Below are positions 1 through 64,000 of a stretch of 64,000 bases of DNA, piece by piece. A program made the translations under genes and the position numbers. The notes below the pieces were generated by a model that made no database searches, was not told the origin of the DNA, and was given only the letters and a program-made list of their open reading frames with translations. Source of the stretch: Dentipellis sp. KUC8613 (taxonomy: Eukaryota; Basidiomycota; Agaricomycetes; Russulales; Hericiaceae); contig NSJX01000007.1 in the NCBI GenBank assembly GCA_002286715.1, forward strand, positions 60,253-124,252. The letters are read 5' to 3'. Position 1 is the stretch's first letter. The number at the start of each line of letters is the position of its first letter.

Positions 1-2579
1 GCCGCGCTGCGTGCGTCGGGCGCGGGCGGTGACGGCGCGGAGGAGTTTGATTTGCTTGTTGTGGGAGGGGGCGCGACAGGGGCTGGGGTTGCGCTCGATG
101 CGGCGTCGCGCGGCTTGAAGGTTGCGTTGGTCGAGAGGGACGATTTTTCGGCGGGTGAGTGCTGTCTTCTTTGCGTAGGGGTGGAGGTGGGGTGGAGAGG
201 GGGCACTGATGATGTATGGGCAGGCACGTCGTCCAAGTCGACGAAGCTCGTCCATGGTGGTGTGAGGTATCTCCAGAAGGCGGTTATGGAGCTCGATTAT
301 GAGCAGTACAAGCTTGTGAAGGAGGCGCTGCACGAGCGCAAGATATTTCTGCAGACGGCGCCGTATCTCTCGCATATGCTGCCGATCATGCTGCCGATAT
401 ACAAGTGCGTAGCGGGGTTCTCTGCGGGCTATATGCGCATGCGGGGCTAATGCCAACGCAGGTACTGGCAGGTGCCATATTACTGGGCGGGGTGCAAGAT
501 GTACGACGTCCTCGCGGGGAAGGAGAACATGGAGTCGTCGTACCTGATGAGCAAGGGCAAGGCGCTCGAGACGTTCCCCATGCTCAAGAGCGACGGGCTC
601 GTCGGCGCGCTCGTGTATTACGATGGTGAGCGGATCCATGCACGTGCAAACGAGGGGCCCGAGTAACGCTTCTGCGATCGCGACAGGGCAGCACAACGAT
701 GCGCGCATGAACATCGCGCTGATCATGACGGCCGTCAAGCACGGCGCGACCGTCGCGAACAAAGTCGAGGTCACGGACCTCCATAAGGACGCGAATGGGA
801 AGCTGCAGGGCGCACGCGTCAAGGACAACCTGACCGGCGAGGAATGGAACGTCCGCGCCAAGGTAACTCTTCCCTTCTCATGCCCTGCATATCTCGCTGA
901 CGCGCCTGGACACCAGGGCATCATCAACGCGACCGGGCCCTTCTCCGACACGCTGCTCACGCTCGACAACGCAGCGCACAACCCGATCGTGCAAGCCTCC
1001 TCCGGTGTGCACATCACGCTGCCAGGCTACTACTCCCCGCGCACGATGGGGCTGCTCGACCCCGCGACGTCCGACGGGCGCGTCATCTTCTTCCTCCCAT
1101 GGGAGGGAAACACAATCGCAGGCACCACCGACACCCCAAGTGCCGTCGAGCGCGAGCCAAAGGCGCAGGAGGAGGAGATCCGCTGGATCCTCGAGGAGGT
1201 GCGGCGCTACCTCTCGCCGGACATCAAGGTGCGCCGCGGGGACGTGCTCAGCGCGTGGAGCGGCCTGCGCCCGCTCGTGCGCAACCCCGCCGCGAGCAGC
1301 ACCGAGGGCCTCGTGCGCAACCACATGATCCACGTGTCCGACAGCGGCCTGCTCACGATCGCCGGCGGCAAGTGGACGACGTACCGCGCGATGGCGCAGG
1401 AGACCGTCGACGAGGCGGTCAGGGCGTTTGGCCTGCAGGACCGCGTCAAGAGCGGCTGTGTGACGGAGCGCGTAAGGCTCGTCGGCAGCGATGCGTGGAG
1501 CAGGAATATGTTCATCGGACTGATTCAGCGCGTGAGTGTCCATCGCATGCGCCATTTGCTGCTGGCGCGCGGCTGACTGGCGGGCGTTTGGTAGTACGGC
1601 CTCGACACGGACGTCGCGAAGCACCTCTCGGACAACTATGGCGACCGCGCGTGGACCGTGCTCTCCCTCGCGCAGCCCACCGGCGAATCGTGGCCGCTGC
1701 ACGGCGTCCGGCTCGCGCCCCAGTATCCCTGTACGCACCTCTTCTTCCCTTCCCCCTCCCCTTTCCCGCCCAACCTCACACGCACCCAGTCATCGAAGCG
1801 GAAGTGCGCTACGCGGTGCGCCACGAGTACGCGCTGACCGCGGCGGACGTCATCGCGCGGCGCTGCCGCCTCGCGTTCCTCAACGCGCACGCGGCGCTCG
1901 ACGCGCTCCCGCGCGTCGTCGACATCATGGGCGCGGAGCTCGGGTGGGGCGCCGCGCGCCGCGCGGAGGAGATCGAGCGCGGCGCGCGCTTCCTGCAGAG
2001 CATGGGCCTCGCGCCGGACGTCGTCGAGGGCCACGTGCGCGCCGCGCGCGGGTCGCCGCTGCTCGAGACGATCTCGGCGCGGCTCGGGCTGGGGGCGATG
2101 GGCTGGGGCTTGCCCGGCGCGCAGACGCAGGTGCAGGGGCAGGGCCAGCAGAGGCATGCGGCGAGGCGGGCACAGTTTGAGCCGGGCGAGGTGGACGAGC
2201 TGCGCGGGGCGTTTGCGAGGCTGGCGAGGAAGGAGCCCGCGGAGGACGGGAGTGGGCGCGAGGAGGAGAAGCTCGAGAGGGTGCATATCAGGGAGATTGT
2301 GCTCGCGCTGCCTGGGTATGAGGCGGTGCGACCGAAGGACTTTGAGTATGTCCTTGAGGAGACGGGGCTGGCGAAGCAGAGGGATGTGGATTTCGACGAG
2401 TTCGTCGAGGTGCGTGGGCTTTTTTTTTTCGTTCTTGCTGGGAGGTGTGGTGCTGATGGGGTCTTGGGACATAGATCTGCGCGGAGCTGAAGGATGTCGC
2501 GCTCGCGCCGATTACGCGCAGCCTGTCCAAGTCGCTGCGGATGGCGATTCCGGTCGAAAAGAGCGGTGGGGGCGTGTAA
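1..2579 (+). CDS. GUT2: FAD-dependent glycerol-3-phosphate dehydrogenase, mitochondrial (5' truncated)
   Basis: Oxidises glycerol-3-phosphate to dihydroxyacetone phosphate and feeds electrons to ubiquinone at the inner mitochondrial membrane. Eight exons can be joined: 1-154, 224-404, 462-625, 687-862, 917-1531, 1595-1730, 1790-2409, 2475-2579, giving 716 residues in the window; the start and targeting peptide lie off the left edge. Visible: the FAD-binding Rossmann motif VVGGGATGAG near residue 20, the family block STKLVHGGVRYL, AGTTDTP, and GGKWTTYR. The C-terminal domain has the FIEAEVRYAVRHE block. It ends in a helical stretch (GEVDELRGAF ... DVDFDEFVE) like the EF-hand region of animal mGPDH, though I see no complete calcium loop. 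All introns are GT-AG with consistent phase, so the gene looks intact here. Family assignment is very secure. Confidence 0.95.
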
Positions 2580-2864
2580 GTCTAACGACGCTGGGTGCTC
2601 ATGCATATGAGTGGAGTCCCGGGTGTACGACCAGAAAGACAGTGCGCTACGTATAGTGTATCGATTCTGAGCATTCTGATTCATCGCGCTGTTAATGCCA
2701 GCTTTATCTACCGTGTTCTTACCGTTGACGTTGTTACTGACTTGTAATCGAGTTCCTACCTTTCAGCGTAAATAAAATTACTTACTTGAGCGTGTACTGA
2801 CCTGACGAGCACCCTGGCCATCGACTAATACTGACTAGCCTAACACACAGAAATGATCAATGGT

Positions 2865-2878
2865 AAAACAACAATTGA
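2865..2878. repeat. 5' target-site duplication of the LINE
   Basis: The 14 bases AAAACAACAATTGA here recur at 13019-13032, directly at the end of the poly-A run. This is the expected signature of target-primed insertion. The A residues at the edge make the exact boundary ambiguous; the unambiguous core is 10 bases. Confidence 0.8.
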
Positions 2879-3401
2879 GGAGCTCCTTGATCTCGAACCA
2901 CCACCATGGTCGAAATTTCCCACGGTCACCCACCTGGGCAAGGACGGGAATGTACGCCTCGAAAAACGATGCCAATCGTTTTTTTTGTCGACGTTAGCAA
3001 TCCCCCAGATTACCCTCTGGCTCCCCCAACTGCGAAAATCAATGGAAAACACAGTTTCTCTGTGCCCCTTATCATATCAGACCATGAGTTCACCTGCCAC
3101 GTCACCAAGCGCGACAACATCCCCGAGAATCCCCCTCCCCCCAACCCCCGCTCCTTCCCAAGACTACTGCATAAGAACCCACCTTTTCCTTACAGGCAAG
3201 CCTCTATAACTCCGCTGTATCGACGTTAACCACGTGAGAAACATCGAGCCAAAACTGAGTGCATTAAGAGCGCGAATTAACGAACTAGGTCCATCGATGG
3301 GATTCACCTGCTCCGCCTTCCCCTACCCCATGCTTCCCCATCGGATCCACCAACCAACGCTCCCCCCCTCCCCACCGACCACAATCCGACGATTATCGAC
3401 C

Positions 3402-4100
3402 TCAAAAAAACCGAGCATGCGGCTTAAAAAGGCGCGCCATACTTATCTTACGAGGCACTGACTTCACTATCAACTCCCCAGCTCCCTCATCCACCCCAGT
3501 TACCGCCGCGCCCTCCCGAACACTCTCCTCGCCATCCCCCATCCCGCCATCCCTCCATCCCCTCTCGTCCCCTGCCACTGGGCTATAACCCATGTGAGTA
3601 CAGCTCGCTGACAAATCAATAGCACTTACGCGAAGCAAAAGTTCAGAACCCACAGGAAGCGGTGCCGCAAATCACCCTGTTGACCGCCCATAGACCTCCC
3701 CGTCCTCTCCGTATCGAAATACACCTTCGTCCAACCCTCCAACCGTGCCACCCCGACACAAACCTTGCCCCAAGTCCAATCAACGGGCCCCTCCACGGTC
3801 ACGTATTCCCCGTACCTCAAGCTCCCGGCACAAGCGATCACAACATCGACGAAGCCAGGCACCTCCACCGTCTGCCCTGGCTCTGCCACGAATTGAGGAT
3901 CGATGACGAACAACGCATGCTTCATGACCGTGAGCCGAACCTTATCCCTGCCTTCACCGCCTAAATGACTAATAAGACACCCTCGACGCTCATAAGAACT
4001 CTTGCTACTCACTGTTGATGAAGGGCCCAAACAGGGGAGCATTGACCAACGTTCCGACATAAGCCTCTAAATGGCTAACGACATTAGCGAGTACCGCCAT
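3402..4100 (-). CDS. Uncharacterised antisense gene inside the LINE leader, three exons
   Basis: A minus-strand model with exons 4100-4013, 3960-3630 and 3582-3402 gives exactly 200 codons (199 residues, stop included). Intron 1 is GTGAGT...TTTAG (52 nt) and intron 2 is GTAAGT...TATAG (47 nt), both typical for this genome. The protein starts MAVLANVVSHLEAY and includes KHALFVIDPQF, TVEVPGFVDVVIACAG and WTWGKVCVGVARL. The third exon is Gly/Glu-rich and ends LFKPHARFF. I do not recognise the family. A TATATAAG box lies about 100 bp upstream of the ATG. What makes it odd is its place: it appears to sit within the inserted element, reading against it. It may be a captured host gene, an older host gene with misjudged element borders, or a chance model. 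cDNA evidence would decide. Confidence 0.45.
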
Positions 4101-4200
4101 AGAAGAGTTGTAGAGATGAACTAGATAGACGAATGATAAAGCTGTTGCAAGCACGTATTAAGAGTGAAAATGTTTCCCCTAGACGCCCGCACCGATCCAA

Positions 4201-4208
4201 CTTATATA
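4201..4208 (-). promoter_or_regulatory. TATA box for the antisense leader gene
   Basis: TATATAAG on the minus strand, about 100 bp before the proposed ATG at 4100. It matches the box seen upstream of other genes in this window (20060, 40995). Confidence 0.4.
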
Positions 4209-5155
4209 CTACTCCACCTCCCCCCTAAGCGAAATTCAAAGGGCAAAACTCTATCCCAAACACTTATTACCATCACCAGTTACGTATACCTCGCAACACG
4301 TCCTACCCACCTCACTAGACCATAACCTGACCTTACAACCTCCCCACCGCCCATCCTATACCAGATATCTTATCTCATACTGTCTAAACCTACCGCAATG
4401 CTAACCCCCTCTCCACTCCTCCTAACCGCACCCTGTAGACACGACACACACTCATTCCCCAACTCAACGCGACGCGACCGCGTAACGATCACATGCCACC
4501 TTCCTGTCATGCGCTTATCACGAGATCGCGAGATCACGGACATCTTGATAATCCCCTTCTGACCTCCTCCGCGTCACCCACCTCGCCGTCCCTACCTCTA
4601 CTCCCGTCGACCTCGCTCCTCCTCCCATTTGTGTGCCCATCCCCCTCCACTCCCCGCTATAACTTTGTCGCCATACCGTTATCTCCTCTGTCGTGTTCCT
4701 TCCCACAAAAACCCACAATCGCCATCTGCTCCCGTAAAACTTACATTACGCCTCGCGAACCCCTCCTCCCCGCATGACCCCAACCAGCTATACTTACCTC
4801 CATCTATACGCACCGGACTTCCCATATCATGCGCCCAATAAATGTCTTCCCCATCCGCAACTCTTCGCTTCCCCCAGACCAGTCGATCCCCGCTCAAATC
4901 TATTATGCCGAGCGCCTCGTCTCGCTCCCCCCCTGCCGCCACTTGTACGACACCTACCATCTTACGCCTTACCACACTCCTGAGACTTCTTTACGCCCTA
5001 CTTCCCCCCCGCATAGCTAAGACAAGATTGGAAAACGGTCCTCCACGACCTGTCGGACCTCCTCCCCACGACCTCCTACCCTCCCCTGGCGCGGAACAAT
5101 ACAAAAACCTCCTGTTGCCTCCCATGTCCCCCACCACCATCCACAGTCCTTTCTC

Positions 5156-6977
5156 ATGTCCTCCGCTCCCTTGCCCTCGATCTCCTCTAAGGATCTCTTC
5201 ACGAAGTCCTCCACGGCGGCGCATAAAACCGTCTCCGCGGGACCGCTAGCCTCATCTGCCTCTGCTCGACGACAAAGTAAAGCACCGAAAGACGATGGTA
5301 AATACCCTTATTCTTACCCTGCCTACACCATCACCTTATACCCACCCTTCCCTTCGCCCTCTAGAGGTCCCCCCTCTCCGTCGCTCCCGCCGTGCTACCG
5401 CCAAGCAGCCCGATCCTACAGCGGCTGACGACCAGCTCCCTGAGGCCCCTCCCCCATCCCCCGTCATCGCTCCCCCGACGACCTCCCCCGTCATTTCCCT
5501 CAACTCGTCCAACTTCTTTGCCCCCCTCAGAGAGGAATCCCCCGCCCACCCTTCCGAAACCATTGAGCCGACTACTCTCAACTCAGCCGTCTCTGGCGTT
5601 CGCCAAGGTACCCCCCTGCCCGGGGATCATGTCTCGATCAATGGAGTTAGCACCTCTCAATGGGCACCAGGCGCCGTTGAATTTGTTCAAGAATTCCGTG
5701 CCGGATACCCTCCGCCCCCACCTAACAACTCCGAGCACCTCCGTCATGCCCCCGCGGTTGGACTCCTCGCCCCTAACACACCCGCCTTCGTCGCTCCCAT
5801 CGCCTCCTCTGATCGTGACGAGGAAATCCCAGGCTTGATCCCCTTGGACGATATCTCGGAAATTGATGAAGATGAGGCCCACGACGAGAACCTTCCCGAC
5901 CTCCCTCCCCCGCCACATACCCCGCCTCTCGGTACCTTCCTTGGTCGTGATCCACTCGCCGACCTCCCCCTCACCCTTGACACCCCCCTCACCTCCCGTC
6001 TTCTTGTGCGTCGCGCTGCTGCTGCCTTGAATACCCCCTCGACCCTGGCCGGCAACTCCTCCTTCGCTGCTGGCTTCCAGATCCATCCTGGTCCGTTCCC
6101 CGCTATTCATCGTGCTCATGCACTCTCTGCAGTCGACGCCAACACGACGGAACAGCTTCAAGCTTGGGAGCGTCTCTTGGGTCCGAAACTTATTGTCCGC
6201 GTCTTTGATCAAGATACGCACGACGCCGCGATGCATGCTCATCTTGTCCTCGGTATCAAACGCATCATCGTGCAAGCCACGGGCGATCAAAACCTCCAAG
6301 TTGCTGCCCCCAGCATGAATCCTTCTACACCGGGCCTCCCCCGCGGAGCAGTACCCGCCTTCATGATCTACGGGGCGTCAGCCCAGCATGCTGCTACCCT
6401 AATCGAGAAACGTATCTGGTCAACTGCTACCCTCTCTTTCGAAATAATCCCTTTCGAGCCGCCGCTCCCTGACTTCCTCACCTCTACGTCTGGCTTCACC
6501 ACCGGCGATTTGGAGACTGTCCGCACTGAAGTTCTCGCCCATTGGCTCTCGGCTGACTCCCTTGCCCGCCTCTCAGCGATCAACGACACCATCGCTGAAC
6601 GACAACTCGGCCACTTCAACCCAGGCCAGCTAGTTCAATACCTCCAGTCCCTCCGCGTCGAGAAACTCAACATGAAGACGATTGGCGGCGAAGCTGCCCC
6701 CTGGTTCAACCTCTTCGCTGATAGCTCCCTCGTCCCGAGCGACGAGCTTTGGTTTGCCGTCCGACACTATCTCCGTCAGATCCGTTATACGACCAACTTC
6801 CACGGTACCGGTACCGCCCGCGGCGTACTCTCCTGCTCACTCTGCCATTGCGTCACGCACCCGCGCGGCCTATGCCCATTCCCCGACCTTCCTGGATGGC
6901 AGGGTCCCACTCATCGTGCTCCGCTGAATGCCCGCCGCGGCCGGGGCGGCCCGCGCCCCCCTTCCCGCATCATCTGA
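5156..6977 (+). CDS. LINE ORF1: nucleic-acid-binding protein with CCHC zinc knuckle
   Basis: ORF1 product of the retrotransposon, presumed to bind element RNA in the ribonucleoprotein. The open frame from ATG 5295 runs 560 residues to the TGA at 6975. It has a proline-rich, acidic N-terminal half, a central globular region (LIVRVFDQDTHDAAMHAHLVL), then CSLCHCVTHPRGLC, a perfect CX2CX4HX4C knuckle, and a short Arg/Gly tail. An alternative upstream start at 5156 (MSSAPLPSISSKDLF) joins smoothly to the main frame if 5298-5364 is removed as an intron, giving ...SKAPKDD joined to EVPPLRRSRR; the coordinates here use that start. An intron in an element copied through RNA would be unusual, so the start at 5295 remains possible. 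No internal stops are seen in the main frame. Confidence 0.8.
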
Positions 6978-7699
6978 CACCCCCCCCCCCTTTTTTTATC
7001 CTCTTCCCTCTCTCCCTCATATACCCTACGGACCCTATGCTCTCTCTCCCCCCCTTCCATCCCCCCCACTCCTTCTCACCATACTGCTAATCCTCTTACC
7101 TCTGGTGCACCCCGCCCGTATACCCTTCCCTCTTTTCTCTCCCCTTCTCCCCTTTCGTCATAACCATAAAATCATAATATCGCCTGCCCCCCGAATTCCT
7201 CAAGTTCTTTCCCTTTCTTTTAGATCACTTATCCTATCACACTCTGCCGCTCCTTTACCGTCGTAGCTAGCCCACCCTAACCCTTCCGGTCCTTACTGCT
7301 ATTAACCTATCCGACGTAGCCGAATATACTGTTGCTGCGCACCCTTAGCCATTGATCGAACTGCCGCGCCTCCCGCACTCGGCGGCGTACGCCGGCAAAC
7401 CACCCGATACCTCTGAGATTATGAGAAGCACCCTCAGACATGCTCAACCTTGTCGGCCCACATATACTGCTTGCGAGCAAGACAGGAAAGCCGCCAAGAG
7501 CCTTCTCCCCCGACGTCTCCCTGACGTCACCAACGGCGACCTATTTAGGTCAGGTGACTAGCTGTGCAGAGATGCTGAAGCTACCGAAATTGCCGGAATC
7601 CGTCGCCGAGGATTGATTCTGTCGATTTCCCAAGCAAGTCCCACCCGCTGGAGATCGGCCCCCATCTCCTGGTCTACTCATAGTCGTAAGTAGACACGA
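6978..7699 (+). other. LINE ORF1-ORF2 spacer
   Basis: Pyrimidine-rich, very C-rich, with stops in all frames. No gene is supported. ORF2 translation would need reinitiation, an internal entry or a separate start. Confidence 0.6.
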
Positions 7700-10600
7700 A
7701 TGACGACTGCTACACCCCAAATTCCATCCCCAATACCTTCCCGGTCCTCTTCGTCCAATGGTTCGCGCCTTAGCAATCGCAGTGAAGACCTTCCCGCCGC
7801 CAGGTCCTCTCAAGAAACTGCTTCTGCTGAGTATGGTGGCAATTCGCCTTCCTCTTCCTATGCTTCCCAACATAACCCCCAATTGACCCCACCCAGGTCC
7901 CCCCACACCAGGCAAACAACCGACACCGGACTTCGGTCGCGCGCAAACTTAAAAGTCGCAACCCTTAACATGAAAGGACGAGCCTCTACCCTCCTTGGCT
8001 GGTCATCTACCTCCAAGTGGGCGGAAATTCAGTACACTATGAAACATAACACTATCGCTATCCTTGCGTTACAGGAAACCCACCTCGACCAACCTCATAT
8101 CAATGAAATCAATACCCTATACTCTAAACGCTTACGCGTCTTCTCTACTGCCGACCCTACCCGCCCCGCGACCTCTAGCAGCGTCGCTTTTGTCCTCAAT
8201 AAGTCTCTACTCAACACATCATTATGTACCACCGCGGTCCTCATACCAGGCCGCGCCCTTTTCCTCTCCCTTAAATGGCATAACCATGAATCCCTTCACT
8301 TTCTTAATGTCTATGCGCCCGTTGAAACCCCCCAACAGCCTGACTTTTGGAACTGCCTCGTCGAGAAATGGGCTGCCCTACACCTCCCCAAACCTGACTT
8401 CCTCCTCGGCGACTTCAATCTGACCGAAGACGCCCTTGACCGTGCCCCGGTATGCATAGACCCTGTGGTCGCTACGGATTCCCTTCGTAACGCGCACATC
8501 CGCCTAGGCGTACAAGACTACTGGCGCCACACCTTCCCGGACACACGTCTCTTCACTTATACCTCTCCCTTCCACCAACACTTCTCCCAATCCCGACTTG
8601 ACCGTATCTACACATCTGACCGCGTCTCCCCGACTGTATATGAATGGAATTGCCTTAATTCTTCTGTCCCAACTGACCATCACCTCATTACTGTCCGATA
8701 CGCCCTCCCTAACTCCCCCCAAACCGGCTCCGGTCGTTGGACACTACCCCTCTACCTACTCAATAATACGGATCTTCTTTCCATAATAAATAAAAAAGGC
8801 CTTCATTATATGGCACAGATGGACCGAGCCATCAACGACCGAACCCCCCTAAACAATCCCCAGACCCTTTGGTCCGCCCTTAAAAACGACATTATTGCGG
8901 CAGCCAAACCTCTCTCTCGTGCTGCAGCAGGTAAAATCAACAGCCGAATCAACTGTTTAAACAACGACCGAACAACTCTCCTGAGCGACCCCAACTATGC
9001 CGAGAACCAGGATCTCCGATACCAAGTCGCACTCCTTGCAAATGAAATCCAACACCTCCAACAAAAACAACGTCTATCACAACGACAGAACGTCAAAATG
9101 AAATGGGCGTTAACCGTGGAACGCAACACACGACCTTGGACACGCTCGACCATACAACCCAAACCGCGCGACCCCATCTTCCGCTTACGCACTCCCTCCC
9201 CGTCCCCTGCCCCCGTCCACTATGAAACTAACTCCCAAAAAATGGCCAACCTGGCCGGCGCATACCACGATCAACTCCAACAATTAGATCTCTTCACCTC
9301 AGACTCATCTGACGACCTTAACCATGTCCTTCAATCTGTAGTAAACTATATCCCTCCCTCATCAATACTACAAGACGACGCACGGGACGCGAGCGACATG
9401 AACAGCCCAATTACTGAAGATGACGTCATCACTGCTCTTCACCATTGTAAAAACGGTACCGCCACCGGTCTTGACAGCTGCCCCTATGAACTTTGGAAAA
9501 AACTACACGCTACCTTCACTTCATCGCAACCAACCTCTCCGCCCACCTTCAACATCGTGAAATTTTTAACTGTGGTCTTTAATGACATCCAAATGTATGG
9601 CCTAACCGAGCACTCCTCCTTTAGCCATGGCTGGATGTGCCCCATCTACAAAAAGAATGACATGACCGACATCGCTAACTACCGACCCATCACGCTCCTC
9701 AACACTGACTATAAAATCTTTACAAAAATTCTTACTTCTCAGCTCTCGCAGGTCGCAGACGACCTCGTTAGCCCCAATCAAGCCGGCTTCCTGCCTGGCC
9801 GCTCCATATTCGACCAAACACGCCTTGCGCAAATGATCATTGGTTACGCGGAAGCCATGGAGGAAAATGGTGTAATTATGGCGCTCGACCAAGAGAAAGC
9901 GTATGATAAAGTTCGCCACGACTACCTCTGGCTTATCCTCCGCAAATTTAATCTACCCACCCGTTTTATTAAAACGATACAATCCCTGTACAACAACGCC
10001 TTCACCCAAGTCGTGATTAACGGCTTCTTTAGTAAACCTTACAAAGTATCCCGCGGCGTCAGACAAGGCGACCCACTCTCCTGCCTCCTATTTGATCTCG
10101 CTATTGACACCCTCCCGGCAATGCTCCGCCATTCTCCCGATATTCACGGCTTCCAAATCCCCGGTTTGGACCGACAAGTCCTCATTAGCCTATTCGCTGA
10201 CGATACCGCATTATACCTAAACGAAAACACTAACTACCACTCTGTACAACAAATTCTGGACCGCTGGTGTCGAGCCTCCGGTGCGAAATTCAATATCAAT
10301 AAAACTGAAATTATTCCCATAGGCACCCCTGCCTACCGTAACCGCCTCACCACACAGCGAACACTAAACCCAACTGATGCCCTCCCCCTTGACCCCCAAA
10401 TCCGTATATCGCCTGATGGCCATCCAATTCGCTACCTCGGCGCCTGGATCGGCAATGATGTTGACGATGCCGTCCCCTGGGAACCCATCCTTGACAAAAT
10501 GCGCACAAAGCTTACCAACTGGCTCCCGTCACGACCTACCTTAATGGGTAAACGTCTCATCGTCCAAATGGTCGTCGCTGGTTCCACCCAATTTCTCACC

Positions 10601-12838
10601 CAAGTTAACGGCATGCCAAAACACATCGAATCTGCGATCCTCACTGATATAAAACACTTTCTCTGGCCGAACCGTCGCTCCGCTGCAATCTCTCTCGACA
10701 CCCTCTACCTCCCTGTCAAGGACGGCGGGATAGGTCTCCTAGACCTCCAGGCATGCAACGAAGCGACTGACATTATCTGGTTGAAATCTTACCTTGATCT
10801 ATCCCCCTCTCGCCCCGCGTGGGCCTTCATTGCTGACATCCTCATAAACCGTCTAGCCCCCTCCTCTTTACACGATATCCCACGCATTAACGCCTTCCTT
10901 CAAAACTGGTCCCCAGTCCTTCAAGGACCGCGTACAAACGCTATCCCGCATACCCTTCTCACTATGCTTAAGGTGGCAAAAAAATATAACACAAACTTTG
11001 CTGTGCTTCGCCTTACCGATAATTTAAAACGTCAAATTCCCGCCTGGTGCCACCTTGGCTCCCTCACCTATCGACAAGATGACTGCTCGCGCTGCCTCCA
11101 ACATTCCCACAAAGTCCTAACCGTTGCTGATCTGACCAAAGTCGCTCGCAGACTCACGAACCTAGTCAACGGCCGCCCCCACCACAATATCAGTACATGT
11201 GCCTGCCAGGACTGCAATACAGATCGCCTCCTCCACTGTCGTAACCCGAACAAATGTGCAAAAAAAGCGCGTGATATCCTCGCCAACATTTTCCCTCTCC
11301 TCCGCCCCGGCGACCTCAGACCCTCAGACGGCCTCACCCACACCCCTACCCGTGAACAGCAAACCCAACATGCCCGATCAAATAACCAAAATATACTCTT
11401 CAACCCCTCCATTACATGTAAAACTGACCTTGCCGACTGTTTCCGTATCTTCACCACCCCTATCGCACTATTCCACCAACCTGCTTCCCGCCTTTCGTCC
11501 CCTCCGATCCAGGGCCGCCCCCGCCGCCATAAGACCGTCTATACGGACGGTTCATGCATCAACAATGGACGCCATAACGCACAATGCGGCAGCGGATTAT
11601 GGATAGAGGACCATGACCCACTAAACTGCTCATTTCGTGTCCCTGGCCCCTTTCAATCCAACCAAGTCGGCGAAATTGTCGCCGTCATCCTGGCCTTACA
11701 GAAAATCCCCCCTGATACCCCCCTCACCATCCATACCGACTCTAAATATGTTATTGACAGCCTGACACTCCACCTAACCACATGGGAAGATCGCGGGTGG
11801 ATAAACGTTTCAAATAGTATCTTCTTCCGCATGGCCGCCTTTCTACTACGCCGACGCTCAGCCACAACTGCCTTCTCCTGGGTCAAAGGTCACGCGGGCA
11901 CTATTGGTAATGAACGTGCTGACCAAAAAGCGAAAGAAGGTGCGGAGAAATCACACTTTGACACGCTCGATCTACGCATCCCTCCATCCTTTAACCTTCA
12001 AGGTGCGAAGCTCGCTACCATTACTCAATCCCTAGCATATCAAGGCATCCGAACCCGCAAACAAATCCCTCTTAAGGATTCAGTCTCTACCCGCCTCGAT
12101 GACAGCCGGAAAGCCCTTTGATCCCTTACCGGAGTTGCTGAATCTAACGCCTCTCTTTGGCTGAATTCCCACCGTCGCAACGTTAGCCGGAAAGCCAACC
12201 AGTTCCTCTATCGCGCACTACACGGCTCATTTAAACTAGGTGCTTCCTGGTCCCACATCCCGGGCTATGAAGCCCGTGCTATCTGCTCCTACTGCAACCA
12301 CCACGATGAGTCACTATCGCATATCCTTCTTGACTGCCATAACCACGTTGTCCAACATCTGTGGTTCCTAGCCCGCTCCTTATGGCCCCATGGCGACCAT
12401 ACGTGGCCCCACCTTGACCTCCACGCCGTCCTCGCCAGCAGCAGTTTTTTTCTCCCACCGGACATCCTTACCTCGCCTAACTTTGACCGTCAAATCCAAG
12501 ATTCACCAGTCTCCTCCCCTACTCCCGAATCCCGGGGTGCCTCACGTCTCCTTCGCATACTTATATCGGAAACAATCTACCTTATCTGGGTCATACGTTG
12601 TGAACACGCCATCCAAAAACGTTCCCACTCCCATGATGAACTCACCCGACGTTGGTACCAAGCCTTAAATGACCGCCTCAATGAAGACCGCTACCGGACC
12701 AACAAACTCCTACGAACTCCTGCAGCAACTTCGCAATTGCGACATACCTGGTCTGCCACCCTCCTTAACCCGCCACACCGTTGGTTTATCGAAAATGAGG
12801 TTTTAGTGGGTATGACGCCTCCACGGACCCCTACTTAA
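7700..12838 (+). pseudogene. LINE ORF2: endonuclease-reverse transcriptase-RNase H, one premature TGA
   Basis: The replication protein of the element. From ATG 7700: apurinic-type endonuclease (VATLNMKG near residue 85, LALQETHLD, LLGDFN, TDHH). Reverse transcriptase follows (NYRPITLLN, QAGFLPGRS, ALDQEKAYDKV, GVRQGDPLS, catalytic FADD near residue 832). RNase H lies at about residues 1275-1410 (VYTDGSC, Glu in QVGEIVAV, HTDSKYV, KGHAG..GNERAD). The frame stops at TGA 12119-12121 after 1473 residues but continues in the same frame for 238 more codons to TAA 12836. That extension carries a zf-RVT-like finger (CSYC..H....H....C) and a Trp-rich helical tail. One substitution, perhaps CGA to TGA, would explain the break. 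Everything else is open, so the copy was functional recently. Because the RNase H and RT precede the stop, a shortened protein could keep those activities, but retrotransposition is doubtful. Confidence 0.92.
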
Positions 12839-13006
12839 CGGGCACCCCGGGAGGCTTACGGAACCCCACACTGCCCGACGATATCTCGGGCGTGAATAAG
12901 CGCATTTTTCCTCAGACCGCGGCTCTCCTCGTATTGCCGTGCTATAAGCTTTAGGTAGTTCTTTAGTCTTTAGGATATAAGTTACTACCTAATATAATGC
13001 TTGTCC
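12839..13006 (+). other. LINE 3' UTR
   Basis: 168 bases between the ORF2 terminal stop and the poly-A. It becomes AT-rich toward the end, with short repeats of TTTAG. Confidence 0.7.
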
Positions 13007-13022
13007 AAAAAAAAAAAAAAAA
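13007..13022 (+). repeat. LINE poly-A tail
   Basis: Sixteen consecutive A at the 3' end of the element, immediately followed by the second copy of the target duplication core. Confidence 0.85.
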
Positions 13023-13032
13023 CAACAATTGA
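13019..13032. repeat. 3' target-site duplication of the LINE
   Basis: AAAACAACAATTGA, identical to 2865-2878. The leading A residues overlap the poly-A. Confidence 0.8.
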
Positions 13033-13167
13033 AAGGTGATAGTACAGTTAGCCTGGTACAGCGATAGGAATGTACATGCAATGATTGTCGGAGTAGAATA
13101 ATCCAGTATATCCAACCTAGCGCTAGAATGTGGTACCAACGGCGCCACGTTGGTAACGGCCGCCAAC

Positions 13168-15499
13168 TCACAACTTCGCCCGCGCGCCCGCATCAGCGCC
13201 CTCCAAGCTCTGCACGTAGCGCTCCTGCAATATCCGGCGCAGCACCTTCCCCGTCGGGTTCCGCGGGATCTGCCACCATCCACCAACCAACAAATCAGCC
13301 AGCCACTCTCATTTTCCACCGAACCCAGCAGCGCACACGCACCTCATCGACGACCTGATACCCGCCGCGCAGCCACTTATGCTTGCTCAGCCGCCCGCGC
13401 GCCCACGCGTCGAGCGCGGCGAGCACCGTCGCGTGCCCGCGGGTGCGCCCCGCGGCGGACAGCACGACCCACGCGCGCGGCACGCGCTCGTCCGCGAGCC
13501 GCGCGTGCGCGGTGCGCACGCCCGCGACGGCGCAGTCGGCGATGAGCCGCTCGGGGTGCTGCAGGAGCACGTCTTCGATCTCGGTCGGCGAGACCTGCGA
13601 GCCGGACACTTTCAGGATGTCCTGTGCGGGGAGGGGAGGGGGGCGTCAGTTGTTGTTTCGATAGCGAGCTGGGAGGNNNNNNNNNNNNNNNNNNNNNNNN
13701 NNNNNNNNNNNNNNNNNNNNNNNNNNNNNNNNNNNNNNNNNNNNNNNNNNNNNNNNNNNNNNNNNNNNNNNNNNNNNNNNNNNNNNNNNNNNNNNNNNNN
13801 NGTCGACCGCGAACCGGTCGCCGGTGCGCAGCCACCCGCCCGCGGTGAACGTCTCGTGCGTCGCGGTCTCGTTCTCCCAGTAGCCGAGCCCGACGTTGCC
13901 GCCGCGCAGGTACAGCTCGCCCGGCTCGCCCACGCCCGCGTCGCTGCCGTCGTCGCGCAGGATGCGCGCCTCCATCCCCGGCAGCAGGATCCCCGTGCGC
14001 CCTGTGCGGTGCTTCGCGAAGCGGCCGCCGAAGAGCATCGGGAAGGGCACGAGGATCGCGGCGAGGGTCTGTTGGACGTGCGAGTCGGTAGTCAGTAGAC
14101 GTCGTCGAGAAACGGGAGGAGGGCTTACGCATTCGGACATGCCGTAACCTGCGAGAGGAGAAGAACGATCAGATGGCGCGCGGAAACGGGTCCGCAGGAA
14201 GAGGAAACTGACCTTCGTAGAATGCTCTGGAGTTAGGGACGAAGTTCATGATCTTGTCGCGTAGCTCGGGCGGCATGTGCGCCGCGCCTGTCCCGAACCC
14301 GATGACCGCCTTCAAGTTGGCGCTTTCGCGCTCCAGTCGAGGCGAGGAGAGCAGCTGCAGGACCATCGAGGGTACCATCGAGAGGCCGGTCACGGTATAC
14401 CTAGAAAATTCATTCAGATGGCTGTTGACATCCGCTGCGGACTCGGGGACTTACTTCTGGAGAAGGTCAAACACGAGGTTGACGTCCCACCTCGGGATGA
14501 TGATGGCCGTGGCAGGGTTCGCGATGATGCGGAAGATGCTGTTGTGCAGGCCCATGGCGTGGTAGAATGGCGTCGCGGTAATCGTGACTGGGACTCCTTC
14601 CGGCGTGGGCAGAGGAGGGGGCTGGCATTGAGCGGTTAGGTTGGTCAGCCCAAGGTTGGAGGTCTGAGTACGCACCGTGACGATTTTCAGCGTTTCGGCC
14701 GCGATGACGATGGGCTGCATGCCGGAGTAGTAGAGGTTTCTGTGGGAGATCATGACGCCTAGGACAGAGCGGGGTGTTCGGTATTAAAGAAATATTGCAT
14801 GCGGAAAGCATAGTATACCTTTCGGAAGACCGCTCGTCCCACTGGAAAACGCGAGATATGCGAGCGTGTCATCTTTCACGGGGCATGTGGGGATGCGAGG
14901 GGGTTTCTTTGCGCGAACCTGGTCTATCAAGTCAGGCAGACTTATTGCATTGTCCACCCGGCCTTGCAGAACGAAAAGCTTGTCATCCGCGAGACCGCGC
15001 TCCTTCGCGACGATACGCGCATAGGCAAACAGCTTCTCGCTTGCGAAGAGATGCGTTACTCTGACAAGCTTGGCGAGTGCAGATATCTCCGGCGGGGTGG
15101 CATATGCCGGGAGCAGCGCGAAGGGCACGGCGAGCTTGAGGAGCGCGAAGGCGAGGATCGGGAACTCCTGCACGTCACGTCCATCATCAGCACCGCTCTG
15201 CGGGGTATTTGATGCCCCCTTTCATTTGGGCGCTAGGTACGCACCATGCTGTTCTCGCTTAGTATCCCCACCATTGCCTCCCCGCTGCGCACCCTCAGCC
15301 CGTCGTCTGCTCCCAGCGCCGTCGCTGCATCCGCGACGCGCTCCTGTATCGCCCGAAACGTGCGCTTCTTGCCCGTCAGCCCATCGATGAACACCGTGTG
15401 ATCCTTCTGCGCCCTCGCAGCTGGCCGTTCGAATATGAAGTCGTGGAAGTTGACGCCGGGGTAGGCTGGGATGTCGGGGTAGAGGGACTTGGCGTACAT
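13168..15499 (-). CDS. Acyl-CoA / 4-coumarate-CoA ligase-like AMP-binding enzyme, peroxisomal
   Basis: Activates a carboxylic acid through an acyl-AMP and transfers it to CoA. Read on the minus strand from ATG 15499 (MYAKSLYPDIPAYPG) through about eight exons to TGA 13168. Visible: the AMP-binding P-loop LAFSSGTSGLPKG split by an intron, ATPFYHAMG, IGFGTGAAHMP, YGMSE, the GELYLRGGNVGLGYW block, GWLRTGD, and the C-terminal catalytic-lysine motif NPTGKVLRR. The last three residues are AKL, a PTS1 peroxisomal signal, as in many 4CL-like fungal ligases. A run of 125 N (13677-13801) removes the stretch after GDRFAVD, so part of the hinge region is missing from the assembly. The substrate cannot be told from sequence. 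The gene is convergent with the dehydrogenase once the LINE is discounted. Confidence 0.9.
13677..13801. other. Assembly gap (125 N)
   Basis: Run of N inside the acyl-CoA ligase gene. The bases on either side are very GC-rich, so this is probably a sequencing or scaffolding gap. Confidence 0.99.
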
Positions 15500-15942
15500 G
15501 GTGAGCAGGTGCAGGCGGATTCGAACTCGCCCGAGATAAATTTAACAGCTGGGGCAATCTTATGGGGAGAGGCGTGCGGTCGTGGGCCTTGGGGATTCTT
15601 CGCCGAAAGCCATATGTCGCAGTGAAATACAGGCGCCAGCTGCAGCGTCCGACGGCTGCGTGAAGCCCTTCGGACGGTGCCATGCCGAGAGCCGGTCGCA
15701 GGTACTCAGCTGGGATGATGTGAGGGCGCAGTCATGGGGCGACTTCGCGTCCCTCTGCCATCACTCGTATGAATCCTACCGGTTACTCCACTTGCCGGCT
15801 GCTTTCTATAAGGCATTCACGCGAGGTTTGTTGTCGTTTCAACCTATTCTTGCCCGACAATCATCCATTCAAATGTATTCATACCGGTCCAGCCATCTGT
15901 GTCAGCTTGGGAGCAAGATTCAGATGCGCAAACTCGTATACA
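15500..15942. other. Intergenic, 5' of the acyl-CoA ligase
   Basis: About 440 bp between the ligase start and the 3' end of the kinase-like gene. It should hold the ligase promoter. No gene or RNA is seen. Confidence 0.5.
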
Positions 15943-17576
15943 TTAGCACTGGGCTGTTACATATTGGTGTATTTCACCAAGCGCTACCAAGTCGTGACTC
16001 TTGTCCATCAACCCATATCGAAGCACGCCAGGCGCCCAGTCATAGCCATCGTCATAGAGTGTTGCCGGGTACCTACCGACGCCATCCCCGCCATCCCAAT
16101 TGAAGTCGATGAGCATTCCGCGCATGCTCGGAGTTGCATTTTGCTCCGTCGCAGGTGTAATACACATTATGTGAGGTAGATGCAGATCATCAGAGACAAT
16201 GCCTTCGTCATGGAGCTTCGAGATACTAAGCTGTTGCGACATCCTCATAGACCGAGGACGGGATACTTTGCCTGTGGATCTCCTTGCGACGAAAAGCGGT
16301 CTCTTCGAGTCAGAGGGCGTTCCCGGCAAGGGCATTGCAGCAATGTACAATCCAGACCGGTGCACATCGTCATTGTCGCCGACAATGAACGATCCACCGT
16401 TTCGGGACGACCAGGACTTGAAAGTCAGAGTCGGGATTGAAGAGGTTCATGAAGAGGTGTCGGCGAGGGGAACAAGTGTGCAAGACTATCGGACGGCGGC
16501 GGGTGTTTGACGAGGTTGTGATAGAAAAGGGAGATGCTCCGAGCTGTGATAGTGACTGCCTCGAAGGCCTGCGCAAGACGAAGACCATTGGCATGGGCAT
16601 GGACATGGAAGCCCAAACGGATGATCTGTGAGAATGGTTGGCTGTAATGCACGCTATCGCCCACGAAAGTGGCGCTGCCGATTTCGATGTAATATCCCAT
16701 GAGTGCAATCAAGACAACGGGGTGGTTTATTTTGAGTGACATTCCTTCGTACCCACACGATGAATGAGCTGACGAGCATTATGAGAAGTGGATAGGACGG
16801 CGAAGTATACGTACTTTCACGCTCGACATCATATGTGCGTGTGATATTGCTACCTGTAGGAAAGGGCCTCCTGCTGAACCGAACTCGCCCTTGATTTCCT
16901 GGATGATGGTGACATATGGCAATCCCCAGATGATATCGGGACTGGCCTTAGGAGTCGAATGCTCCACCACACCATCCGAACCCAAAATTGCTTTCAACTT
17001 ATCGCGAAGCAAGTTTGTCCGCTCTTTCTCGATGTCGAAGATGTGAAGGCACAACTGGCACAGCCTGTCGACACGGCGAAGGAAGACGTGGTTGAGACGA
17101 AGCTCTTCTAGGTTCTGGTCCGGGTTGCGTAGACTGTAATCGAGCTTGGCCAAACTTGAAGTGACGTCGAACAAGGCAGGGGGAGCCCGCAAATGTCTTT
17201 CGGGCGACACAGAACTCTGGATGTTATGTGTGACGTTCGCTCGAACTCCTATGAATACACCATACCGCAGGTCAAGTACAGGTGTTAAAACCGAAGGAAA
17301 ATGACGCACGAGGTAAAATGATCGACGGGTGTAATCGCAGCTCTGGAGCAGTATCAAGAGCTTCCACCACTGCACCTCTGTGTGAACTAATGAAGACGTC
17401 TTCCCGTATGGGAGGCAAAACAGAAGGAGAGGGTCGACCACAAGAACGTCGACTTCGTCATCAGACGCCCCGTGAGGAAAAGAGCGAATGATCTGCGCGG
17501 ATGGGTCCAGCTGTTGTTTGACATCGTGGAGGAAGCTTATGTTATCCTGAAGCCACTTCTTAGAACGTGCGAGCAA
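15943..17576 (-). pseudogene. FunK1-like fungal protein kinase, probably degenerate
   Basis: Belongs to the expanded basidiomycete family with an N-terminal conserved domain and a C-terminal kinase-like (FunK1) fold. Exon 1 (17576 to about 16804) holds IIWGLPYVTIIQEIKGEFGSAGG, matching the family's E-x-K-x-E-x-G-x-GG signature. An intron of about 58 nt leads to NHPVVLIALMGYYIEIGSATF and SISLFYHNL. The C-lobe is recognisable: LHDEGIVSDDL, MLIDFNWDG, GRYPATL and SHDLVALGEI. Signs of decay: the expected N-lobe lysine region is almost absent between LFPSPTPLHEPLQ and SGLYIAAM, the frame is lost near 16425, and the catalytic-loop Asn is His (DLHLPHI). It may be a pseudokinase or a pseudogene; family call is firmer than its integrity. 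Confidence 0.65.
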
Positions 17577-20164
17577 TGTGTCTCTGGGAAAAAGAAGGAG
17601 GCCAGGAGGCTGTTTAATTTCGTTAGGTTAGCGTTAATTTCTGTGAGATCATGATACGTGCCTTCAAAAAAATACAGTGAAGACTGGCGTTGATTTCAGG
17701 GACCGCGTTCATAAGGATATACAGCACGCGCCGTGAACCATCGCAATCCGAAATTGAAGGATATAAATTATGTGGTTGGAGAGTAGCCCGGACAGATGTG
17801 AGCCCTAAAAGTCAGACCCACTAGCTCCAGTGCTCGCACATCAAAGAACGGCCTTTCCTAGAAAAATACTGTGGCAAGGAAGCAAAGGGCTCACAGCGCT
17901 CGTTCATGCAATAACCAGCATCCCATGTCAAGTGGTTTCCGAGAGCAGCTCCTTGCGGCCGTTCACGCAATTTCCGTGACGTCTGAATTCATATCGCACA
18001 GGATATGTGGCGCAGTGAAACACGACAACCTAGTATCGCGAGCTGTTGAATCAAGGAGAAGCCGAATACACGTACGCACGAATATCAACGGCGGTCTTTT
18101 CGCTGGTTCCGTCCTCTGCCAGATTGGTACTGCAGCCAGTGAGTGGAGTTCGGAAACCGGAGAAAGGCCATCGGAGTCTGCAGAGACCCGTGAGTACGTT
18201 GGATCAACTTGGAGGAGCTGCGGCACTGCAATGAGCTGGGGCAGGCTCATCGAGGAAGAGCGGTGGACCAGCGGGAGAGCTCAAGTCCATCGGACCGAGA
18301 GCCGGCCGCTCAGCCGACGCGGTTAGTCAGCGGCGCATCGGCGTTCTGCGAGCTTGTTCCTGCTTGGTTCTGACTCCGTCACCACCGCACAGGTCGTCCC
18401 ACTAGTATCGAAGCTAGCTGTACAGATACGACTTGAAGCTTATGTTGCTTCACGGAAAGCAAGGTCAGTCATTGATAGATCACCCTTCCGGTCTAAAGGC
18501 GACATGTTTCATGCCTGAAGCATAACTGAGCTTTACTGATTTTGCAGGCTTTACGACCTCTTCTGCTTCCATTCAATTGGGAATGTACTGTCGGTATGTG
18601 CTCTTTAGCTTCTGGAAGACGCAAGCTCCGATCTAATATGGCAACGAAACAGACTTTAAGTTGCTGTGCGGAGCCGAGTGCCTGTTACAGGCCGGTGTTG
18701 TTGATGTCGTCGTGGAAGTAAGAAAGGTTCGGAAAGACCTTTAGGCCGCTTGATGCATTCGTACCTTGGAAGCCCGGGGTGATCATTCACTCTGTCAAGA
18801 CATTTCTAGTTCCGTTACGGAACCTCCCCGGCGCACGTAGAGGTAGGAGAAAGATTGCTTGGACAAAATGTATAGATCTAACTTCATCTTCAGCCGAGCT
18901 AGCGAAGTATGGAACGCGAGTCTCATGTATAGACCGTTCCTGACTTCCTGTGGCCTCGTCGCTTCCAAGAAAGGGGAAAGACTCGATCTTTTGAGCTACC
19001 CCAGACGTCGGCTGATCTGGAAGGCATGAATTTAGCGGATGCTCCCGCCAATTTACCTTCTCATCCCGACATGAGATTGACTGCTTGCAGCGATGTCAGG
19101 CAAGGTGTCATTTATCCTGCAGTTGCATGTGTACGTGCCATCATAGTCATTTTCCTAACTCTTCGTGGGTAGTACGTTCCTCCCGATATCGTCCACTCTT
19201 GCAAAGCCACTTCCCTTGGAAAATTTTGTGCGTCAGACGTAGTGCACAACCGGAAGCGCCGAGAGCTGACCTCCTTCTGATTCCTACTCTCAGCTCTCCA
19301 ATTGAAGTCCGCAGCACAGTTCAAGAAATTGTGCCTCAGGTTTGGTCCGGTGACAGAAATATTGGCAACGCAAGAGATCCCCGTGATCCGCTGCAGACGC
19401 ATGCGCAATGAAAGACTGTTGCATTATTACCTCTGCAACCTTGATGGGGATTTAGGAAATCATGCCAAGTTGCGCATCGTGCGGAACGCATCCCGTGGTG
19501 CCGAACGTATCAGATTGCGCGGTCGTGGGAAAGCCCCCATATGAGATCCGCGGGTGGTAATAGGCCATTTGGGCAGCCATGCGCAGACGGCCGGTTGGCG
19601 GCCACCAGGAAGGTTCCTTCTCGTCGAAGCAGACAGCACGAGACTCGCTCCTTCTGATTCTTCGAGATCGTGAAGTGTGGTCGATATCAATCTCAGCCTC
19701 TTATCCATTCAACGTGATACACCATTCCAGGCCTCACGAGACACGTACGGGTCGCCGCCGGGGTCGCCGCACCATGCAGGTACGAGGGACGACGCCGGCA
19801 CATGTCCTGGGCCGCTCTATCCATGCCTGCGCCCAGCGCACTCTCGCCCCGATGCAGCAGCTAGTGGCGAGCCTCGATCGTTTTACCATGGGACAGGTGG
19901 CAAATTAGTTCGGGCGTCACATAGCCTGTGGTGCAATCGGCGGGTTGGCGCTCGCAGAACAGGTATGTTGTCATCCTTCTTCCTCCGCCGAAGCATGACC
20001 TGTCCAGCTCGCACCTCGAGCTTGGCTTCCCTGCTCCTCCCGAATCATATGACATTGTGTATATAAGGAAGCAGTCCACTTGGCTGCCGCTCACTCGCTA
20101 ACTTTGCGACCGGACGCAGTCTGCGGTTTTTCCGTGCTCGCTCCACACTTCGCTTCTCTAGATC
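17577..20164. other. Long intergenic region, nothing assigned
   Basis: About 2.6 kb with no gene I can support. Around 18390-18740 there are two or three short GT-AG-bounded open stretches on the + strand (for example LYDLFCFHSIGNVLS) that could be exons of a degraded gene, but no family is recognisable. The right end is the aquaglyceroporin promoter. Confidence 0.4.
20060..20067 (+). promoter_or_regulatory. TATA box of the aquaglyceroporin gene
   Basis: TATATAAG about 105 bp upstream of the ATG at 20165. It is placed well for a transcription start near 20090-20100. Confidence 0.6.
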
Positions 20165-21716
20165 ATGTCTTACCCACCGGATTCCAAGGCTCTCCATCGC
20201 CATAGCGGTTCTGCTAGCAACAGCTCAACGAAAAAGGGCGAAAACATGCACATTGAGGATACCGAGTCGCCCGCAGAATTCGAAGCTAAACATGAATACT
20301 ATACCCGTTATCCTAATAGGTGGTCAAGAATTAGGTACGTGCAGCTTGCTATTCGAAATTTTCAGAAGCCGTGTCTCACTCCTGCTCGCTTACAGAGAAT
20401 TGCTTCGTGAACCCGCAGCAGAGATGCTTGGGACGATGATTCTTATCCTTTTCGGAAACGGTGTAGATTGCCAGGTTGTTCTGAGTGCGAATACGGGTGT
20501 CTCTCCCACACCGAAGGGTGACTACCTCTCCTTGAACTTCGGCTGGGCAGTCGGTGAGTGTCTCTGCCGTCATGAATATCTTGCTTTGCGACTAACGGAC
20601 GCATCGCAGGTGCTGCCTGTGGTGTCTGGGTATCCGGTGGTGTTACCGGTGGTCACATCAACCCTGTCGTAAGTTTATATGCTACGCACACTAATATCCC
20701 GCTCACATCCTTCACTTATCTTAGGTTACACTCTGCCTCGCCGTCTTTAGAGACTTCCCGTGGTGGAAAGTTCCCATCTACATCATGGCCCAAATAATCG
20801 GCGCCTGGATCGGTGCCATGCTCACCTACGCGAATTACTTCCACGCAATCAACATCGTCGAGAACGGCGAGCGCACCGTGCCCGGAACCGCCTCGCTCTT
20901 CGCGACTTATTCCGTGAGCACCCAACGCGCGCATCTCAGACGCGAACAACGTTCCTGACCGTCCGCTTTTGTCACATAGCTCGCATACATGCCCGCCGCG
21001 AATAGTTTCTTCGATGAGGTAAGGCTTCCTCAGCCGCGCAACGCCCGTCCGCTCCAGCTTCGTGATGCTAACGCGTGGCACGCAGTTCATCGGCGCGCTC
21101 GCCCTGATTCTGGTCGTCTTCGCGGTCACAGACAGGCGGAACGGGCCTCCGCCTCCTGGCATGGTTCCGCTCGTCATCTTCATCCTCATTTTGGGCATCG
21201 GCGCTGCCTTTGGAATGCAGACAGGTAACGTGGCGCCCTCTTACAGACGTATCGCGTTCCACTTCTCACATTGCATTCAATTCGTGCTCGCCAGGCTATG
21301 CCGTAAACCCCGCTCGTGACCTTGGCCCGCGGATTATGACCGCGATGATGGGATATGGCAAGGAAGGTTCGGAAAACTCCCTCGACGCATGCGATCTGTG
21401 GTGCTGATTTTTGGTCGGTTCTGGTTAGTGTTTACGTTCCGCAGGCAGTACTGGCTGTGGTGCCCTATTCTTGGCTCGGTTGCCGGGGGACTGGTGGGCG
21501 CGTTCGTGTACGACGCGCTTATCTTCACCGGCGACGAGAGCATCCTCAACCGACCGTACGTCTTTCACCCTTCTCGATAATCGCGAGGGGGAGATACTGA
21601 CACTGCGTTTCCTATCTAGAAATGCCGCTGCGCGCAAGCACCATGCGCAGGCGAGGCATGAGGAGCGGCAGAAGCCGCCCGCAGGCAACTACGAGCCTGA
21701 AAACGACATCGTATAA
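20165..21716 (+). CDS. Aquaglyceroporin (MIP family channel)
   Basis: Membrane channel for glycerol and other small solutes, with six membrane spans and two half-helices. About nine exons from MSYPPDSKALHRHS to a C-terminus ending EPENDIV. Visible segments: MLGTMILILFGNGVDCQVVL, NFGWAVGAACGVWVSGG, GGHINPVVTLCLAVF (loop B, with NPV in place of NPA), VPIYIMAQIIGAWIGAML, FIGALALILVVFAVTD, VPLVIFILILGIGAAFG, GYAVNPARDLGPR (loop E, canonical NPA followed by R-D) and FTFRRQYWLWCPILGS. The Asp after NPAR and the GlpF-type VFTFR..YW block mark the glycerol-permeable subgroup. One intron near 21366-21427 uses a GTTCGG donor but restores the frame. The hydrophilic N-terminus is about 60 residues. Confidence 0.93.
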
Positions 21717-22525
21717 TGCACATACAGCATATAACCCGTATGATCCACGCTCGCGGATAATTGATGTACATACAGTGCGTTGCGTGCGCGCACAGCTAGG
21801 GTTTCTCGTGGGTATAGTCTACTTTTTTGTTCCACGCCTGTACGGATACCGTCCGTTGTAACGATACGTACGACTGCAATGTCAGGTCTTGCTGCACAGT
21901 CTCCTGTCGCTCTGAGTGCGATGCCAAGGTCTTTTCTTATGATCGCCGGGACCACCGAGCACGGGTGGGATCTAGCGTGAAGGGGCGCAATGGGGCGAGT
22001 CACGAGGACCCACACCCCTGGCCATGGAGAGTAGTAGAGTTTAATCGGCCCAGCACGGTGGACTGGGCATAGTCTACGCACGTACGTCAGCCCTGGGAGA
22101 ACGTTTGAACGGCAAGGGCGGGGGGAGTGAGGACGATAGAGTTTTCCACCAGAGTCCAAGGAGATATGGTCATTCGCGTGGTGATAGCGCACCGTGACCA
22201 AGTCAGCAGGCCTGAGCATATTTTTCTGGAATGTAAGCGGCCAGGACGTAAACGTTTAGTGCTCAGGGTCTGAGAAAATTAGGCTTTATGGACCAGAACG
22301 GAATCACAAGGTTGATGGTTTTGCGGATGGGCTGCGGAAGACCATGGAGTGCAAGGGGCACGCCCGTCGCCCGCCTCGTACTTACCCGCTTACCCACTCT
22401 ACGAATAGGTGCAGGTCAAAAAGCGATAAAATTATAGCATTATTAAATGTACATCCGTGCGACATTAAAGCCACGTCTGAGACGATGCGATAGCCTGCCA
22501 GTGGTATCTAAATCATAAGAGGAGA
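21717..22525. other. Intergenic between convergent genes
   Basis: About 800 bp shared by the 3' ends of the aquaglyceroporin and the WLM gene. No supported gene. Confidence 0.5.
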
Positions 22526-23837
22526 TCAACCAAGCGTACTTTCCGTCTTTACACTTCCACAAAAGGTGCAAGTCCAAAACTGATGGTTTATGCCTCGCTC
22601 ACCGCACACCGTACACGTCCAACCAGCTGCTGTCTCTGTAGGACGTGGTGTGAGGCACGCTTCGCACTTGAACGCTGCCGCGTCATTGATGAGTGTGCAT
22701 GCGGTGCAAGACCAGGCCGAATCGCCAGAAGATGATTCCGGAGCTGGGTGAGTCTGACTTGGAGGACGCGTTGGCGGACGCTTGGCCGTCGACGGTAATT
22801 TCTTTGCTGGCAGTACAGCCGAAGCAGCGGCGGCCTTGGACTGGCGGACGGCAACCTTCGAGGGCCCTGCGACCCGTGCTGGTCCATCGACGAGGATCAC
22901 ATCGTCGTCTGAGTCTCCAGTGAGGTCGATAACGTCGTCTTGGATGCTATCTTCTGCTGCCTTCTTCGCTTCCTTCTCCGCGGCATCTCCAGAGCCGCAT
23001 GCTTTCTCGTCGTTTGCCCTGCGTTCAGCCGCCTAAATGGCACCTCAGCTTCTGCCTTCTTCCTCTTACGATAAGTACGGCAGCGACTTACCAATGCAGC
23101 CAACTGTCTCGGCGACAATCCTGACCGTGCCAGACTGCCTCCGCCCAACCTCCCGCCGCTTCCCAAGACCGCGCCGATTTTGCGTCGCTTCTCAGCCGCC
23201 TCGAGAGCTCGCTGCCGTGCGAGGTGAGGTGGAAGGTCGTGCGAGACGTTCTGGCCGAGCCTGTTGCCTTTGCTGTGGAAGCCTTCGCCGGCATATCCGG
23301 AGCGTTGGAGGGCTTCGTACTCCTCTTCCAGCTCGGCGAGAAACTTGTAGAATTTGTCATCATGGGGCCCATGGACGTTGTGCGTGAGCTGATTATTGTA
23401 AGCATTGGGCTTAGCTATGATAGGTTAGATGGATTTCAGGGAGGAGCACACCTCGTGAAGCATGGTTCCAATGAGGTCTTCCTCAGGATAGAAAGTATCT
23501 GGGACACTCGCCGGCCGCAATCTCAATAAAATCTTCTGTCCCCCATTGACATCTCCAAGTGAGGTTAGCTAGCCAATTCCTCCTCGTCTGGTGTCTAGAA
23601 CTCACTCATTCCTTAATGGATGTCAGATTAGCGCCACCGGGTACGTTCGGTTCTGGACCACGTACCTAAGAGATTAGGGCTTTCCGGGAAGAACTCAGCA
23701 AGGACAGGCAACTTCCATCCGTGTTTGCGCATTATAGGTTTGACCAGAGACGCGATCCTTTGCAGTAGTGGCAGCGCCTGGTCGGCCTTCGGCCGGCCCT
23801 TCAGGTGAGTAAACGAAAGAACAAATGTCTCAGACAT
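22526..23837 (-). CDS. WSS1: WLM-domain metalloprotease, Wss1-like (DNA-protein crosslink repair)
   Basis: Family members cleave proteins crosslinked to DNA and act on SUMO/ubiquitin-modified targets in the nucleus. Read from ATG 23837: VLSFTHLKGRPKADQALPLL, FFPESPNLLG, then the zinc-binding site MLHE | LTHNVHGPHD assembled across an intron, giving HExxH..H. It continues DDKFYKFLAELEEEYEAL, GFHSKGNRLG, and a SUMO-interacting type stretch DDVIDLTGDSDDD. The C-terminus has two RanBP2-type C4 zinc fingers (WSCTACTLIN..CEAC and WTCTVCG..WTCTFCG). Domain order WLM, SIM, zinc fingers matches the fungal family. The gene looks intact; small exon edges are approximate. Confidence 0.9.
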
Positions 23838-24721
23838 GGAAGAGAGTCCCTAGGAATCGCTTTTCGATGATATAGGCAGGCTGATAGAAAGTGAGTGGAG
23901 GAAGCAGGAGTTCGAGTACTTCGCTCAAGTACTTGGTGCTTACGAAGCTTGTCGTCAGTGCCGAACCTGTGATTTTCGCTGAAGCAGGACGCGCGTCGCT
24001 CACAAGAGGAGACAGAATCCAAGACGACAAGGTGCAGAAACCAGCTGAAGGTCAGAACTATAGCTGGATGATTCTAGCAACGTCCAGCAGTAGGCTGAGA
24101 AAGCAGCGCGCGTCGCGACGCGTACGCGTAACGGTACACGGGGTTGCTTCTGTATCGGCAATTGCCGACCTGTAGTGGACCTCTGATACCTGCGTTTAGG
24201 CTGGCATGCCTGCTGGGCCTTCAACAGCGCTGGCTGGGCTTCTCGTCAGTTTTACTATTCGCCATGCAGAAGTCTAGTATTCGCGGAAAGCTGTCTACAG
24301 CAAAATTCTTCTAGGATGAATATCTTTGGATTAGGCCTTTAAGTCAATTTGCGCAGCCAAGGATCCCATGTCGGCCGCCATCGTATTTCTCACCGCCTCT
24401 CTTCCACACCCACGCTGATCATCTAGAACTCCAGCCAAAAATATAGCGCTTCAGCATGGTGTACGGCCATCCTGTTGCGTCACTCAAATGGCATGTCCTC
24501 CTTCTCTCTAATTTTGGCTCTTTGAGGGCGAGAGCCATGTCGTACGAGAGGCCTGTGAGTCCTATATTGGCGTAATATGTCTCACAGCAAATTTCAAGCA
24601 TGAGAGGAAGGCACGAACAACATATACTCTCTTCCAGAGCATACCACATGATCTTTTCCGTAGGGCTTAAGAGGGGTAGAAGCTCTAGGCAAGCTGCGCG
24701 ATCAGACGTCGCGCAAGGACG
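23838..24721. other. Intergenic between divergent genes
   Basis: About 880 bp between the WLM gene and the carboxylesterase start, expected to hold both promoters. No other gene is supported. Confidence 0.5.
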
Positions 24722-27139
24722 ATGCTCGTCTTCGGCCTCCTCTCATATTTGTTCCTCTCCATAGCTCAGGTTAATGCAGCTTCCGGCAGTGTCGATATAC
24801 ATCTTACGACGGGTATGTATTTCTGGACTGTTGAAATCTTGCGCTGCTGAACCGTCATATCATGTCAGGTACCTTCCGCGGTGTTGCGACCCCAAATAAC
24901 ACAGAGCGATGGTTAGGTATCCCGTATGCCGAACCTCCTGTGGGAAGCTTGCGGTTCAAGGCCCCAGTTCCATCACGAAGCCTTTCAGCGGTATTCAGAA
25001 CGCGACTTCGTTCGGCGACGCTTGCCCTCAACCTCCCAGCGACTCTCTCGGCGCCCCGACAGGCGAAGATTGTCTCTTCATCAATGTCAGACTCTGGTTT
25101 TCTCAGCATTTTCTCGATTCTCATACTGTCAGACAGGTCTGGCGTCCTGCCGGTACTAGCGCGGATGCGAAGCTGCCGGTTTTGTTCTGGATACATGTGA
25201 GATCTGGTTTCTCACCAGCTTCCAAGGGAGGATTTTTTATGATTGGGTGTGTATCATTGATTCAGACATGAATTAGGTCTGACATATATGTAGTTCCTCG
25301 TCAGACCCCAGCACGGATCCGACAAGTAAACGCATCTCGTGTTTAGCTGCGAAGTCAGGGTCTAAACACAATTGATAGGGATCATCAATCGTAGTGTCGC
25401 CAACGGAAAGCCAATTATATTCGCATCTATGTGAGCAAGTCTCCTCGTATCCTTCCAAACCTGTATCCATTGCCTCGTCTCAAAGAAATTACCGCCTGAA
25501 CACGTTCGGATTCGTACGTCCCATAATGCTCGTATACCTTTCTCTCGGTAAATGGCTGAATTGCGTACAGCTCGCGAGCTCGCATGTGGCGCCTCAAGAT
25601 CTGAATGCAGGCCTTTTGGACCAACGCGCTGCGTTAGTATTCGTGCAACAAAATATTGCACGTTTTGGTGGGGATCCTTCGAAGGCGCGCATGCTTCTAT
25701 CTAATTCTACCACCTTAAATTGACGTGTACTATCACTCACAGGTCACGATCTGGGGTCAAGTACGTCCCTCCACATCCTTGGCTCACTCAAGGGCTCATC
25801 CCATACTTAGTCCGCCGGGGCTGGCAGCGTTCATGCCCACGTCTTGTACCCTGCGGCTGAATCCCTCTTCCGTGCTGGAATCATGGATTCCGATACAGGC
25901 CCTTTGTAAGTGCCGCCGTGAATTTATCTGAATTTATCTAGACTATCCATCGACTCCTGCCACAGCAAGAGCGCACCCGAAGCAAGCGTGTACGACGAGC
26001 CTGGAAAACCATATGCCAACCTTCTCGCTGCTGTTGGCTGCTCTCAAGGACCCGCATCTTTCGCATGTCTGCAATCAGTTCCGTTACCAGTGAGACCATC
26101 ATCTATTCCGATTCAGCAGGTGGCCCTCACAAGTTGTGCCGTAGAAACTCGAGAACGCCAGTAACGCGATGGTCTTGGCCACGCTGAACGACCAGCTGTG
26201 GGAGCCCGCGCTTGGTCCATCTGGCAGCTTTGCCACAGAGCGCCCCTCCATAAAGATTGACCGAGGCGACTTTCTGCATATTCCTATCATCTCTGGGACG
26301 AACGTGAGTTCAGATTCCCTCGTTTTTATTGAGCCTCTACAAGAACTGTCTTAGCGGAACGAGGGCACTATATTTGCCGAAAATCTGGAAAACCAGGGCC
26401 TCGTGGGCGCAGCACAAGACACGGCGCTCCAGCAATACGTGAACAACACCCTGATCGATGCAAGCCCCGTCACCAGCGACGTGCTCAATACGATCGTCGA
26501 CCTGTACCGTGCTAACGACTCGACACTTGGCGCACCATTCAATACGGGTGATTCCCTGTTTGACCGCGGCGCGGCGTGGTATGGCGACAACATGTTCTTG
26601 TCAGCGCGCCGGCGCTTCTTCGACGTCGCCGCGCCGTTGCAGCCCATGTTTGCGTATTTTTTCACGGAGTTCATTCCTGGAAATGACCCCCGTTTAGGAG
26701 GTATGGAGCCCTTCAGGCGAATATTTTGACTAACTGTGCATGTCTGATACCGCGGGGTTGGTATATAGTCTTCCACTCATCGGAATTAGCGCTGCTGTTT
26801 GGACCGGTGCCGGATGCCATCGAGGACGACTTTGCCAACACGTACCTCGATTTCTACCTTGCTTTTGTGAACGATCTTAACCCTGGCCGTACGTACTACC
26901 ACGTCTCGTGCTCATGGTGTCAGGGTCTTACGTCCCGTCACAGCTGCATGGCCGCGGTTCACATCCGCAACCAAACAAGTGCTCAACCTGATGCGAGACA
27001 ATGTCACAGCCATTCCGGACAGTAAGTCGTGTCCATTTCGGATCTCGCGGGCGAAGCTCACGACCCGCTCTCAGCGTTCAACATCGACCGGACCAACTTT
27101 TTGAGCAGGCCGGAGGTGCTGAACGAGTTCCAGAAGTAA
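24722..27139 (+). pseudogene. Type-B carboxylesterase/lipase, with frame damage near the N-terminus
   Basis: Secreted alpha/beta-hydrolase of the carboxylesterase family. Starts with a signal peptide (MLVFGLLSYLFLSIAQVNA), then GTFRGVATPNNTERWLGIPYAEPP, ATSFGDACPQ, GEDCLFIN, ending NIDRTNFLSRPEVLNEFQK. The nucleophile elbow GQSAG is assembled across two introns around 25780, after [11 protein letters not shown] and VTIW; SSELALLFG with a preceding His fits the catalytic His region. Oddities: at about 24964-24976 the frame shifts by one base (RFKAPVP into ITKPFSG), the oxyanion motif HGGGF is short by one Gly and flanks a 30-nt putative intron, and the intron at 25685-25742 begins GC. Together they suggest an early pseudogene or sequencing errors. 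Family call is firm. Confidence 0.8.
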
Positions 27140-27323
27140 GCGGCATGGACGAAAGCAGGGTTACGGATAACGAGCACCTTGTATGAACACTTCGTTTCCT
27201 TAAGGACTATATCCATTGAGTGGTTATGGACACAACACGCGAGCGTCCGAGAAAGAAAGTTAGGGATTACTGACAAGACCAGGTGTCAAAGTACAGGAAT
27301 ATTGACTGAGAGTAATCTATAAA

Positions 27324-28685
27324 CTATACACAGTCCTCATGAAACTTGATCTGGAGATCCGCAGACACGTTTGCAGACACATTTTCAGGATAGAATGCTG
27401 CCACAACCGTCGACCGACGGCGCTCACACGAGACGCTAGGCTCCACAGATGAAACGGTGTTCTGTGTATACGCAGTAAAGTGTATCGCCGAGAGCTTATT
27501 GGGGGTGTGCGTTTCGGGGGTGTCTGTCTCCGTCATACTGAAACACACGAGGACGATGATTATGGTTGGGTAGATGCCCTATCCAGTAGTCAGTGAATGA
27601 AGTGGCGCCTGCGGAAACGGTGGAGGTTTAGCATACCACGAGCTGAATGATCGCGCCGTCAAATATCGCCGATGCGTCGGTATCGGTCAGGAAGACCGTA
27701 AGGTAAGCCACCTGGGAGCAACTTTTCGATAGGTGCAATGAGTAGACTTTTACGCGGTACGCACCCATATGCATAGGTACAAGGCGCCTGATTCGACAAG
27801 CAGCGCTAGAACCTTCTCGGAGTTCGTTCTGGTTGAGCCCTCGACGAATTGGGACCGAATGAATCGTCTGTACTTCCTAGCGAAGTAATGAGTGTGCATA
27901 CAAGAAAACGGCGAAAGACCCTTACCATGCTTTCCATGCAGTGAGTGATGTCACCCAGAGGTTGGACAGGATAGTCAAGCCGAAGCTAGCTATAAGAGTG
28001 TCCATAGAGATCACGAAACCTGATCCATAGCCAGCGCGAGCAGGACTCGGTTCAAAAGCAATGCTGACGATTATAAGAACTGATAGAGTTCAGGTAATTA
28101 TTCCAGAACGAAATTGAGAAACATACCGATGACACCCGCTGAGCAGAGCAATGGCAGAAGGAACAGCCTAGTATTACGCTCACATATGAGCCAGGCTCTC
28201 CAAATTACAATGATGTCGCTGAGAAAGTACTAGATTAGAGGATCTTTAGCCAGCGTGGTCACAGAGGGTGACATGAGATTTTACCTACGTTTACGGAAGG
28301 GAGATACACAATCGCGAGCCATTCACTCTGGTTCATGAGAACAAGGGAAGGTGTTGAATTATCCCGTAGTGACGACAGTAGTATAGCCATAGAAATTGCC
28401 CAATGAATTGCGGAAGCGCTGTACATGACCAGTATTGCTGCCAGCATTAGAAGACTCTTCTTTGAGTAAGACCGCTTAAATCTGAAGAGATATCAAGTAT
28501 TTTGCAGCTCGTGGAGCACTCGAGTACTCACAGAAGAACATAGCCGGAAACGAAGAACAGAATAGAATACATCCCTGAGCTGGACATCAGCGAGAAGTTA
28601 TGGGTGTACAGAAACTTGACGCACCAAAAAGCAGCGTCTCACACAACGCGATTTTCACTGCGAGACTAAATATCTGAGTTGGCAT
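27324..28685 (-). CDS. Multi-spanning membrane protein of unknown function
   Basis: Read on the minus strand from MPTQIFSLAVKIALCETLLF through about eight short exons. Several hydrophobic segments are visible: GMYSILFFVSGYVLL, LAAILVMYSASAIHWAISM, WLAIVYLPSVNV, VILIIVSIAFEPSPARAGYG, ALLVESGALYLC, and GIYPTIIIVLVCFSM. Then comes a polar cytoplasmic tail ending KFHEDCV. The arrangement, roughly seven spans with an IWRAWLICERN-type loop, is the pattern of a large uncharacterised family in Agaricomycetes. I cannot assign a substrate or signal. An upstream ORF (29042-28749) has no clear connection. Intron edges such as the GTGCGT donor after CTGCTTTTTG restore the frame well. Confidence 0.7.
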
Positions 28686-29775
28686 GGCGCCCTTCCGAAT
28701 TCCGCGTTAGCGACAGAAGAACGCGCGGGGGAGGTGGACTGGGGGCTTCTACCCGCCCACGGCTGTTATATTCAGATCGGAGCAGGCACCTGTCCACTGA
28801 CTCCACGAGAAACCTAGGTCAACATATCCTAAGAAGGAGAGTGCCATACAAATAGAGGAATTGAACCGCTCGTTTCCAGGATCGAGTACAGCGGCGCGAC
28901 TTCCGCAACAAGCGGCCATATGGCAGGACCGGTCATCTACCGGCCCTTCAGGCTCTATTGAGCTCTGACTGCGCAAGGAAATACCAAGTTGGGGTGTATA
29001 TTCGACAAGTTGGACGTTGGCTCGATCATCGTCTTCAGGCATCGTCGTGGTGAGAAGCTTGATGAATCAGTGATAGAGTATTGTTTGTATGGCTAACGAT
29101 AACAACAGGCAGTGACTGACGGCCAGCTAGCCAACGACAGATGGCCCGATGACTGCGCTAGCGATGCGCTGCCGTCGGGCGAGGCGCATCATTTCAGTGA
29201 AAACAAATGACGCCCCAGGGGGGCATGATGGACTGGATGGAAAATCGAGGCCGTGCCGACCAGACACAAAGACACAAAGGACCAAAGGATCCGGCATGAG
29301 ACATCCACGCTGCAGCATCAGGAAAATTGTGCCAAGGCGAAGAACAAAGTGGGAACAAAGTCGAAAAACAAAGGAAGATGCCACCGCCACCAACGCGTTC
29401 CTCACGTAAGCCTCCTCCTTCTTGGAGACGCCCGTCGTCAAGTCCTGCAAGAGCCTTTGCCATCGTCCACCGCTATAACTTCGCTCTGAGGTCCCCCCAT
29501 CTAACGCTAAGTGCTGATTTAGATTGAGTTGACGCGAGTCTGTTGGTCTCGCTGACGCAAATCGAGCGCGGGCTTTGTCCTATGCCAGTCCACGTCGAAG
29601 CGCCGGCCGTACCTCGTTGCCTCGCTTTTGCTGCATGGCGTGGCTCAAATCTGAGACTTTGCATTGTGATAATAACACAATAGCATCGTTGTGGACAGGA
29701 CTGTGGGTAAGATATAAGAACGATGCGAGTTGAAGTCCAATCCTCTCGCCTCCCTCTCCCGTTTCCCTCTCCATA
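28686..29775. other. Intergenic between divergent genes
   Basis: About 1.1 kb. It contains a minus-strand ORF (29042-28749) with no recognisable domain and the upstream region of the kinase gene. No other gene is supported. Confidence 0.45.
29713..29718 (+). promoter_or_regulatory. TATA-like box of the kinase gene
   Basis: TATAAG in GATATAAGAA, about 63 bp upstream of the ATG at 29776. Confidence 0.4.
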
Positions 29776-32075
29776 ATGTTGCGCGTATTCTCAGGCTTAC
29801 ACTCCAGGACGGCGGAAGGTCCTTCGGAGAAGGAAGAGCCCCGCGCACGAACACCTCCCGGGATTCCCATGCACCTGTTTTCTGACACTGTATGGGGCGG
29901 TCTCGATGCTCATTCCGACGCGACTCACGAGAGGCGAACAGCCTTTGCCTCTACGTCTGGCGAAGCCTCTCCGTCGCGGTCGCCAGTCCTGTCAGATCAT
30001 TCATCTAGCGCGTTCTGCTCTGCCTTCGGCGACCTCAAGCATGTCCTCATGCCATGGACTACGCGCCGCAAGAAGGAGCTGGAGACCAACGCCGCGCCTC
30101 CTGGGCCCGGCCCCTATCCTATTCCTATGCCCTCCATCTCAACACTGTCATCATACCGTCAACAGAGCAGCGTGTCCCCCCCGCCCTCCTCAGAGCCGGT
30201 CTCTTCTATCCCGTTCCCAAATGGTACAGGGGAGAGTGTAGGTCGTGGTCAGGAGGCTGGGGTTCAAACGGTGCGTGTATAGGTTCCGGAACAACCGAGC
30301 ACAAGGCCTGACGTCCTCGTCACAGACCTTGCGTTCTCGCACACGCAATCATGCCTTATACGACGTCTATCTCTCTATCCTCGGCATCGATCCTTCGTCG
30401 GGTGGCTTGGGTGCCTTTGGTCATGCTGAAGGCGCGTCGGACGCGGCGGAAGGCATGGACAGCAGCAGCCCGGAACCTCCATGGCCAGAGCTTGATGAAT
30501 ACAAGCCGTCCAGCGACTCGCACACCTTTTCCGACGCGATCCAGTTCGGGTATGGCTCTACGCCCGTCGAGCTGTCCGATGGGCGCATACGGTATGTACT
30601 CTGCGGCTCGCTCGGGCGAGGGTCGTATGGTGCGGTTCTGCTAGCGCGCGCTGTCCCGTACGACAGCACCCTGCAGCACCCGTCGCTCGTGGCGATCAAG
30701 GCCTTCTCCAAGGCGGAGATGCGGAGATACAAGTCTACGTACGATGCTGTTGCGTTCGAGGTGGAGGCGATGAAGCGCACGACAGTGTTGCAGGCTGAGT
30801 GCGTCGTGCACATGCTGAGCTGCTTCCAGGACGAGCAGCATGTGTATATCGTCATGGTGCGCGTCCTGATCGCTTAGGCATGGGCATCTCGCTTACTGTT
30901 CTTTCTTCAGAGGCTGTATGGAAAGGACCTCTTCCATCGTGCACTGGATATCAGGCGCCGCATGCCAGTGCGCGAGATCACGCATTACGCTGCTGAGCTG
31001 GTACGGCCCTATGCCACGATGGTTTCACGCACTCTAACACATCGGATTCGGGTTTCCAGTTGGTGGGCATCGAGAACGTACATAAGCTTGGCATCATCCA
31101 CCGTGACATCAAGCCCGAGAACGTGTTCCTCACGCCCAACGGCCATCTTGCGCTTGCCGACTTCAGCATCGGGGAGTTTCCGGAGATCCCTAAGGGAGGT
31201 TCCTTCAAGGATGGAAAGCTCTACGACTTGGTCGGGACCGAATGTCGGTATGCCCCCGAGCAGGTAGTCAAGACCTGCGAGAAGAACGGCTACAACTACA
31301 AAGTCGACATCTGGGCGTATGGTATTCTGCTCCTCGAGCTCTTCATCGGCGGCGGCGAGGTTCGTATTTAGCCGATGGTCGAAAGCGCGACGCTCATGGT
31401 GTACACTAGGCGTATTTCAAGGACACGAACGGCGATGCGGGCGTCAATGAAATCTTGAACAAGGACATCGCGACCGACATAGCCTGGTTCGTGGATACCG
31501 ACGCCGGGAAAGACCTCCTGACGCGTGTAAGCCTCTCTCTCTCGAATTCCCTCCTGCCGCCTCAACGTTTCTGACTCTGGTGCAGCTCACCAGCCGTGAT
31601 CCGGCGAAGAGGCCTACTATCAAGCAAATTAAAGATCACCCTTTCTTCTTCGGGATGTACGTATTCTTCTCTGTGCTTGATCCCTATGTTGAAAGCTTAC
31701 ACTTGACGTCGCAGTGACTGGGAGCTCGTCGCACAAGGCAAATATCCGCGTAAGTGTGACCTTTACATCTAAACGGGCTGTGTCGCTGACGGCTTCCTTA
31801 CGCACTCAGCCCTGCACCTCCCGACCCGTCCTGAGATGGACGGCAAGGTGGCCTTCACCTTCCCTGAAATGGGGCTGAAGGAGAAGAAAGTGTCGTTCGA
31901 GTTCGACGAGTCGCTGTTCGACTGGAAGTGCCCTCCGCGGTTCCTTGTCGAGGACTACGACACTTTCGGGCTCTGGGACGCGGAAGGGCGTACCGTCATG
32001 GGCCCGCGAGTGATGGCAGGCGACGAGCCTGTGGAACGCGTGCGGTTGGTCAAAACTGATCCCGCGCGCTACTAA
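29776..32075 (+). CDS. Serine/threonine protein kinase
   Basis: About eight exons and roughly 630 residues. The first 300 residues are Ser/Pro-rich and probably disordered. The kinase domain then shows GRGSYGAV (glycine loop), VAIKAF (catalytic Lys), FEVEAMKR (helix C Glu), IIHRDIKPENV (catalytic loop), ALADFSIGEF (activation segment, DFS replacing DFG), GTECRYAPEQ, VDIWAYGILLLELF and DPAKRPTIKQIKDHPFF. A C-terminal extension of about 90 residues (VSFEFDESLFDWKCPPRFLV) follows, with an aromatic pattern somewhat like AGC-kinase tails. All catalytic residues are present apart from the third DFG position, which often tolerates change, so it is probably active. Its closest subfamily is not clear to me. 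Confidence 0.9.
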
Positions 32076-32413
32076 TGATGAAAGGACGATTGGAACGTCT
32101 GTAATGTCGCTAATGCTTTTTTTTTTCATGGTCTGCTTTTTTCCCTTTTCTTCCACACTGTTGATGCCACGACTGTTGCTGCTGTTGTTGTTCACTGCTA
32201 TCGTGTATCGCTAATGTCCTTTCCCCGCTCATTCATCATCCGCACACATCTGTAGTCACCATACATACGAACCCATACATAATACCACGCATTATAATAC
32301 CCGATGTACAGTTTTACAATATAGCCTGAGATTGTATCTGGTATGCCTGGTATGCCTGGAAATTCTGTACCCATCTCATTCTAAGCCAACAAGAACGACA
32401 CCCAAAGTACCAT
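32076..32413. other. Intergenic between convergent genes
   Basis: About 340 bp of 3' flanks for the kinase and the metallo-hydrolase. An 8-9 base T run and CTG-rich stretch are present; no gene. Confidence 0.5.
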
Positions 32414-34243
32414 CTAGAAGAACGCTGTCTCGCCCAATCCGGGCACCAAGAACTCATCGTCCTGAACACCAGCCTTCAGACACTCCTTCCGCAGAAGCTC
32501 AGGCGGCTCCATCACAGGCTCCGTCGTCAACACCCACGTCCTGGGGGAAACACGCAAGGCGTCAGCAAAGCCCGGTCAAACCGCAAATGACATCCGTACG
32601 CACCCCCAGTGCATCGCAAGCCCCTTCTTCGCCTTGACGTCCTTCATAATGCGAATCGCGTCACTCGGCGACGCATGCAGGTTGGACCACATCGCGCGGG
32701 GTCCGTACGCCCTGTCAGCCCCAGCCTTTCTCAGAACCATTCTACACACTCCGATTCAGCGGGATCTGCTCACCCGATCGGCAGCAGCGCCGCGTCCATG
32801 CCCCCGAACCGCTCGCCCACCTGTGCGAACGCGGGGCAGACCGGCACCTTGTCCTCGTCCTCGCCATCATGCACCGTGCGATACCCGGTGTCACCGGCGA
32901 AGAATAGTTTCTTGCCGACGGTGCTCCACACACTCGAGGCCGCGAACGAGGTGCCTGGGGGCGATGATGCTGAAGACTGTGTTTGGGTTTGAGTTTGCGG
33001 TGGAGGCTGCGATGCATCGGAATCAGACGAGGCCGCAGGCGGGAGCAGTTCCTCGATGGCCCATGCGGCCCATAGCGCGCCCCAGCGGTCGAAGGGCCCG
33101 CGCCCGGAGACGTGCTGCGACGGGGTGCAGGTCACGCGCAGTTGCGCCTCGACTTCTTTCTCTGTCGTCGAGGACGAAGCCGATTCTGCGCCGTCGCTAG
33201 TAGTGCTGCCAGCGGCGGGGAGCATGATGCGCACGGCGCGCTCGTCCCACCAGTCCAGCTCGTGCACGCGCGCACGCGGGATTTCGAGCGCCTTGGAGAT
33301 GTGCGCGCCGTTGTTGAGCGCGACAAAGACGTGTGGGGAGGCTGCGGGGTTGGATGTGATGCTGCGCAGAGTCGGGAGGTCTGTGCTGCAAATTTCGGTC
33401 ACGTTAGTCGCCGGCTTCATTAAAGACAGGCGAAAAAATATCGTACTGGTCGTAGTGATTGTGCTAAAAATCAGAATCAGTGCGAGATTCTGTGAGGCGA
33501 ATTATTGGCCAACTTACAGAGAGTACGATCAGATCCACGGGAGGCAACTGGTCCATGCTGCAAGGTGCGTCTGAACACGGTCAGCTTGCGCTGCCCTGAA
33601 ATGGACTTGAAGTTGGGGAAGCTCACCAGTGAAGCGCTTGAGGGCCGGCACTGAAACCGGAGCACAATGGTCTGACAAGACGGGGTCGAAGATTATACGT
33701 GGGCCTCGCGATGCGCCTGATGGAGTGGGGTATTCGACAAGATAGCAAGCATGCCTGCAGGTGCATTAGTTAAAGCGAAGCAGGACAGTAACTGATAACG
33801 CACCCTAGCCAGGTAGCCTTCGCTTTGCTCTCATTTCCAGAACCCGCTCCCCACGTAGGTGTCTGTATCGGTATTAAGGACTTCACATTGTCGGGAGGGC
33901 TGGTGTGGGAGAATATATTCCGAGCTGTGAACTAGTAGAAGCTGTGTGAGCGAGTAATCTGCCAGTGTACGCTTGCGAACTGACATCGACCCACTGGCTC
34001 AATGCCTGATATCTGAGGCTCGTGGTCAATGCGTGTCCAAAGAATGATGCAGTGAACAGCGCACCTGAAGGAAGGCCAGGGGTTACAGAATTTGGTTTGA
34101 GAATTGTTCAGGTGGTGCGGTGGCCGAACGCCATTGACATAACCTGAAGGAAACCTGCGCTGGGGCTCTACTACACTTATCTCAGGAGCTGAAGGAGAAG
34201 GTGAGCTGGTCGCCGAGCGGTGGTGGTGGTGGTGGTGTTTCAT
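32414..34243 (-). CDS. NAPE-PLD-like metallo-beta-lactamase-fold phosphodiesterase
   Basis: Family members hydrolyse N-acyl-phosphatidylethanolamines to N-acylethanolamines; the yeast relative is Fmp30. Read from ATG 34243: MKHHHHHHRSATSS, GYVNGVRPPHHLNNSQTKFCNPWPSF, ATWLGHACYLVEYP, RIIFDPVLSDHCAP, then the zinc motif SHNHYDHTDLPTL assembled over two introns. Later RARVHELDWWDER, TPSQHVSGRGPFDRWGALWAAW, KKLFFAGDTGYR, AYGPRAMWSNLHASPSDA and KGLAMHW supply the further metal ligands. It ends LVPGLGETAFF. A Ser/Gln-rich insertion (PPPQTQTQTQSS) lies before the FFAGDTGYR block. The protein naturally begins with six consecutive histidines after MK. Family assignment is strong; the exact lipid substrate is inferred. 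Confidence 0.9.
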
Positions 34244-35283
34244 CGGCTGTACCCGGCTTGTCAGCGTTTCCCAAAGACCACAAATTCAAAAATTCTGGCG
34301 AATTGGACGACTCGACTTACTAGAAGGCTGGAACAGAGGCGATGAAGCCGGATGCACGAAGAATGGGAGGAAAGGAGACGGGTCGCAACATGTCAGGGAT
34401 GTATACATGCCTTATTTATTTGAAGGGCCGGAGCGGGCGGGCGAGCTGAAGCCGCGCTCTTGCGTCAGCCTGTTATGAAGGCCGGCAAAGGCAACGCTGC
34501 CCCTCGGCAGCAAATCCATGTCTAAGCGCACGGACACGAATGGTGGAGACGCCCTGCATACCGACAGTCAATTGCTTGAAGAAGGGCAGGATTGTTCTCG
34601 GTAAGTGTGCTTACGCCGCCCATTGAATTGATCGAAGTGGGTGACTCGGACTACTAACGGCGCCCACTGACGACATACATGGTCCCGGCGGCTTGCATCT
34701 ACGAAAAACTGTCTACAAAAACTCTTCATTTTGCTAGTTAAAAACTAGTAAAGTCCTGTGAGTGTTTAAAAGAGTTTTGCTGGTGGACCTTCTGTACCCT
34801 CAAGCCCTCGGCGTCGGTGTCCTTGCCGCGCATACGCGTACAGCAGCTGGGCCATGTTCATCCACTTCATCCGCAGTAGGTCTTGACAATTACTGGCTAT
34901 GTAATCAGTCCTAGTCCACCTTCGTAGGCGGGTCTCAAGGCACGACGCTGCGGGGCAAATTTGCCCATGGGCAGGCACTATAAGATGTCCAAATCACGTT
35001 CACTACCAGATCCTATGGAAGGTCTGAAGGAACAGACCAAGGACGTACGAACAATACCGTTTCAAACGCACCAGGATGGTCCGAAACCTCAGAAGAGAAT
35101 AGTGAAAATCCACAAAGAACGGATTGACGCACCAGGCTGCCTCCCCGCAGATCCAGAAAGGTATATACGTACTAAGTAGATACAGCAACGGCATAATGTA
35201 CAAGTCAACCCGCAGAAACCCATCCACTGCAGATGACGAATAATGAAAACCCTCTCTACATAGCCCACCGTCGTACCGACTAT
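34244..35283. other. Intergenic region
   Basis: About 1 kb upstream of the NAPE-PLD-like gene and downstream of the next minus-strand gene. Short ORFs only, none with a recognisable domain. Confidence 0.45.
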
Positions 35284-36630
35284 CTAGACCGCCTCCGCGA
35301 TGCCATAATCCGGCTCGGGCGCAGGTTCGGCAGTAACCCCCTTCTTCTTGGGAGGGAAGTCGGAAGGCGGCGGGTCGGCGAAGGTGATCTGATGATTGGC
35401 CAGAGCCTTCATGTTGTATGAGCTGCTAGCGAAAGAGCCATTGGGTTGAGAGGTTTGCCAACGCGTGGCACTGTCATTTCCTGTTGAAAATTCGACAGCA
35501 CTCTCCGGGACACGGAGCGTGTCGCTGTTGAAGGCGTTGCCGTGGGCGACACGGAGAATAATCATGAATGGGCAAACACCCTGAACAAGTCATGGTTAGG
35601 TCGTTGAGGAACGGCAGTGACAGACGATGCAATGCAGCACTCACCTGGATAAGTTCAACAGCCTCCACCGCGAATTGCACCGGACTCTGTCGTGCATAGC
35701 CGATGAGGAAGACGATGGCGGTGCACGAATACAAGGCAGCAGACTCGATTAGCATCGCGGAAATGCTGATGTAGACGCGAGCTTGCTCTGGAGCCATGGC
35801 GATGGTGAGTTGGCGACGCATGTACAGCAGCCGTGCGACGATAAGGAGCGTAACGAGGATGTTGAGAGAAACGGAGAAAGACCAGTAAAGCAGCCCAAAG
35901 TTAATGGCAGAGTCGCTGAACATGCTTGCTCCCGGTTGGGTGATGTTGTAAAGTTCAACAATGGACAAGGCTACAGGGATCATCAGTCCGAGACGGGGTG
36001 TTTCAGGGAAGCAGGACTCACAGAAGGAAGTCACAAACATTGCCGTTGGAAGAGCAACTACGAGTAGCCTCCGGTTCCAGATAACATACAGGCGATAGAG
36101 CTTCGCGTCGGTCAGCGCCGACCGTACCGACGTTGCTGGACTTTGCTTACCACCAGACTGTCTGCCATCCAATTCATCATGAAGTATCTGTAACGTGCAT
36201 TAGCATGGCACCAAGTTACGAGCAGCCTCCAGATACGTACGCGACAATGCCAGAGACATTGATGACCGAGCTATAGTGAGCCGCGTCCCATGCCAACGGT
36301 CCACCAGGGAAATTGCGGTTGTCGATGAAGATGCTCTGGACGAACTTGAGATGTGTGAAGTAGCCGACATTTCCCAACGCAAACATGCAGAAGACGTAGG
36401 CGACGAGGCCCCATCGCACCCTCTTCATCTGCTTGGTTTGAGTCAATGCGGAAATGCATTGCACGAAGAGCGTAAGGAGGACACCTGGGCATCGGAGATG
36501 CGCATGAGACCGAATCCATTTCTGCAACAACGTAACACTTACCGTACGCCCCTGCGCCCAGAATGTACCCCACGAACAAGCCTCTCTCCCTATTGATGAG
36601 GGCCTCGGGCTCCTTGGGAGCGTACGACAT
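35284..36630 (-). CDS. Multi-spanning membrane protein of unknown function
   Basis: Starts MSYAPKEPEALINRERGLFVGYILGAGAYG on the minus strand and uses about six exons. Hydrophobic segments include VLLTLFVQCISAL, RWGLVAYVFCMFALGNVGYF, VIWNRRLLVVALPTAMFV, LIPVALSIVELYN-type, NFGLLYWSFSVSLNILVTLL, VYISISAMLIESAALYSC and CPFMIILRVAHG. A 70-residue polar tail with a PPKKK patch and ending DYGIAEAV follows. It has the same general layout as the gene at 27324-28685 (short N-terminus, about seven spans, LYxxWxRR loop, soluble tail), so both likely belong to the same broad Agaricomycete superfamily. Function unknown. Confidence 0.75.
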
Positions 36631-38044
36631 CGTAGCGAGGACGGGAGGGCAGGATTTGCGTCGCGAAAGAAACTCGCTTGTACATGATGCCCCACTCGCT
36701 TCTAAAAAGGCCGCTGAGGCAGGCGCCTGCGGGTGCGCGTGCTCGGAGAACGACGATTCAAATGCGGTCAATTTGATATGCCCACGAGGACCCTGCTACT
36801 GCCACCCGGCTAACCAGGTGCATCGCAAACAGTGCGCCACAACGCAGGCGCTGGCGTCACCAAGGGCCGTGCGGGCGGCAAGCGGCGGTGGTGGGCGGAT
36901 GTCCTGATACCTATCTACGATGATGCCTTTCTGTGAGAGCTCGGGGGTAGTACTTACTCGCAGGTGTTGCCTTTTTCGAAGCCCAGTGGTTCTCGGATGA
37001 TGCTCATCATCACAGGGTTGCTTGGAAGGTGTCCGTATCATGGCATGATTCAGATAATCAAACTCTGCATCTGGATTCTGCGGGCGTTTGTTCCCAATTC
37101 TTCACCTGCGGGAGAAAGATGACCGTTGATTACATTCCATTATGCCAGAGCGAGATCACCGAAGGCAATGAGCAGCCGCAGCTGCACTGCACTTCTCCCT
37201 GTCTCCTCACAAGTAAGTTAGACAGCCCTGCTTCAGTATGACGGAGACTATGAAGTGCGTTCATCTAGCGTGTGCTAGCCGCATGCCAGCGCAGATGGGC
37301 GCATTGGCGATCGTCCGACCGGGCCCATCCCCATCAGCGATCTTGTCGACCCTCCACGACACAATCGGGGTGCACGCACTCATTCGTGAAGACCTGCGCG
37401 TGCTCTTTCCGAAACGATGCCTCCTAACCCGATTTGTGAGATCTTGGACGGAATGCACATGAACGTGAGGTTGAACGGCCGCAGCCAACATCATGTTTGA
37501 GCTGCTTGAGATCATGACTAACCTAGGAGAGCGGCCGAGTGTTCTCCGTATCACGACGGACTGGGTCAGCGGTCCGACCTTCGCAGCGGAACATCGTGGT
37601 TATGAAGGGAAACGTTGATGGAATTCGAGGCAAAGCCTCCGAAGGAACTGGAATTAAAGTTCCAACACAAAGCCCGGACCTGTTTGTCACACAGCTAATC
37701 AAGCTGACTCGCCAGTGTATTTGCGCGTCAATATGCCCGCCTGAATATGTTCAACAGAATCGTCAGTGATTGAGAGAGAGAGGGTACGGTTTTCGAGGCG
37801 TGTGAAGGTTTTTGACGTTCATAGTGGGTGTGCTGCATGCCTGCATTAGGAACCCGGATAATGCTACCAATCGTATCGACAAATAGCGAGGGGCGAAGGT
37901 CTGAATGTATGCACAAAAAATGGTTTCAGCATTGACAAATTGCTCCGTGTATTATCTACAGGACCATCAGCGCTCGTGGACGGGAGCAAGCACATCCGAG
38001 ATATCGATATCCTGGCTTTTCGAAGACAATAACCGATTGTAAGT
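36631..38044. other. Long intergenic region, nothing assigned
   Basis: About 1.4 kb with only short ORFs lacking recognisable domains. It separates the membrane-protein gene from the peptide/UstYa cluster. Confidence 0.45.
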
Positions 38045-38768
38045 TCAATACTCTCCCGGGATCGTGCCACCACGTCTCTTCCTCTCCTCGTAATTCTCCT
38101 CCAGGTAATCCCTGATCTGCGTCCAATCCCGACACCTGTGCACGATGTTGTTGCCCGTCGCCCCGTGGTCGATCTCGCCCTTTGCATTCGTGACCGGCAT
38201 CGACGTCTCGAGAGTGGTGTCCCCCGCGCAAAGGAGCATCTCCTTGAGGTACGTGAGGCAGTGGTTGACATGGTGCTCGACGCCTGTTCCGTTTCCAGGG
38301 AACTGCAGCGTGCCCGCTTTCGCAGTCACGTAGCCGTAGCGAAGGGCATCCAGGCAATGCAGCTGGTGGAACATCGACAGCACGTACATCTCCTGGTTTG
38401 GCCCGAGCGCTACCCAGCCGTTGCTTCTGGGGAAGAGTGACGCCCAGTCGTCGTCTGCGTACGGTCCGTAGACCTGGTCGTCTAGCCATTCCGCGTTCAT
38501 AGCTGCCTCGCCGATGTGCACCGGCAGGCGATTGGGATGGTCATCGACGGTGTATGCTAACGAGAGCGCATTTCTCAGTAACTAATCAAGCCGGAGGTAA
38601 ATGAAATATGTGTAATCGCGCACCGTATTTGATCATTTCAGGCTTGAGAACAGGACGAAGCGCACGGATACTGCGCAGCTTCATCCCAATATCGACGGTC
38701 TGGAACCCAGCAAGAAGCAGCAGGCCGACCAACGCCCACCTCCATTGCGTCTTGGTAGGGTGCTCCAT
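38045..38768 (-). CDS. UstYa-family (DUF3328) oxidase
   Basis: UstYa-type proteins are copper-dependent oxidases that cyclise peptides in fungal RiPP pathways (ustiloxin, asperipin) and modify other metabolites. Two exons (38768-38624, 38556-38045) give 218 residues. The N-terminus has a single membrane anchor (WALVGLLLLAGFQTVDIG). The lumenal domain carries both family signatures: MFHQLHCLDALRYG and, about 25 residues later, HHVNHCLTYLKEMLLC, that is HxxHC...HxxHC. It ends RRGGTIPGEY. An alternative start at 38858 adds 30 residues in frame. It is divergent from the gene at 39262 and lies 1.5-3.5 kb from three secreted-peptide genes, which fits a peptide-modifying role, but that is inference. 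Confidence 0.9.
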
Positions 38769-39261
38769 GTCAAGGACGAGGAGGTGTGGTACGTTCAACC
38801 TGGGCAGTACCCAATACATAACACGACCGCGCACCCAATTTGATCTTTCCTGCAACATGGCGGCCAGGCGGCTAGTGGAGCCTCTGATCAGCCATGTCTT
38901 CTCGGAATTCTCAGGGACCCGGAGAAGTCACTCACTCGTGATCAAGCACGATAGAACCTGCGAAGAGCGCTCCGTGCCCTATGACACCACTGCGGGTGCA
39001 GGGAGCTCAGTTGGCTGCTATCGGTACGCCGGCATACACTGTCCAGAGAAGTGCCAGGCTGCTTCGTGGCTTCCACGCGTCTTTCTGATTCACCCCCATC
39101 ACCATAGATCACCGCGCAGGCCGGTTAGATTAGCAGCGGGACTAAAGCCGTCGGTTCCGACTGGACCCCACGTTCTGCGTGGCTTGACGTACAGTCTAGT
39201 TATCATATTTCCGTCAGCCTTGGATCGAGCGCCCTTGGGTTCATTGGCAACTCTCACCGTC
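38769..39261. other. Probable bidirectional promoter region
   Basis: About 490 bp between two divergent starts (38768 minus, 39262 plus). The two genes could be co-regulated from it. No clear TATA box stood out. Confidence 0.4.
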
Positions 39262-39675
39262 ATGGCCAACTACGAGCAACTGCCCAACGGCGACGAGCAC
39301 CTGTCCGAAGAGCATGGGCTTGTCAGCGAAAAGTATGAGGGCCGACCCTCCTTCGCCTCCGCTGCAAGCTCGCTGAAGCCATTCGTGCTTGCGTTGCTGC
39401 TGCTGAACATCATCTTGGCCGGCACGAACGTGTGGGCTACCAATTTGCTCTCCTCGCATGTGGCGAAGGTCGCACCCATTGCGGACATCGCGCAGCTTCC
39501 GGTGCCCGACCAATACACTGGGCTAAGCTCATCGTCGCGTCAGAAAAGTATGTTGTCGCTTGCATTGTTGACCGGCGACCGTGCTCACAATATTTGCGTT
39601 CAAGTGGTGCATACGAACGATAGCACGTATATCCGCAAGAGGGATCCTGCGGACTTCATGCGAAACCCGCTCTGA
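39262..39675 (+). CDS. Small single-pass membrane protein, possibly a truncated UstYa-like relative
   Basis: Starts MANYEQLPNGDEHLSEEHG and has one membrane segment (PFVLALLLLNIILAGTNVW) at about residues 40-58, then LPVPDQYTGLSSSS. Removing a likely intron (39548-39604, GTATGT...CAAG, 57 nt) keeps the frame and gives about 118 residues ending FMRNPL; retention also stays open, giving 137. The layout, short cytoplasmic head, anchor, then a LPxPDQYxGL linker, is like the N-terminus of anchored UstYa-like proteins, but no HxxHC motif follows. It may be a 3'-truncated paralogue, a gene with an exon I missed, or an unrelated small protein. It is divergent from the UstYa gene. Confidence 0.5.
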   Translation: MANYEQLPNGDEHLSEEHGLVSEKYEGRPSFASAASSLKPFVLALLLLNIILAGTNVWATNLLSSHVAKVAPIADIAQLPVPDQYTGLSSSSRQKSMLSLALLTGDRAHNICVQVVHTNDSTYIRKRDPADFMRNPL

Positions 39676-40222
39676 AGGACATTCAACCTTGTAAGTACGA
39701 CTCTTTCCCTGACTGACATGCCTCGCACTAACAGGACGTGGAGCGCAGTCAGATAGAAGTCTCATGTCGTGTAGGATAGATGGGAGTCGTATCGGAGCTG
39801 TGCTGCGAGGCTCGGCGGTGTTTGTCTCCACGTTCCACGGGCAATTTCCTCGTAATAGCAGGCTGTCTGGCAGTGAAACGAATCCTATAGTCGGTGATGG
39901 TCATTCCAGCGTCTCGAGCTCTCACCAAACATGATTTTGACTGCGTCTTTACCATGTTCAACCCTTCCGTACTTCTTTAATGCTCTGCTGCCTCCCGAAT
40001 ATCAGCGCTTCAGCGCTCGCATCGAGCCGGCGTCACAGCTCCTGTCAGCGCACAGAAGTGAAGTTCACGCTATGTCGGAAGAGATTCTCTCTTCGAGTTG
40101 ACAGGGACTGGCATTGGCTCAACAGAAGGGCGTAAGTCGCGCAACCTGGCCCAAGCTGTGAGCATAAAACGGCCACCCTGGCGGGACGGTGTGTAGACCT
40201 CGTACCTTGACCAACGCCTCCG
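39676..40222. other. Intergenic, promoter of peptide gene 1
   Basis: About 550 bp. A CATAAAAC TATA-like sequence at 40163-40170 precedes the first peptide gene by about 55 bp. No other gene. Confidence 0.45.
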
Positions 40223-40439
40223 ATGAACGTGCAGTCTGTCTTCTCTCTTTTCTTCCTCGCGGCCTTCGCTATCGCGGCACCCGTGGGCGGTCAGTGTAAG
40301 TCCCTCCCCTTCCTTGAGACACAATAGGGATGATGATGGAGTCGTGAACCGTGAAGCGGCTGTAGCCAGAGAGGTACCCAAACCTGGGATGTTTGTTGAA
40401 TTCACTGGTGTCACTCAGGACACCACTACATTTCAGTAA
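40223..40439 (+). CDS. Small secreted peptide 1 of the GVTQ family
   Basis: Two exons (40223-40295, 40342-40439; intron of 46 nt, phase 1) encode 56 residues. A signal peptide (MNVQSVFSLFFLAAFAIAA) is followed by PVGGQ, a short spacer, an Arg, and the conserved C-terminal block VPKPGMFVEFTGVTQDT, ending TTFQ. Exon 2 is 98 nt, exactly the length of exon 2 in the second peptide gene. An earlier AG at 40326 would give an early stop, so the acceptor at 40341 is preferred. I do not recognise the family. It is the first of three tandem paralogues and is too short for ordinary gene finders. Confidence 0.75.
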
Positions 40440-40994
40440 ATCGAATCAATAACAGAGGTGCAGTCAGTAGTGATATTGCTTTCTGTCGAACGGACGTCCT
40501 AATGGGTTCTTCGATGGGATAGTTGGGCATCATAGAAAAGCGATTATCGGACTAGCGATTGAGACGGATATACCTACCTGACACCGAATGAACATTGCAT
40601 GACAGCCATATGTGTCGCGTATCCTGACTGAAGCCAACCCCCCGCCTCTGGGGGTAAACAGTACGGTCGGGGGCATTGCAGATGTACGCCCGTCCAACCA
40701 GGCCGTGCGGCGCAATGCTGCACCCGGGGGGCAGGCGTTTCTGAACTAACAAAGGTTACGTGCCTGCATATGATCGGGTATGAACGCCGTATCAGAGACT
40801 CACTATGGACGATATCGCACCCTTTGAACGCTTTATTTTAAGCGTGGCGCCCGCGATACGTTCAAGCACCTTGAGCAGGCACTGGTGTCGCTGTCCATGT
40901 TGAGGATTGACGCCATATTCAAAGCGCAGCATCAATGACCTTACGATAAGAGAGATAACTGACACGAGAAATGGAATCTGAGTACAGATATGCA

Positions 40995-41002
40995 TATATA
41001 AG
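40995..41002 (+). promoter_or_regulatory. TATA box of peptide gene 2
   Basis: TATATAAG 55 bp before the transcribed ATG at 41057. It is followed at 41015-41033 by a block shared with the promoter of peptide gene 3. Confidence 0.6.
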
Positions 41003-41014
41003 TCGGCGGCGTTG

Positions 41015-41033
41015 ATGGGAAAGAGTCTGTAGG
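41015..41033 (+). promoter_or_regulatory. Shared promoter/5'UTR block of peptide genes 2 and 3 (copy 1)
   Basis: ATGGGAAAGAGTCTGTAGG, matching 42034-42052 at 17 of 19 positions. It lies 20-30 bp after the TATA box in both genes. It could be a conserved start region or just a remnant of gene duplication. Confidence 0.5.
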
Positions 41034-41056
41034 TTTCGCACCTTCGAGTCTCAACC

Positions 41057-41279
41057 ATGCGTCACATTCTCTCGCTTCTGGTCTTCGCAGTCCTCGCCGT
41101 CGCGATACCCTTGAATGACCAACGTTAGCTTATCCCTTTCCTGTCCGGATCGCTATGCTGACCGTCTCATTGACACTACAGCTGCCGCGCGCAATGCAGA
41201 TGCTGTGAGGGAGTTGCCCGAGCCCGGATACTTTATCGAAAGTTCTGGAGTTACTCAGGATACCACCGATTTCCAGTAA
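41057..41279 (+). CDS. Small secreted peptide 2 of the GVTQ family
   Basis: Two exons (41057-41123, 41182-41279; intron GTTAGC...ACAG, 58 nt, phase 1) encode 54 residues. Signal peptide MRHILSLLVFAVLAVA, then IPLNDQ, a spacer with AARNADAVR, and the conserved block LPEPGYFIESSGVTQDT ending TDFQ. The gene structure, intron phase and exon 2 length match peptide gene 1, and the signal region plus PLND matches peptide gene 3, so the three are paralogues. The core holds a Tyr that the others lack, of interest if a UstYa oxidase acts on it. Confidence 0.8.
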
Positions 41280-42007
41280 GAAGCATCTTCGCAAGCGCAG
41301 GTGGGGGCGTGAGTCACGACATGTATTGCTTCCAGCGGTAGACCCTGATGTTTTCTCTAGGGTGGCGCGGGGTGACTATTGGCTATTGCATCCAGCCATA
41401 TGCATCTTATCATCCGTCTGGGCAGAAACATATTGCGGTACGCGTATACCTGCATTGTAGAAGAAGGTTGATGCGATGGCACCGCCGCACACTGTAGAGT
41501 ACACTGCACGTTGCAAATGCACCTCAGACTGGCGGAGTATAACGTATGACCCCCGGCATTCGAATTTGAGGGCGGCTCCTGAGGGCGGCCATGTGTCATG
41601 CATGTCAGGGAGCAGACTTTTGCAAGGACGCCTTCGTGGCGTGTACAACGGCCGGCGTCGATAGCACCTAGATTCCGATTAGGCTTTGAGAATGGTTGGA
41701 CGTCGGTGCCGAACGATACTTGCCAACGAAAGGGTTTAGCCGTGCTAAATCTGTGAACTGATGGTGGAAACGCATCAGAAAGCGCATGGAAGCCACGATA
41801 GGCGCGCCCTCACTGAGCGGTTAGCGCTGAACGGCTGCTGTGGTATGATCACGAAGATCTAGCTGGCTGTCGTCAAGTGTGGTGGAGCGAAAACTGAAAT
41901 TATTCACACCTGACCTCATTTCATCATCCGCGTGAGTGCGCTAGCTTCTGCTTCTCCGTGTGTGTTTTCGGCTGAACGTGCGCTGAACGAACTACCACGA
42001 GTGCCGG

Positions 42008-42013
42008 TATAAG
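42008..42013 (+). promoter_or_regulatory. TATA box of peptide gene 3
   Basis: TATAAG in GGTATAAGTATA, 90 bp before the ATG at 42098. Confidence 0.5.
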
Positions 42014-42033
42014 TATATTAGTCTCGCCCGGCC

Positions 42034-42052
42034 ATGGGGAAGGGTCTGTAGG
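42034..42052 (+). promoter_or_regulatory. Shared promoter/5'UTR block of peptide genes 2 and 3 (copy 2)
   Basis: ATGGGGAAGGGTCTGTAGG, the counterpart of 41015-41033, again shortly after the TATA box. Confidence 0.5.
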
Positions 42053-42097
42053 CATTCATACCTGAATCACCCCTTCATCGCCAGTCCTCACGGTAAA

Positions 42098-42461
42098 ATG
42101 CGCTCCGCCATCCTATCTGCCGTATTCCTCGCAGCATTTGCTGTCGCCGTGCCTTTGAACGACAAAGGTATCTGCTTCCTTTGTACTTCTCTCTGACCCC
42201 TCGCTGACTGTTATCACAGTCCGGGCAGTTCCAATTCCTGGAGCGTTCGTTGAAGGTTCTGGCGTCACGCAGGATACGAAAGACTTCGCCTCCGACGTCG
42301 CAGGCCGGGCGATTCCGGTCCCCGGAGCATTCGTTGAAGGATTCGGGGTCACGCAAAACACCAAAGATTTCTCTTCCAGCAATGAAGCGAGGGCGATTCC
42401 AGTGCCAGGGGCATTTGTAGAGGGGTTCGGCGTCACACAGAACACGGAGGAATGGCAGTGA
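42098..42461 (+). CDS. Small secreted multi-repeat peptide precursor 3 of the GVTQ family
   Basis: Two exons (42098-42167, 42220-42461; intron GTATCT...CACAG, 52 nt, phase 1) encode 103 residues. Signal peptide MRSAILSAVFLAAFAVAV, then PLNDKV, then three tandem units each beginning Arg-Ala-(Val/Ile)-Pro and containing PGAFVEG(S/F)GVTQ(D/N)T. The first two units are 28 residues (84 nt) long; the last is 23 residues and ends EEWQ. Linkers between units are acidic and Ser/Ala-rich (ASDVAG, SSSNEA). A secreted precursor with repeated cores is the layout of KEX2-processed repeat peptides and dikaritin precursors, but the expected Lys-Arg sites are absent; only a single Arg precedes each unit. Function unknown. 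Confidence 0.85.
42222..42458 (+). repeat. Three in-frame tandem repeats (84-nt period) in peptide gene 3
   Basis: Units begin at 42222, 42306 and 42390, each with an Arg codon. The first two are 84 nt and the third 69 nt, cut short by the stop. Codon third positions differ between units while the peptide is kept, which suggests selection on the encoded sequence. Confidence 0.85.
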
Positions 42462-42709
42462 GATGCGAGTCAGCGTAGGCGGAAGGTCTCTGTACGAGTT
42501 TGTTAGTCCAGTAGATGCCAATGGACGCCTGGGGATGACATCACGGATTTGAGCGTTCTTTGATGACAAGCGCCAGAGCGCATGATTAGCAGATGATCGC
42601 TAACCAAGCAAGATAGAAGCGGATCGTACTGAGACGGTATAAGAAGATGCAGCTGGAGTGGATAACCCACCGCTCGCCCTGTTATCGTATTTGACCCGCA
42701 GGCGTAAAG

Positions 42710-43863
42710 ATGCCCTCGAGCGCTGAAGCTGATGCTAACTATGTCCTTCCGGATAATGATCAAGAGAAGGCTCGGTGAGTCTGACGTCCTGGTGCCACGA
42801 TAGACTAACCCACCTAGCATGAGAAAGTCTGGCGTCCCAGCATTTTATGATGAAGAAGGTGATGGGGAGACCCTCACCTATTCCAGATGGCGTAGACATG
42901 GGCAACATCTCCAACGTTCTTGATATTGCGGCCGGCACCTGCGTATGGACGCTCGAAGTTGCGAACCTTCCGGAGGTCAAACCACGAATCCATCTTCCTG
43001 GAGCAGAATCGAACCAGAAACAGATCAACCTGTATGCATGCGATATCAGCACGGCTAAGTTCCCGTCCAAAGAGTCCACGGACAGGCTGGGAATCACGAC
43101 TTTCGAGCAAGACGTGACGAAGCCGTTTCCTGCAGACATGTTAGGCAAATTCGACTTGATACACATGAGTCTGTTGGTCTACGCGTTGACGGAGCAGGGA
43201 TGGAAGAAGGCGCTAGATAATTGCCGAGACTTGCTCAGTCAGTTTATCATCTAGATTCGGGACTTAGTTAACCTGCATCGACGTTCCAGAGCCCGGTGGC
43301 ATTCTGTTCATGACGGAAAGCGACGCGATCTTCTTCACGGATGAAGCTCCTGCGCCTGACGTAGATGCTTCCGGTCACGACTTCGAAGCCAACATGTCTG
43401 GCCCGACCTGGAGACACAAAGCAAACTCAGTATACACAGGAGGTTCATTGAGGAATAAGTTCATACCGGAGTGAGTAGATCGTTGCTCAAAACGAGGAGC
43501 GTACTGATGAAAGATGACAGCTTATCGTTTCGCCTTCCCTCGATGCTTGAATCATCGGACTTCACGCTTCTTTCCAAGAAGAGAGGCAAGGGAACCTTCG
43601 GGAAGCTTTGCACGATCTACAAAGGACTCGATGGGACCTCGTTGGACGACGAAGCTGATCTGTCACTTGCGAACTTTGACCAGGTCATCGATGTTTTGGT
43701 AGGAGTATATTTCAAGAATGGTACTCTGGAGGCGCCGAAAGGGGTCAAGATCAATAGTGCAGAGGAGAGCAGACAATTGGTGGAAGAGATCAAACAAGGA
43801 GTACGCCAGGCTGGCGCATACGTCGTCATAACGGACATCTTAGCTAAGAAGCATGTGCATTGA
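42710..43863 (+). CDS. SAM-dependent methyltransferase
   Basis: Class I methyltransferase of the type common in basidiomycete secondary metabolism. Starts MPSSAEADANYVLPDNDQEK; an intron ending at the AG of CATGAGAAAG joins to RLASQHFMMKKVMG, the usual RLxxQH block. The SAM motif I is VLDIAAGTCVWTLEVA (Cys replacing the usual Gly of GTG), followed by YACDIST, FEQDVTKPFP, FDLIHMSLLVYALT and EPGGILFMTESDA. The C-terminal part contains SLRNKFIPE and ends DILAKKHVH. About four exons and 330 residues. It is in the same orientation as the peptide genes and starts 250 bp after the third. A tailoring role on the peptides is inference. The Gly to Cys change in motif I could weaken cofactor binding. 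Confidence 0.85.
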
Positions 43864-44357
43864 TGATACGTCTGAATCGAATTGTACACATGTACACTCT
43901 TGTCGAATTGAGTTGAAATAGAAAATGACTATGAGCAGATGATAGAGCGTAAGACGATATATACTCACCTTCAAGCAGTGTCGCAAAGCTTGACGCAACC
44001 TGGGCTTGAGAGAAGACAAAGATACGGCAGGATATAACTTAGAGATTCACAGAGCATGTACATGGCTGAAAAGAACGTTGGCATTGGAAAATTCACTGCA
44101 ATCAGTCGGCTATGAGCGCGGCGCTGTGAGAGCTAGCTGCTACGCTAGCCGCAAGGCAGCGGAGGAGACTGGGAGCAGAGCCACCGTCGGACTCGGAAGG
44201 CGCGGCAAACTTTCTCAAGATCTAATCTTTCTAACTTGATTAGATCGCGTTGCACTCCCTCGACTCAGCGCTGACTTCAGTCACCGGCAGTGACTCGAAA
44301 ATCCTGTGGTCGACTGGGCTGAACGATACAACTACGTCAATACACGGTTTGAAGACC
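43864..44357. other. Intergenic, promoter of SEN54
   Basis: About 490 bp. An in-frame ATG at 44250 would extend SEN54 by 36 residues. No other gene. Confidence 0.45.
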
Positions 44358-46081
44358 ATGGACGATTCACTGGAAGAGCCGACAGCGACAGACGTGCTCC
44401 CGAGCCGTCCTGACAATGTAGAAGAGGACGAGCAATCGTCCGGAGACGAGGATGGGGGGTTGGACTGGACAAAACTTCCGTATGCATCTTCACAGCCATA
44501 TTACACTACTGGATACCATTTGAACCCACCAGAACAGATCTTCGTCCGTTCACAAACCTGTGATCCCGAAGCGAGGGGAGAAGGATTTTGAGCCAGCCCC
44601 AGGCGGGGGTTCTGGGCTTCAGACGCACAACCTTGACCGAGCAAGAACAGCCATGTTCAATGCTCTAGGAGCGACACGTGCTATTTCGAGGTACGCAATG
44701 TGAATATAGCCTTGATCCCCATCTTTACTTGGCCCTCCACCCATCGCAGCAAGAGCGTCAGCTACGCCATCTGGCACCCGTCATTATCCCGTGCTCATGT
44801 TACCCTCGCTCGTGGAACGCAATTCAATGCTTTGGGTCACTCTGTTGCGCGAACCTCAAGTGCATTGCCCGAGAGCAAAGCGCGGAAGCGGCTGGAATTG
44901 CTACCCGAGGAAGCCCTGTACCTTGTCGAGAAAGGATCGGTGGTTTGCTGGAAAGAAATAGAAGGTCAAGACTTCTCGGATGTTGAGAAGGAGGACGCGC
45001 TCCAAGGGGCCCCGATGAGCGTACAACAGGCGTTTGTGGAGATGATCGGAAAGGAAGACTTGACTCTCGAACGGTACCAGGTCCGTCTATTTCCTTGAAA
45101 CCATCTGGAGTGTCTCTGACTATATACTGCCCAGGTCTTCTCGTATCTCAAACGTCTGGGATACAACATCATGCGTGCGCATCCTCCTTCATCCTCCTAT
45201 CCAATACCTTCGCCGTACCCTGTCACAACAACACCATCCCATCATCCTTCCTTCCTCGAGCGACTATTCTCGCCCATCTCTCGCATCCTCCAAAAATTCC
45301 TGCGCCCGGTATTTGACTGGTGGCGGCCTCTAACTCATCGTCGCTGGCTACACCATAACATGGATCATTGTGCGTGCTTCCCGGCCTCGTGTACATATAA
45401 TCCCATAATTGACACGGATATTCTCTCTATAGTCTCCATCTTCAAATCTCTGCGCTTCCTGTCCTCAGGCCACTCGGTGCCTCTCAAATCGTCATCCCCC
45501 GCCCTTTCGGAACCCTCTTCTCCGTACAAAGTATTCTACCACCTCTACAAGCCAAATACTCCCTTCAAAAAGACCTCACCTCCACCCCCTGACTTTTCCG
45601 TCGTCGTTGTAAAGTGAGGCATACCATCTCCCGAACTATCAAGGACAAAATACTGACTGCATTCCTCCAAAGCGCGCGCACTACCCCCATGCCAACGCTA
45701 GCCGAATTCGCGGATCTCTTCGGCGGCCTTCCGACGGTTCCTCCCCCGCTCCCTCGCCAACGGAATCGCCTGCAGAACAAAAGCCCAGCACCACCGGCGA
45801 CGCCGCAAATCCAAGAGGGTGCTGCGTCCGGCAAACCCGAGCCTGCAGCACCATCACAATCCACCTGGCTGGCTCGTCTTGCCGCATATGTCCCTTTCCT
45901 GCGTTCCGCCGAAACCTCGCAAACTCCTCCTGCGAAGAACAAACCAGGCGAGCGCAGGGTCAATCCATTCATGGCTCTCCGACAGGGAAACAAAATCGTC
46001 ATTATTGCGGCAGTAGACGCAGGCGTGGCGAGCTTCTTCCGATTCGGAGAAGGCAGCTTCGAGGAATGGCCCATGGCGTAA
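44358..46081 (+). CDS. SEN54: tRNA-splicing endonuclease subunit Sen54
   Basis: Structural subunit of the nuclear endonuclease that removes introns from pre-tRNA. Starts MDDSLEEPTATDVLPSRP; the first intron (GTATGC...AACAG) joins LP to SSSVHKPVIPKRGEKDFEP, typical for the family. Then GGGSGLQTHNLDRARTAMF, ALPESKARKRLELLPEEALYL, VEKGSVVCW, MSVQQAFVEMI, LERYQ joined to VFSYLKRLGYNIMR, and WRPLTHRRW. The C-terminal domain has YKVFYHLYKPNTPFKK, PPDFSVVVVN, TTPMPTLAEFADLFG and ends FFRFGEGSFEEWPMA. Domain order and the characteristic Sen54 N-terminus make this secure. About 430 residues. An alternative start at 44250 is in frame. Confidence 0.92.
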
Positions 46082-46454
46082 CAGCACAGGTCTTCGTATG
46101 CTTCGCGAAGGTCATCCTGCATATCAGGTCGAGGGACGCGAGCATCCATGCTCACCTCACCGATACAAAGCAATGCCTTACCAGCAAAGTACCTCAGTAA
46201 GTACGTTGCTCGCAGAGGTATTATGATTGCTATCTGTCTAAGATAGAGGGTATCCTTGTGCAAAGTCCATTGAAAATGCGATTCTTCGGAATGAAATGAC
46301 GGTGGGGGCTTGCGCCAGCACGGCGCGCAGCGGAAAAGACTCGGATAGCATATAAATATAGCGATGCGAGACAATGGATAGCAAAATGCGTTGCGAAAAA
46401 GCCCAAGCCCAAAAATAACCATGATCAACTAAATGTGAAATGAAGCGAGATAGA
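46082..46454. other. Intergenic between convergent genes
   Basis: About 370 bp of 3' flanks of SEN54 and the aspartic protease. No gene. Confidence 0.5.
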
Positions 46455-48701
46455 TCAGAACAAGGTCCAGATGAGAGACGAGAGGAGAGCGGTGGAGAGG
46501 ACGGCGACGGTGCTGAGGTGCGCGGAGGGCTGGGCGCCGTTCTTGCTACGATCGGAGGAGCTTGTAGAAGACGGCGCGGACGGCGCTGCGGAGGCAGATG
46601 AAGAGACGGCAGTGGGGACTGCCAGCGTCGAGGGTGCAACAGAAATTTCGGACGCAGAGCCGGTGGGAGCAATCTGCGACGTAGCTGTCGAGAAGTTCTA
46701 TGGTCAGACTTGTGAGCCTGCACGAGAGAACGTTGATCTCACTTTCAAAGTTTCCGTTGTTCTCCTTTGCGTCGTCAATAGCTTGATCGAGCTCTGCGAC
46801 AGCATCCGTGGGCACAGTAGACAGGAAACCGATACGAGGCGGGTCGACGGAGGGATGCGTCAGATTGCCGTAGTAGAACGCCACAAGGGTCCTATCACAG
46901 AGGATGGTTTCAATGCCATTCAATAGGATCAGAAAGAACAGGCACGCACGATTTCATGAACGGATCACCCAGACTCCAGCTGAACAGGGCACCAGCACTC
47001 GGAGGATCCGTGTTGACGATGTTGTTGGCAATGCACGTCGTGGCGTCGTTCGTCTGGTTCTGGGACACGAAGTCGCGCGGGTCGACCGGGAACATCTTTC
47101 CGCCGATCTGGAACGTCAGGTTGTGCGGGGTGCCGCAAGGGAAGGTCGGGGCGGCGTTGCGGTTGGCGGCGAACGCGGGCGAGACAGACCTCAGGATCGA
47201 ACTCACAACATCAGACGGTCCACGGAGAATGCTGTTTCCCTGAGGAGCGAAGGGCAATCAGTAACAGAACCGCATCTGTCTGGCTGACAAGCCGGGTATT
47301 GCCAGAACTCACGGTATCGATCAAGGCGGAAAGACCAGGGTTCGAGATGCCTTGAGGCGCAACTGTCGAGTCCGCGAGCTTCTGTCCGTCCAGGTAGACC
47401 GCATCGAGCAGGACTTCCCAGCGACTGGAATCGATTGATTATCAGTTCGACACTTCCGTAACATAAGGAACTTACAGTGGGTAGACCTGGAATTTACGTC
47501 GAAGGATGATCATGTGAGGCAGTGTCAATGAGTGTGTGCGAACACAACGTACCTCGTTCGGTGCAAAGGAAGGCGGATTCAAGCCTCCAAGTTTAGGGGT
47601 GTACAACCTGACGGGGACCCATGTGAGGGACGAGTTGTCAACACCGTCGGGAAGCTTCCCGACGGTAAGGCTGCCACTTTGTCCTCCGATGTCGATGGTG
47701 TCACGCTGGAGCGCAATCTGGAGGCAACCTCGGTCACTGAAGATACCTATCTTATGACAACTGTATGCCTACCGTGAACATGGGTTGCTCAAGCGCGCCG
47801 GACGCAGCAAGACGAGACAGCAGAGGTCCATCTTGAGTAGTCCCCAAAACGAAATCGTCCGTCTTTGTTGGGCTGTTAAACTGGCAAGATACGATCAGAT
47901 GCGGATGCAGAAGATCGAAAACAACGAACTACCTTGCTGTTAATAACGGTAGCTTGTACTTGACTGCACCTGCATAAGCCGAATGTCTAAGCCACAACAA
48001 TAAGGAACACGGACCTTGAGCTAGGGAACCCCAGACCAAAGATGCCGTTTGCACCGTTCATGACGCTCGTGTTGTTCGTATCGGAAATCGCAGCAAACGG
48101 CTGCTGGGGCATAGACAGACCAGCAATGCTGGCCGTGTCCTGCGCAACGGGACCCTTGGCATGGGTGCCCGTGAGGGAGTCTCCGTACTGTAATGCAACG
48201 GATCCTCCTGCAGGCTTGATCTGCGACGACGGGTACGCAGGCATACGGCTGGTCTTGCATACATTGGTCTTGCATGCGTCGGACACGACCCAGAGGTCAC
48301 TCGAGCCCGTGTCTAGAGAAACGTGATCGGTGTGCTACCTCCATGCGAAATTAACAAAAGGTAATACCGAGGTTAACGGCGGTGTCTGTGTCCCCAATGG
48401 TAATGGGCACAGTGTAGAACCTGCGCCGTAACGATGGGTAAGGGTCAGTAGAAAGTGCATGCGCCAGTAAGACTCACAAGTCTGCAGTGTCCCCCAGCCC
48501 AACCGACCCGCTGTACGTGCCTCGCCTCTCGTGCGCAGCCCCGGCTCCTCCGCGCTTCCGTGAGTAAATTGGTACAGTAAAATTCCTCGTCTCTCCAGCG
48601 TCCCTTCTCGAAAGTCGCGTTCGTGAAAGACCGTGCGGCAGGGCAAGAGCGAGACTCGGGAGCAGGACCAAAAAGTGAATGTAGAACGTGAAGGAATGCA
48701 T
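46455..48701 (-). CDS. Aspartic protease (pepsin family A1), GPI-anchored
   Basis: Secreted acid endopeptidase tethered at the cell surface. Read from ATG 48701: signal peptide MHSFTFYIHFLVLLPSLALA, a basic propeptide (SRTRLSRRDAG, YSRKRGG), then TYSGSVGLGD, FYTVPITIGDT. The first catalytic site DTGSSDLWV is assembled across an intron. Then GDSLTGTHAKGPVAQDT, IFGLGFPSS, and the second site ALIDTGNSILRG, FPCGTPHNLTFQIGG. After GFLSTVPTDAVAELDQAI a Ser/Ala/Thr-rich stalk leads to SKNGAQPSAHLS and a hydrophobic tail (TVAVLSTALLSSLIWTLF), the usual GPI signal. About eleven exons, roughly 480 residues. Looks intact; both catalytic aspartates are present. Confidence 0.92.
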
Positions 48702-49680
48702 TGTAGTCTATACGGCAAGCGTCCGGCGCAGAGTCAACTTCGGGGAAAGTCAGGAAAAACCCAAAAGAGAGGAAAGCAAAAAATGGCCGGGGAGGTCGTC
48801 GACGCCCTCAAGAAAGAAGAAGAAGAAATGGAACGAGGACAGAGACGACGGGCTATATATCGCTCACCGCGATCCGGGTTGCCCTGCACTGCATGCCCGC
48901 GCTAGTGCCTCAAACGAGTCGGCATCACAACGCTCCCTTAGATGGGATCGCGTCCTCCCTTTCTTATTGGCCACAACAAACCCTGCCGCAACAACCCGTA
49001 GCCAATAAGGTCTTCAAACAGAACAGAGTGTGAAACCCATCGACGCGAACATACATAGAAGTCAACTCGACCGAAACTGCCAGCTGTTGAATAGACCAGT
49101 TTGTGTAAATTGCAGCTGTCAACGTCAAGAGGCTCTGCGCACAAACAAATGCAGCCTGTGTTGTAAGTAACCACGTCTTCAGGGCGCCCGAACCCCAAAT
49201 GATCTACTGTTGCTATATTTATGGGACGTGCCTATTCGTATCAGAAGAGTTGACCGAGGTCGCCTTGAAGGTGATCTCCAACAAGCCAAAAGCCAACACG
49301 GTCCATCTGGACTATATATGATCTAAACAAAAAATCTCGAAACACTCTACACTCGCTCTAATCTACTCAACCTGACTACAGTATACAAGTCCGATCGAGT
49401 AACATACTGGAGAGTGTTATCCACAGCCTTCCTGAAGGCATGTCTCCGTAACGATCTGTATCAGCCTAAATAAATAAAAGCGCTCAAAAGCGAGCGTGAA
49501 CAAGATAAGGAAGAGTAGGCAATATCTAAACGATATAGTGAATGTGTGTAGACGCACTCTGAAGGCGTACGGAAAGCATAACGTGAATTATACGAGTACA
49601 GTCGGGATACATACGTCCCGGATTGACTTCTCTGAACCTTGCCCTTTGAGATCATCTTGAATTTCAATGTGTATATCGGC
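48702..49680. other. Intergenic region
   Basis: About 980 bp upstream of the aspartic protease and downstream of the RING gene. Short ORFs only. Confidence 0.45.
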
Positions 49681-50670
49681 CTACGACGCCAGAGCCCCGA
49701 CGACGATCACCAGCCCGAAGAGGCGCAACAGCCCTCCGAACGAGCTCAGCATGGCCGAGGGCGAGACCGGAGATGCAGCGTGATGGGAGGCCACGACGTC
49801 GTGCCACTCAGGGTCGCCCTCACTGCTATCGCTATCCGATGACGACCCGCTTTCATCCGGCGAGGCGAGTTCGGGGCTAGGCGAGCGAGGCTCGTTGCAT
49901 GCAGGAGGGAGACGGTAGGAGCCGAGGGTGACAGCGCGACGTTTGTTGGAGCGAGGCGCGGGCGATTTGGCAGGAGATGGAGAATGTAGGGAAATTGTGT
50001 CAGCTTCGATTGAGCATGAAACCATGCAAGTCGGGCATCGCCCGTCGGTACCCTGCGCTGAGAGCCACTGCATGAACAAATGGTCTTAGTCAGAAAGGTG
50101 CATAGAGGGGGATCGATTAAATATTACTCACGTCCGATAGATGCTGGAAACAGAACAATTGCCCGCAGCACTTGGTCTGACTCGGCTTCATCGCCGCTTC
50201 GAAGCTGTGAAAGGATTAGCGACGTCAATCGTCACAGGCAGGAGTCACACGAACCATATCCCACAGACGTCCTTAAACTCCTTTTCGACCTTAATTCCCT
50301 TCTTGCCACTCGATCTCGGCGCTTTCGTGAACGTGTGTCTCTTGGGCTCGGTACCATAATTAGGTCCAGGGTGCTCCCACTGGTTCTTCACCCGAGTGAG
50401 AGCAGGCGATGACAGGAGCGATTTATGAGACGGTGTGCGACGCAGCCGAGCCGACGAGGGTGACAAATTCGACCCGATCTCAACGGGCGAGTCCGTCAAG
50501 ACCGGGGGCTCTTCAGTGATGCCCTCCAACGACAGGCGTGAGGGAACGCGAGGGCGTGTGCGTGTGCGGGCGCGAGTGTCTGAAGGTCCAGGGGCAGGCA
50601 GGCGCAGCGCGGGTGGAAAGAAAGATGATGATACTTGAGGAGGCGATAACGGAGACGGAGAGCCAGACAT
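49681..50670 (-). CDS. RING-finger protein, probably tail-anchored E3 ubiquitin ligase
   Basis: Starts MSGSPSPLSPPQVSSSFF on the minus strand; the N-terminal 110 residues are Ser/Pro/Arg-rich and disordered. The RING is assembled over two introns: CGIC followed by FEAAMKPSQTKCCGQLFC, FQHLSDW, GRCPTC, giving a C3HC4-type pattern (CX2C...C.H..C..C X2C). A Ser/Asp-rich linker (DESGSSSDSDSSEGDPEW) precedes a C-terminal hydrophobic segment (LLRLFGLVIVVGALAS) that ends the protein, consistent with a tail anchor. About 270-290 residues in three exons. The target membrane and substrates are unknown. Confidence 0.8.
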
Positions 50671-51766
50671 CGGGAAAAATAAGAGTATAACAATACTAGA
50701 TTGAGAGGTGAGGATGGCGCCGCGTGTTGTACAAGGGGGAAGGGGGCATAAAGCGAGAATGAGGAGAAACGAAAGATAGAGGGCGGGCGGGCGAACGCGC
50801 TATGAGGCCACCCAGCATTTATGTATCGCGCGCTTCCCAGGAACGACGTGAATCATAACGAGAGCGGGGCGTCGCATCTATAACATATCTCACTCCATTT
50901 GTCAAGAGGCGCTGAAGATGATAACAGTCGCCTTGGGCGTACGAGCGCAGGCACCGCCAGGCGATTTGCTAGTTTGAGCCATCACGTGACGCACAATCCG
51001 ACAAGAGTGGAGGTTTTGGGAGCAGGCGAAACGGAACAGCGGAACCGGTGATGTGATAATCTGCGGGATAATGGGCTATCGTCGACAAGATGCTCGAGCT
51101 GTGACGTAGAAGCAGCCGCGTGGGTCCCTGCATGCCGGTTGTCCATTCGATCGAAAACCAGCCAGGTAGCGGATGCGTCCGAGGAATGGACGAAGAGCGA
51201 GAGGAGGCATCCACAAATCTTCAATTGAAAGGCAGCATTTTTGAACACGCCAAGCGGCTCCCCAATATGTCCATGTGCGCCGGCTTTGAAGACAGCAACT
51301 GGATATGAATTGATGGTGGTTATGCATACACCACCAATAACGGACGAGCCTCATCATCAGTGAATTGAAAGTGGCTCATGTGGAGTGAACCAATGGATGG
51401 TCACCTGAAGGAATGCGGCGACAGGTGGGGAGCCGAATGACAGCGCAACAAAAACGGTTCAATTGACGAAGGCCTACAGGGTTAATGCGCGATAGCATAC
51501 GACATTGTGGTTGAACTTTGTTACTATTCCAGAAGACCGCAAATGATGAGACCGCACGGCACAGGAGCGGCGACTGTAGATGGGCATGACATGGAAGTCT
51601 TTCAAAATCGGGCGCTGAGTTGATACCGTTTGGCGACTGGAAGACGCCAAGTATCATGAGGTTCAATCCTACAGTGTGCCGCTTTGGGTCTCGCCTCGTC
51701 ATTCTGATAGATACTCCAAGGGGGTAGAGTTTGAAGCACGGAAATCTTGTCGGAGGGCCGTAGCGT
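50671..51766. other. Intergenic region
   Basis: About 1.1 kb between two minus-strand genes. It holds the RING gene promoter. Short ORFs on both strands are not supported. Confidence 0.45.
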
Positions 51767-52936
51767 CTATCGTGCCCGGTCCAAACGAGCAAGTTCGGAG
51801 AGTAGTCGGGCGCGCTCATTCAATAAAGCGAGCGTATGCTGAGTGGGAGACGTATGTCTTGTCAAAAGCCGCTTCTTCGAAATGGAGGGTGCGCGAGGCG
51901 TCGATCCCTGTATGGAGATGTGTCAAGTCATGGCCATACATGTTCAGAGATCACCGACCTGAAACAATGTATCGTTATCTCCAAGGGATTTTCCGTGCTT
52001 GGCAATCGTATGTGCGCGAGGAGGAATTTGCTGCCGTTCCATGATACGTTGTGAGGCCTCGTACGCTTGCAGTTCTGATTCAGAGTCAACTTCTTCGATC
52101 CACCCATCGTAGCGGACAGGTTGCCTATTGCGTGTTGTTGTCGAAGAAGAGGCATGATCATCCAAGCAATCACAGTAGGAAGTGTCCGCATTGACTAGTC
52201 CCGACAGGTTATGTCCGTACGCGGCGTCCGATTCGCTGTCGTACGAGTCGCTATCGGCACGATGGAGAAAAGAGGGGTCTTCTACTTCGTGGATGCATAA
52301 AGGTCGACGAGCATGGAAGGTGCCATTGGGCTCGGAAGGGGAAACAGCCCGAGGCGTCTCGATGATGTCTGTAACTGCAGATAGCACGGTTGTATTTGAG
52401 TCGGCTTCGACATCTTCTATCGAAAGAGCGCTGTTGATGCTGTTGGTCAGAGTCGAACGTGTTGACGGCGATTGGGTACGACCAGACGGAGCCTCGCCAG
52501 CGAAGCCGAAGACATCCCTGCTTATCTTGGGAGGTTCATCCTGCGCGAAGGACGCCTGCGTCTGGAGCAAGCCCATCTGCTTGCCGAGCCAGCATAGCAG
52601 CTTGCCGATAAAGACAACCTCGTCCCATGTCCCCACAGCAAGCCGGCGGGGGTCCACGTCGCTCAAGCCAACGTCAATCCCTATGACATCGTTCTCGAGG
52701 ACACCTAGGAAAATCTTCATCGCATCTACCTTCGCCTCGGCACTCTTTGACTCGCGAATGGCCTGTGGGATGGGAAGCCTTGCCTCCAATAGAGATTCGA
52801 GGATGGCGAGAAGCAAGAATGGGGTAAGGTCTAGCGGCGTCTCGAGAACAAATGGCAACTCGACGTTGTTTAGAAGAGCGTTCAACGATGCCACAAGTGG
52901 GTCCGATAGTTCCGAGAGTTCAAGGTAGTCGGACAT
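51767..52936 (-). CDS. DUF5745-type conserved protein
   Basis: Two exons (52936-51959, 51907-51767) give 372 residues. The first 130 residues hold a conserved helical domain: LNALLNNVELPFVLETPLDL, TPFLLLAILESLLEARLPIP, MKIFLGVLENDVIGIDVGLS, DVDPRRLAVGTWDEVVFIG and LLCWLG. I recognise this as the DUF5745 pattern of basidiomycetes, from memory and not by search. The middle is Ser/Asp-rich and disordered. The second exon adds GSTPRAPSISKKRLLTRHTS and a short predicted helix (ALLNERARLLSELARLDRAR). Without splicing, the ORF would end at 51944; the GT-AG intron 51958-51908 (51 nt) keeps the frame and adds a sensible C-terminus. Function unknown; a microtubule or spindle role has been suggested only by domain resemblance. 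Confidence 0.8.
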
Positions 52937-53316
52937 ATCCAGAGGCGCCGCACGATGTATCCTTGTTCTTGAAACTGACTTGGAGTAGTAGCGTGTCAGG
53001 TTCAGTGGTGGTGGTCATAGAGAGGCTCTCCGCCTCGTAGAACCCAGGGCGCTTATCACGTACTAGCTTTTATGTAAAGAACTTTGACACCTGAAAGTGG
53101 CCGGGAGCTTCATTGCAGTCTGCGCTCACTGTTCCTGCACTCACCAACGGTATATCGTTTCACAAAGGTGCTGTATTTCCCGCTATCCTGCTAGAGATAG
53201 ATAATCTAACATCTCATCCAGTGGGATTCGTCAGCTCATTACAGGGACTCGGAGCGCAGGAGAACGCCCAGCACTAGTTCGAAGACTGCTAGTCAACTCA
53301 CTAGCAGACAATCAAG
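52937..53316. other. Bidirectional promoter region
   Basis: About 380 bp between divergent starts of the DUF5745 gene and the peroxin gene. No other gene. Confidence 0.45.
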
Positions 53317-54903
53317 ATGGCCACTCTGGATTATGTCGATATTCCATCATACGCCACTCGTCTCGCCTCCGACCCCCCTACGGAAAAGAAGAGTTCAAGA
53401 CCGCCTCCCAAAATTGTGACGTCTCTTCCGCAACCGCAACCCTCACAGGACGACTCCATCTCGTCGCCAGCAAACCCGATGACGCCCACCGGACGGTCAA
53501 CATTTGGAAATCTCCCTGGCATGCTTCTAGCTTCGACTCTCCAGCTACCTGCGGGGGCGGCACCTGGAAATCCTAGGAACTCCACACAACTGCTCTCTAC
53601 ACGCGACCCTCTCTCTGTACCCATCACTACCGTCAACTTCCGACGATTCATCGCAAAGATAGGCCCAGTATTCTGGTTGCAGGACCGGATCGAGGAGATT
53701 CTGATGTGGAGGAAAGGTTGGAAAGTGACTGCTATGTGGATGGCCGTCTATGCCTTCCTCTGTGAGTTTCCTGCGTATGTCTCTAAACGGACCTCTAATA
53801 ATATTCTGCATGTCTCAGGCTACTTTCCACGGCTTCTTCTCTTGGTGCCTCATGCGATCATTCTGGCGGTCTTGATAGTTGGACACCCGTCGCGCCGACC
53901 GGATGCATCCTCCGACCCTACGGTTCTTCTCCCACCTCCCAAAGCCAATGCCCGTGAAGGTAGCACAGAGTGGCTAGCTAACATCCAAGGCATCCAGAAC
54001 CTCATGGGCGCTGTGTACGTATATCCACGACCTTCGTCTAGCGCCTTCACTAATGTATGGTTCGCGTCTGCAGCTCGGATGGCTATGACGCAGTATTTCC
54101 TCTAGTCCCGCATCTCACATACTCTACGCCTTATACCCAACACATCTTCATTCTGACCATCATCACATTCCTAATCGCGCTCCCTCTACTACCCCTCGTC
54201 CCTCTACGCCCTCTTTTACTCACCGCTGGCCTCCTGCCCTTCGTCCTAACCCACCCATTCACCCAACATACGATCCCCGTAGTCATCGACGCTCTTCCCC
54301 TCTGCCGCCTCTACACTTGGGCGGCGCGCATCACTGACGACGACCGACTGAAAGACTACCACTGGCGCAGCCAGCTGCGCGAAGTCGAGCTGTTCGAGAA
54401 CGAGCGCTGGACCACGGCCACAGATGCACAGAGCGGGTCCTGGTCCAAGACATTCTTGAAGACGGGCGAACGCGTCGCCTGGACCCGCGGCCGGGACGGG
54501 TGGAGTGGGGTCACCATTGACGGCAGTGGCGACGTCAGGTCAGTGTTCCTCCTCCCTTTCAATAGTTAGATAATCATCTGCACCCCTTCGTGGGCTAACG
54601 TGATTGCAGTAGTAACCTCACATTCGCGCTCGAGCCTGGATGGGCTTTTGTCGAGACTGAGGATTGGCGCGCAGATATCGAGGGTCAGTGGAGTGCTGTT
54701 GGCGCGGACAAGGGTAAATTTTATTCAGATGACACTATTGCCAGCTTCTCGTTCTGACTTCATGTGTTGCAGATGGTTGGGTATATACGAACGATGCATG
54801 GCTGGATCCGCGCTCTGTGCCTTTGGATGATTGGAAGACTGCAGGGGGTCTCACGAGGCGCAGGCGTTGGACAAGAAGAATCTATCTACATCGCTCTCCG
54901 TGA
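53317..54903 (+). CDS. Dysferlin-domain integral peroxisomal membrane peroxin (Pex24/Pex30-like)
   Basis: Family members sit in the ER/peroxisome membrane and control peroxisome number and size. Starts MATLDYVDIPSYATRLASDP. A Ser/Pro-rich head is followed by FIAKIGPVFWLQDRIEEILM, WRKGWKVTAMWMAVYAFLC, YFPRLLLLVPHAIILAVLIV, NIQGIQNLMGA, and a second hydrophobic block (IFILTIITFLIALPLLPLVP). The C-terminal dysferlin module shows VELFENERW, AWTRGRDGWSG, NLTFALEPGWAFVETEDW and GWVYTNDAWLDPR, ending in TRRRRWTRR, the classical DysF signature of paired Trp residues. Six exons, about 470 residues. Very typical of the fungal family. Confidence 0.92.
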
Positions 54904-55040
54904 AAATGTTCTGATTCCTGATTTCGTATGTGCAGGACTGTCGGTCTCACTAATGTATCAACATCGATGAGATAGCAGCTACGTTTGCGTTCGTGTTCAC
55001 ATTGTACTATTGTAAATTATTGTAGACACACATTTGTGTC

Positions 55041-55111
55041 GCATTAATGGGGTAGTGGTAACCTGGGTCGTTGCCATCGACCCGCCGGGGGTTCGATTCC
55101 CCCTTAATGCA
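55041..55111 (+). tRNA. tRNA-Gly (anticodon GCC)
   Basis: Acceptor arm GCATTAA pairs with TTAATGC at the 3' end; discriminator A at 55111. The anticodon stem GGTCG/CGACC closes a seven-base loop TTGCCAT, anticodon GCC. The T arm is GGGGG-TTCGATT-CCCCC and the D arm contains TAGTGGTAA. No intron and no encoded CCA. Internal A and B boxes are intact (GGGGTAGTGGTAA; GGTTCGATTCC). Confidence 0.93.
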
Positions 55112-55135
55112 TTGTGATTAGATTCAAAGCTACCA

Positions 55136-55140
55136 TTTTT
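55136..55140 (+). terminator. Pol III terminator of tRNA-Gly
   Basis: First run of five T, about 25 bases after the tRNA 3' end. Confidence 0.5.
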
Positions 55141-55409
55141 AAATATCCAGTCAGACATGGAGGTATTCTCGGTAGGTTGCACCTGCTGTTTCTAGATTTA
55201 CGAGAGTCCATCATGTGAAGAGCACAGAATTCCCCGAAGGTTTGAGAGCAACCATATGTTTCTTCCCGTTTCGACCTACGATAGCAGCACAGCCATGTAC
55301 GAGTACTCCACCATTGTACAAATCAAGATAGCTCGCTGGTTGTATACATGTGCCTACGACGAAGGAGCCCAATGATGAACATACTTTTCATTCAACCCGC
55401 TGATGACCT

Positions 55410-57449
55410 TTAGGAATGATCAGCCACAATAAAGTCATCGACGCCATCATCGAGATCAACCTAAATGAACAAGGTCAGGACTAGAGAAAACGGTAGACGA
55501 TGATGAGTGAACGTACAGCGGCTGCAAGCTCCAGATACCCTTTTCCTGCGCCAGTTGGCCAGCTATGAACGGCAGCGCCGCAGCGCCCGTGGTCGCGACG
55601 CCCGCAATCCAACCAATGGAACCGCTAAGCAGCCAACCAGGGAGAATGTGGCTGGCTTCGTTGACAACGATGGGATAGATGGGCCCGATGAGCAGGCCGA
55701 CGATGGAGATAGCGATGGCTCCGGAGATGAGGGACGGGACAAGCCAGACGATTAATTCGAGGCTTCGCGACGTAGTGCATGTCAGACGAGTAAAGAAAAT
55801 ACACAATGCTATCGACACGTACCCTGTAGCGATTACGATGTAGAGAAATACTGCAAGCCGGTTCCCAAGCTATGTATCTGCGGTGTGAAAGAAGCAGGAG
55901 TATATCTAGATGCGAGGAGCTTACCTTCTTCGTAACCCAAAGCAGACCGATCCGACCAAGTGCGAGTCCTGTTCAACAGTTCAGTAATTGTCGAGGCGTG
56001 AAAATGATAAAGGCCTTACCTCCGAAGAAACCAGAAGATATATAACCGGAGGACGACCCGCCCCCTCGAACACTGATGATGTACGATACGATCCAACCTC
56101 AAACTGAAGCATCAGGAATTTCGGCTCAAGATAGCAGGAACACGGTGATCACCTCCGATTGTGACCTCGACGCCCACATACATAAGCATGAACAAGGCTA
56201 TCAAGTGCACGGACTTGAGACGCAGGATCTGCTTGTAAACGTTGTCTTTGCTCTGACCCCGCTCGGCAACTTCTTCGCCGACCTCTCGCAGGCAATCTAT
56301 AACTCATGTTAGCCGGCGGATGACGCTCATTCGAAACTCGACGAACCATCTTGCATTTTCAAGCGGAACACCGCCAGGAGCGTGCAGGTGTTCATGCACG
56401 CAACGCCGAGCGAGACAAGATAGTGGAAGGACCAGCGCGGGAGCTGCGCAAACTGTGTGGACACGAGTGGGGCAGCCAATGCGCCCGTACCTTCGATAGA
56501 TAAGCATCAACGGTCATGGTGTCTGTGGAAGGCGGAATCTCACCATATGCACAATGGACCAAGCCGAGTTTTGAAGAGGAGACTTTGAAACTAGCTACAT
56601 ACCCGTTCGCTTGCGCGCACTGCGCACATCGTCAACCATCGTACGGTCAGAGGGCGAGGATCGTACCTGGAGAGATTCAGCAAAACCGTTGAGAAAGAAT
56701 GCAATCACGAAGGCCGGAAATGGTGGCCCTGGAGCCTGGATACAATATCCAACAATCTGGATGAGGGAACCTAATAGAGTCGCTTTAGGACGCGACCAGC
56801 AGACTCTGTGCGAACAGATCCAACCTATGACCATCGCCTAGCATCAATGCGATGAGGGCTACGTCGTTCAACATCCAATGTGCGACATACCTTTCCGAAT
56901 CCAAAATGCCCCACGAAGTACACGCTCGCCACGCCTCCCAATATGAAGCCCTGAAACGCGTGTCATGACTCGGCTACCGTGGGTCACCGAAAGCGACTTA
57001 CCAGACTGCTGGACAAGAAGAGCAACGACACAATGCCATAGCTAACCTGAGCAGGAGTGTACCCAACTGATCAGTGTCGATGTGGAACGCATCGAAGCGA
57101 TATGTCTAACGCGATACACTTGCTGGATGCGCGGCAGCAAGGGACCTGTCGAACCGTCGTTCCATCCTGCAAGGAACAGAGACAAGCATATCGCTGCCAT
57201 CTGAACGTAGGCGGACTTTCGTGGGCCACTCTCGGGCGTGTCGCGCGCCTCGACGTCCGTTTGGGCGGGGATCGGTGCAGATTTCGAACTATATTCAAGT
57301 TGTGTGAGCTCTATATTCGGACCGTCACTCTCCGCTTCCCTTATTTCCCGGGCTATATCGTTCTGTGAAAGCTTGCTTTTGACTGAAGTGTCGTCATTTG
57401 AGACAGGCGAGGCTGCTTCATGAGATTGCGGGATGGCATCGTCAGTCAT
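55410..57449 (-). CDS. Major facilitator superfamily transporter
   Basis: Twelve-span-type membrane transporter read from ATG 57449. The N-terminus is a 75-residue polar head (MTDDAIPQSHEAASPVSNDD). Spans include MAAICLSLFLAGWNDGSTGP, YGIVSLLFLSSS, GFILGGVASVYFVGHFGFGK, FVIAFFLNGFAESLQ, HLIALFMLMYVGVEVTIGG, GYISSGFFGG, GRIGLLWVTKKLGNR, LIVWLVPSLISGAIAISIVG and ASHILPGWLLSGSIGWIAGV. The GWNDGSTGPLLPRIQ motif in span 1 is typical of a fungal MFS group related to the Fucose/BSC6-like branch. The protein ends DFIVADHS after a short last exon. About ten introns. Substrate unknown. Likely intact. Confidence 0.88.
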
Positions 57450-58919
57450 GGCGGATCGGAGGATCGGTGCACCGCGCGCGATTGTTCAGTGCAAAGTTGA
57501 TGGCTGCAAGAGCTCACCTAGAAGCTTATTTAACGACCAGAGCAAGTAACGAGGCATTGCAGCCTGAGAGCCGAGACAAGATCATCTCCCGGATCTACGT
57601 AAAACCGTACGCATTATGCCACGAGCAGAGGGCTGGTGACGAGGATATTGACGTTCTTAGAAAGATATCTCAGCGGAGAAGCCTCGGAGAACTAGCCTTG
57701 ACCTGATAAGCGTAAAGTCAGCGTCAAAAAGTATGCATGCATTGAGCACGGCGCAGAGAACAGGCCACATAAGGACATACGCTGATAACCGAGACATATA
57801 TAGATAAGCAGGAGGATCTCCTTGACGTCTTGTCATTAGTAGAGATAGAAATTCACCGTAAGTGCGAACACAGCTGGCAACCTCTTCCCTGGTGTCTTCC
57901 GAAATTGACCAGAAGCTCTGACTTCGCCTTCAAAGCTTGCCAACTGATGAGCTTGTGTCGAATTGGCGCCGGGCACATGCATCGTAGTGGTTTCGTGACA
58001 TAACGATGCCCGTCTCAATTGGCTGCAAAGCCACGTTACAGGATGATGCAAATTCTCTTGATGATCCATATCATGGACATCTAAATTGATGAAGACGGAA
58101 GCGCATTGGTGCAGGATTGGCTTTGACTTGGCAGGAAACATAGAGGCTCGAAAGAGACCGTATGCTTCTGATCGTACTGCCGAACTTGATAACCGGCGGC
58201 CATGGCGGGCTCGAGACGCGACTAATGGCGAGGAAAGGACGGACCGTGTTGTGATAAACACTTTGCTCATATATATGGTCGCGATAGGCCATGCATAGAA
58301 GCTCCGGGGCACACAGTCAGTCCATTTCGGTCGAGATATTTCCTGAATGCGGCAGAATATGCATACGTCAGTGATAAGTTGGATCATGGGTATTACACTG
58401 TAACATCACCGTTGCAGGTCTTTGCACTGTACTCTCTGCAACCGCCCATGCGTCTGAGCTTCGCCGGCGAAGTCAGAATGAGTGACTAAGTAGTACATGA
58501 AACATGCGATACTCACTGTACACATCCGGTAGACGAAGGCTCTGTCTTTCGGCTACCTTGGGAAGCGTCAGTAAGTACGATTCGGACTCACACAACTCGT
58601 CACGCTGGCTCTAGCAAGTTGCAACCGGCGGCTGGGAAATGCTTCGTGTCATTGAACTGTGTTTGCGTCTTCCGCTACAACGCCAGCTTTCACGGTAGCC
58701 TCTTTACATAACCGGGCATAATGGATGTGGGAGTAACGAAGCGCTGCACATGCATACGAAGGTAAGGTTGTCTTTATAACCTGAGCTTAAGGTGGCATCG
58801 GTCGGGGAGACCAGACTAGGTTCCCCTGCTCTATCACGTTAACAACGACGAGAAGGGTACATACATAAGACATTAGGAATGTGTTGCTGTGGGTGTACCA
58901 CGCTTCCAGGAGACTGCTC
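57450..58919. other. Long intergenic region, nothing assigned
   Basis: About 1.5 kb between the MFS promoter and the 3' end of the permease gene. A minus-strand ORF of 183 residues (58387-57836) has no recognisable domain and is not supported. Confidence 0.45.
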
Positions 58920-61900
58920 CTACAAGAACTCCTTGATACGACTGATTCCTCTACTCTTTTCTACGAAGCCGGCTTCTTCCGTCTCTTCCAATGAAGGTAT
59001 CCCCTATCCAAACGTAGATTAGCGAGACGCAATAGGTGAGGAGCGGCAAAACGTACCGCTTTGAAGTCTAATTGCGAAAGCGGAAGCTGTGAAGTCATCA
59101 CATTAGAATGAAAGATGCTTAGGCTCTTCGACGACTCACTATCTTTGTCCTCTTGAAAATCTTCCAGCCGACGTAAAGAGCGGCGTAGATGGGCAGATTG
59201 ATGTCTGTCAATCATGTCAGACCAGGATATACCCATAAGTCTGAGGATGAGGATGTCTTACATGAGGCGACAAAATCGGATCCATTGAAGTTCCAGAATA
59301 CTGACATCCCGCTAACAAGGATAAAGAAGACAGACCTATACATCGAGATGAAATCATGACGACAGTCAACATAGCAGGTGGTGCCCACCAGAATATAGTC
59401 CATACAGCTGCAAAAGGCTGCAATTTGGAGCGATATACGCCGTGGGCTAGGTTACGGTTGATGCCCTGTGCCTTGAGACCGTAGTCTGAAGACGATGACA
59501 GGGATAATGAGTTGGTCATCACGCCCAGGAAGACAATGCATCACTGACAAAAGCGTAAATAAGTGACCCCAATCATGAGCCAGCTGGAGAGCTTGTCAGT
59601 CCGGGTTGACCGAATGGAAAATCAGACGCTGAACGTACTTCAACAAGCTCCCGACAGTGCCTTACACGGATATCAGTTGACTACCAGCGTGAAGATACAA
59701 ATAATCTTATGACACGCACTCAAGCTCACGAACCAGCTGGATATCATGCGTCAATACAATATCCCGATGTATCAACGAGTAAACGTACTTGAAGACCGTC
59801 CCAGCTGTATTATTCACATTCAGGAAGGCAAGGAACGCGAAGAGACCCTAAAACGTGACTTTGAGCATGAGGAAACGCTAGCAGGTCTTCGAAGGACTGA
59901 CCGTGGTCAAAACGGATATCAGGGGCACACCAGACGCTGTCACTCGGCTGAACAACCGAGGCGCCTGCCCGTGTAAAGCCAGGGCATAAAGCAGCCGTGA
60001 TGCTGAGAAAAGCATTCCGTTGGCGGACGAGAAAGCGCTGGTCATGACGACAGCATTGATGATGTGGGGTAACACTGGAGGGCGGGGTTATCATGAGCGG
60101 GGTGAACATAAGACGCGAGGACATACCCTTGACGCCTGCTCTGTTGAAGGCGATAACGAACGGGGACTGAGCGGCATTCGATGTCTTTCTGTGGTACACC
60201 AAGCCATCAGCAGTGGAAGTTCCTATCGATAGTACCGTACTCACTTCAGCAAATCCGGATCATTTGAAGGCACAAGCATTCCGATGATCAGGGAAGTGAG
60301 GATCTGGTAGAACCATTGGTAAATAAATTTGGTTCGTCGAACCGAACAGACGCACGTAGCACAAGGTTATACGGAAGAACACTGTCCGCATGGCCGTGAT
60401 GATGTTCTTCCTTGGGTTTCGCGTTTCGGCAGCGGCACTGGGACCGATCAGACAGATATATGGAAGAACAAATGGAAGGAACCCACACTGTGACTATCTC
60501 CATTCCAACCATGGAGAAAGCCGCCGGGGTGATGGCCAAAAGCAGCCCTATCCAACGTCCCCGAGCACCGGGTGCAAGAGCTGGCGTCGTGTTCGTCAGA
60601 AGCGAGTTCGTCTACATGCTGATGATTCTGGACTCACAGGACACCAAAGCTCCAGGGTTGTGCCAGAACTACTCAACATTGAGCATATGAACCGAGCTTG
60701 AATGTTTGTTCACAAACCTCAAAGCCGTGGCTGAGACAACATTGAGCCAAACACGAGCGCGCGGAAGCGAAGTGAGAGCATACCGCTGATGATCAGGTCC
60801 TCCACCGAGATTTACCGCGAGGCCACCAATGACCTGTACATGAAGGTAAGTTTACTTAGTCAGATGAATGAACGGCTATCCCGACCAATCCGGCAACAAG
60901 CATGACTGAAACCGCCAAAAAACTGTCAGAGCCAAGAACGCAGATCAAGTTTATATGACTCACGCTTGAGCGTTGAGAACACGACCTCAGCTGTTCATGA
61001 ACCGATGAGATCAATACATGCAATCCCGACTTATTCTTCGACCCACTGTTCCCGAAAACCCTAAGTCGAAGGTATCAGCATGAGAAAGATATGGATACGA
61101 GGAGCACGTACCTTGCGCCGAACACATTCACGCAATAAACCAACACGATGAAGACCGCGATGTAGATTCCCGTATGGTCAGGCTGCTGTAAGCGTTAATT
61201 CGAATCCATAGGCATGCGTCACCGATACTGACATTCGCGTCCCAGAACCCGATTAGTACCGCGCCAGCTGTTATCTCTGCCGGGAGCGTGATTGCACAGG
61301 TCTAATAGAATTGAGATGGTGAATGAATTCGAGTGTGATAGGCACACATACGTAGAAGTAATTCTGGCCGGGTCAAGCGATGTAAATTTAGCGCTTGACG
61401 ACAAAGACAGGCGCTTACCCATCCGACCTGAGGTGGCAAATCAGCATGACAATAGGCCCTCGGGAGCGGGAGAGACGTTGCTCACGGCAAAACCAAGGGC
61501 AGGATCTACCCAGCGAGCAGCTGAGGATTGGCGGGTTGGGATACTACTCGAGATATTTCTGTTAGAAAAACTCACCGTAGTGGGAGAACGTCCCCGACAC
61601 AGGTGCGAACGCGCACATTTCAGAGATACATGCTAGAGACCTGACAGGCCAGGCGCGTCAGTTATCAGAGCGTGACATAGACAATTTGAGGACTTGCGTG
61701 AATGCAACAGTGCCAACATGGATGAATACTAAAAGTACACCCAAGGGACCGGTGACAGCCAGGATCTGTCCGAGACCAAGGAATAGGCCGGTGCCAACGA
61801 CACTTGCAATCTAGAATGATAGACATAGTTGTTCAAAAATTCCAGGCATTGACTCTAAGCATTCGCGCTCACTGCAAACCTTCGACATGGCTGTCAGAAG

Positions 61901-62085
61901 TCCCAAAAACAGAAGCATGCGAGGACTTACATTTGAATATGTCGTCCGCTTAACCTCCGCTGTACTCTGTCATGCTTCGCGTCATAGAACCCAACGGCCT
62001 CTGGTAGAGGCGAGCCAACATCTATGCTGCCTGTATGATCTGCTTCGACGTCTCCTGCATGGTCGAGCTCGCTCTTCGTAGACAT
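58920..62085 (-). CDS. Amino-acid permease (APC superfamily, AAT/YAT type)
   Basis: Plasma-membrane amino-acid/proton symporter. Starts at ATG 62085 with MSTKSELDHAGDVEADHTGS and runs through about 15 short exons to TAG 58920. Visible: RRLSGRHIQM, IASVVGTGLFLGLGQILAVT (conserved G-rich first span), GPLGVLLVFIHVGTVAF, VIGGLAVNLGGGPDHQR, FWHNPGALVS, IGLLLAITPAAFSMVGMEIV, SAAAETRNPRKNIITAMR (the A/G-E-T-x-NPRK motif), VFFR, and FVIAFNRAGVKG. Near the C-terminus there are LPIYAALYVGWKIFKRTKI and the terminal IPSLEETEEAGF typical of the family. The last intron (GTACGT...GATAG) restores the frame and gives the end IKEFL. Roughly 560 residues; no damage seen. Exact amino acid unknown. Confidence 0.88.
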
Positions 62086-62748
62086 GGCAGCTTCGGGGCT
62101 GAGAGACGCTGCGTCAAAGAGAGCAAAGTCCAGGAAACAGCAAGACCTGTACGTCCGAGGAGATAGAGGTCACAGAAAGGGATGGGCAGCGACAATAGCT
62201 CTCCTCGTCACGCATGTATAAACCTGTGAGCCAGCTCCATCAAACCTTCCAGTTTCAGGTGGTCTCAGGGCTGGCCGAGGACGGCGTCTTCGGGGCGATA
62301 CCGAAAGAAGTCGAAGAATCCAGGTATCGCAGACTCTCCAGGGCTCTCCAAGCCGCAATGCGGATCTTGATCTTCTCTGATGTTGTTGGCCCATATTTTC
62401 TGCCGCTCGAGCCATGCGTGATAGGTCGATCAGGATCGACAAAGCCAACTCGTTGGATTCAACGTCCTCTTGAGCGTGTGGAAAGGCTGGATATGAGCGC
62501 GTGTGAGCGCTAGGTGACTGAGCCCGATTATACTCTAGGAAATGATCGTTGTTTCCGGGCCGCGGCCGTACGGAATTTGCCGCGCTCTCGAGCGCCCAAG
62601 CCGTCCCGCTAAACGCCCAGACTCGTAAATCATGCAACGTAAATGTATACGACAGAAAAAAAAAATCATAACACATCGCTCGCCGACATCATCCTAACCC
62701 AACAAGCGAGCGATCATTCGTCTCGCCACGAGCGACAAATTTACAAAT
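62086..62748. other. Intergenic, permease promoter
   Basis: About 660 bp between the permease start and the 3' end of the vWA gene. No supported gene. Confidence 0.45.
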
Positions 62749-64000
62749 CTAACGGGAGTACTGCGGATAGTCGACCCGAGGCAGAGACGACGAGACTGAG
62801 TTATCCAGGGCATTGTCGACGGCTCCCATAAGAATTTTTATGAGGGTCTCGGTCCTGAACAGTGGGTCGTTGGGGTTGAAGACAGTAGTGTCCACGATGT
62901 CCTACACAAAAACGTCAGCGCTGGACCAAGTGTTAAGCGTCAAAGCCCGTTGCCCACCCGGATCCCATGCATGTGCTCCAGGCCGTCGTCAAGCTCTCGA
63001 AGCGCTTCCGTAGCCCCTGGATCATCGCCGATCTGAACAAATTGAATGCCAAGCTGGCGCAGAGGGACACCACTGAGATCCAACCGCCTCGCAGTCTCGA
63101 TGATGACTTCTTTCGGATCGTCCGCTGAGTGAAATGGTTTTGAATATCAGATCAAAATGCGACAATGACGGGCGGCTTACTAGGAACGCCATCTGTGATC
63201 ACCACAATGCTGATCGGCTTGTGCCCAAGTCTTCGGTCCTCCAGCTTGGGGACGTAAATACTGAGGACATCTTCCAGTTTCTTGCCAGTGGGAGTTTGAC
63301 CTAGCAAACCACCTTCATCTCAGTGTCACGAACGATGCTGAACCAGGGAGCCAAGGTACCTTCAGGCATCACGAGATCGAAGAGAGATCGAACAGCGCTT
63401 CGGTCCTAGGATTACAACATTAATATGCAAGTGAGCTGTTCGATCGAGGGGCTCACCTTGAGTTCAAAGCGGTATCGGGGATCGTTCAGGAAGAATATAT
63501 CCAATCCGTCTGTCCCCACTTTTCCGGAGACTTCAGCGACGCCAGCCAGAGCCTCGCGCGCATCATTCCATGCTTGACCAGCCATCTACTCGACAATTAG
63601 TATTTGTCGTATTGTGAAGCGTACGAATATATAAATGTACTACCCACCGACATGGAATCGTCGACGATGATGACAGTCTTGATCAAACTAACATGATATA
63701 ACTTCAAGTTTGATCGAAGCACGAGGGGTCGTTACGCACTTGAGACGCCGCAAGCCGGTTGGCTGAGGAGCCTGGGGTTCAGCGCCCGCCTCCAAAGACC
63801 TGCTACCAATACTACTGGTGGCATTGCCTGTGATCGCCAGTGACTCCTGGAAAGCCCAGCGGACAGGCGTGAGAGCCTCGACGAGCACCTCATAGCTCGA
63901 GACCTGAACGCCGCACAGTGAGCATAGAGAATTCAAGACGGGCGATGGAAATCACATCGATCTCGCGACCGTTGTAGGGTATGGCCGCACCGAGCCTCAA
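62749..64000 (-). CDS. von Willebrand factor A-domain protein (5' end off the window)
   Basis: Read on the minus strand from the right edge: LGAAIPYNGREID, then SSYEVLVEALTPVRWAFQES, and the vWA core. The metal-site motif is TVIIVDDSMSMAGQAWNDAR (D-x-S-x-S), followed by GLDIFFLNDPRYRFELK, DRSAVRSLFDLVMPEGQTPT (conserved Thr), GHKPISIVVITDGVPTDDP (conserved Asp), LGIQFVQIGDD and LEHMHGIRDIVDTTVF. It ends LPRVDYPQYSR. Intracellular vWA proteins of this kind are widespread in Agaricomycetes and mostly uncharacterised. About 330 residues are in view over six exons. The start is beyond position 64000, so the N-terminus is unknown. Confidence 0.85.

Follow-up and report, generated by a model that had tools for sequence, protein, structure and literature searches.

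Within the window, a stretch of 64,000 nucleotides from the wood-inhabiting fungus Dentipellis sp. KUC8613, six intact gene models fit positions 38045–43863, spliced through GT..AG introns of 50–70 bases and with zero internal stops. The first-pass annotation had placed the same six parts here, and all of them are readable in the order and at the coordinates that it gave:

38045–38768 (exons 38624–38768 and 38045–38556), minus strand: UstYa-family (PF11807/DUF3328) oxidase, 218 aa, with an N-terminal helix and the motifs HQLHC and HVNHC
39262–39675 (exons 39262–39547 and 39605–39675), plus strand: small predicted protein, 118 aa, transcribed divergently, a putative gene
40223–40439 (exons 40223–40295 and 40366–40439), plus strand: peptide precursor 1, 48 aa, one core, REVPKPGMFVEFTGVTQDTTTFQ; an alternative intron exists
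41057–41279 (exons 41057–41123 and 41182–41279), plus strand: peptide precursor 2, 54 aa, one core, RELPEPGYFIESSGVTQDTTDFQ; orthologue in D. fragilis (P0001)
42098–42461 (exons 42098–42167 and 42220–42461), plus strand: peptide precursor 3, 103 aa, three cores; orthologue in D. fragilis (P0001)
42222–42455, plus strand: the three core copies within precursor 3, starting at 42222, 42306 and 42390, 66 bases each
42710–43863, plus strand: class I SAM-dependent methyltransferase, 332 aa, four exons

All three peptide genes lie together, flanked on one side by the UstYa gene with its small-protein neighbour and on the other by the methyltransferase gene, and no other gene was recognised among them. 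The oxidase adjoins the first precursor (UstYa start at 38768, precursor 1 start at 40223), the methyltransferase starts 248 bases past the stop of precursor 3, and downstream the locus is bounded by SEN54, a housekeeping gene located at 44.3 kb. No promoter words common to the peptide and enzyme genes were found; since almost none would be expected by chance, this promoter test is weak or uninformative.

The UstYa model corresponds, letter for letter, to the deposited 218-aa protein DENSPDRAFT_835274 (P0003) and matches Pfam PF11807 with an E-value of 1.1e-21 (78.1 bits, cut-off 25). Both HxxHC motifs that had been read in it at first pass are present, HQLHC at residues 112–116 and HVNHC at 144–148; in the predicted model they occupy two helices that follow one another, and across 28 aligned sequences, the protein itself included, their residues vary little or not at all. 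A PDB sequence search at E up to 1 and a comparison with NCBIfam gave no match, a fold search with the predicted model gave nothing at E ≤0.001 (the best of 99 rows at E up to 10 had an E-value of 0.81), and none of the 41 pattern stretches found when viral contigs were scanned with the UstYa alignment was confirmed. Relatives of the protein occur at 55–61% in Artomyces, Pholiota and Peniophora (P0004 is the relative in Artomyces pyxidatus), while no orthologue from D. fragilis was present among the 36 matches, though D. fragilis peptides exist.

Compared with the remaining UstYa stretches that were read in the same genome, the oxidase reaches no more than 40% identity, against up to 61% with proteins of other genera, and thus seems to have its own history. 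Moreover, UstYa-family proteins act outside ribosomal-peptide pathways too. Both points, together with a peptide family seen only in Dentipellis in annotated-protein searches, would suit two adjacent units, one in which UstYa and its small partner serve a small-molecule or non-ribosomal pathway and a separate one made up of the peptides and perhaps the methyltransferase. This arrangement is improbable. Against it, the surroundings showed no recognisable synthetase, terpene or polyketide gene, and the closest AMP-binding stretch, with its end at 15.2–15.7 kb, is more than 22 kb from the cluster, in a window where, outside the cluster, ten ORFs were scanned with Pfam and the remainder was read by eye.

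The assignment of the last gene to the class I SAM methyltransferases held up, as Methyltransf_12, _25, _23 and _11 were all above their Pfam cut-offs with an earlier model that differs in its start region. The NCBIfam and PDB runs were performed with the final model and gave, respectively, two rows far under the cut-off and no sequence match at E up to 0.001. A first model, in which the second intron had 29 bases, gave way to the one with three introns of 50–53 bases. As for the small protein, previously described as divergent and anchored, its ORF and one hydrophobic segment (from about residue 41) are there, whereas its status as a real gene is not confirmed, with no Pfam match and a genome search that returned only the protein itself. 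Its interpretation as a truncated UstYa is unsupported (best tblastn match E 0.13 over 13 stretches). Alone among the small products of the locus, this protein has a dibasic site, RKR at residues 106–108.

The three precursors have a common two-exon layout and carry five copies of a 22-residue core with the consensus R|x-[VLI]-P-x-P-G-x-F-[VI]-E-x-x-G-V-T-Q-[DN]-T-x-x-[FW]. Their paralogy, claimed at the outset, is borne out by a genome search with peptide 2, which recovers peptide 1 (E 1e-5) and peptide 3 (E 1.2e-4). In precursor 3 the cores follow one another at a spacing of 28 residues, with an Arg before each, and their synonymous sites have diverged with the amino acids largely kept. Among the six cores found in the genome, pS reaches 0.60–0.93, near saturation, versus a pN of 0.08–0.37, and pN is lower than pS in 15 of 15 pairwise comparisons. 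Near-saturated synonymous sites with less amino-acid change indicate a genuine and old peptide family, and this pattern establishes selection at the amino-acid level on the predicted cores. It also refutes in practice the idea that the small ORFs are chance frames or decaying copies, which has next to no probability left: although precursors 1–3 are apparently unannotated among the deposited KUC8613 proteins (protein-collection searches returned none), the common two-exon layout, the D. fragilis orthologues and an annotated paralogue, P0002, speak against it as well. Precursor 3 had nothing above the cut-off in Pfam (the best row, PDE8, with 17.4 bits versus 25, is read as chance), 15 pattern stretches from a scan of viral contigs with the peptide alignment yielded 0 confirmed cases, and neither the motif string GVTQDT in a fungal context nor a description of the peptide family was found in the literature.

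The N-termini of the precursors, examined as putative signal peptides with a hydropathy window and by eye, show a hydropathy maximum of 2.7–3.2 over 12 residues from positions 4–6 and AxA-like sites. Arg stands directly before all six cores found in the genome and all four in P0001 of D. fragilis, and in the precursors of the locus the residue ahead of that Arg is Ala, Val, Gly or Ser. The two objections that the first-pass annotation had raised against its own proposal are factually right, since precursors 1–3 contain no dibasic pairs, and therefore no KEX2 Lys-Arg sites, and Tyr is present in only one of the five window cores, with Phe at one position in all five. However, they weigh less than was held, because some products of agaricomycete KEX2-processed repeat proteins (KEPs) expressed in Pichia are reported (PMC9769878) to arise, apparently, by a cut behind a single Arg, and because a KEP elsewhere in this genome, on contig C86, lies beside UstYa genes and has repeats without Tyr.

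One further copy of the peptide was found in the 34.1 Mb genome, on contig C102 (E 0.078); it is the annotated paralogue P0002, has the C-terminus PGDE and is unlisted in the searches with peptides 1 and 2. Whole-genome searches score the best candidates only, so all such counts are lower bounds. A P450 gene is located about 3 kb from this copy, and none of the 16 UstYa exon matches of the genome falls on its contig; thus, the expectation that paralogues elsewhere would sit near UstYa genes fails in the one case out of one. In D. fragilis, orthologues of peptides 2 and 3 (P0001), encoded on a contig of 15,146 bases, contain four cores. Searches of protein collections and annotated genes that require shared five-letter words place the family in Dentipellis only and found no peptides among the annotated proteins of Artomyces, Pholiota and Peniophora, which is weak evidence of absence since the same kind of search did not return precursors 1–3 of the genome itself.

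The C102 copy without UstYa, the lack of a detected UstYa orthologue in D. fragilis and the strong conservation of the core, as signalling peptides show, would all be expected if the peptides were an unmodified, linear, secreted signal or effector family at genus level, cut after Arg, with UstYa and the methyltransferase acting on something else. The KEP peptides of four agaricomycetes, described as linear and minimally modified in PMC9769878, point the same way. This explanation is a serious contender, if short of an even chance, and what it leaves unaccounted for is the tight packing of the peptide genes, with UstYa and its small partner on one side and the methyltransferase on the other, and the KEP that adjoins a UstYa pair in the same genome.

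That second case belongs to a broader set, as the genome holds at least 16 UstYa exon matches in at least 11 loci. At C86:25234–25777 lies a canonical KEP whose five repeats lack Tyr and are separated by dibasic sites; two UstYa genes form a pair nearby, the closer one about 3.5 kb away. Hence, the present locus is not the only UstYa locus with a repeat precursor. The two loci have in common a secreted repeat precursor near UstYa and repeats free of Tyr; the C86 locus is set apart by the number of its repeats and the dibasic sites between them, by its second UstYa gene and by an unrelated core. No repeat precursor was seen in the flanks read at 9 of the 11 UstYa loci with a repeat threshold of 9 of 12; at 7 of 12 many rows appear, by eye mostly arginine- or serine-rich frames. 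By simple arithmetic, a random gene would lie within about 1.5 kb of one of the at least 11 UstYa loci with a chance of roughly 0.1 percent, a figure that is uncorrected for the case having been chosen at first pass and that makes such proximity unlikely for a random gene.

The products of the locus are probably a family of secreted peptides some 21 residues long. With the signal sequence removed, a protease in the Golgi or one that is itself secreted would cut past the single Arg to release peptides such as AIPVPGAFVEGFGVTQNTEEWQ. Less surely, the membrane-anchored UstYa could then oxidise the core in the secretory pathway, with the invariant Phe and its Val/Ile neighbour as the obvious target, and the methyltransferase could methylate it, so that a modified peptide of dikaritin-like type would result. 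This sequence of events as a whole falls a little below an even chance, and the step in which the two enzymes modify the peptides is, taken alone, accepted only tentatively. The tight contiguity of the genes and the C86 KEP beside its UstYa pair would argue for modification; the C102 copy, the missing D. fragilis oxidase and the UstYa relatives in genera with no detected peptide would argue against it, as does the conservation, rather than variability, of the core. For the reading as a whole, the intact gene models, the substitution pattern, the complete UstYa motifs, the Arg before every core, the low chance of such proximity and the single-Arg cleavage seen in Pichia count in favour, whereas the lack of dibasic sites, the nine UstYa loci with no repeat precursor in the flanks read and, weakly, the missing common promoter words count against. 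Moreover, 103 of 1680 basidiomycete KEPs have a DUF3328 gene within 15 genes (PMC7329392), which sets a low prior for pairing UstYa with a peptide. A core that is strongly constrained and not variable speaks for a fixed target, be it a specific binding partner or a role as a signal, more than for a library of diversifying toxins. Thus, of the basidiomycete RiPP system first proposed, the parts, their order and their paralogy stand, the location of the paralogue does not agree, and a modified secreted peptide is a live reading. A basidiomycete RiPP class in which UstYa and a methyltransferase act on a Tyr-poor, constrained core, released at Arg and kept hormone-like rather than varied as a toxin, seems rather unlikely.

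The substrates of basidiomycete UstYa enzymes are, to our knowledge, largely unknown. Basidiomycete genomes hold many UstYa genes, with 16 given for Pleurotus in PMC8893723. A single genome here offers a named UstYa and five defined candidate cores, and the KEP on C86 with the UstYa pair next to it can serve as a matched control; UstYa action on peptides without Tyr or dibasic sites is therefore directly testable. The peptides themselves represent a strongly constrained secreted family with no earlier description found.

Several known systems can be compared with this locus. Basidiomycete CAAX pheromones end in Cys-aliphatic-aliphatic-X, and the peptides do not fit this type, as the precursors end in TTFQ, TDFQ and EEWQ and the C102 copy in PGDE. 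Borosin precursors are fused to their own N-methyltransferase, which does not fit either, the precursors and the methyltransferase being separate genes. Alpha-type pheromone precursors, from the ascomycete ones to the alpha-like KEPs of Basidiomycota treated in PMC6339444, are likewise short and secreted with a constrained, repeated core; unlike them, the peptides have no dibasic site and, by eye, no XA/XP dipeptide run before the core. Agaricomycete KEPs share with the precursors a signal-like N-terminus, short cores and, for some in Pichia, apparent single-Arg cleavage (PMC9769878). However, the precursors have no KR, RR or KK, and precursors 1 and 2 have one core each and precursor 3 has three; without a dibasic site in any of them, they are by definition not KEPs. 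The dikaritins (ustiloxin, phomopsin and asperipin-2a) also combine a secreted precursor, here a predicted one, and repeated cores, here in precursor 3, with adjacent UstYa and SAM methyltransferase genes. In dikaritins, side-chain cross-linking involves an aromatic residue, usually Tyr. The locus, known from sequence alone, differs from them in its lack of dibasic Kex2 sites, its cores mostly without Tyr, its single UstYa gene, the conservation of cores between genes and the paralogue away from UstYa; thus, it is called a putative dikaritin-like variant, and not a dikaritin.

The run of genes at 38045-43863 encodes a UstYa oxidase, a predicted small anchored protein, three precursors of the GVTQ peptides (with one, one and three cores, respectively) and a methyltransferase, and the introns of all models are GT..AG and 50-70 bases in size.

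Gene models of the cluster
38045-38768, minus strand: UstYa oxidase, two exons, 218 aa
39262-39675, plus strand: small protein, two exons, 118 aa
40223-40439: precursor 1, 48 aa
41057-41279: precursor 2, 54 aa
42098-42461: precursor 3, 103 aa, three cores spaced 28 residues
42710-43863: methyltransferase, four exons, 332 aa

Read by eye, precursor 1 could alternatively carry an in-frame 36-base intron, giving an extra pro-region that likewise ends in Arg; of the two, 70 bases is the commoner intron size. A SEN54 gene lies downstream of the run, and on the upstream side is a protein stretch with no Pfam match. Elsewhere in the window, at 7694-12118, a long ORF of retrotransposon type carries endonuclease, reverse transcriptase and RNase H domains. 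For the methyltransferase, a search of the KUC8613 assembly (171 contigs, 34.1 Mb) listed its own exons only, as a lower bound on its relatives there. The small protein has a single strongly hydrophobic segment, matches nothing in Pfam and found no relative in the genome search. Its C-terminus (exon 39605-39675) ends in STYIRKRDPADFMRNPL, which contains a dibasic site; no other small product of the cluster has one, and a cut there would release the 10-residue tail DPADFMRNPL.

The UstYa oxidase is identical across all 218 aa to the deposited protein DENSPDRAFT_835274 (P0003) and matches the PF11807 profile with 78.1 bits. In an alignment of 28 sequences, made from the first 28 of 36 matches in the protein search with the query itself included, every residue of the two HxxHC motifs is invariant or almost so. 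Its AlphaFold2 model (mean pLDDT 76, pTM 0.60) places these motifs on predicted helices 109-128 and 141-159, preceded by an N-terminal helix at 6-41; no solved structure resembled the protein by sequence, and none did so convincingly by fold. Relatives occur in Artomyces pyxidatus (61% identity), Pholiota conissans (57%) and Peniophora (55%), and other UstYa stretches of the KUC8613 genome reach at most 40%.

Six cores were found in this genome, REVPKPGMFVEFTGVTQDTTTF, RELPEPGYFIESSGVTQDTTDF, RAVPIPGAFVEGSGVTQDTKDF, RAIPVPGAFVEGFGVTQNTKDF and RAIPVPGAFVEGFGVTQNTEEW in the window and RAAPLLAPFVEGWGITQDTTPF in a fourth paralogue on contig C102, and 11 of 24 columns are invariant among the five window cores. 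In each of the 15 core pairs, pS (0.60-0.93) is higher than pN (0.08-0.37), and even between the adjacent repeats 2 and 3 of precursor 3 substitutions affect 14 of 16.2 synonymous sites, against 3 of 22 residues. Thus, the core copies are old and the peptide sequence itself is under selection. The dissimilarity of the two precursor 3 spacers, ASDVAG and SSSNEA, marks out the stretch from Arg through the final aromatic residue as the functional unit. That the GVTQ peptides are secreted and strongly conserved is well supported, and the precursors would be cleaved after Arg.

Precursor 3 had a single match in the protein database (E up to 1), EVG20_g8285 (P0001) of D. fragilis, a 160-aa protein that reads as precursors 2 and 3 in succession and contains a second, internal signal-like sequence; gene prediction has probably fused two adjacent peptide genes here. 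The third repeat of P0001 matches that of KUC8613 precursor 3 exactly, repeats one and two do not (GITQET, GVMQDT), and the Tyr of KUC8613 core 2 is replaced by Phe. An alignment of six peptide sequences (E up to 10) likewise returned one match, the fourth paralogue DENSPDRAFT_883717 (P0002), in which LLAPF replaces xPGxF.

Fourth peptide paralogue
C102:132610-132844: DENSPDRAFT_883717; the deposited model begins further upstream

Searches of open-licence papers, directed mostly at UstYa, KEX2-processed repeat proteins (KEPs) or Dentipellis and in one case at the peptide motif, turned up no description of the family.

The first-pass annotation had proposed asking whether peptide paralogues elsewhere adjoin UstYa genes, and the answer went against the association: the only paralogue found outside the cluster (1/1), that on C102, has no UstYa nearby. 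The genome holds at least 16 UstYa exon matches at 11 loci, none of these 16 on C102. In the 20 kb read around this paralogue, the upstream side has a TPR-like nucleoporin (25.8 bits, just below its cut-off, 27). Downstream lie a P450 at about 3 kb, with one piece above cut-off, and, at about 9 kb, an AMP-binding stretch (28.5 bits; cut-off 29.9). The 36 matches include no UstYa orthologue from D. fragilis, although one of 120-381 aa should have ranked directly after the query itself; a missed or fused gene model is possible.

GVTQ-type cores were sought with a regular expression in the window, in the C102 flanks and in the ten UstYa flank stretches fetched first (8-10 kb each), and the only occurrences were the five in the window and that on C102; five flank stretches fetched later entered the repeat scan alone. 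The latter covered 211,001 bases: 64,000 of the window and 147,001 of flanks, 1.5 kb of which was counted twice (C102:122752-142751, C161:350500-365499, C126:121500-131499, C111:196500-206499, C89:362000-371999, C86:15500-31000, C99:176000-197999, C103:150700-165699, C105:249300-259299, C143:1-8000 and C143:39000-48999). At a threshold of 9/12, two places gave a signal, also on the reverse strand: precursor 3 and a canonical KEP on contig C86. Repeat precursors therefore occur in the flanks read at 2 of the 11 UstYa loci, a fraction that, as the DNA scanned was mostly UstYa flank, gives no rate for repeat precursors away from UstYa.

KEP locus on C86
25234-25777: canonical KEP with five repeats, from ORF reading and the repeat scan
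18902-19174 and 21472-21741: pair of UstYa matches

This KEP begins with an ORF with the signal-like start MRFFSSFFSLATVIVASHAG and continues with repeats in another frame, the change presumably being an intron. Its five repeats, of the RHDGPHDDLDGFLGPKEDSALSSL type, are separated by RR or KR and lack Tyr (Tandem Repeats Finder: 4.1 copies, period 78), and the nearer UstYa gene is about 3.5 kb away.

Basidiomycota are described as having KEPs with alpha-pheromone-like features (PMC6339444), and Umemura 2020 reports that DUF3328 genes accompany 22% of 7878 KEPs overall and 103 of 1680 (6.1%) in Basidiomycota (PMC7329392). In four agaricomycetes, Vogt et al. 2022 characterise the KEP-derived peptides as linear with minimal modification, and some products of agaricomycete KEPs expressed in Pichia apparently arise by cutting after single Arg (PMC9769878). 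Pleurotus is reported to have 16 UstYa-like genes, six of them developmentally expressed (PMC8893723). Modification of the GVTQ peptides by the neighbouring UstYa and methyltransferase is plausible but unproven, and we would put it somewhat short of an even chance. Filing the cluster as a dikaritin (the UstYa-type RiPPs ustiloxin, phomopsin and asperipin-2a) or as a KEP was rejected as unjustified, because dibasic sites (KR, RR or KK) were looked for in the precursors and were absent. As a candidate for a UstYa-linked ribosomal peptide, the C86 KEP comes closer to the textbook than the window cluster does; it represents the textbook arrangement in this genome, and the window cluster has the same principle. 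However, the latter differs in its single-Arg sites, its one UstYa, its three separate precursor genes and its cores conserved between genes.
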